From Gammaproteobacteria bacterium (lineage in GTDB: Bacteria > Pseudomonadota > Gammaproteobacteria > S012-40), in the NCBI GenBank assembly GCA_919902765.1, contig CAKKRP010000016.1, positions 1 to 43,461 of the forward strand: a stretch of 43,461 nt of DNA, written 5' to 3'. The notes under the pieces were generated by a model. That model was given only the letters and a program-made list of their open reading frames with translations, was not told where the DNA came from and did not search any database. The translations under genes were made by a program, and so were the position numbers. This document shows, in pieces, positions 1 through 43,461 of the stretch (position 1 is its first letter; every line of letters begins with the position of its first letter).

Positions 1-55
1 CCGCGAAGGCGGGCGTACGGTCGGGGCCGGCGTGGTGGCTAAGGTAGTGGAGTAA
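1..55 (+). CDS. tuf: Elongation factor Tu, 3' end (partial)
   Basis: The first 55 bases read in frame from position 2 as REGGRTVGAGVVAKVVE followed by TAA at 53-55. This is the C-terminus of EF-Tu, which in E. coli ends REGGRTVGAGVVAKVLG. EF-Tu carries aminoacyl-tRNA to the ribosome as a GTP complex. Only 17 residues lie inside the window. The order tuf, tRNA-Trp, secE, nusG is standard in Gammaproteobacteria and supports the call. Confidence 0.9.
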   Translation, partial: REGGRTVGAGVVAKVVE

Positions 56-66
56 ACATACGTTAG

Positions 67-92
67 CGCGGGGCGGTGAGCGCCGCTCCGCG
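67..92 (+). terminator. Hairpin between tuf and tRNA-Trp
   Basis: A 10-bp stem (67-76 with 83-92, one G-U pair) closes a 6-base loop just after the tuf stop. No T-run follows, so it is more likely an intercistronic processing or pausing hairpin than a complete intrinsic terminator. Confidence 0.4.
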
Positions 93-158
93 TAAGTATG
101 AGCACGTTGTGCGGCGTTGTAATCAGGCGTCGTTGTGGGTCGAGGAAGGCCCAGGTTT

Positions 159-234
159 AGGCCAGTAGCTCAATTGGCAGAGCGGCGGTCTCCAAAACCG
201 CAGGTTGGGGGTTCGATTCCCTCCTGGCCTGCCA
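159..234 (+). tRNA. trnW: tRNA-Trp (anticodon CCA)
   Basis: The 76-nt sequence folds as a cloverleaf. The 7-bp acceptor stem pairs AGGCCAG (159-165) with CTGGCCT (224-230). The discriminator base is G231 and the CCA end is encoded at 232-234. The anticodon loop CTCCAAA carries anticodon CCA, which decodes UGG. The T-arm contains GTTCGATTC. Its place between tuf and secE is the usual gammaproteobacterial one, and it is probably processed from a tuf-trnW-secE transcript. Confidence 0.97.
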
Positions 235-255
235 TTATTCTGGATTTAGGTATAT

Positions 256-603
256 ATGGCAGATACAGTGAAACTCATGACATCGCTTGCGCTGTTGGCA
301 GTGGCGATGGTCGCGTTTTATTATTTTGCGCAATACTCGATGTTTATGCGTGTTGCGGCCTTGTTGTTGGTTGCGGGTGGCGCGCTTGCCCTGGCCTCGC
401 AAACGGCCAAAGGCCGGGCGGTGTGGGGGTTCGTCGGTGATTCGCGTACCGAGGTGCGTAAGGTCGTATGGCCCACGCGTCAAGAAACGGTGCAAACGAC
501 TATGATAGTCATGGTCATGGTCATGGTGGCAGGCATCTTCCTGTGGTTATTGGATATGGTGCTGGCCGCCGGCGTAAAGTGGCTCACCGGGCAAGGGGGC
601 TAG
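256..603 (+). CDS. secE: Preprotein translocase subunit SecE
   Basis: SecE is the small clamp subunit of the SecYEG protein-conducting channel in the inner membrane. The 115-residue product has three predicted membrane segments (about 7-24, 30-48 and 83-105). Between the second and third lies the conserved amphipathic cytoplasmic helix with VRKVVWPTRQET (about 67-78), the family signature. E. coli SecE is 127 residues with the same three-segment form. It starts 21 bases after the tRNA and ends 3 bases before nusG, so the two are co-transcribed. Confidence 0.96.
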   Translation: MADTVKLMTSLALLAVAMVAFYYFAQYSMFMRVAALLLVAGGALALASQTAKGRAVWGFVGDSRTEVRKVVWPTRQETVQTTMIVMVMVMVAGIFLWLLDMVLAAGVKWLTGQGG

Positions 604-606
604 GCG

Positions 607-1140
607 ATGTCGTTACGTTGGTACGTGGTGCATACCTACTCGGGCTTTGAAAATCAAGTTAAGCGTTCGTTGGAAGATCGTATCGTCCACAGTGCGCTGA
701 AAGATAAATTCGGTCAGGTGTTGGTACCTACCGAAGAAGTAGTAGAGATGCGCGAAGGCCAAAAGCGTAAAAGCGACCGCAAATTTTTTCCCGGCTATGT
801 GCTGGTGCAGATGGAAATGAATGAAGACACCTGGCACTTGATCAAGAGTGCCCCCAAGGTGATGGGTTTTATCGGCGGTACCGCCGATAAGCCAGCGCCG
901 ATTTCTGATCGTGAGGCGGATAATATCCTGCATCGCGTGCAGGAAGGTGTTAATAAACCGCGTCCCAAGGTGTTGTTCGAGCCGGGCGAGGTGGTGCGTA
1001 TTATCGACGGTCCATTCAACGACTTTAACGGCGTCGTCGAAGAAGTGGATTATGAAAAGAGCCGGTTGCGTGTGTCGGTGTTGATCTTCGGGCGTTCCAC
1101 GCCGGTGGATTTGGAATTCAGTCAGGTCGGTAAGGCCTAG
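607..1140 (+). CDS. nusG: Transcription termination/antitermination factor NusG
   Basis: NusG binds RNA polymerase, suppresses pausing, and links polymerase to Rho or to the ribosome through S10. The 177-residue protein (E. coli 181) begins with the NGN fold ([19 protein letters not shown], then [12 protein letters not shown]). It ends with a KOW domain, [19 protein letters not shown] at about 120-140, then the conserved [18 protein letters not shown]. It sits 3 bases after secE, as in the standard secE-nusG operon. A 90-base gap follows before rplK. Confidence 0.98.
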
Positions 1141-1230
1141 CGAATCGCTGCGCGCCCTTATTAGGGGCATGCGGTGCGTATTTTTATTTTTTGGGGAGCC
1201 TCACGGCGTTTGCACCCGCAGGAGTGAATC

Positions 1231-1662
1231 ATGGCTAAGAAGATTGAAGCCTATATCAAGTTGCAAGTAAAGGCCGGGCAGGCCAATCCTAGCCCGCCGG
1301 TCGGTACCGCGTTAGGCCCGCGCGGTGTCAATATCATGGAATTCTGTAAGCAGTTTAATGCCCAGACTCAAGGCAAGTATGAGCTTGGTATTCCGCTGCC
1401 GGTCGTGATCACGGTCTATAGCGATCGTAGCTTTACCTTCATCCTCAAGACCCCGCCAGCCTCCGTGCTGATTAAAAAGGCGGCCGGTTTGCAAAGCGGC
1501 AGCAAGACGCCCGGTCGTGAAAAGGTCGGTAAGATCACACGCGCCCAGGCCCAAGCAATCGCCCAGGCCAAGATGCCGGATTTGACGGCAGCGAATATGG
1601 ATGCCGCCGTGCGTACCATCGCCGGTAGCGCGCGTAGTATGGGCATAGAGGTAGTGGGGTAA
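1231..1662 (+). CDS. rplK: 50S ribosomal protein L11
   Basis: L11 forms the GTPase-associated centre of the large subunit with L10 and the L12 stalk, and is needed for the RelA stringent response. The 143 residues match the family length. They include the proline-rich N-terminal domain ([20 protein letters not shown] at about 11-30) and the C-terminal rRNA-binding domain. A strong ribosome-binding site, AGGAG, lies just upstream of the ATG. rplA follows after 6 bases. Confidence 0.98.
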
Positions 1663-1668
1663 GCAATC

Positions 1669-2364
1669 ATGGCAAAATTATCTAAACGCGACAAGGTGAT
1701 ACGCGCAAAATTGACGCCGGGTAAATATTACGCGCTGGACGAGGCCGTCGCCTTATTGAAAGGCATGCCGCTGGCCAAGTTTAACGAATCCGTCGATGTC
1801 GCGGTCAATTTGGGCGTAGATCCGCGCAAATCCGATCAAGTCGTGCGCGGTTCTTCAGTGTTGCCGCATGGTACGGGTAAATCCGTGCGCGTGGCGGTGT
1901 TCACGGCCGGTAAAAATGCCGAGCTCGCCAAGGCCGCAGGTGCCGATATCGTCGGCATGGAAGACCTGGCCGAACAAGTCAAGGCCGGGGTGATGAATTT
2001 CGATGTGGTGATCGCCAGCCCGGATGCGATGCGCGTGGTGGGGCAGTTGGGTCAAGTGTTAGGCCCACGTGGCTTGATGCCCAATCCCAAGGTCGGCACC
2101 GTGACACCCGATGTCGCCACGGCCGTGCGTAATGCCAAGGCGGGTCAAGTGCGCTTCCGCACCGACAAGGCCGGTATCATTCATTGCACCATCGGCAAGG
2201 CCAGTTTTGAACCACAGGCCTTGCGCGAAAACCTGATGACCTTGTTGGCGGATTTGCAAAAATCCAAACCCAGCACGTCAAAAGGACATTATTTTAAGAA
2301 GATGACGTTGTCTACGACGATGGGTCCCGGTGTGGCCGTCGATATCGGGTCACTGGATTTGTAA
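1669..2364 (+). CDS. rplA: 50S ribosomal protein L1
   Basis: L1 forms the mobile L1 stalk that helps release deacylated tRNA from the E site, and in E. coli it represses translation of its own L11-L1 mRNA. The 231-residue product (E. coli 234) shows the family sequence [19 protein letters not shown] at about 128-146. It is coupled to rplK with a 6-base gap. A 210-base leader separates it from rplJ. Confidence 0.98.
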
Positions 2365-2439
2365 AGAACTTTGGGGCGTTGCGGCGCCCGTGCGACGCGA
2401 CGCAAGTCAAAGACCGCAGGTGGTTGGGGAGTACGTGAC

Positions 2440-2560
2440 CCCGCCCTTAATTGATGATGAATCTGCCCGCGCAGACGGCAGGCCCCGCAGATTTTCTGTT
2501 GGGTCGCCGTGTTGGTGGCGAGTGTTTAGGCACTTGCCGTGGTATCACAATCGGCGAACC
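2440..2560 (+). promoter_or_regulatory. Probable L10 leader (autoregulatory mRNA element)
   Basis: The 210 bases between rplA and rplJ are unusually long for this operon. They contain GCGCAGACGG at 2469-2478, close to the CTGCGTAGACGG core of the E. coli rplJ leader where the L10-L12 complex binds to repress translation. The flanking GC-rich segments can pair. The boundaries are approximate; no covariance-model search was possible. Confidence 0.5.
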
Positions 2561-2574
2561 TTGGAGGTGATAGC

Positions 2575-3102
2575 GTGCTCGGTTTAGAGGACAAAAAAGC
2601 CATAGTAGCGGAAGTTAATGCCATCGCTGCGTTGGCGCATTCCGCCGTTGCCGCTGAATACCGTGGGATGACCGTAGACCAACTCACCAAGATGCGTGTG
2701 GATGCACGCAACTCGGGTGTGTATCTCAGAGTAGTGCGTAACACCTTGGCGCGTCGCGCCGTGGCCGGCACTAGTTTTGAGTGCATGCAAGAGGGTCTAA
2801 AAGGTCCGTTGATCCTGGCTTTTTCACAACAGGATCCGGGCTCTGCAGCGCGTGTCATTAGCAAATTCGCTAAAGACAACGATAAGCTGAAGGTCAAGCT
2901 GGTGGCCTTGGGAGGCAAGTTATTAAATGCCTCCGATTTAGAGGCCGTGGCCAAGCTGCCCACACGCAATGAGGCCTTGAGCCTGTTGCTGGCGGTAATG
3001 AAAGCGCCCGTACAAAAATTGGCGCGTACCCTCAATGCCGTACCGACTACGTTGGTGCGCACCGTGGTGGCGATCAAAGAACAAAAGGAACAATCCGCCT
3101 GA
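2575..3102 (+). CDS. rplJ: 50S ribosomal protein L10
   Basis: L10 anchors the L7/L12 dimers to the ribosomal stalk. I chose the GTG at 2575, giving a 175-residue protein starting MLGLEDKKAIVAEVN. That aligns with E. coli MALNLEDKQAIVAEV, and GGAGGTG lies at the proper distance. A longer in-frame GTG at 2539 would add 12 unconserved residues. Conserved VVRNTLARRAV and TLNAVPTTLVRTV are present. With rplL it forms the stalk unit, likely under L10 feedback control through the preceding leader. Confidence 0.96.
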   Translation: MLGLEDKKAIVAEVNAIAALAHSAVAAEYRGMTVDQLTKMRVDARNSGVYLRVVRNTLARRAVAGTSFECMQEGLKGPLILAFSQQDPGSAARVISKFAKDNDKLKVKLVALGGKLLNASDLEAVAKLPTRNEALSLLLAVMKAPVQKLARTLNAVPTTLVRTVVAIKEQKEQSA

Positions 3103-3158
3103 TAAGGCGACTTCCGGTGTTTTTTATCCCATCGTGTTAAAAGTTTTAGGAGATTATC

Positions 3159-3530
3159 ATGGCTGTTAGTAAAGACGATATTTTAAATACCATAGGCAAC
3201 ATGACCGTTTTGGAAGTGGTTGACCTGATCAAGGCGATGGAAGACAAGTTCGGCGTGTCCGCTGCTTCCGTGGCCGCTGTAGCGGCTGCGCCTGTCGCCG
3301 CTGCCGCTGCTGAAGAAAAGACCGAATTCAAGGTCGTCATGACCTCTTTCGGTGAAAACAAAGTCAATGTCATCAAAGTCGTGCGCACCGTCACCGGTTT
3401 AGGCTTGAAAGAAGCCAAAGACTTGGTGGAAGGCGTGCCTTCGACTGTCAAAGAAGGCATTGCTAAGAAAGATGCCGAAGACATTAAGAAGCAGTTGGAA
3501 GAAGCTGGCGCCAAGGTGGAACTCAAGTAA
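3159..3530 (+). CDS. rplL: 50S ribosomal protein L7/L12
   Basis: L7/L12 is the multicopy stalk protein that recruits translation factors and stimulates their GTPase activity. The 123-residue product has the N-terminal dimerisation helices, an alanine-rich hinge at about 38-51, and the C-terminal domain [18 protein letters not shown] to [21 protein letters not shown]. An AGGAG site precedes the ATG. It is followed by an attenuator-like hairpin at 3586-3615, which fits the usual stoichiometric excess of L12 over RNA polymerase subunits. Confidence 0.98.
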
Positions 3531-3585
3531 AAGGGCGTGGTTTGGAACGAGGTATAGTCCTGGTTCTGAGAGGAGATCAGAGATC

Positions 3586-3615
3586 GGCTGGTGGCTCGCA
3601 GCCACCGGCCTTTTT
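3586..3615 (+). terminator. rplL-rpoB attenuator hairpin
   Basis: An 11-bp stem (3586-3596 with 3600-3610, one G-U pair) with a 3-base loop is followed directly by TTTTT. It lies in the 318-base gap between rplL and rpoB, where E. coli has a partial terminator that lowers rpoBC expression relative to ribosomal proteins. No convincing promoter was found in the rest of the gap, 3616-3848. A TTGACA at 3779-3784 has no matching -10 box. Confidence 0.75.
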
Positions 3616-3848
3616 CTGTTTATTGCAGGCAAGTTGACGACTGAATTTTTTGCTGGAGCCGGACGCATCGCGTCGTGACTCTAGTGTCGGCGCTACGCGA
3701 GGCCGAGTTTGTACGAGTGTATAACATTTTGTAAGTTGCGTGACGAGTTTTTGAAATGCAATGAAGTGTTCTTGGTGGTTGACAGTTTCCCGTTCGTAGT
3801 GTGGCGGGTGTGGCCGGGTTGTCCAGCACGTTGCTCTGAGGAAGTCTA

Positions 3849-6800
3849 ATGGCGTACTCATTTACCGAAAAGAAGCGTATTCGCAAAGATTTCGGCAAGT
3901 ATACCGAAATAATTCAAGTGCCCTATTTGCTGTCGATACAGTTGGATTCGTATCGCGGCTTTTTACAGGCCGATAAACTCGCGCATATGCGCGAGGATGT
4001 GGGTCTACAGGGTGCATTCAAGTCGGTGTTCCCCTTCGTGAGCTATACCGGCAATGCCGCTTTAGAGTATGTGGGTTACCGTTTAGGTACGCCGGGCTTT
4101 GACGTGAAAGAATGTCAAATGCGTGGTATGACTTATGCTGCACCGTTGCGCGTAACGCTACGCTTGATGATTTATGATAAGGAAGCCGGCACCGGCAGCA
4201 ATGCCGTGAAAGACGTGCGCGAACAAGAAGTCTATATGGGTGAAATCCCGTTGATGACGCGCAACGGCACCTTTGTGATCAATGGCACCGAGCGTGTCAT
4301 CGTATCGCAGTTGCATCGTTCGCCCGGCGTGTTTTTCGATCATGATCGCGGCAAGACGCATTCTTCAGGTAAGTTGTTATATTCCGCGCGTATTATCCCC
4401 TACCGTGGGTCATGGCTGGACTTCGAATTTGACGCCAAAGACGCCGTATTCGCGCGTATCGACCGCCGCCGCAAATTGCCCGCTACCGTGTTGTTGCGCG
4501 CCTTGGGGTATACCACGCCGCAAGTGCTCGAAATGTTTTTTGAGACCGATAATTTTGTATTGACCAAAGACGGCGCGAACATGACTGTCGTGCCGGAACG
4601 CCTGCGCGGTCAAATGATCCCCTTTGACCTGACGGCAGGCAAGGGTAAGGTGATCGTCGAGTCCGGACGCCGGATTACCGCGCGCCACATCAAAGAGATG
4701 GAAAAGGCCGAGATTTCCGAGTTGGTAGTGACCGACGATTATGTGCTTGGGCGAGTGTTATTTCATGACATCGTTGACGCCAAAACCGGCGAATTATTGG
4801 GTAAGGCCAATGACGAGATCACGCGCGATGTGATGGAAAAGTTGCGTAAAGCAGGCGTTAAATCCTTCAAGACGATTTATACCAATGATCTTGATCAAGG
4901 CCCGTTTATGTCGGATACCTTGCGCTTGGATGCGACGACCACGCCGTTAGAGGCGCAGGTGGAAATTTATCGCATGATGCGTCCCGGCGAGCCGCCTACC
5001 AAGGATGCCGCTGAAGCGTTGATGAACAATCTGTTCTTCGCCGCCGAGCGCTACGACTTGTCGGCCGTGGGACGCATGAAGTTCAATCGCCGCTTGGGCC
5101 GCACGCAAGATGAAGGCCCGGGTGTATTGTCCAAACAGGACATCATCGATGTATTGAAGTCCTTGATCGACATTCGCAACGGGCGCGGCACGGTGGACGA
5201 TATCGACCATTTGGGTAATCGGCGCATTCGTAGCGTCGGTGAAATGGCCGAGAATCAGTTCCGCGTCGGTTTAGTGCGTGTCGAACGCGCGGTCAAAGAA
5301 CGCCTGAGTTTGGCCGAGTCTGAAAACCTGATGCCGCAAGATTTGGTGAACGCCAAACCGGTATCGGCGGCGATTAAAGAATTTTTCGGTTCGTCGCAGT
5401 TGTCGCAGTTCATGGATCAAAATAATCCATTATCCGAGATCACGCATAAACGTCGTGTATCGGCGTTGGGCCCAGGCGGTCTAACACGCGAACGCGCCGG
5501 TTTCGAGGTGCGCGACGTGCATCCGACCCATTATGGCCGCGTGTGTCCGATTGAAACGCCTGAAGGCCCGAACATCGGTTTGATCAATTCCTTGGCCGTG
5601 TATGCGCGCACCAATCGCTATGGCTTTTTGGAAACGCCGTATCGCAAGGTCACTAATGGTCAAGTGACCGATGAAATCGCCTATTTATCGGCGATTGAAG
5701 AAGGCAATTACGTGATCGCGCAGGCGAACGCAGCGGTCGATGGCAAGGGTAATTTGACTGACGGACTGGTGTCGTGCCGTTCTGCGGGTGAATTCACGAT
5801 GTCTACACCGGATAAGGTGCAGCATATGGATGTGTCGCCCAAACAGATTTTGTCGGTGGCGGCGGCCTTGATTCCGTTCTTGGAGCACGACGACGCGAAC
5901 CGCGCGTTGATGGGCTCTAACATGCAACGCCAAGCCGTGCCGACCTTGCGTGCCGAGAAGCCCTTGGTGGGCACCGGTATGGAAAAGGTGGTGGCCATCG
6001 ATTCCGGCGTGACCGTGGTCGCCGAACGTGGCGGATTGGTCGATTCCGTGGATGCGGGCCGCATCGTGGTGCGCGTGAATGAATCCGAAATGGTCGCGGG
6101 CGAGCCGGGTGTGGATATTTACAACCTGACAAAATATTCGCGTTCCAACCAAAACACTTGTATCAACCAACGTCCGTTGGTCAAGACCGGTGACGTCATC
6201 GGACGTGGTGACGTGCTGGCCGACGGTCCGTCAACGGATATGGGTGAATTGGCCTTGGGCCAAAATCTGCTGGTGGCGTTCATGCCGTGGAACGGCTTCA
6301 ACTTCGAAGACTCCATCTTGATCTCCGAGCGCGTGGTAGAAGAAGATCGTTACACGACCATCCACATCGAAGAGCTGAATTGCGTAGCGCGCGATACCAA
6401 ATTGGGGCCGGAAGAAATCACGGCGGATATTCCCAATGTCGGTGAGGCCGCATTGTCCAAACTCGACGAGAGCGGCATCGTGTATGTCGGCGCCGAAGTC
6501 AAGCCGGGCGACATCTTGGTCGGCAAAGTCACGCCCAAGGGCGAGACGCAATTGACGCCGGAAGAAAAATTGCTACGCGCAATCTTCGGCGAGAAGGCCT
6601 TGGATGTCAAAGATACCTCGTTGCGCGTGCCCTCGGGCATGGTCGGCACGGTTATCGATGTGCAAGTCTTTACGCGCGACGGCGTGGAAAAAGACGCGCG
6701 CGCCAAGCAGATCGAATCCAGCGAAATGGCCAGTATCAAAAAAGATTTAAACGATCAACTGCGCATTATGGAAGATGCCACCTATGAACGTCTGCAAAAG

Positions 6801-7928
6801 ATGTTAGTGGGCAAGGTCGCCTCCGGCGGGCCTAAGGGTTTGAAATCGGGCAGCAAGATCGCCGGTGACTACCTGGAAGCCTTGTCGCGTCAACAATGGT
6901 TTGAAATTCGTTTGCGTGAAGATGCGGCCAATGAGCAGTTGGAAAAGGCCGGTGAACATCTTAAGCAAGTCGCCAAAGACTTCGATGATCGTTTTGAAGA
7001 GAAACGCATCAAATTGTCTTCGGGTGACGATCTCGCCCCTGGCGTATTGAAAATGGTCAAGGTCTATTTGGCAGTCAAACGTCGCATCCAACCCGGCGAC
7101 AAGATGGCCGGTCGCCACGGTAACAAGGGTGTCGTCTCGACCATCGTGCCAGTGGAAGACATGCCGCATACCGCCGAAGGTATCCCGATGGATATCGTGT
7201 TGAATCCGTTGGGTGTGCCCTCGCGTATGAACGTCGGTCAGGTGTTGGAAACACATCTGGGTTGGGCGGCCAAGGGCGTAGGCATCAAGATCGGAAAGAT
7301 GTTGGACGCGAAAAATAAACTTGCCGACATCCGGGGTTATATGCAAAAAGTCTATGACCTGGGCGGATGCACCGAGCATCTCGATGAGTTGACGGATGCG
7401 GAGATCGTCGAACTGGCGACCAATCTGCGCAGCGGATTGCCGGTGGCGACGCCGGTGTTCGGTGGTGCGGAAGAAAGCGAAATACGCGAGTTATTGGCGC
7501 TGGCCGATCTGCCCACCAGCGGTCAGACCTATCTCACCGATGGCCGTACCGGCGAGACCTTTGATCGTGAGGTCACCGTCGGCTATATGTATATGTTGAA
7601 ACTGAACCACTTGGTCGATGACAAGGTGCATGCGCGTTCGACCGGGCCGTACAGCTTGGTCACGCAACAACCCTTGGGTGGTAAGGCGCAATTCGGCGGT
7701 CAACGTTTCGGCGAAATGGAAGTATGGGCGCTGGAAGCTTATGGTGCCGCGTACACCTTGCAGGAAATGTTGACGGTCAAATCCGACGACGTGAATGGTC
7801 GTACCAAGATGTATAAAAACATCGTGGACGGTGACCATCGCGCCGAGGCCGGGATGCCGGAATCCTTCAATGTGTTAGTGAAGGAAATTCGCGCCCTGGG
7901 CATCGACATGGAATTGGAATCAGAGTAA
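3849..7928 (+). CDS. rpoB: DNA-directed RNA polymerase subunit beta
   Basis: This is the beta subunit of core RNA polymerase, forming one pincer of the active-site cleft. It has 1359 residues (E. coli 1342) and begins [17 protein letters not shown], as in other gammaproteobacteria. The rifampicin region [20 protein letters not shown] starts near residue 516 and is wild type at the positions equivalent to E. coli D516, H526 and S531 (here 523, 533, 538). The C-terminal clamp motifs [12 protein letters not shown] and [20 protein letters not shown] are intact. rpoC follows after a short gap containing a hairpin. Confidence 0.99.
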
Positions 7929-7935
7929 TCGCTTA

Positions 7936-7960
7936 TGCGCCGCGTGAATAACGCGGCGCA
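7936..7960 (+). other. Perfect 10-bp hairpin between rpoB and rpoC
   Basis: TGCGCCGCGT (7936-7945) and its exact complement ACGCGGCGCA (7951-7960) flank the loop GAATA. No T-run follows, so it should not terminate. It ends 26 bases before the rpoC TTG start and could slow ribosomes, block RNase or mark a processing site. Confidence 0.7.
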
Positions 7961-7986
7961 GCCACGCAGCACGAGGAGACACGACC

Positions 7987-12186
<4,200 letters not shown>

Positions 12187-12209
12187 TCCGTCGGTGAATA
12201 AATGAAGAT

Positions 12210-12240
12210 AAAAAAGGGCGAGTTGATCTCGCCCTTTTTT
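12210..12240 (+). terminator. rpoC intrinsic terminator
   Basis: AAAAAAGGGCGAG (12210-12222), loop TTGAT, then CTCGCCCTTTTTT (12228-12240). The stem is a perfect 13 bp whose distal arm ends in the T-run, 24 bases after the rpoC stop. The A-tract on the left arm could let it act in both directions. Confidence 0.93.
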
Positions 12241-12546
12241 ATTTAATTCGAGGTGTCCTTGGCGGTTGGGCAAGGTACTATAATGAAATGGGTGGATTTT
12301 GATTCCCGTTTGATTTTGGGCGTAGGAATCAAACGGAATCGAGTTTGATGCCTATGGCTATGGAGGCACATAAACCGATTTTTTTCCTAAAATCTTCGGA
12401 TGGCGCGATAGGTGCTCACCTTGAAGCAGTGAAAAGTTGTTATAGTGACTTTCAACGTTTAGCAGCAAAAATTGCGGCTAGTGCGGGCGTTGCATTTAAA
12501 TGAAAGTCAAATGAAAATTCGTTCTTCTAAGTCGATGGAAAAATCA
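12241..12546 (+). promoter_or_regulatory. yjdM upstream region: TATAAT box and inverted repeat
   Basis: The 306 bases between the rpoC terminator and yjdM hold a consensus -10 box TATAAT at 12279-12284. No clear -35 lies at normal spacing (TTGGCG at 12259 is 14 bases away). An imperfect inverted repeat follows at 12301-12340: GATTCC-C-GTTTGATT against AATCAAAC-GGAATC, one bulged C. A shorter repeat TGCCT/AGGCA lies at 12349-12368. Without a T-run after the first stem, it looks more like an operator or 5' UTR structure than a terminator. I recognise no known motif. Confidence 0.4.
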
Positions 12547-12891
12547 ATGAGCACATTACCCCCCTGTCCAAAATGCAATTCCACCTATACGTACGAAGAC
12601 AATGGCATGTACATCTGCCCCGAATGCGCGCACGAATGGTCGTCATCGACAGTCGCCGCAACTGCCACCGAGAGTGAACGCGTTATCAAAGACGCCAATG
12701 GCAATGTATTGAACGATGGTGACACGGTGACGGTGATCAAGGATTTAAAAGTAAAAGGCTCATCGCTGGTGGTCAAGGTCGGCACCAAGGTGAAAAATAT
12801 TCGCTTGGTCGAAGGCGATCACGATATTGATTGCAAAATCGACGGCATCGGCGCGATGAAATTGAAGTCGGAGTTTGTGAAGAAATTGTAA
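12547..12891 (+). CDS. yjdM: Zinc-ribbon alkylphosphonate-utilisation-like protein YjdM
   Basis: The 114-residue product is nearly collinear with E. coli YjdM (formerly PhnA): [25 protein letters not shown], then [28 protein letters not shown], ending [11 protein letters not shown]. The four cysteines of the two CxxC pairs (near residues 7-10 and 26-29) form a zinc ribbon ahead of a small beta domain. Despite the old name it is not the phosphonoacetate hydrolase, and its role is unproven. The ATG at 12547 matches the family start; in-frame ATGs at 12511 and 12535 are possible but add unconserved residues. It appears monocistronic. Confidence 0.93.
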
Positions 12892-12990
12892 ATTTCGTGG
12901 GGTTGATGAGTGGCGTGCGCGTAGAGCACGCTACGCTTACTAATTTCAATTACACACAGTTCGCAATACCTATCTCAAAAAGAAAAACAT

Positions 12991-13021
12991 TTGACATTTC
13001 AATAAGTTATTGCATTATATT
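12991..13021 (+). promoter_or_regulatory. Candidate promoter in AT-rich gap
   Basis: A perfect -35 TTGACA (12991-12996) is followed 19 bases later by TATATT (13016-13021); the spacing is longer than ideal. It lies in a strikingly AT-rich patch and faces the methyltransferase gene 250 bases downstream. Confidence 0.35.
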
Positions 13022-13026
13022 CACGT

Positions 13027-13139
13027 TTGCTAGCGTAGCAATCTATAGCACGACAATGTAATAGGCTGCGTAACGAGAGCGATCAATGCATTGATCGTTC
13101 GCACGCCTACATGGGAGCACGCTGCCGAGTAGCAGCCTA
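13027..13139. repeat. Nested inverted repeats and palindrome
   Basis: The 381-base gap between yjdM and the methyltransferase holds several perfect symmetrical sequences. TTGCTA-GCG-TAGCAA is at 13027-13041. An 18-bp palindrome, CGATCAATGCATTGATCG, is at 13080-13097. TAGGCTGC (13062-13069) pairs with GCAGCCTA (13132-13139) and encloses the palindrome. The sequence GCCTACATGG at 13105-13114 recurs inverted inside the repeat element at 16997-17106, so the two may be related. No ORF with coding character is seen here. Confidence 0.6.
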
Positions 13140-13272
13140 ATGGAAAATCCGAGTTAAATGCCTTATCATCGGCCAAGCCGGTTGCCTGTTGGCGGCGCAC
13201 GTCGGATGTGTTCTAGGCGCGGATATAAATCTCACTGCAATGGTCTTAAAGCACGATGTATCGGAGGAATGA

Positions 13273-14445
13273 ATGTCAAAGGTAGCACGTGGTGGCAAGG
13301 CCGGTGGCGTTAAAAAGGCGCTGGTCAAGGGTGGGCGTGGGAAATCGCAGGTCAAGCAGGGCAAATCGCGCATGACCACGGCCAAGGCGGCCACTAAAGC
13401 CAACAAAACGGCCAAACAGCCGGTTAAACGCGCGTCTAAGGCGGCAAGTGCGGTGCGCGGCCCTAACCCTATGGCGGTGATGCAAACGGCATCCGCCTAT
13501 TGGAATTCCGCAGTGTTGCATGTGGCGGCAAGCCTGGATGTGTTCACCAAATTGGCAGAGCGGCCGATGACGGCGGCGGAAGTCGCCGTCGCCTGCGGAG
13601 CCGATGCCCGTGGTACGGAAATGATCTTGATCGGCTGCGTCGGCCTAGGTTTTTTGCAGAAAAAAAATGGTAGCTTCCAAAACACTAAATTGGCCGAGAC
13701 GTTTTTGGTGAAGGGTTCGCCGCGTTATCAAGGCGGCATCGTGACGATGTTTGAATCATGGGTGCAGGCCTGGTCGCAGTTGAAAAAGGCCGTGGCGACC
13801 GGGCAACCGGTGGTCGAGAAACAGCATGACCACGGCCCGGAGGAGACGCGCACCTATATCATGGGCATGCTTTATCGTGGCATACCACAGGCGCAATTAT
13901 TGGCCAAGGAGGTCTCGCTCAAGGGCCGCAAGCGCATGCTCGATGTGGGCGGCGGCCCAGGGATATTTTCAATTATTTTTTGTCAAAAAAATAAGGGCTT
14001 GCACGCGGATGTGTTCGATCTGCCGCAGACCTTGGCGGTGACCCGCGATATCATTCATCAATATGACGCAGCGGCGCAGGTCAGTACGCGCGAGGGGAGT
14101 TATTTGAGCGATCCGTTCGGCAGCGGGTACGATGCCGTGCTATTGTCGTCGATGATCAATCAAGAAGGGCCGGATGTGATACGTAACATTTTGGCGAAAT
14201 CGTTTGATGCGATGGAAAGCGGCGGTTTGTTGATGGTGCAAGAGCAATTTTTGAATACGGAGAAATCCGGGCCGTTATTGCCGGTGTTGATCGGTTTGAA
14301 TCAATTGGTGCATACACCGGCGGGGCGCGCCTATTCGGCCAAGGAAGTGGCGGATATGGCGGAAGAAATCGGCTTCCGTAAATTATCGTTCCGCGCGCTG
14401 CCTGAGCCTAGCCCATTTACATTGATTACGGGTGTAAAACCTTAG
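13273..14445 (+). CDS. Class I SAM O-methyltransferase-like protein with lysine-rich N-terminal tail
   Basis: The 390-residue protein belongs by pattern to the hydroxyneurolate/acetylserotonin-type O-methyltransferase family. A winged-helix dimerisation domain (about 65-170) is followed by a Rossmann domain with SAM motif LDVGGGPG at 223-230. Residues 1-62 form a Lys/Ala-rich tail (KKALVKGGRGK, TKANKTAKQPVKRASKAAS) resembling histone H1 and absent from ordinary family members; it may bind nucleic acid or acidic polymers. Where the family normally has a catalytic His-Asp-Trp after strand 4, this protein reads LLSSMINQEGPDV, so the usual base seems missing. AGGAGG precedes the ATG. It heads a run of closely spaced genes; the substrate is unknown. 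Confidence 0.75.
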   Translation: MSKVARGGKAGGVKKALVKGGRGKSQVKQGKSRMTTAKAATKANKTAKQPVKRASKAASAVRGPNPMAVMQTASAYWNSAVLHVAASLDVFTKLAERPMTAAEVAVACGADARGTEMILIGCVGLGFLQKKNGSFQNTKLAETFLVKGSPRYQGGIVTMFESWVQAWSQLKKAVATGQPVVEKQHDHGPEETRTYIMGMLYRGIPQAQLLAKEVSLKGRKRMLDVGGGPGIFSIIFCQKNKGLHADVFDLPQTLAVTRDIIHQYDAAAQVSTREGSYLSDPFGSGYDAVLLSSMINQEGPDVIRNILAKSFDAMESGGLLMVQEQFLNTEKSGPLLPVLIGLNQLVHTPAGRAYSAKEVADMAEEIGFRKLSFRALPEPSPFTLITGVKP

Positions 14446-14446
14446 T

Positions 14447-15562
14447 ATGCAAAAATTGCGGAGACTAAGTATAGATTGGCGGATGGCGGTGCTCATCTGG
14501 CCGTTGGGTATCGGGGTCGTCAACGGTGCCGAGGTGGGCGCCACGACGACCGCCCCGGCAGATAATATTACGTTGCCGGCTCCCAAACCTAAGGCCACAG
14601 ACACCGCCCCCGTCGCTCCTCCTAAGGTGGTTGCGCCGCCCGGCGCTAAGCCCAGCGTCGCGAATGTGCCAGCGCCTAAGGCCGCTGCTAAGCCGGTTGC
14701 GGCGGTTGATGTGCCACCCGCCAAGCCGCCGACAGCGGTTAAACCCGTTAACGCCGTAGCGCCTAAGACGGCAGAGCCAGCGACACCTAAAGCGCCGGTA
14801 CGCGTGGCAGCGAGTTCTTTGCCTAGCGCAGAGGAAATCGTCAGCCATTGCGATTACAAATACGCGGGCGAGGACAATCGTTCGCAATTGAGCATTAAAC
14901 TCGTGGATCGCACCGGCAATGAACGCACCACGGTTTATTTGCGTCTGTGGCGCGCCTATAAAGGTGAGGATGAATTATTGGACAAGATGTTATTGTTCAC
15001 GTTTTATCCGCCGGACGCCGAGGGCGCGGCGTTTATGCGTTGGGCATATTCGGCGGCCGCGCATCGCAATGCCGAGCAATGGATATATTTACCGGTCATG
15101 CGCAATATACGTCGTGTTTCAGTGCGCGACTTAGCGGATAGCTTTTTGGGTTCCGATCTTACCTATGGCGATATTACCGAGCGACGCATTGAAGATGACG
15201 CGCACACCCTCATGCAAATCGATACCGATAGTTCGACCGGGCAGCAATATTGGGTGGTGGCCAGTATGCCCAAGGAATCCGATTCTATCTACAGCCGCAA
15301 GATCCAGTGGTTTACAAAAACAGCGGAGTGGGCGGAGTGCGTGAAGACGCGCGTCGATTATTTCGATAAGCGTAGTTTGTTGTTAAAACGCCAATTGCTG
15401 AAATGGCAACGCATAGACAATGCCTGGGCGTGGGACAAAGTGTCGGTGCAGAATTTTCAGACCTTTCATAATTCAGAATTCGAAGTCAAGAAAGTCAAAT
15501 TTAATATCGGGCTGAAAGATGATTCATTTAGCGAACGTCGCATGCAATTGGGCTTGAAATAA
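14447..15562 (+). CDS. Exported LolA-like (outer membrane lipoprotein-sorting-type) protein
   Basis: It starts one base after the methyltransferase stop, so the two are translationally linked. The 371-residue product has a probable signal peptide (about 1-27, ending VVNGA). A long Pro/Ala/Lys linker runs to about 115 and could span the periplasm. The C-terminal domain (about 122-371) has features of LolA-like proteins: YLRLWRAYKGEDELLDKMLLF, MRWAYSAAAHRNAEQWIYLP, and DLADSFLGSDLTYGDI. That fold is a hydrophobic half-barrel that binds lipids or lipoproteins. Such proteins often accompany RND transporters; none is present here. The assignment is by motif reading, so the cargo is unknown. Confidence 0.7.
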   Translation: MQKLRRLSIDWRMAVLIWPLGIGVVNGAEVGATTTAPADNITLPAPKPKATDTAPVAPPKVVAPPGAKPSVANVPAPKAAAKPVAAVDVPPAKPPTAVKPVNAVAPKTAEPATPKAPVRVAASSLPSAEEIVSHCDYKYAGEDNRSQLSIKLVDRTGNERTTVYLRLWRAYKGEDELLDKMLLFTFYPPDAEGAAFMRWAYSAAAHRNAEQWIYLPVMRNIRRVSVRDLADSFLGSDLTYGDITERRIEDDAHTLMQIDTDSSTGQQYWVVASMPKESDSIYSRKIQWFTKTAEWAECVKTRVDYFDKRSLLLKRQLLKWQRIDNAWAWDKVSVQNFQTFHNSEFEVKKVKFNIGLKDDSFSERRMQLGLK

Positions 15563-15606
15563 GCCTTTTTTGCGGTATATCTAGCCAATAACAAAGGGAG
15601 GGGCCG

Positions 15607-15915
15607 ATGATGCGTTTAAATAAAATATTTTTTTTGATGGTGTCGCTGTCGGGGTATGCGCCGGTGCAAGCGGCCGACGTGTTTCACGGCAAAGAGGTGT
15701 TTGAACGTCATTGCATAGGGTGCCATGGGCGTACCGGGTCGGGCGTGATGCCGGGGATGCCGAATTTTATGCACGGCGACCGCGTTTTAACCAAATCCGA
15801 CGGCGCCTTGATGGAAAGCGTGCGTCAGGGCAGCGGTATTATGCCGGGTTTTTCGGCCATCTTGAACGATGTAGAGATACAGGACGTTATCGCATATCTG
15901 CGGACGTTGTTGTGA
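15607..15915 (+). CDS. Periplasmic mono-haem cytochrome c
   Basis: This small cytochrome of 102 residues has a signal peptide (1-22, cleavage near VQA-AD), the haem attachment site CIGCH at 36-40, and a class-I type axial methionine, probably M79 in SGIMPGFSAIL. The C-terminal helix IQDVIAYLRTL is typical. GGGAGGGG precedes the ATG (a second ATG follows immediately). The stop TGA overlaps the GTG start of the next gene by 4 bases, so the cytochrome and the propeller lipoprotein are translationally coupled. It should carry single electrons in the periplasm; the partner is unknown. Confidence 0.88.
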   Translation: MMRLNKIFFLMVSLSGYAPVQAADVFHGKEVFERHCIGCHGRTGSGVMPGMPNFMHGDRVLTKSDGALMESVRQGSGIMPGFSAILNDVEIQDVIAYLRTLL

Positions 15916-16973
15916 TTCCGCAGCTATTTTTAGCGGCTTTATTTGTTTTAACAGGTTGTGAGCGTGCGCCGCAAACGCCATCCCCCGCCGGGCGGTGGCA
16001 GGTGGCGGAGACCTTTCAAGTGGGGCCGCAGGCCTATGTCCGCGCGCTGGCGCACGACAGCGCTGCGCATACCTTGTGGGTAGGCACCTCGTTGGGTGCG
16101 TTGGCGGTCAACAGTACGACGGGCGAGATTCGCAATACATATACGCGCGACAGCGGATTGGCCAACGAATATGTGTTCGCCGCCTTGGTCGATAAACGCG
16201 GCGCGACGTGGTTGGGCACGAATGGCGGCGGCGTTTCGCGTTTGCAAAATCAGAAATGGCGTACCTATTTTCCGTTACACGGCTTGGCGGATTATTGGGT
16301 CTATAGTTTCGCCGAACATCCCGACGGCCATGTATGGATAGGCACCTGGGCGGGTGTGTCGGTGCTGGATCCTGCCAGCGGGCAAATTCAAAATTTTCTG
16401 AAAGAATTGGTCAACGAATGGGTGTACGGCATCGCCATCGACGCGCAAGGCCGCGTCTGGTTGGCGACCGAGGGCGGCGTTAATATGTACGATGGCAAAA
16501 CCTGGCGTGCCTGGACCCATCAAGAGGGTGTCGGCGCGCCGAACATACACAATCTCCCGTTTAGTGAAAATACCGGTTTGGGCACGCGTACGCGGCACAA
16601 TCTTGATGTCTTGGTTGACGGTGGCGCGTCATACAATCCCAATTATGTTTTTTGTATACGTGCAGCGCCCGATGGCAAGATTTGGGTGGGTACGTGGGGC
16701 GGCGGCGTCAGCGTGTTCGATGGTACGCAGTGGCAAAATTTCACGTCCGCAGATGGTTTGGCCGGCGATATCGTGTATGCGTTGACTCAAGCCCAGGACG
16801 GCGCGTGGTGGTTCGGCACCGATCGCGGCGTGACGCGTTTTGACGGCAAACAGTGGACTACACTGACCAAGGCGCAGGGGTTGATGGATAATCATGTTTA
16901 CGCGGTGTTGGCGGCGGGCGCCGATGTGTGGGTGGGCACGCGCGAGGGTGTCGCGCATTTAAAGAATCAGTGA
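15912..16973 (+). CDS. Beta-propeller lipoprotein (Reg_prop-type repeats)
   Basis: I chose the GTG at 15912, which overlaps the cytochrome stop by 4 bases and gives a clean lipoprotein signal: MIPQLFLAALFVLTGC, lipobox LTGC with Cys16. A much earlier in-frame ATG would only read through the cytochrome gene. The mature protein (353 residues in all) is built of repeats of the form GLxxNxVYALxxxxxGxxWxGTxxGGVxxF, as in the periplasmic propeller of hybrid two-component sensors. Examples are WLGTNGGGVSRL, WVGTWGGGVSVF and WVGTREGVAHL. No kinase or regulator domain is attached. Residue +2 is Glu, which does not signal inner-membrane retention, so outer membrane is likely. Confidence 0.85.
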   Translation: MIPQLFLAALFVLTGCERAPQTPSPAGRWQVAETFQVGPQAYVRALAHDSAAHTLWVGTSLGALAVNSTTGEIRNTYTRDSGLANEYVFAALVDKRGATWLGTNGGGVSRLQNQKWRTYFPLHGLADYWVYSFAEHPDGHVWIGTWAGVSVLDPASGQIQNFLKELVNEWVYGIAIDAQGRVWLATEGGVNMYDGKTWRAWTHQEGVGAPNIHNLPFSENTGLGTRTRHNLDVLVDGGASYNPNYVFCIRAAPDGKIWVGTWGGGVSVFDGTQWQNFTSADGLAGDIVYALTQAQDGAWWFGTDRGVTRFDGKQWTTLTKAQGLMDNHVYAVLAAGADVWVGTREGVAHLKNQ

Positions 16974-16996
16974 AATTTGAAATTGCGATTTGTATG

Positions 16997-17106
16997 TAGT
17001 ACCCGTGTACTGAGTCTGACTAGACACGCCGTAAATACATCCATGTAGGCTCGACGGCCGCATCCCTGCGGCCGACGGTCTAGTCAGACTCAGTACACGG
17101 GTACTA
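16997..17106. repeat. 110-bp element with perfect 29-bp terminal inverted repeats
   Basis: Arms 16997-17025 and 17078-17106 are exact reverse complements over 29 bp. The 52-base centre holds two more perfect symmetrical units: TACAT-CC-ATGTA (17036-17047) and CGGCCGCA-TCCC-TGCGGCCG (17055-17074). The whole can fold as a long cruciform or RNA stem. It lies between the two paralogous propeller genes, begins 24 bases after the first stop and carries no ORF. It looks like a miniature mobile or REP-like repeat, and may act as a bidirectional terminator or transcript stabiliser. I see no clear target-site duplication. Confidence 0.85.
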
Positions 17107-17154
17107 TGAAGAAATGGCCGGCTCGGTAAAGATATATTTCTAAAAGGTGTAAAC

Positions 17155-18345
17155 GTGCAGCACAAGCGTAAGTTGTTAATAGTGGGTGCGGCGGCTGTGG
17201 TATTGGCGTTGGTCGCAGGTGCCTATTGGTTGGGCACGCAACAATCGGGCGTCGCACCGCATGCCGATAAATCGGGGATTGCTGCGGCACCGGCAGGCGC
17301 TACGGGAACTGGCGCGACAAATGCGCGTTTCGCGCATTTTCGGGTTGGAAATCGCAATGTGAAGGCGATGTATGCCGACGGCGAGACGGTGTGGGTGGGG
17401 ACTTCCGGCGGTGTCATACGCTATCACTTGGGCAGCGAAGATTATAAATTGTATAATGTGGATAGCCACAGTTTGTTGTCCAACGGCGTTTTTCATTTGA
17501 ATAAATTGGGTGATCAATTATTGGTCGGAACTTATGGCGGCGGTCTATCCGTGTTCGATATCGCGCGCGACGAATGGAAAAATATTAATATTCCCGATGG
17601 CCTGGCCGATCAGTTTGTATATGACAGCAAGCGCGCGCCGAATGGAGATTTATGGATCGCCACATGGTCGGGTGTCAATCGCGTCGCGGGTGCGCGCTTG
17701 GCGGATGCCAAGGCGTGGACGATATTTAATGTCGCTAATACACATGGTGGTTTGCCCAATGACTGGGTGTATGCGTTGGATATCGCGCCGGACGGCAGTT
17801 TGTGGTTTGCGACCGAGGGTGGATTGGCGCACTTTCAGAACGGCGCGTGGACACATTGGCAACATGAGCAGGGATTGGGGGCGGCCTATGAACAGGTCAA
17901 AGACGATATAAAATTTAACAGTGATCCCGCTCAAGTATCGCGCCACCATGCGCAACAAAAGGCCGATCAAGGGTTAAGCAACGTGAACGTCGCATTCAAT
18001 CCCAATTATGTGGTGTCGTTGAAGGTAGATAAAAATGGCATTGTGTGGTGTGGCACATGGGGTGGCGGCTTGGCGCGTTTTGACGGTAAACAATTTCGCA
18101 ACTACACCGCTAAAGACGGCCTACCCGCTAATCACGTGTTTAGTTTATTCATAGATCCCAAAAATCAATTGTGGATAGGCACCAGTCACGGCCTGGCGCG
18201 TTTTCGCGTAGGCGCTGACGGTTTTAATGTGTTGCGCACCCAGGATGGCTTATTTGCGGATAACGTGTTTTCTATGACCAGCGCGCGCGACGGCAGTTTA
18301 TGGGTAGGCAGCTTTGGTGGGGTCGCCAAATTGGCCGGTTTATAA
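17155..18345 (+). CDS. Membrane-anchored beta-propeller protein (Reg_prop-type repeats)
   Basis: This is a paralogue of the preceding propeller, 396 residues from the GTG at 17155 behind AAGGTG. Instead of a lipobox it has an N-terminal signal anchor (about 7-26: LLIVGAAAVVLALVAGAYWL) after HKRK, placing the propeller in the periplasm. Repeats include VWVGTSGGVIRY, LLVGTYGGGLSVF, VWCGTWGGGLARF, LWIGTSHGLARF and LWVGSFGGVAKL. Like its paralogue it carries a longer insertion before a shared FNPNYV sequence. No signalling output domain is attached. The next gene, 93 bases on, encodes a GGDEF/EAL membrane protein. Confidence 0.85.
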   Translation: MQHKRKLLIVGAAAVVLALVAGAYWLGTQQSGVAPHADKSGIAAAPAGATGTGATNARFAHFRVGNRNVKAMYADGETVWVGTSGGVIRYHLGSEDYKLYNVDSHSLLSNGVFHLNKLGDQLLVGTYGGGLSVFDIARDEWKNINIPDGLADQFVYDSKRAPNGDLWIATWSGVNRVAGARLADAKAWTIFNVANTHGGLPNDWVYALDIAPDGSLWFATEGGLAHFQNGAWTHWQHEQGLGAAYEQVKDDIKFNSDPAQVSRHHAQQKADQGLSNVNVAFNPNYVVSLKVDKNGIVWCGTWGGGLARFDGKQFRNYTAKDGLPANHVFSLFIDPKNQLWIGTSHGLARFRVGADGFNVLRTQDGLFADNVFSMTSARDGSLWVGSFGGVAKLAGL

Positions 18346-18438
18346 CGTCTTATGTGCTCAAGGGGGTGCCAATCCGGTCGATAACCGAGTACTGGAAACG
18401 CGCGATGGCGCGGTACAGATCGGTGCGACGAGGCCCCT

Positions 18439-20058
18439 GTGGATTATTTAATAGACCGGCTCAACCTGCTTAGTTTGTTGAAAAAACAATCGCTTAGCGC
18501 CGTATGGTGGTGGTGGGGCTTGGCCTTGGGTGTGGCCTTGGCGACCGCAGATGTGTTGGTCGATGCGGCTGGGGTTTTTTATAGTGATGGAAATATACAG
18601 TCGTATTTAAGATTGTTGGGCGATGAAATAGTCGATCCCAAATCGCATGAGATATGGCTGCGCATATTAATGGTCGGGCTGTCGATGGCCTTCATGGTCG
18701 CGATTGGACGTGAACGCACCGCCGCCGGGGCGCGCATGGCCTTTCTGGCCTTGCATGATCCGCTTACCGAATTGCCGAACCGCGTACAATTTTTACAGCG
18801 CCTCATCCAAGAAGTGGCCTATGCAAATCGTCACCATGCCCACCTCGCCATTTTACAAATGGGATTGGATCATTTTAAGGCGATTAATGACCGTGTAGGG
18901 CATAGCGGGGGCGATCGGTTATTAGTCGATGTCGCGCGGCGCATCCGCGCGACGATACGCGCAGAAGATTATGTGGCTCGTTTAGGCAGCGATCATTTTG
19001 CGATAGTGGTGCGCTCCGCGAAAAACACCCAACAAGTGACTACCATCGCGCGCAATTTGTTGACGGCGATGGTCGAGCCATTGATCGTCGATGGCAAAGA
19101 CTTATTGGCGACCGCCAGCATCGGCATCGCGATGTTTCCCGATGACGCCAATGACGCCGAAAAGCTCATGTATCGCGCCGATATCGCGATGTATCAGGCA
19201 AAAAAAACCGGTCGCAATAATATGCATTTTTATTCAGCGGTGCTGGATAAAAATATCTCTCGGCGCGTGCAGATCGAGGCCGATTTAAGGCACGCGATAG
19301 AAAGAGACGAACTCGTTTTATATTATCAACCGATAGTGAATCCGATGACGCGCCGCGTACGCTTATTCGAGGCCTTGGTGCGCTGGAAACACAGCAGCGG
19401 GACGATGATACAACCTGCGGAATTTATTCCCATTGCCGAAGAAAGCGGGCTGATCTTGCCGATAGGGCAGTGGATATTGCGCCAGGCCTGTAGCGATATG
19501 CGGCGTTGGTACGAGGCGGGGACGCGCGATCTGGCGGTAGCGGTGAATGTGTCCAGCCAACAATTGCGTAGACCGGGTTTGGTCGCGCAAGTAAAAGAAA
19601 TATTGGCGGAGTCTTCGCTACCCTCGTCGTGTCTGGAGTTGGAAATTACCGAAGGCACCTTGGTCGATAATCTTGATGTATCGACGGTGACGATGTTGGA
19701 ATTGCGCAATCACGGGGTACGTTTTGCGATTGACGACTTCGGCACCGGATATTCGTGTATGAATTATTTGGCGCGCCTGCCGGTCGATAAGATGAAAATC
19801 GACCGTAGCTTCCTCTCGGATATCGAGCCCGGGTCGAGCAATGAAACCATCATCAAGGCGATCATCGCCTTGGCGCATCAATTACGCATCACAGTGGTTG
19901 CGGAAGGCGTGGAAACGGAAGATCAATTGACCTTCTTATTAGAGAACGGCTGTGACGCCATGCAGGGTTTTTATTTTAGCCGACCCGTACCGTTCGAGGC
20001 GACGCTCAAGATGCTCAATGAGGTGTTACCGCTAAAGCATACGTCAGCGCACATTTAA
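18439..20058 (+). CDS. Membrane GGDEF/EAL protein, probable c-di-GMP phosphodiesterase
   Basis: 539 residues from GTG 18439. Two membrane segments (about 22-42 and 73-90) enclose a short periplasmic loop of about 30 residues; no other sensor domain is present. The GGDEF domain starts near DPLTELPNR (about 107), but its active-site signature reads GSDHF (183-187) in place of GG(D/E)EF, so cyclase activity is doubtful. An RxxD inhibitory-site motif (RAED) is retained just before it. The EAL domain keeps the catalytic set: FEALVRW (E311), VNVSSQQL, ELEITEG, DDFGTGYS, KIDRSF, VAEGVET and QGFYFSRP. It is therefore likely a phosphodiesterase with an allosteric GGDEF. Its 3' end overlaps the convergent helicase gene by 15 bases. 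Confidence 0.92.
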   Translation: MDYLIDRLNLLSLLKKQSLSAVWWWWGLALGVALATADVLVDAAGVFYSDGNIQSYLRLLGDEIVDPKSHEIWLRILMVGLSMAFMVAIGRERTAAGARMAFLALHDPLTELPNRVQFLQRLIQEVAYANRHHAHLAILQMGLDHFKAINDRVGHSGGDRLLVDVARRIRATIRAEDYVARLGSDHFAIVVRSAKNTQQVTTIARNLLTAMVEPLIVDGKDLLATASIGIAMFPDDANDAEKLMYRADIAMYQAKKTGRNNMHFYSAVLDKNISRRVQIEADLRHAIERDELVLYYQPIVNPMTRRVRLFEALVRWKHSSGTMIQPAEFIPIAEESGLILPIGQWILRQACSDMRRWYEAGTRDLAVAVNVSSQQLRRPGLVAQVKEILAESSLPSSCLELEITEGTLVDNLDVSTVTMLELRNHGVRFAIDDFGTGYSCMNYLARLPVDKMKIDRSFLSDIEPGSSNETIIKAIIALAHQLRITVVAEGVETEDQLTFLLENGCDAMQGFYFSRPVPFEATLKMLNEVLPLKHTSAHI

Positions 20059-23000
20059 TTCTTGTCTCCACAACATACCGCTTTCCGTAAAAATCAACAC
20101 GCCTTCTATCGACCGATGCGGCCAACACAGCGCTAGACCCGCTGCATAGCGATGTAGTTGCGGTAGATGCGACGCGGCTACCGCGTCAAGCCGCGTCGCA
20201 TCTACGTCGCGATCCGATTTGTAGTCCACGATCAAAAGTTTTTTATCGGTGACGACCAAACGATCTACGATCCCGTGTTCGAGTACGCCGTCACGTAAAT
20301 AACTGACGGGTAACTCGTGATAGGTTTGCGCAGCGTGATGGGCATGCAGAAAATCTTTGATGTGCGCGAGCTCCAACAATGCCGCGACCTCCGCTGCACA
20401 GCGAATAATAATGTCGTCGGCGGTGGTGAGTCTATTTTCACTGGCGGTTTGTTGTGCCGCCGACTGCGGTGTCGTGCCGTGCCCGTGGAGCTCAAGCATG
20501 CGGTGGATGATGCGCCCACGCAGACGTTGGCGGGTGTCGGTGTCGGGTTGGGCGGGGAGGCGTGGCGCTAGCGGTGGCGCTTGCAGGCGCAATACCTGCG
20601 GCAAGATTTCAGGTTGACGTGGCGACGCATGGGATAAATCTTGAGCGACGGGCGTTGCACCATTGCGCGCGATCCAGGTTTGTTGGCAATCATCCCAAGG
20701 CAAGGCGGCGGCGATGCGGTGATACCATGAGGTTGCGGTGTCAGGATTGTTGGGCATAATCCCGGTGATCACCAGTTGATGGCGCGCGCGCGTCACGGCA
20801 ACGTACAACAAATTGGCCTCTTCGCGCGCCTGAGCTGCGCCTTGGTGGGCGATGAGTTCGCGATGAAAAGGATCGAGATCGTCTTTTTTTAGCGCCGCGC
20901 CAAAATAATCCGGGCGTTCCGCGCCCGACGGCCAGCGCACCAGCGTGCGATAGGCGCGCTCATTGCCGCTGGTGGTGGCGCTGTCCACCAGATAGACCAG
21001 CGGAGCCTCTAATCCTTTGGCCGCGTGTATCGTCAATATACGTACACTAGGTACACCGCTGTAAGGTGCGGCGATGTCGGGCGCACCCTCCTCTTGGTCG
21101 CGTAAATCCGCCAATTCTTGCAAAAAACGCCCTAAGCTGGGATAGCGTCCGCTATCGGTGGCGAGTGCGAGCGCGAGGATTTGCAATAAATTTCCGCGCA
21201 CGCGTGAGCCTAGGTGGGCAGGGTAAGCGGCCTCATAACGCGCCAAGATATCGCCCGTGCAATAAATGTTGTCGAGTAAATCATGTACCGGCAATAGTCC
21301 TGCGGCAATTTGCCATTGGCTCAATAAATCTTGGGCACGCTGGAAGCACGCATGGGTGGGCATCTGCTGCGCGATGGCGGTCAGGCGATCACGCCAATGC
21401 GCGCCGCTGTGCGTGCTGGCAAGGACGATCAGGTCGTCGTCGCTGCATGCGAATATGGGCGAACGCAATACGCCGGCCAAGGCGAGATTGTCATAAGGCA
21501 CGCTCAACGTGGTTAATAATGCGACGATATCTTGCGCCTCCTGCGTCGCCAGCAAGGTGCCGCGTTCTATGCCCAGACAGGGGATATGGTGGTCGCGCAA
21601 CGCGCGTTCATAGGCCTGCGCATGCGTGCGCGCACGCAATAATATCATTACGTCGCTATAGTCCAAGGCGCGCGGCCGCGCACCGTGGGTGTCGGCAATG
21701 CCTTGCGCAAGCGTCTGTTGGATATGCCGCGCAACGCGACAACCATCCGCATAATGTCTGTCGTCGATGGTGACGGTGCGGGGGGTTTGCAATGGGTTGC
21801 GCCAATGTAATTCGGGTTGTTCCGAGGTGGGCGACAATGGCAGCAATGGCCATATTTCTACCTGGCCCCAGGCCGCTGTTTGATGAGTGGTGTGGGGATG
21901 AAAATCCGGCATCAGCGCGGTCATCGCGGCGCTAGAAAAAACACGATTGACCAGTTCGATAATGGCGGGTGCGGAGCGGCGCGATTTATCCATAGGAAAG
22001 CGCGCGCCGCCTAATTGCGTATCCAGCCATGCACCCGCCGTCGCCAACAATCCTGCATCGGCGCGTCGGAAACGATAAATGGATTGTTTGGCGTCGCCGA
22101 CGATAAAGGCGCTACGCAGACGCTCGCCGCCGCTGGCGAATTCTTGCAACAAGGGCAACAATAAACGCCATTGTGTAGGATTGGTATCTTGAAATTCATC
22201 GACTAATAAATGGTCGATACGTTGGTCTAATTTGTATTGTACCCACACCGCGTTGTCACCGGCATTCAGCAGGCGATAGGCCTTCCATTCGAGATCGGCG
22301 AAATCTATTAAACGTTGTTCATTTTTAATGCGTTGATAATGTTCTATCAAACGCGCACCTGCGCGATAAAGGTGGGAGATGATGTGATAATTAAGCTGCG
22401 CCTTTTGCATATCTTCGACGCGAATCAGCGCCGCGCAGATCTCGGCGTGCAGGCGCAAAAATTCATCTTCTTGCGCGTCGCCCATGCTTTTGCGCTGGGC
22501 CTTGGTCGATTTGCGCGCCAGTGGCGTGCCCTTGGCGGTCAAAAATGCCGGGCGTATCTCGGCATACCATGTGGCGTCGCACTGCTCGCGGAGGGTGGCG
22601 TGTGCCAGCGTTTGCGCGTGCTTGACGTTGGTGTCGGTGGTGTGGAGTGCCAACAAGTAGCAAAAATGCCGTAAACCTTGCATTTGTGTACACGCAAAAT
22701 CGCCGATAGGGTCGGCGTCCACGGTTACATTTAGCAACGCTTGCAGACGCGCTTGCGCAACATCCAGCGCTGCCGGTCGATCTTCGGTATAGGCCCACCA
22801 ATCGGCGCGCTGACGCAACATCTGGTCTAACGCTTGGCGCGTACTGTGGATGGTGTTGGTGTAATTGAATAAGACCTCTAGCGCGGTCGCCACTGGGCTT
22901 TGCGGGTGTTGGGCGGCTTCAAGATAGAGGGCATCCCACGCGGCGTCGTACACCGGTGTGGGATTATCCAATAATGCGAAGCCCGGCGGGACATCCGCAT

Positions 23001-23403
23001 CCAGCGGAAAACGGCGTAATAAATCTTGGCAGAATGCGTGAAAGGTAGTCGCTTGTACGCGATAAGGTGTACGCAATTGCGCTTCATACAAGGTACGCGC
23101 GCGTGTTAGATAAGCGGCAGTCGCAGGCACATTGAGGTGCCTTAGCGTGTCAAGCAGCGCCTCGTCCGCTTGGGTGGCCCAGCTATGCAGGCGTTCCATT
23201 AAGCGCTGATAAATTTCCGTCGCGGCCTTGCGCGTAAATGTAATCGCCAGTATGGCATCCGGCCGTACGTCTTCGAGCAGTAGTCGCGCGATGCGCGTGA
23301 CGAGTAAATACGTCTTGCCCACGCCCGCCGAGGCCGTGACTGTGACATGATGTTCAGGGGAGATCGCAGTATCGAGATCGCTCATGGGATGTGGCGCTGG
23401 CAC
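20044..23403 (-). CDS. addA: UvrD/AddA-like helicase with C-terminal PD-(D/E)XK nuclease
   Basis: The 1119-residue protein has superfamily 1 helicase motifs: Walker A ASAGVGKT at 24-31, LAITFTRKAATEI (motif Ia region), VDEFQDTN near 400, VGDAKQSIYRFRRAD near 440 and ILTIHAAKGLE in the second helicase domain. The last 170 residues form a RecB-family nuclease with GRIIHRMLE, HGIVDRL and LLIVDYKSD near 1057. This architecture matches AddA or RecB subunits that process double-strand breaks for RecA. The usual partner (addB or recC) is not adjacent. The start is GTG 23403 or ATG 23385; neither has a strong ribosome-binding site. The symbol is tentative. Confidence 0.85.
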   Translation of the reverse strand: MPAPHPMSDLDTAISPEHHVTVTASAGVGKTYLLVTRIARLLLEDVRPDAILAITFTRKAATEIYQRLMERLHSWATQADEALLDTLRHLNVPATAAYLTRARTLYEAQLRTPYRVQATTFHAFCQDLLRRFPLDADVPPGFALLDNPTPVYDAAWDALYLEAAQHPQSPVATALEVLFNYTNTIHSTRQALDQMLRQRADWWAYTEDRPAALDVAQARLQALLNVTVDADPIGDFACTQMQGLRHFCYLLALHTTDTNVKHAQTLAHATLREQCDATWYAEIRPAFLTAKGTPLARKSTKAQRKSMGDAQEDEFLRLHAEICAALIRVEDMQKAQLNYHIISHLYRAGARLIEHYQRIKNEQRLIDFADLEWKAYRLLNAGDNAVWVQYKLDQRIDHLLVDEFQDTNPTQWRLLLPLLQEFASGGERLRSAFIVGDAKQSIYRFRRADAGLLATAGAWLDTQLGGARFPMDKSRRSAPAIIELVNRVFSSAAMTALMPDFHPHTTHQTAAWGQVEIWPLLPLSPTSEQPELHWRNPLQTPRTVTIDDRHYADGCRVARHIQQTLAQGIADTHGARPRALDYSDVMILLRARTHAQAYERALRDHHIPCLGIERGTLLATQEAQDIVALLTTLSVPYDNLALAGVLRSPIFACSDDDLIVLASTHSGAHWRDRLTAIAQQMPTHACFQRAQDLLSQWQIAAGLLPVHDLLDNIYCTGDILARYEAAYPAHLGSRVRGNLLQILALALATDSGRYPSLGRFLQELADLRDQEEGAPDIAAPYSGVPSVRILTIHAAKGLEAPLVYLVDSATTSGNERAYRTLVRWPSGAERPDYFGAALKKDDLDPFHRELIAHQGAAQAREEANLLYVAVTRARHQLVITGIMPNNPDTATSWYHRIAAALPWDDCQQTWIARNGATPVAQDLSHASPRQPEILPQVLRLQAPPLAPRLPAQPDTDTRQRLRGRIIHRMLELHGHGTTPQSAAQQTASENRLTTADDIIIRCAAEVAALLELAHIKDFLHAHHAAQTYHELPVSYLRDGVLEHGIVDRLVVTDKKLLIVDYKSDRDVDATRLDAVAASHLPQLHRYAAGLALCWPHRSIEGVLIFTESGMLWRQELNVR

Positions 23404-23492
23404 CGTGTAGGCTTATCGTTGCAGCATAGCATCGCCTAGCGGGTGTCGCAACGCTGGCCGCGACCCCCGTATTTTGTTAAAATCGCGCCGCT

Positions 23493-24509
23493 ATGCGTGT
23501 CAGTGATTTCAATTTTGACCTCCCCCCCGAGTTGATCGCCCGCGTGCCGTTACAGGAACGTCGCGCGAGCCGGTTGCTGTGTGCCAATACGCAACACGGG
23601 GCGCTGACGGATCGGGTGTTTGCGGAATTGCCGCTGTTGCTGCGTGGCGGCGATTTATTGGTGTTGAATGACACGCGCGTGTTGGCGGCGCGCCTCTTCG
23701 GCGCCAAGGACAGCGGAGGACGTGTCGAGGTGCTGGTAGAGCGTATTTTGGACACCCAGCATGTATTGGCGCAAATGCGTGCGAGCAAACCGGCGCGCCC
23801 AGGCCGGAAATTACGTTTGGAAGATCAATTGGATGTTACGGTGGTGGAACGCCGCGATGGGTTTTTTGTGTTGCGATTTGCCATGCCGGTATTACAAGCG
23901 TTAGAACAATTTGGGCGCGTGCCCTTGCCGCCCTATATGCAGCGCGATGCGCAAAACACTGATCGAGAACGTTATCAAACCGTATTTGCAAACACGCCGG
24001 GGGCCGTCGCCGCGCCGACCGCAGGATTACATTTTGACCAAGCGCTGTTGCAGGCCGTGCGCGCCATGGGCGTGGAAACGGCCACCGTGACCTTGCACGT
24101 AGGCGCGGGCACGTTTGCGCCGGTGCGTACGCAACAGGTAGAAGATCACGTGATGCACACCGAATGGTTGAACGTCGATCAAGCGACTTGCGATGCGGTG
24201 GCGCGTACGCGCGCGCGCGGTGGCAGGGTGATAGCGGTCGGCACCACCAGTGTGCGCAGTCTTGAAACGGCCGCGCAACACGGGCGCTTGGCGCCTTATC
24301 AAGGCGAGACGCGGATATTCATTTATCCCGGTTATCAATTCCGTTGCATTGACGCCTTGATCACGAATTTTCATTTGCCCGAATCGACCTTATTGATGTT
24401 GGTCTGCGCATTCGGCGGGTATGCGCAGGTGATGCATGCGTATAGGCATGCGATAGCGCAACACTATCGCTTTTATAGTTATGGCGATGCAATGTTTTTA
24501 AGCAAATAA
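23493..24509 (+). CDS. queA: S-adenosylmethionine:tRNA ribosyltransferase-isomerase QueA
   Basis: QueA transfers and isomerises the ribosyl group of SAM onto preQ1 in tRNA to give epoxyqueuosine, the penultimate step of queuosine synthesis. The 338-residue product starts [16 protein letters not shown]. It has [14 protein letters not shown], a conserved [32 protein letters not shown] and the ending YSYGDAMFL, all family hallmarks. tgt, which acts one step earlier, lies downstream but is separated by an opposite-strand gene. Confidence 0.97.
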
Positions 24510-24549
24510 TGTTGGTCTAGCACAGCTTTTTTTTTGCAAAAAATTTGCG

Positions 24550-26190
24550 TTACGGCGCGGCGCTATTCACCCATAATTGTCCAGCGCCAGCCTTGTCAAA
24601 GGCGCTCCACGCGACATAGGCCGTGCCAAGCTGGTCGAAACTGGCGGATGTTGCGTAGGCGTCGTCGTTAGCGCTGAGGCGTGTGCTGTCACCCCACGCG
24701 CCGTTGCGATAAAGTTGCGTCATGATGTCATAACCGCCGCCGCCACGCGGGTCGCGCCAGCGTTTCCAATAGGTCAGTAGCGCACTGCCCCGTCCAATGA
24801 TGTGCGGCGTATCGGCGTCAAAACGCGTTTGGTCATCGAGCATGAGTGTCGCGCCCCACGCATTATTAACGAAATCGCGGCGATAAATGTGCATCACGCT
24901 ATCATTATTCCAAATGTCGCCGGGCGGCGTGGAGGATTGCAACCAAACGGCGTGGATGCCGTCATTGTCGTCGATGGTCACGTCTACCGCGTGCGCCGTA
25001 GCGGTGTCTGTATCGACCGCTTCGGCCGCGCTCAACCACGTTGTACTGACGAAACGATTGGCATAGATACTATAGGCATAACGCGGCGGAATGTAAGGGT
25101 CGGCGACGTTGCCGCTACCGTCTATGATGTAATCGACTTGTGCCCAGGCCGCGACCGCCTTACCGTTGGTGTTGACGGAAATCGTGGGCGCGACGGCCTC
25201 GGTAAGTCCGTCGCTGATCTTGACGGCGCTGGCCCATGCCGCACTGGCGTATTTCGCGGCGTACACGCCATGTCTATCTATATTCGCGCTATTTTGGACG
25301 CTGGTTTCGTGTTGACGCCACACCGCAAACGCCACGCCGCTATTGTCGTTTTGCATTTGTACGCGCGGCATATCGGCAGCGCGCCCAACGGCGGCGGTGC
25401 TGATTTTTTGCGCCACGACGGGCCACCCGAGGTCAGGGCGATAACGCCGCGCCATGATTTGGCTGACGCCGCCTGCGTCGCTCATTTGTTGCCATACCGC
25501 GAGCGCGTCGCCGCTGCTGCTGACGGAGATGTCGGGGTTAAACGCATCCAAGGGCTCGCCCGCGCGTAGGCTGCCGACACTGGTGGTGGCGACGCCTTGA
25601 TCTAAGGGCGCGGGCGTCGTCCATGAATGCGTGTTGGCGTCGAAAAGGGCGTGATAAACATGCCGGACGGTACGCTCAACGCCTTGCGCATTGGTGTAGC
25701 TATCTTGCTGTTGCCATACCGCCAAGGCATGACCATTGCTGTCTGCTGCGATACGCGGTTGGGCGCTGAAGACTTGATCGTTAGCGCTGTAGATGCGTGT
25801 TACCGCACCGGTCGAATTATTGCGATCCTCGCGCCGAGTCCATGCCGGCGCGCCGGTATTTAGTAATGCCGGTGTGCTCCAAGCGCTGTCGCCGCTGGGC
25901 AGCAATCCGTAATAACTGGCATACATCGCCAAGCGCGAGGAAATTCGATAACGCGTCTCTTGGCTGACATTCAAACCGGATTGATCGGTATCCAACGCCT
26001 CTGCGGTGAGCGCTTGCGACCACAGGGCAACGGCACTGGAGCGGGGTAGGCCCGCCACGGCGGTTTGTTGTATGGCCCCGGTCGCGAGCTCGTTCGCACC
26101 ACCCCAGGCGGGACCAGTAGGTTTGGCGCAACTCAGCAAGGCGAGCGGCCCGCAAGCGGCAGTGATAAAAAATAATCGGATTAGACGCAT
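24550..26190 (-). CDS. Seven-repeat (beta-propeller-like) lipoprotein of unknown function
   Basis: I start it at ATG 26190, behind AAGGGA, giving 546 residues beginning MRLIRLFFITAACGPLALLSC. That is a lipoprotein signal with lipobox LLSC (Cys21). The mature part holds about seven repeats centred on a D/N-x-x-G-x-A-x-A-V-W-x-Q motif: DSNGHALAVWQQ, SSSGDALAVWQQ, DNSGVAFAVWRQ, NTNGKAVAAWAQ, DNDGIHAVWLQ, GRGSALLTYWK and DQLGTAYVAWS. The count suggests a seven-bladed propeller exposed at the cell envelope. No catalytic motif is seen. It lies on the opposite strand between queA and tgt, splitting a usual operon. Confidence 0.75.
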   Translation of the reverse strand: MRLIRLFFITAACGPLALLSCAKPTGPAWGGANELATGAIQQTAVAGLPRSSAVALWSQALTAEALDTDQSGLNVSQETRYRISSRLAMYASYYGLLPSGDSAWSTPALLNTGAPAWTRREDRNNSTGAVTRIYSANDQVFSAQPRIAADSNGHALAVWQQQDSYTNAQGVERTVRHVYHALFDANTHSWTTPAPLDQGVATTSVGSLRAGEPLDAFNPDISVSSSGDALAVWQQMSDAGGVSQIMARRYRPDLGWPVVAQKISTAAVGRAADMPRVQMQNDNSGVAFAVWRQHETSVQNSANIDRHGVYAAKYASAAWASAVKISDGLTEAVAPTISVNTNGKAVAAWAQVDYIIDGSGNVADPYIPPRYAYSIYANRFVSTTWLSAAEAVDTDTATAHAVDVTIDDNDGIHAVWLQSSTPPGDIWNNDSVMHIYRRDFVNNAWGATLMLDDQTRFDADTPHIIGRGSALLTYWKRWRDPRGGGGYDIMTQLYRNGAWGDSTRLSANDDAYATSASFDQLGTAYVAWSAFDKAGAGQLWVNSAAP

Positions 26191-26364
26191 GGCGATCCCT
26201 TGGCAGCATGGATGTGAGGCACACCCCCTTGCGCGCCGCACACCTTGTCCGTTCACTGTAGCAAAACCCACACCCGCCCGCAAAGCATGCGCTGAGCGAT
26301 ATCGTCAAAATATCCAAAAAATTGGGTAGCGGAGGGTTAATGGGTAAGCGCTAATCTAGGTTAA

Positions 26365-27498
<1,134 letters not shown>

Positions 27499-27540
27499 TA
27501 CGGGGCTTTGGTCATACACGCTACACAATGAGAGGCGATA

Positions 27541-27876
27541 ATGGGTCTGTTTATTTCCGATGCTTGGGCCGAAGGCGCTGCGCCGCCGGGGGACGGGGGT
27601 TTGTTGAGCTTTGTGCCACTGATATTAATATTCGTGGTGTTTTATTTCATGTTAATCCGTCCGCAAGTCAAACGCGCCAAAGAACATCGTAAGATGTTAG
27701 AGGCCTTGGCCAAGGGGGATGAAGTGGCCACCAGCGGCGGCCTGATGGGCAAAATTACCGAATTGGGCGACAGCTTTATCGCGGTAGAAATCGCCGATGG
27801 CGTGGTCATCAAGGTACAAAAGCACGCCGTGGCCTCCTTATTGCCTAAGGGAACGCTCAAATCCACAAATTCGTAA
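27541..27876 (+). CDS. yajC: Sec translocase accessory protein YajC
   Basis: YajC associates with SecDF and SecYEG in the inner membrane. It has 111 residues with one hydrophobic segment (about 21-38: LLSFVPLILIFVVFYFML) followed by the family sequence IRPQVKRAKEHRKMLEALAKGDEVATSGGLMGKI. GAGGCG precedes the ATG. The place between tgt and secD is conserved across Gammaproteobacteria. Confidence 0.97.
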   Translation: MGLFISDAWAEGAAPPGDGGLLSFVPLILIFVVFYFMLIRPQVKRAKEHRKMLEALAKGDEVATSGGLMGKITELGDSFIAVEIADGVVIKVQKHAVASLLPKGTLKSTNS

Positions 27877-27898
27877 AAGCTCCATCAAGGAAAAGTTT

Positions 27899-29773
27899 AT
27901 GAACCAATACCCGGTTTGGAAATATGTGCTCATTTTGGTGGTGATGGTAGTGGGCGGGCTCTATGCCCTGCCCAATTTATATGGCGAAGACCCTGCTGTG
28001 CAAATCTCCGCGACGCGTGCGGTGACGGTCAATGAGACCACCGTCGGCACGGTCAAGGCGTTGCTAGAGCAAGCCAAACTCACTTACCAAAACGCCGTGT
28101 TGAATAATACCGGGGTGTTGGTGCGTTTCAGCAACACCGAAACGCAAATTAAGGCCAAGGACGCCATCGCCGATGGCTTGGGTCGCGACTATATCGTGGC
28201 CTTGAATCTTGCGCCGCAGACGCCCGCCTGGTTGCTCGCCATCCGCGCCTTACCGATGTATTTAGGGTTGGATTTGCGCGGTGGCGTGCATTTCTTGATG
28301 GAAGTGGATACCAACGCGGCCTTAGGCCAAGCGTTGGAACGGCATCGTGGTGATTTCCGCAGTCTGTTTCGCCAAGAAAAAGTGCGCTACGTGGCGATCG
28401 AACGCGGCGGACTGACGCAACCCAATGGCGGTTATGTCGTCATCACCTTCCGCGATCCCGCCGATCGCGAGGCGGCCCGCAAATTAGTCGCCAAAGATTT
28501 TCCCAATTTAGAATTGCGCGAAGAGGGCAGTGGTGAAGAATTGTCGCTAATCGCCGAGCCCAATAAGCGCGATCTTGTCGATATCAAGAAAAACGCCGTG
28601 CAGCAAAACATTATTACCTTGCGCAATCGGGTCAACGAATTGGGCGTCGCCGAACCTATTGTACAGCAACAAGGCGATAGCCGTATCGTCGTGCAATTGC
28701 CCGGCGTGCAAGACACCGCGCGCGCCAAAGAAATCTTGGGCGCGACGGCCACCTTGGAATTCCGCATGGTGGATGAAGAACACAATGTACAAGAGGCGGT
28801 CGCCGGTCGCATACCCGCAGGCGCGCGTTTGTATAAAGAACGTAACGGCCAACCGGTCTTGCTAAAGAGCCAAGTCATGCTGACCGGCGATTACATCACC
28901 GACGCCGCCTCGGGTATCGATCAGCAGTCCGGCGGACCTGCTGTATTTATCACCTTGGACGGTAAAGGCGCGCGCATTTTCACCAACGCGACCAAAGATA
29001 ACGTCGGCAAATTAATGTCCGTCGTGTTTATCGAAAACAAGCCTACGACCACCATCGTTGACGGTAAACAAGTCACGACAAAACAACGTGTGGAAGAAGT
29101 TATCAATGTTGCGCGCATACGCGAACGCTTAGGTAAACGTTTCCAAATTACCGGTCTGGACAGCACCAAAGAGGCACGCGACCTGGCGCTGCTATTACGC
29201 GCGGGCGCCTTGGCCGCGCCGGTGGATATCGTCGAAGAACGCACGGTCGGGCCGAGCTTGGGTCAAGACAACATCGATCAAGGCTTGCGTTCCACCATCA
29301 TCGGCTTTTTGGCCGTCGCTGTGGTGATGTTGCTGTGGTACAAGACCTTCGGCATCTACGCCAATATCGCCTTGGGATTAAACGTCGTATTGATCGTGGC
29401 CTTGTTGTCGATGTTGCAAGCGACGCTTACGTTGCCCGGCATCGCCGGTATCGTATTGACGGTGGGTATGGCGGTGGACGCCAACGTGCTGATCTTTGAG
29501 CGTATACGCGAGGAACTACGCGCCGGGATGACGCCGCAAGGGGCCATCACCGCCGGGTTTGAGCGCGCTTGGGAGACCATCGTGGATTCCAACATCACCA
29601 CGCTGATTGCCGGCGTCACCTTATTTTTATTTGGCACCGGGCCTATCAAAGGGTTCGCCGTCGTGTTGTCATTGGGTATCCTGACCTCAATGTTTACGGC
29701 GGTGATGGTCACGCGCGGCATCATCTTCTTCATCTACGGCGGCAAGCGTCGCATCACCAAATTGTCGATTTAA
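27899..29773 (+). CDS. secD: Protein translocase subunit SecD
   Basis: SecD uses the proton gradient with SecF to pull exported proteins through SecYEG on the periplasmic side. The ATG at 27899 (MNQYPVWKYVLILVVMVVGG) follows AAGGA and begins with the first membrane segment, giving 624 residues (E. coli 615). A large periplasmic region precedes five C-terminal membrane segments. Visible motifs are LDLRGGVHFLMEVD (P1 start) and VGMAVDANVLIFERIREE (membrane segment 4, with the proton-pathway Asp). An upstream in-frame start would add 34 residues overlapping yajC and is rejected. Confidence 0.98.
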   Translation: MNQYPVWKYVLILVVMVVGGLYALPNLYGEDPAVQISATRAVTVNETTVGTVKALLEQAKLTYQNAVLNNTGVLVRFSNTETQIKAKDAIADGLGRDYIVALNLAPQTPAWLLAIRALPMYLGLDLRGGVHFLMEVDTNAALGQALERHRGDFRSLFRQEKVRYVAIERGGLTQPNGGYVVITFRDPADREAARKLVAKDFPNLELREEGSGEELSLIAEPNKRDLVDIKKNAVQQNIITLRNRVNELGVAEPIVQQQGDSRIVVQLPGVQDTARAKEILGATATLEFRMVDEEHNVQEAVAGRIPAGARLYKERNGQPVLLKSQVMLTGDYITDAASGIDQQSGGPAVFITLDGKGARIFTNATKDNVGKLMSVVFIENKPTTTIVDGKQVTTKQRVEEVINVARIRERLGKRFQITGLDSTKEARDLALLLRAGALAAPVDIVEERTVGPSLGQDNIDQGLRSTIIGFLAVAVVMLLWYKTFGIYANIALGLNVVLIVALLSMLQATLTLPGIAGIVLTVGMAVDANVLIFERIREELRAGMTPQGAITAGFERAWETIVDSNITTLIAGVTLFLFGTGPIKGFAVVLSLGILTSMFTAVMVTRGIIFFIYGGKRRITKLSI

Positions 29774-29791
29774 CAGGGGCGATAGAGCGTT

Positions 29792-30727
29792 ATGCAATTT
29801 TTCAACAAAATCACCAACGTCGATTTTTTGCGCTGGCGTAAGACGGCGTTTATTGTATCCGGTACCTTAATCATCGCCTCTATCGTTTCCTTGGCCGTGC
29901 GCGGCCTGAATATGGGCGTTGATTTCACTGGCGGCACGGTCATAGAAGTCGGATATACCCAAACCGCCGATCTTGGACGCATCCAAGCGGTACTCGCCAA
30001 AGGCGGGTTCCCGGACGCGGCGGCGCAACACTTTGGCACCTCCAAAGAAGTGATGATACGCCTCGCGCCACGCAAGGGGATTAACAGCGCCGCGATCAGC
30101 GAACAAGTGATGAGCGCATTGCACAGCGACAATACGCAAGTGCAGTTACGCCGCGTCGAATTCGTGGGTCCGCAAGTGGGAGAAGAATTGCTCGAAGCGG
30201 GTGCGCTGGCCTTGTTGTTTACGATGGCCGGCATCCTGGTATATTTGTGGATACGTTTTGAAATTCGTTTCGCCATCGGCGCGGTATTTGCGACCTTGCA
30301 CGATCCGTTTCTTATTTTGGGCACGTTTTCGGCTTTTCAATTCGAGTTTAATTTGACCGTGGTGGCCGCCTTGTTGGCGATTATCGGATATTCGCTGAAC
30401 GACACCGTGGTGATTTTTGATCGTGTACGCGAAAATTTTCGCAAAATGCGCAAAGCCACGCCGGTGGAAGTCGTCAATTCCGCGACCAATCAAACCCTGT
30501 CGCGCACGATTATGACCTCGGCCGTGACCATGGTGGCGGTGGTGGCCTTATTCATTTTCGGCGGCGAATTATTATTCGGTTTCTCATTGGCACTGATCGT
30601 CGGTATCGTCGTGGGTACGTATTCGTCCATTTATATTGCAGCCGCTACCGCGTTGGCCTTGGGCGTCAGCAAAAACGACTTGATGCCGGTCGAGAAAGAA
30701 GGTGCGGAACGCGATACACAGCCCTGA
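29792..30727 (+). CDS. secF: Protein translocase subunit SecF
   Basis: SecF is the partner of SecD in the RND-like export motor. The 311-residue protein has an N-terminal membrane segment (about 18-40), the periplasmic motif LNMGVDFTGGTVIEV, and five C-terminal segments including GYSLNDTVVIFDRVRENFRK, the counterpart of the SecD segment-4 motif. It starts 18 bases after secD. The next gene begins 14 bases after its stop and may be co-transcribed. Confidence 0.98.
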   Translation: MQFFNKITNVDFLRWRKTAFIVSGTLIIASIVSLAVRGLNMGVDFTGGTVIEVGYTQTADLGRIQAVLAKGGFPDAAAQHFGTSKEVMIRLAPRKGINSAAISEQVMSALHSDNTQVQLRRVEFVGPQVGEELLEAGALALLFTMAGILVYLWIRFEIRFAIGAVFATLHDPFLILGTFSAFQFEFNLTVVAALLAIIGYSLNDTVVIFDRVRENFRKMRKATPVEVVNSATNQTLSRTIMTSAVTMVAVVALFIFGGELLFGFSLALIVGIVVGTYSSIYIAAATALALGVSKNDLMPVEKEGAERDTQP

Positions 30728-30741
30728 GGCGCAGGTTACGG

Positions 30742-31842
30742 ATGTTGAAGGTTCGCGATATTTCTCGTGGGTGGTGGCGATCAGCAGGCGCAGCGCTGAT
30801 GTGTCTTGCGTTGGTCATGCCTGGTTACGCGCAAACACCGGCCGCAGCGTCGAACGAAGCGGCCGACAGCCCACATTGCCGTTGCGCAGTAAACGCGCTG
30901 AAGGACGGCGTCAATGAATTATTGGGGTGTTTTTACGACCCCCGTTGTGGCGAAGTCAAATCGCAAATCGCCGTCGCCTTGCGCGCCCATGGTTATGGCT
31001 TGGGAGAGGCCATGCGCGGCTATGCCATTTTGCTTGCCAGTCCCGAGGTCGGCGCGGATCAAAAAGAAGAATATCGCTTGGCCTGGCAACAGTCGCGCGC
31101 CTCGCTGAAGGCGCTGAAAAAGGCCATCCCGTTTCGCGGTTATGAAGAACAAGTCGATCCCTTGGTCGTGGATTTCGACGATTACGAGGCCAATTTTCAT
31201 CGTTATTATTATCGGTTCAGCATCGGGTTCGAGTACATCAGCATCAACTCTTTGTTTCAAACGGGTGTGCCGCGCATCGGTTTTTTAGTCTATCGGCGCT
31301 ATAGCGAAGTCCCGGAAATGCATGAAGGCTTCGGTTTTTATGGTGTGCATTTTTCCGGCGGATTGTTAATGACCAGTTCCGCCGAGGCGCAAATTAATGA
31401 TAAAACGGCGAAAGGGAACGTAGAAAATACCTTGGAAGTGACGGCCGAAGTGTTTGTCCCGGTGTTGCATTCGATAATTTCATTGGACCGGTCTTCTACC
31501 GACTATATGGGGTTTATGGCCGCCTACGGTGCTAAGAAGACCGACACCGATGCGCAAATCAGCAGCCGTGGATATTTTGGAATACGCAATATCCTCAATC
31601 CGGAAACCTATGTCGATATTTTGTTGGGGCGTACCGTTTCCGTCAGCAAACAACGTTTGGAAATTCGCGGCCAATTACCCGTGTATAAATTTGTCCATGG
31701 TTCACGCATCTATCTGGGCGGCATTATGAACACCCGTGTGCCATGGTCGTCGCCGGAAGACAGCCGCGATGTATTGCGTTTCTATTTGACATGGAATGTC
31801 GAACTTGATCGTATCCTGGGTTTATTTAGCACCGCGATGTAA
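30742..31842 (+). CDS. Exported protein of unknown function downstream of secF
   Basis: I do not recognise this 366-residue protein. It has a probable signal peptide (about 1-30, ending PGYA). A short Cys cluster follows (C46, C48, C63, C69 in HCRCAVN and GCFYDPRC) that could form two disulfides, then a helical stretch (about 75-130). From about 155 to the end there are alternating aromatic and polar residues typical of beta-strands ([32 protein letters not shown]), suggesting an outer-membrane barrel or beta-rich surface protein. Spacing to secF is 14 bases. A TTTTTTTT run follows the stop without a strong hairpin. Confidence 0.7.
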
Positions 31843-31925
31843 GGTGGCGTTTTTTTTCAGTAATAACCCTAAAATATGCCACCACACATCGCGGCGATGT
31901 TTTAGAAAACCGGCGCGAATTGCGT

Positions 31926-31931
31926 TATAAT
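31926..31931 (+). promoter_or_regulatory. Probable glyA promoter -10 box
   Basis: A consensus TATAAT lies 57 bases before the glyA ATG. The best -35 at 18-19 bases is poor (TTAGAA or TTTAGA near 31901-31907), so the promoter may need an activator. This leaves about 50 bases of leader. Confidence 0.45.
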
Positions 31932-31988
31932 TGGCGTCTTTCCGTAGCCGCCTCCGCTGGGGTGGGGTACACCACGAGGTACAAAAGC

Positions 31989-33242
31989 ATGTTTACGCGT
32001 GAAATGACCATTGCCGGGTTCGATGATGAATTGTGGGCGGCCATCCAAAAAGAAGAGCGTCGGCAGGAAGATCATATCGAGTTGATCGCATCGGAAAACT
32101 ACGCCAGCCCCCGCGTCATGCAGGCCCAGGGCTCGGTGCTCACGAATAAATACGCCGAAGGTTATCCCGGTAAACGCTATTACGGCGGTTGCGAATATGT
32201 CGATCAGGTGGAAGTCTTGGCCATCGAGCGCGTAAAACAACTGTTTGGCGCGGCTTACGCCAATGTCCAACCGCATTCCGGCTCGCAGGCCAACACCGCT
32301 GTGTATATGGCATTGTTGAACCCCGGCGACACCGTGTTAGGCATGAGTCTGGCGCATGGTGGGCATTTGACACATGGCGCCAAGGCCAATTTTTCCGGCA
32401 AGATTTATAACGCCGTGCAGTACGGCATTACCGAAGACACCGGTGAGGTCGATTACAAACAAGTCGAGGCCCTCGCGCGCGCGCACAAACCGAAGATGAT
32501 TATCGCCGGATTTTCCGCCTATTCGCGTGTCATGGACTGGGCGCGCTTTCGCGTCATTGCCGATAGCGTGGGTGCTTATTTGATGGTGGACATGGCCCAT
32601 GTGGCCGGCTTGATCGCCGTCGGCCTTTACCCTAATCCGGTGCCTCACGCCCATGTGGTGACTTCGACGACGCATAAAACGCTACGTGGCCCGCGCGGTG
32701 GGTTTATAGTCGCCCAGGCCAACCCGGACATCGAGAAAAAACTCAATTCCATCGTTTTTCCCGGCATCCAAGGCGGGCCGTTAATGCACGTCATCGCCGC
32801 CAAGGCCGTGGCCTTTAAAGAGGCATTGCAACCCGAGTTTAAAGACTATCAGCGCCAGGTGGTCAAAAACGCCCGTGCGATGGTTGCGCGTTTAATGGAA
32901 TATGGCTTTAAAATCGTTTCCGGTGGCACCGATAATCATTTGCTTTTATTAGATTTACGTGACAAATCGCTGACCGGTAAGGATGCCGAGGCCGTGCTCG
33001 GTCGCGCTAATCTCACCGTCAATAAAAATGCCGTGCCCAATGACCCGCAATCGCCTTTTGTGACCAGCGGTTTACGTATCGGCACGCCTGCGGCCACTAC
33101 GCGCGGCTTTAAAGAAGCGGAGATGCGCCAGATTGCCGATTGGATATGCCGTTTATTGGAAGAACCGGGCAGCGACGTGGCCATCAATACGATCAAAAAC
33201 GAAGTATTGGCCTTGTGCAAACGTTTTCCTGTGTATAGTTAA
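31989..33242 (+). CDS. glyA: Serine hydroxymethyltransferase
   Basis: GlyA interconverts serine and glycine with tetrahydrofolate, the main source of one-carbon units. From ATG 31989 the product is 417 residues, the same as E. coli GlyA, behind GAGGT. The PLP-binding lysine is K230 in [12 protein letters not shown]. Other hallmarks are [33 protein letters not shown] and [21 protein letters not shown] start 23 codons earlier lies across the -10 box and is rejected. nrdR and ribD follow in the same direction, a common proteobacterial order. Confidence 0.98.
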
Positions 33243-33272
33243 CGCTGCGCATCGAATGTAGGGGGCGTGGAC

Positions 33273-33800
33273 ATGCGCTGTCCCTTTTGTAACGCCGAAG
33301 ATACCAAGGTCATAGATTCGCGGCTTGCCAATGAAGGTGAGGCGGTGCGGCGGCGGCGTGAGTGTTTAACGTGCAGCGAGCGTTTCACTACTTACGAAAC
33401 CGCCGAATTGACCTTGCCACGCGTGATTAAACGTAGTGGCGTACGTGAGGTTTTCGATGCGGCCAAATTGCGTGGCGGTCTGCAACGGGCCTTGGAGCGT
33501 CGGCCGGTGGCGACCGAGGCCGTGGAAGACATCATTCATCGTATCATGCGGCGCATGCGCGCCAGCGGCGAACGCGAAGTGGCGACGCGCCAAATCGGTA
33601 CCTGGGTCATGGACGAGTTGCGTGAACTCGATCAAATCGCCTATGTGCGATTTGCCTCGGTGTACCGCAGTTTTCAAGATGTCAGCGAGTTTCGTGAAGA
33701 GATTGATCGCTTAGAACAACGACCCACGCCGGAATTGCGCGAGCGCCAAATTCAATTATTACCCGACCCCGATGACGCCGCTAACGACCCCCCAGTCTGA
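33273..33800 (+). CDS. nrdR: Transcriptional repressor NrdR
   Basis: NrdR is the ATP/dATP-sensing repressor of ribonucleotide reductase genes. I choose ATG 33273 ([17 protein letters not shown]) because GGGGG lies 7 bases before it; the GTG at 33267 is too close to that site. The 175-residue protein has the zinc ribbon CPFC...CLTC within its first 40 residues, followed by the ATP-cone domain ([20 protein letters not shown]). It ends [15 protein letters not shown] plus an extended tail that overlaps ribD by 29 bases. Confidence 0.97.
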
Positions 33801-34869
33801 TTACGCATACATGGCCCTGGCGCTACGCCTGGCGGAGCAGGGTTTGTATACGACCGACCCGAATCCGCGCGTCGGTTGTGTCATCGTGCGCGACGGCGAA
33901 ATCGTTGGTACGGGATATCATCAACGTGCGGGGGAACCCCACGCCGAAGTGCATGCGCTACGCGTCGCCGCTGAACGCGCGCGCGGGGCGGATGTCTACG
34001 TTACCTTAGAACCCTGCAACCATCACGGACGTACCCCGCCGTGTAGCGAGGCCTTGATTCAGGCCGGGGTGGCGCGTGTGATCATCGCAGCATCCGATCC
34101 GCATCCCAAGGCCAGTGGTGGCGAGGCTGCCTTACGCGCGGCGGGCATAGGGGTTGAACAGGGCATGCTCGCGGCGCAAGCGGAGGCCCAAAACATCGGT
34201 TTCTTCGCGCGTTGGCGGCGCGGTCGGCCATGGGTGCGTAGCAAAATTGCGATGAGTTTAGATGGTCGTACCGCGCTCGCCTCCGGCGAGAGTCAGTGGA
34301 TCACCGGGGCGGCGGCGCGGCGCGATGTGCAACAATGGCGCGCGCGTAGTTCGGCGCTACTCACCGGCAGCGGCACCGTGCTCGCGGACGATCCGCGTTT
34401 AACCGTACGCGAGCTGGATTTAGGTGTGCCGGTGACGCGCCTACCTATGCGCGTGGTGGTGGATAGCGCGGCGCGTACCCCTGCGCGTGCAGCCATCTTG
34501 AGTGCGGAGGCCCGCACGCTCATGGTCACAGCGGGCGGGCGCGGCGCGTGGCCGACGCATGTTGAACACATGGCGTGCGCCGACGCCGCAGGGCGTGTCG
34601 ATTTAAATGCGCTGATGTTGGCATTGGCGCGGCGCGATGTCAACGAGGTGTTGGTTGAGGCCGGGGCGCGCTTAAACGGCGCATTATTGAGCGCCGGCTT
34701 AATCGACGAATGTATTTTTTATATCGCGCCGGCATTATTGGGTGACGGCGCGCGCGGTTTATTTCATTTGCCGCACATCGCCACGTTGCGCGACAAGATT
34801 GCGTTAGAAATCTCCGATGTGCGCGCCGTGGGTACAGATTGGCGGGTGACGGCGACGCCTAAATATTAA
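33772..34869 (+). CDS. ribD: Riboflavin biosynthesis deaminase/reductase RibD
   Basis: This is a bifunctional enzyme of riboflavin synthesis. The N-terminal cytidine-deaminase-like domain has the zinc motifs HAEVHAL and [11 protein letters not shown] (deaminates the pyrimidine product of GTP cyclohydrolase II). The C-terminal reductase domain (from about 150: [25 protein letters not shown]) uses NADPH. The 365 residues fit the family (E. coli 367). The start overlaps nrdR by 29 bases; an ATG at 33811 is possible but would trim the first helix. No other rib gene is present; the gene converges with rpoH 11 bases away. Confidence 0.96.
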
Positions 34870-34879
34870 ACCCGGCAAT

Positions 34880-35728
34880 TCACACCACCAAACTGGTCTT
34901 TAATTTTTTTAGCGCGTTGGTTTCCAATTGGCGGATGCGCTCCGCCGATACTTGGTAGCGCGCCGCGAGGTCTTGCAGCGTGGCCTTGTCGTCATTGAGC
35001 CAGCGCAGGCGTAGGATTTCGCGCGAACGTTCGTCCAGCTTGGCGAGCGCGACGTGCAGGCGGTCGGTGTTGTGGGTTTCCCACTGGGCGTCTTCGAGCA
35101 TGCGCGAGGGCTCGCTACGGGAGTCGGCGAGATAGGCCGCCGGGGCATGATATTCTTGCTCGTCATCGTCGTCGGCATAACCGTCAAAAGGGGCATCTTG
35201 GGTGGCTAGGCGTTGTTCCATTTCTAGCACGGTTTCGGCGCTTACACCTAAATCGCGCGCCACGGCCTCAACTTCTTCGCGCGTGAACCAGCCCAGGCGT
35301 TTTTTCGCCTTACGTAAATTAAAGAATAATTTGCGTTGCGCCTTGGTGGTGGCGACTTTGGCGATGCGCCAATTACGCAGGATGAATTCATGTATCTCGG
35401 CGCGTATCCAATGCACGGCAAACGACACCAGGCGCACATTCATGCTCGGGTCGAAGCGTTTGATGGCCTTCATCAGGCCGATGTTGCCTTCTTGTATCAG
35501 GTCGGCCTGGGGGAGATTGTAACCGCTATAGCCCCGCGCGATATGTACTACATAACGTAGATGGGCCAATACGAGTCGTCGTGCGGCCTCAAGGTCGCCG
35601 TCTTGACGCAGTTTAACGGCCAGTTCGTGCTCTTCCTCTGCGGTGAGCGCAGGGATGCGGTTGGCGAACTGAATATAGGCATCCAAGTTACCAAGGGGGC
35701 TGGCGATTTGTACCGGGTATTGGCGCAT
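34880..35728 (-). CDS. rpoH: Heat-shock sigma factor RpoH (sigma-32)
   Basis: RpoH directs RNA polymerase to chaperone and protease genes. The 282-residue product (E. coli 284) shows region 2 ([38 protein letters not shown]). The RpoH box [13 protein letters not shown] at 131-143 separates RpoH from other sigma-70 members, and region 4 ([14 protein letters not shown]) is present. GAGGT precedes the ATG. It lies downstream of ftsX on the same strand with a 165-base gap containing tandem CIRCE operators, which implies its own HrcA-controlled transcription in addition to any ftsYEX read-through. Confidence 0.97.
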
Positions 35729-35763
35729 ATCGGTGGACCTCGACTCTAAGGAACATCATTAGC

Positions 35764-35790
35764 TTAGCACTCTATCGGCCAAAGTGCCAG
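35764..35790 (-). promoter_or_regulatory. Second, degenerate CIRCE-like site upstream of rpoH
   Basis: TTAGCACTC (35764-35772), nine bases, then AAGTGCCAG (35782-35790). The first arm is perfect and the second matches GAGTGCTAA at 6 of 9 positions. It lies 5 bp from the perfect CIRCE, at a 32-bp repeat distance (about three DNA turns), so two HrcA dimers could bind on the same face. Confidence 0.7.
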
Positions 35791-35795
35791 CAGAT

Positions 35796-35822
35796 TTAGC
35801 ACTCGTAGCCATAGAGTGCTAA
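35796..35822 (-). promoter_or_regulatory. Perfect CIRCE operator (HrcA binding site) upstream of rpoH
   Basis: TTAGCACTC (35796-35804), a 9-base spacer, and GAGTGCTAA (35814-35822) match the CIRCE consensus at all 18 arm positions. CIRCE is bound by the heat-shock repressor HrcA, classically in front of groESL and dnaK operons. Here the only gene it can serve is rpoH, whose ATG is 67 bases away; ftsX ends 71 bases on the other side. An AT-rich block at 35826-35893, with several TATAAT-like and TTGAAC sequences on the minus strand, probably holds the promoter; exact hexamers are not clear. Confidence 0.95.
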
Positions 35823-35893
35823 TCGGTCGGGAAAGTTCAATATTATTAAACGCTTATATTTTAAGTGATTGAAACTATTTATATTATAGCATC

Positions 35894-36925
35894 TTAGGAC
35901 GGGTTGATGACGCGCAAGTAGCGGCTGACGGCCAGCCATGAGCCGCCTACGCCCAGGGCCAAGCCACCCGCCAATAACGCAAGTATAGCCCAGGGGCCAG
36001 GGCTCGCAACGAGGAACTGACTGCCATATAAGGCGGCGACTTGGCTGACTCCATGACTAAACCCGTTAAAACTCACCGCCACGATGACCCATGCTACCAG
36101 GCCGCCCCCTAATCCATAGGCCGCCCCCACATAGATAAAGGGGCGACGCACATAATGATTGGTGGCCCCCAGTAGTTTATACACCTCAATTTGTTCGTGA
36201 TAACTCTGACTCATCAGCCGGATCGTGTTACCTACGATGAGCAATACCGCCAATGCCGCCAGCCCGCTCAGCCACGCGATGGTCTGTTGGGCCAGGTCCA
36301 GCAAGGCGTATAAGCGCTGCACCCATGCGGTATCGAGTTGCGCGCTTGCGACGCCCGGCTCCGCCTGCAAAGCATTCAATAATTGCGTCAGGCGCGCACT
36401 ATCACTACCGCGCAGCTCGGGTTGTACCAAGAGCACGGCCGGGAGGGGGTTTTCATCCACCACATCGAGGGCCGCGCCTAGTCCTGAGGCGGCGCGGAAT
36501 TCATCCCAGGCTTGTTGGCTGCTGATGGAATGGGCGCTATGCACCTCGGGGCGTTGGCGAATATGGGCAGCGATCTGATCGATTTGCGCGCTAGGGAGGT
36601 TTTGGCGCAGAAATACGCTGATCTGAACGCTACTATTCCACCCTTTGCTCAGTTGACGGGCATTGTCCACTAGCGCGTATAGACCGACCGGCAAGGCCAA
36701 GGCGATGCCCAACACGCTACACGTCAGCAGCGCGCCCAGCGGCGCTTGGCGCAAACGCCTCCACGCCTCATGGGTCGCGAGACGTTGTTGCAGCACTAGC
36801 TGTTGTAGCCAGCCCTCTTGACGGAAACGCCGCGCGGCAGGGGCGTCCGGGATGGGGGCAGGGATAGTGCGCAACGGGCGCGGCGTGGCCCCCTGCGGGG
36901 CATTTTTGCGGAATTTATTAGACAT
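35894..36925 (-). CDS. ftsX: Cell division protein FtsX
   Basis: FtsX is the membrane partner of FtsE; the complex relays division signals to periplasmic murein hydrolase activators. The 343-residue protein has a cytoplasmic N-terminus, a first membrane segment near 67-86 (LLTCSVLGIALALPVGLYAL), a periplasmic domain (about 90-215), and three more C-terminal segments (near 218, 270 and 313). The sequence NTIRLMSQSYHEQIEVYKLLGATNHYVRRPF is typical of the family. It follows ftsE by 4 bases. Confidence 0.96.
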   Translation of the reverse strand: MSNKFRKNAPQGATPRPLRTIPAPIPDAPAARRFRQEGWLQQLVLQQRLATHEAWRRLRQAPLGALLTCSVLGIALALPVGLYALVDNARQLSKGWNSSVQISVFLRQNLPSAQIDQIAAHIRQRPEVHSAHSISSQQAWDEFRAASGLGAALDVVDENPLPAVLLVQPELRGSDSARLTQLLNALQAEPGVASAQLDTAWVQRLYALLDLAQQTIAWLSGLAALAVLLIVGNTIRLMSQSYHEQIEVYKLLGATNHYVRRPFIYVGAAYGLGGGLVAWVIVAVSFNGFSHGVSQVAALYGSQFLVASPGPWAILALLAGGLALGVGGSWLAVSRYLRVINPS

Positions 36926-36929
36926 GGCG

Positions 36930-37595
36930 TTAGGCGCGACGGTCCTCTACGATGCCGCCATCACGCAAAGTGATAACGCGCCGTTTTAAGTCTTGCACGA
37001 GGTCGTGATCGTGGCTCGCGATCAAGGCGGTCGTGCCCATTTGGATCAATTGAATAAACATATTCATAATTTCGCGCGACAATGCCGGATCGAGGTTACC
37101 GGTGGGTTCATCGGCCAGCAACACGGGTGGGCGCGTCACCACGGCGCGCGCGATGCCCACGCGTTGTTGTTCGCCGCTGGACAGGGTTTGCGGCAAGGCC
37201 TTTTCTTTCGACAGCAGGCCGACCGTATCAAGGGCGGCGCGGACGCGGCTCCCGATGTCTTGTGGGCGCTGTCCGGCAATTAACAAGGGTAACGCCACAT
37301 TCTCATATACCGAACGGTCATTTAGCAAACGCGGATTCTGAAACACAAAGCCGATTTTGCGGCGCAATGCGGGGATATGGCGCGTGCGTATGCCGCTTAG
37401 GTCTTGGCCGTCGATGATGACCTTGCCCCAGGTCGCGTTTTCCATGGCCGCCAGCAATTTCAGCAGCGTGCTCTTGCCGGCCCCGGAGGGGCCGGTCAAA
37501 AAGGCCAATTCGCCTTTATCCAAATGCAGGTTGATATGGCGCAAGGCCTCAAAACCGCCCGGATAAGTCTTGATCACATCAGTGCATCGGATCAT
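36930..37595 (-). CDS. ftsE: Cell division ATP-binding protein FtsE
   Basis: FtsE is the ABC-type ATPase of the FtsEX complex. The 221-residue product (E. coli 222) has Walker A GPSGAGKST, the Q-loop region FVFQNPRLLNDRSVYENV, signature LSSGEQQR, Walker B VLLADEPTGNLD, and the switch His in ALIASHDHDLV. It is packed tightly between ftsY (9-base gap) and ftsX (4-base gap), the standard ftsYEX operon. Confidence 0.98.
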   Translation of the reverse strand: MIRCTDVIKTYPGGFEALRHINLHLDKGELAFLTGPSGAGKSTLLKLLAAMENATWGKVIIDGQDLSGIRTRHIPALRRKIGFVFQNPRLLNDRSVYENVALPLLIAGQRPQDIGSRVRAALDTVGLLSKEKALPQTLSSGEQQRVGIARAVVTRPPVLLADEPTGNLDPALSREIMNMFIQLIQMGTTALIASHDHDLVQDLKRRVITLRDGGIVEDRRA

Positions 37596-37604
37596 TTAAT
37601 AGCC

Positions 37605-38588
37605 CTAGGTTGGCGCGCTGAGCAAGGCGTCTACGAATTGTTCCGCATCAAATGGCCGCAGGTCGTCTAAGCCTTCACCTATGCCGATAAAGCGTATCGG
37701 TATCCCCAGGCGCTGGGCCAGTGCGAACACGATGCCGCCTTTGGCCGTGCCATCCAGTTTGGTCAGCACAATACCGGTAATGCCGATGGCTTGGTGAAAT
37801 TGTACGGCTTGCTGCAAGGCGTTTTGGCCGTTGCCCGCGTCGATCACCAGCAGCGTTTCATGGGGTGCGCTAGGGTCTTGTTTGCCCAATACGCGTTTAA
37901 TTTTTTTAAGTTCGTCCATCAAGTTCGCTTGCGTATGCAAACGTCCCGCCGTATCGGCGATTAATACATCGGCATGACGCGCGGTGGCGGCCTGCAGCGC
38001 ATCGAAGACCACTGCGGCCGCATCCGCTCCCGCCGCTTGGGCGATGACCGGTGTCTGATTGCGTTCACCCCAGACTAATAATTGTTCAATCGCTGCGGCG
38101 CGAAAGGTATCGCCGGCCGCGAGCACCACTTGATAACCCTCGCGGTGCAGGTAGTGGGTGAGTTTCCCCAAGGTGGTGGTTTTGCCCGCGCCGTTAATGC
38201 CCACCATTAAAACGACAAACGGGGTGGCGCGCGTTTTTTCGATGACCAGCGGTCGCGCCACCGGCGTCAACAATACCAACATATTCCGGCGTAGCGCCAA
38301 TTTGAGTTGCGCGCCATCGGCCAACTCGCGGCGCGCAAGGCGCTGTTGGATATCCGCCAGGATGCGCTGCGTCGCCGCAACGCCGACATCCGCGCCTAAT
38401 AATAATTCTTCGAGCTCGTCCAGTGCCTCGTGAGAGATGGCGCGTCCAAACAGGCGTTGCAAACCATCGCCTAAGGCCGTGCGTGTGCGCGCCAGTCCGC
38501 CGGTCAGGCGGCTAAGCCAATGCTGGTTGGGGGCAGTGTCGGGGTCGCCTTGCGTCATTGTATTCTTTGCGGTTTTGAAACCAAACAT
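37605..38588 (-). CDS. ftsY: Signal recognition particle receptor FtsY
   Basis: FtsY receives SRP-ribosome complexes at the membrane and forms a twin GTPase with Ffh. The 327 residues hold the N domain and the GTPase domain, with G1 [14 protein letters not shown], then [21 protein letters not shown] and [10 protein letters not shown]. The long acidic A domain of E. coli FtsY (about 200 residues) is missing; only about 20 residues precede the NG core. AGAGG precedes the ATG. It is first in the ftsY-ftsE-ftsX-rpoH run and divergent from the M16 peptidases. Confidence 0.97.
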
Positions 38589-38905
38589 GCATGCCTCTGT
38601 CGAATTCGGTACTCAACCCGGAATTCCCGATGCGGGTGTAGATGTGCGGCCGCATGGAAAAACAAGGTTCAAAGATGTTATCGTACCACTCCTTGGGGGG
38701 ATGGGTTAAGTATTGGGTCGATATGCGGGCGAAGAAATCCAACTGTCGGGTGGTTCCGCGTGCTTGGTAAGTAAGCTTGGCGATGGGGTAAACCTCCTGG
38801 TGATATAAATTTAATGAATGGGCACGCTCCATGCGTAGCTTCCCGGAGCGCTGTAAAAACCGGTGCCGGTGTGCGGTAAATTTTAATTGATTGTGTGAGG
38901 AAAAT
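38589..38905. promoter_or_regulatory. Divergent intergenic region between ftsY and the M16 peptidase genes
   Basis: These 317 bases must carry promoters for both directions, but I see no convincing -35/-10 pair. The minus strand stays open through the whole gap and into ftsY in another frame. It could encode about 105 residues from an ATG near 38830 and includes an AGGAGG at about 38790, but its product resembles nothing I know. I do not call it a gene. Confidence 0.4.
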
Positions 38906-40309
38906 ATGACATTGCAAAACACCACGTCGAAAGGCGTGTACGCAGCGGTCGGAATGTGTGTAGGCGGGTGGTTATGCAGCGGACTGGCGTGGGGCTTGGA
39001 TAACACCGTGCATGAAAAGACCCTGGGTAATGGGCTCAAAGTCGTGGTGAAGGAAGATCATCGCGCGCCGGTAGTGGTGTCGGAGGTGTGGTACAAAGTG
39101 GGTTCGAGCTACGAACACGATGGCATTACCGGTTTGTCGCATATGTTGGAACACATGATGTTTAAAGGCACCAAAAAACATCCCCCAAATGAATTTTCGC
39201 GCATCGTATCAAAAAACGGCGGGCGTGAAAACGCCTTTACCGGACGCGATTACACCGCTTATTATCAACAATTGGAAAAGAGTCGTTTGCCGATCAGCTT
39301 TGAATTAGAGGCGGATCGTATGCGCAATCTGGTTTTGAAAAAAGATGAATTCATCAAAGAGGTGCAGGTCGTCATGGAGGAGCGTAGGATGCGCACCGAC
39401 GACGAACCGAATGCCGTGACGAGCGAGCAATTTTTTGCGACCGCATATATCAACAGTCCCTATTCTCATCCCGTGATCGGATGGATGAACGACCTGGAAA
39501 ATATGCAGTTGGAAGACTTGCAACGCTGGTATGAAACTTGGTATGCGCCCAACAACGCCACCCTCGTCGTGGTCGGGGATGTGCGATACTCCGAGGTGTT
39601 CAGCCTCGCCGAAAAATATTTTGGCGGATTAAAAAAATCCGCAATACCGGTGCAGAAACCGCGTGTCGAAATCGCCCAGCGAGGGCAGCGTCGTGTGGTT
39701 GTCAAGGCCAAGGCGGAAGTGCCGGTGTTAATAATGGGATATAAAACGCCGTCATTAAAAACCGTGCGCGAAGATTGGGAACCCTATGCATTAGAAGTGT
39801 TGGCCGCAGTGCTCGATGGCGGCTCCAGCGCGCGACTTACCAAAAATTTAGTGCGCGGCGCTCAAATTGCGACCTCGGTGGACGCAGAATATGACGCCTT
39901 TACGCCACGCCAAGAGCTGTTTATGGTTTCCGGCACCCCCGCACAAAACAAGTCGATCAGCGAATTGGAAGCGGCCATACACGCGCAGTTGGAGATGCTG
40001 AAAAAAGATCTGATCGACGACCAGGAACTCAGCCGCATTAAGGCGCAGGTGGTGGCGGCGAAGGTCTACGAAAAAGATTCGGTTTATTATCAGGCGATGA
40101 TAATAGGCATGTTGGAAACCATGGGGTTTAATTGGCGTATGGGTGAACAATATTCGGAAAAAATTCGCGCCGTGACCGCCGCACAAGTACGCAGCGTCGC
40201 GCAACGCTATTTGTTGGACGATCAACTGACCGTTGCCGTATTGGAACCGCAAGTCATGAGTAACGGCGCAACCGCGCCCGTTGTTGGAGGGATGTCCGAT
40301 GTTCGCTAA
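38906..40309 (+). CDS. M16 family zinc metallopeptidase, catalytic subunit
   Basis: From ATG 38906 behind GTGAGG, 467 residues begin with an export signal (about 1-30, GGWLCSGLAWG). The inverted zinc motif HMLEH is at residues 79-83, and the third ligand is E158 or E159, matching the usual spacing of about 76. GRDYTAYYQQL and LEADRMRNLVL are typical of bacterial pitrilysin/insulinase-like proteases. The neighbour encodes a similar protein without the zinc site, so the two likely form a heterodimeric periplasmic peptidase. From memory, Pseudomonas has the same pair beside ftsY. Confidence 0.94.
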   Translation: MTLQNTTSKGVYAAVGMCVGGWLCSGLAWGLDNTVHEKTLGNGLKVVVKEDHRAPVVVSEVWYKVGSSYEHDGITGLSHMLEHMMFKGTKKHPPNEFSRIVSKNGGRENAFTGRDYTAYYQQLEKSRLPISFELEADRMRNLVLKKDEFIKEVQVVMEERRMRTDDEPNAVTSEQFFATAYINSPYSHPVIGWMNDLENMQLEDLQRWYETWYAPNNATLVVVGDVRYSEVFSLAEKYFGGLKKSAIPVQKPRVEIAQRGQRRVVVKAKAEVPVLIMGYKTPSLKTVREDWEPYALEVLAAVLDGGSSARLTKNLVRGAQIATSVDAEYDAFTPRQELFMVSGTPAQNKSISELEAAIHAQLEMLKKDLIDDQELSRIKAQVVAAKVYEKDSVYYQAMIIGMLETMGFNWRMGEQYSEKIRAVTAAQVRSVAQRYLLDDQLTVAVLEPQVMSNGATAPVVGGMSDVR

Positions 40310-41592
40310 AGTGGCTAAATTGTTTTCTGTGGTGGGGCTGTGTGTGTTGGGCGGCGTGGCGCAGGCCGGTATTAAAATCGAACATTGGGTAACACCCAAC
40401 GGGGCGCGGGTGTTTTTTGTCGCCGCGCCGGATTTGCCGATGTTAGACATGCAATTGGTGTTTGACGCCGGGAGCGCGCGCGATGCCAACAATTCCGGTT
40501 TGGCGGGCATGACCAACAATATGTTGAATGAAGGCGCGGATGGCTTGAGCGCCGATGAATTGGCGGCGCGCTTTGAGAGCGTGGGCGCGGCGTATGGGGC
40601 CTCGGTCGAACGCGACATGTGTGTGGTCAGTTTGCGCACATTGACAGACCCGGCATTACAAAAAACCGCCGTAGACAATTTCATCCGCGTAGTGACCAAA
40701 CCTGAATTTCCGCAACAAGATTTTGAGCGGGTGCGGCGTCAGGTTATGATCGGTCTGGCGCAGTCTAAACAATCTCCCGACGCAGTGACCGAAAAGGCGT
40801 TTTATGCGGCGATTTATGGTCAGCACCCCTATGCCGCCGAACCTTCGGGTAACGAAGAAAGCGTGCAAGCCTTGACGGTTGCGCAGGCAACGGCGTTTTA
40901 TAAGCAGTATTATGTCGCCAAAAATACGGTGTTGGCGATGGTAGGCGCAATCACACGCGCCGATGCCGAGCGCTTGGCGGAACAAGTGACCAAAGGACTG
41001 GCGACTGGCGAAGCGGCGGTCAAACTCCCCGTTGCGGAAAATGCCAATGGCGGTCATGAACAACGCGTCGCGTTTCCTTCGACGCAAACGCATGTGTTAT
41101 TAGGTTTTCCGACCTATCGACGCAACGATCCCGATTATTTTGCGCTTTATGTCGGCAATCATATCCTCGGCGGCAATGGTTTGGTGTCGCGCATGAGCGA
41201 GCAAATCCGCGAGAAGCGCGGCCTGGCGTATAGCGCCTATAGCCACTTTTTGCCGATGCGTGCGGAAGGGCCGTTTATCGCGGGATTTCAAACACGCACC
41301 TCGCAGGCGCAAGAGGCCCTGGAAGTAATGCGCGCAACCTTGAGCGATTTCGTGGTGCAAGGCCCGAGTGAAAAAGAATTGGAAGACGCCAAACAAAATA
41401 TCAGCGGTGGCTTCGCGTTGCGCTTGGCGAGCAATAAAAGTATCGTGCAATACATCGCCGCGATCGGGTTTTTCCAATTGCCCATGGATTTTCTAGATAC
41501 CTATGTCGCTAAAGTCAACGCCTTGACCTTGGCGCAAGTCAAAGATGCCTTTAGGCGGCGTATCGAACCCGGCAAAATGGTCACGGTGGTCG

Positions 41593-41612
<20 letters not shown>
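40299..41612 (+). CDS. M16 family peptidase-like protein, non-catalytic subunit
   Basis: I choose ATG 40299 behind GGAGG; it overlaps the previous stop by 11 bases, so translation is coupled. The 437-residue protein has a signal peptide (about 1-23, ending GGVAQA). The M16 fold is recognisable (FDAGSARDANNSGLAGMTNNMLNEGA), but the HxxEH position reads MTNNML, so zinc catalysis is lost. The C-terminal domain retains REKRGLAYSAYS, the Arg/Tyr region that helps hold substrate in two-subunit M16 enzymes. It probably pairs with the preceding catalytic subunit. Confidence 0.93.
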
Positions 41613-43001
<1,389 letters not shown>

Positions 43002-43011
43002 AGCGCTGATC

Positions 43012-43461
43012 TTGAGCCGAACAGGCGGCATATTGGCCGCCCTTGCGGGGCTGTTGTGGGGCGGTTCGGGGCTGGTGTCAGCGGCCCCGGCGGCGGCCAA
43101 ACCGCCCGCCTCGGCGATTGCCTCGGCGCACCCGCTGGCGACCGTGGTAGGCCACGAGATACTCGCCGCAGGCGGCAATGCCTTTGATGCCGCGATTGCA
43201 GTGAGCGCGGTGTTGTCGGTCGTCGAGCCCTATAGCAGCGGCTTAGGGGGCGGCGGTTTTTGGTTATTGCACGAGGCCAAATCAAAAGTAGACGTGTTCG
43301 TCGACGCGCGCGAAACCGCGCCCTTAGGCGCGCGGCGCAATATGTACTTAGATCGCGACGGCAATGTGATTCCCAATGCCTCTACCGATGGCGCACGCGC
43401 CGCAGCCATACCCGGCACCCCTGCGGCATGGGATTATCTGGCCAAAAATTACGGCCGTTTA
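43012..43461 (+). CDS. ggt: Gamma-glutamyltranspeptidase, N-terminal part (runs off the window)
   Basis: The last 450 bases encode the start of a periplasmic GGT, which cleaves and transfers gamma-glutamyl groups from glutathione. Visible are a signal peptide (GGILAALAGLLWGGSGLVSA) and the conserved GHEILAAGGNAFDAAIAVSAV, GLGGGGFWLL, DARETAP and AIPGTPAAWDYL. The autocatalytic threonine lies beyond the end. No ATG or GTG is in frame near the front; TTG 43012 is the best start, but it lacks a clear ribosome-binding site and a basic KKRRK stretch lies just upstream in frame. The true start is therefore uncertain. Confidence 0.88.
   Translation, partial: MSRTGGILAALAGLLWGGSGLVSAAPAAAKPPASAIASAHPLATVVGHEILAAGGNAFDAAIAVSAVLSVVEPYSSGLGGGGFWLLHEAKSKVDVFVDARETAPLGARRNMYLDRDGNVIPNASTDGARAAAIPGTPAAWDYLAKNYGRL

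Follow-up and report, generated by a model that had tools for sequence, protein, structure and literature searches.

A predicted HrcA operator lies within a putative sigma-E-type promoter of rpoH in many Gammaproteobacteria

Introduction

Accounts of proteobacterial heat shock usually give sigma-32 and HrcA/CIRCE target sets that are separate or that overlap. In E. coli, rpoH is controlled through translation, through the stability of sigma-32, and through a sigma-E promoter.

HrcA and its CIRCE operator govern the class I heat-shock genes, groESL and hrcA-grpE-dnaK-dnaJ. In the titration model developed for B. subtilis, HrcA depends on GroE; in C. jejuni, GroE raises the activity and DNA binding of HrcA, and heating abolishes or reduces them (PMC8533110). 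Promoters recognized by sigma-E share GGAACTT and TCAAA motifs (PMC4890791), and AlgU/sigma-E drives P3, a heat-inducible promoter of rpoH in P. aeruginosa (PMC13104619).

HrcA control of rpoH is itself known as an idea, given that Rodionov et al. (2004) predicted computationally that rpoH of Geobacter sulfurreducens has a perfect CIRCE at -51, in a predicted HrcA regulon that likewise includes groESL and hrcA-grpE-dnaK-dnaJ (PMC545781). In the portion of that paper considered here, the rpoH site is listed for G. sulfurreducens alone among the deltaproteobacteria studied, and neither a second site nor an overlap with sigma-E is mentioned. Our literature search found no report of a CIRCE/sigma-E overlap or of its spread; Permina and Gelfand (2003), who covered beta-, gamma-, and epsilonproteobacteria, may mention cases. 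The main new point of this work is the placement of CIRCE, predicted from sequence, within the sigma-E promoter of rpoH.

Results

Two CIRCEs precede rpoH in a genome that encodes HrcA and RpoE

The window is the whole stretch of DNA that we analysed, 43,461 nucleotides from a gammaproteobacterium (contig CAKKRP010000016.1, assembly GCA_919902765.1). It carries the gene order ftsY-ftsE-ftsX-rpoH, with the ATG of rpoH at 35728 on the minus strand. We searched it for the CIRCE consensus TTAGCACTC-N9-GAGTGCTAA, allowing up to 3 mismatches over the 18 arm positions, and found exactly two matches, both between ftsX and rpoH, where 100 shuffles gave an expectation of 0.

34880..35728, minus strand: rpoH, encoding sigma-32, 282 aa (TIGR02392, rpoH_proteo, 401 bits against a cut-off of 323; NF005143, 421 bits)
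35764..35790, minus strand: secondary CIRCE, one arm perfect and the other degenerate (3 mismatches), 35 bp upstream of the rpoH ATG
35796..35822, minus strand: primary CIRCE, the predicted HrcA operator, matching at 18/18 arm positions and ending 67 bp before the rpoH ATG
35894..36925, minus strand: ftsX, the codirectional neighbour upstream of rpoH (TIGR00439, 313 bits)

TIGR02392 is an equivalog model for sigma-32 and so gives the identity of rpoH; ftsE and ftsY were recognized by TIGR02673 (277 bits) and TIGR00064 (346 bits). A plasmid search using RpoH confirmed the protein family and added nothing further. A preliminary description of this DNA had reported a perfect CIRCE 67 bases 5' of the rpoH ATG and a second copy, with one perfect and one degenerate arm, 32 bp away. 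Both hold: the primary site has 0/18 arm mismatches, the start-to-start distance is 32 bp, and all 3 mismatches of the secondary site fall in the rpoH-distal arm (CTGGCACTT), the rpoH-proximal arm (GAGTGCTAA) being perfect.

The same description had proposed looking for hrcA and for further CIRCEs in the genome, and both were found. The genome encodes HrcA (TIGR00331, 313 bits against a cut-off of 197) in the order hrcA-grpE-dnaK. A CIRCE carrying 2 mismatches stands 148 bp upstream of hrcA and a perfect one 79 bp upstream of groES, so that both class I targets are represented. Across the assembly, the only CIRCEs with up to 3 mismatches are the two at rpoH, one at groES, and one at hrcA. There is also an ortholog of the sigma-E factor RpoE (TIGR02939, 326 bits against a cut-off of 236), followed by an RseA-like gene that scores 54 bits, under the cut-off of 263 for that model. 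The region upstream of rpoE contains GGAACTT and lacks a clean TCnnA -10; it adds little.

CIRCE at rpoH is widespread and tracks hrcA

The conservation of these sites in relatives had been named as a check on their significance. All 10 family genomes with a readable upstream region have a CIRCE before rpoH, as do 45 of 79 further gammaproteobacterial rpoH loci (up to 3 mismatches), a set drawn from genome_contigs beyond the family that leaves out one truncated locus. The site that the preliminary description saw at this rpoH is real and is shared with many other genomes. At the remaining 34 loci the best match has at least 6 mismatches; no locus falls at 4 or 5, and the presence of CIRCE at rpoH is close to all-or-none.

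Genomes with a CIRCE at rpoH encode hrcA in 42 of 45 cases, compared to 11 of 34 without one (Fisher p = 1.3e-8, a value that ignores kinship). The association between the two is strong, though not absolute. The loci of Pseudomonas, Methylophaga, Azotobacter, and Endozoicomonas lack both the CIRCE at rpoH and hrcA. Because 11 of the 34 CIRCE-less loci come from genomes that still possess hrcA, HrcA control of rpoH appears to be dispensable. Loci where hrcA is kept and the rpoH CIRCE is absent (L068, L080, L084, L090, L094, L098, L103, and L105) serve as natural controls in which the link has been lost; named genomes of this kind include Thiodictyon, Rhabdochromatium, Halorhodospira, Nitrococcus, and Thioploca.

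The second CIRCE is specific to the family

A second CIRCE with up to 3 mismatches is found at 6 of the 10 family loci and at 0 of the 45 other CIRCE-bearing rpoH loci, none of which shows one even at up to 5 mismatches. Shuffled flanks never yield a second CIRCE at up to 4 mismatches. The second copy is thus real but a family-specific embellishment, and the tandem arrangement put forward in the preliminary description stands with that restriction. Its further remark, that 32 bp amounts to about three helical turns, fits the window genome but not a strict phasing: the relatives have 29, 30, 30, 31, and 32 bp, and we discarded strict three-turn phasing as unsupported.

The second copy could instead be a remnant of duplication, or it could form a hairpin in the 5' leader RNA that affects mRNA stability or translation and have no operator function. 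One of its arms is degenerate, only one family has such a copy, and it would fall within the leader of any transcript starting in the first CIRCE. Moreover, the window and the congener L007 (G001) agree fully in its spacer and proximal arm (TTGGCCGATAGAGTGCTAAGCT), while the spacer of the primary CIRCE has diverged. Against this, the copy recurs at 29-32 bp in 6/10 family loci with different positions degenerate, and in one family member (L015) it has merely 1 mismatch. This recurrence with varied degenerate positions and the L015 copy fit selection for HrcA binding, and we regard a remnant or a leader hairpin as doubtful.

CIRCE is built into a putative sigma-E-type promoter at rpoH

The pairing of HrcA with rpoH claimed in the preliminary description is supported by these data, but the description overlooked a putative sigma-E-type promoter that the CIRCE overlaps. 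At nearly every rpoH locus, GGAACTT lies 9-10 bases ahead of the CIRCE. The layout is GAACTT, 9 bases, TTAGCAC, then TC, then the spacer, which reads as GAACTT-N16-TCnnA. The predicted sigma-E -35 is thus GGAACTT, and the predicted -10 takes in the last bases of the CIRCE left arm and runs on into the spacer.

We surveyed 369 genomes drawn evenly across the class with a loose composite pattern, GAAC-N(8-14)-CIRCE with exact arms only. It occurs in 123 of them, and a reversed control gave 0; as the arms had to be exact, this share of one third is a rough minimum for the class sample. Although gaps of 8-14 were permitted, 104 of 125 sites have 11 bases between GAAC and CIRCE, and a further 14 have 12. 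Flanks were read for 83 composite sites, and 77 of these stand directly upstream of rpoH. Of the 77 sites whose gap is 11-12, 76 are rpoH sites; the six with gaps of 10, 13, and 14 comprise four at groES, one between hrcA and nadK, and one at rpoH. With 76/77 of the former at rpoH and 5/6 of the latter elsewhere, the composite is specific to rpoH. Of the 123 composite genomes, 117 encode hrcA (p = 1e-13, kinship ignored); it went undetected in six, one of which (G185) is 99% complete.

We compared 92 rpoH CIRCEs with 46 at groES and hrcA, bearing in mind that the arms themselves fix some of the bases scored as promoter and that kinship is again ignored. GAAC stands at -15 or -16 in 84/92 rpoH sites and 0/46 of the others (p = 1e-28). 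Base 3 of the spacer, the fifth base of the sigma-E -10, is A in 82/92 compared to 9/46 (p = 4e-16), and AT or CT at +2/+3 past the right arm is found in 82/92 compared to 2/46 (p = 8e-24). The bases past the right arm of rpoH CIRCEs are mostly AAT, ACT, or TAT, which gives TGCTAAAAT, an extended -10. We rejected the composite as a generic trait of all CIRCEs: no groES or hrcA site (0/46) has GAAC at that offset, and the few loose matches at groES have other gaps.

The groES CIRCE sits just past a CTTGAC...CTATNA promoter unrelated to the sigma-E type. Since CIRCE follows another promoter at groES and overlaps the GGAACTT promoter at rpoH, its position relative to the promoter differs between the two genes, the core of the putative promoter being covered at rpoH. 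The window's rpoH would differ from the class I targets accordingly, in that its CIRCE overlaps a putative sigma-E-type promoter and that the gene downstream encodes a sigma factor. Given this overlap with sigma-E geometry, the probable effect of HrcA is to block sigma-E-driven transcription of rpoH.

The rpoH promoters of E. coli and P. aeruginosa (P3) have the same GAACTT-N16-TCnnA geometry, downstream of ftsX in E. coli; upstream of rpoH, E. coli K-12 reads TTGAACTT-N16-TCTGA, and hrcA-less Pseudomonas loci retain GGAACTT-N16-TCnnA. In contrast to the window's promoter, which we predict to be shut by HrcA, these promoters lack CIRCE and belong to lineages without hrcA. In some hrcA-less Pseudomonas upstream regions (L096, L110-L112, L114, L115), a right-arm-like stretch, CAGTGCTA, lies just past the sigma-E -10, which might be left over from a CIRCE or might be a shared extended -10 for sigma-70.

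The window's own predicted promoter departs from the class norm

Three predicted promoter elements can be placed upstream of the window's rpoH:

35811..35815, minus strand: predicted sigma-E -10, TCTAT, spanning the junction of the CIRCE left arm and the spacer, N17 from the -35 and off the class norm of N16 and TCnnA
35833..35838, minus strand: predicted sigma-E -35, GAACTT within TTGAACTT; GAAC is found at this offset in 84/92 rpoH CIRCEs
35883..35888, minus strand: possible extra sigma-70 extended -10 (TGCTATAAT), weak, just past the ftsX stop, absent from the congener G001 in the alignment

The window reads TTGAACTT-N17-TCTAT, compared to GGAACTT, about 16 bp, and TCnnA in promoters of the P3 type, so its -10 is imperfect; TGCTAAATC occupies the extended -10 position past the CIRCE right arm. 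These deviations, the TGCTATAAT upstream, and the extended -10 (TGCTAAAAT) after the right arm at class level are what one would expect if HrcA repressed rpoH solely by roadblock or via a sigma-70 promoter, with the sigma-E-like motif inactive in this organism. We consider this improbable. TTGAACTT is common to the window and its congener although the surrounding bases differ, the congener has the canonical GAACTT-N16-TCCAA, and the offset of the -35 is constant across the class sample. The TATAAT at 35883-35888, by comparison, is not conserved in the congener, and a scan of the rpoH upstream region for a two-hexamer sigma-70 promoter found none. The sigma-E reading, a prediction in both cases, is strong for the class and weaker for the window's genome.

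Discussion

We think it likely that the primary CIRCE serves as an HrcA operator on a sigma-E-type, P3-like, heat-inducible promoter of rpoH, with feedback through GroE. This reading draws on the sites themselves, on hrcA and RpoE in the same genome, and on conservation, fixed geometry, and co-occurrence with hrcA, all of which are observed; we infer from them HrcA binding, repression, sigma-E dependence in the window's organism, and feedback. When GroE is plentiful, active HrcA would cover the sigma-E -10 and the start region, and transcription of rpoH would be low. Heat or misfolded protein would occupy GroE or inactivate HrcA, and the CIRCE would be vacated. Once HrcA is gone, sigma-E would transcribe rpoH, with groESL and hrcA-grpE-dnaK derepressed alongside; a sigma-70 promoter that uses the right arm as part of an extended -10 probably also contributes. 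The size of the rpoH burst would be set by sigma-E, and new sigma-32 and GroE would restore HrcA and close the loop. In the family, a second HrcA dimer bound at the weaker CIRCE some 30 bp downstream probably reinforces repression. The preliminary description had proposed a cascade from HrcA to sigma-32; the mechanism outlined here would fit it, with an input from sigma-E added.

It is hardly credible that these CIRCEs, whether chance or inherited sequence, do nothing at rpoH: shuffles give 0 expected sites, the arms are conserved in many genomes while the spacer turns over, and the sites are associated with hrcA, so that shuffles and conservation together rule out chance or a local oddity as their source.

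We give even weight to a broader proposal, that the ancestral rpoH promoter across much of the Gammaproteobacteria (in the GTDB sense) was an HrcA operator within a sigma-E, and probably also sigma-70, promoter, and that E. coli and Pseudomonas are derived through loss of HrcA, with sigma-E alone left. If true, rpoH would integrate cytoplasmic stress, through GroE/HrcA, with envelope stress, through sigma-E, and the textbook parallel arrangement would be the exception. A conserved HrcA operator in a sigma-E promoter would join all three regulators at a single node, and it would explain transcriptional restraint of sigma-32 synthesis in lineages that bear HrcA. Such a circuit, with AND-type logic and negative feedback through GroE, is directly testable, and it would caution against applying the E. 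coli model class-wide.

Two further CIRCEs came to our attention outside rpoH. At L151:5015-5041, hrcA and a nadK-like gene diverge from the region that holds the hrcA CIRCE, and a recN-like gene follows the nadK-like one; from this arrangement, NAD kinase could also be under HrcA. One genome (G163) contains four perfect CIRCEs, and at one of these (L187, C4:221599-221625) the following 2 kb contains none of groES, hrcA, nadK, and rpoH.
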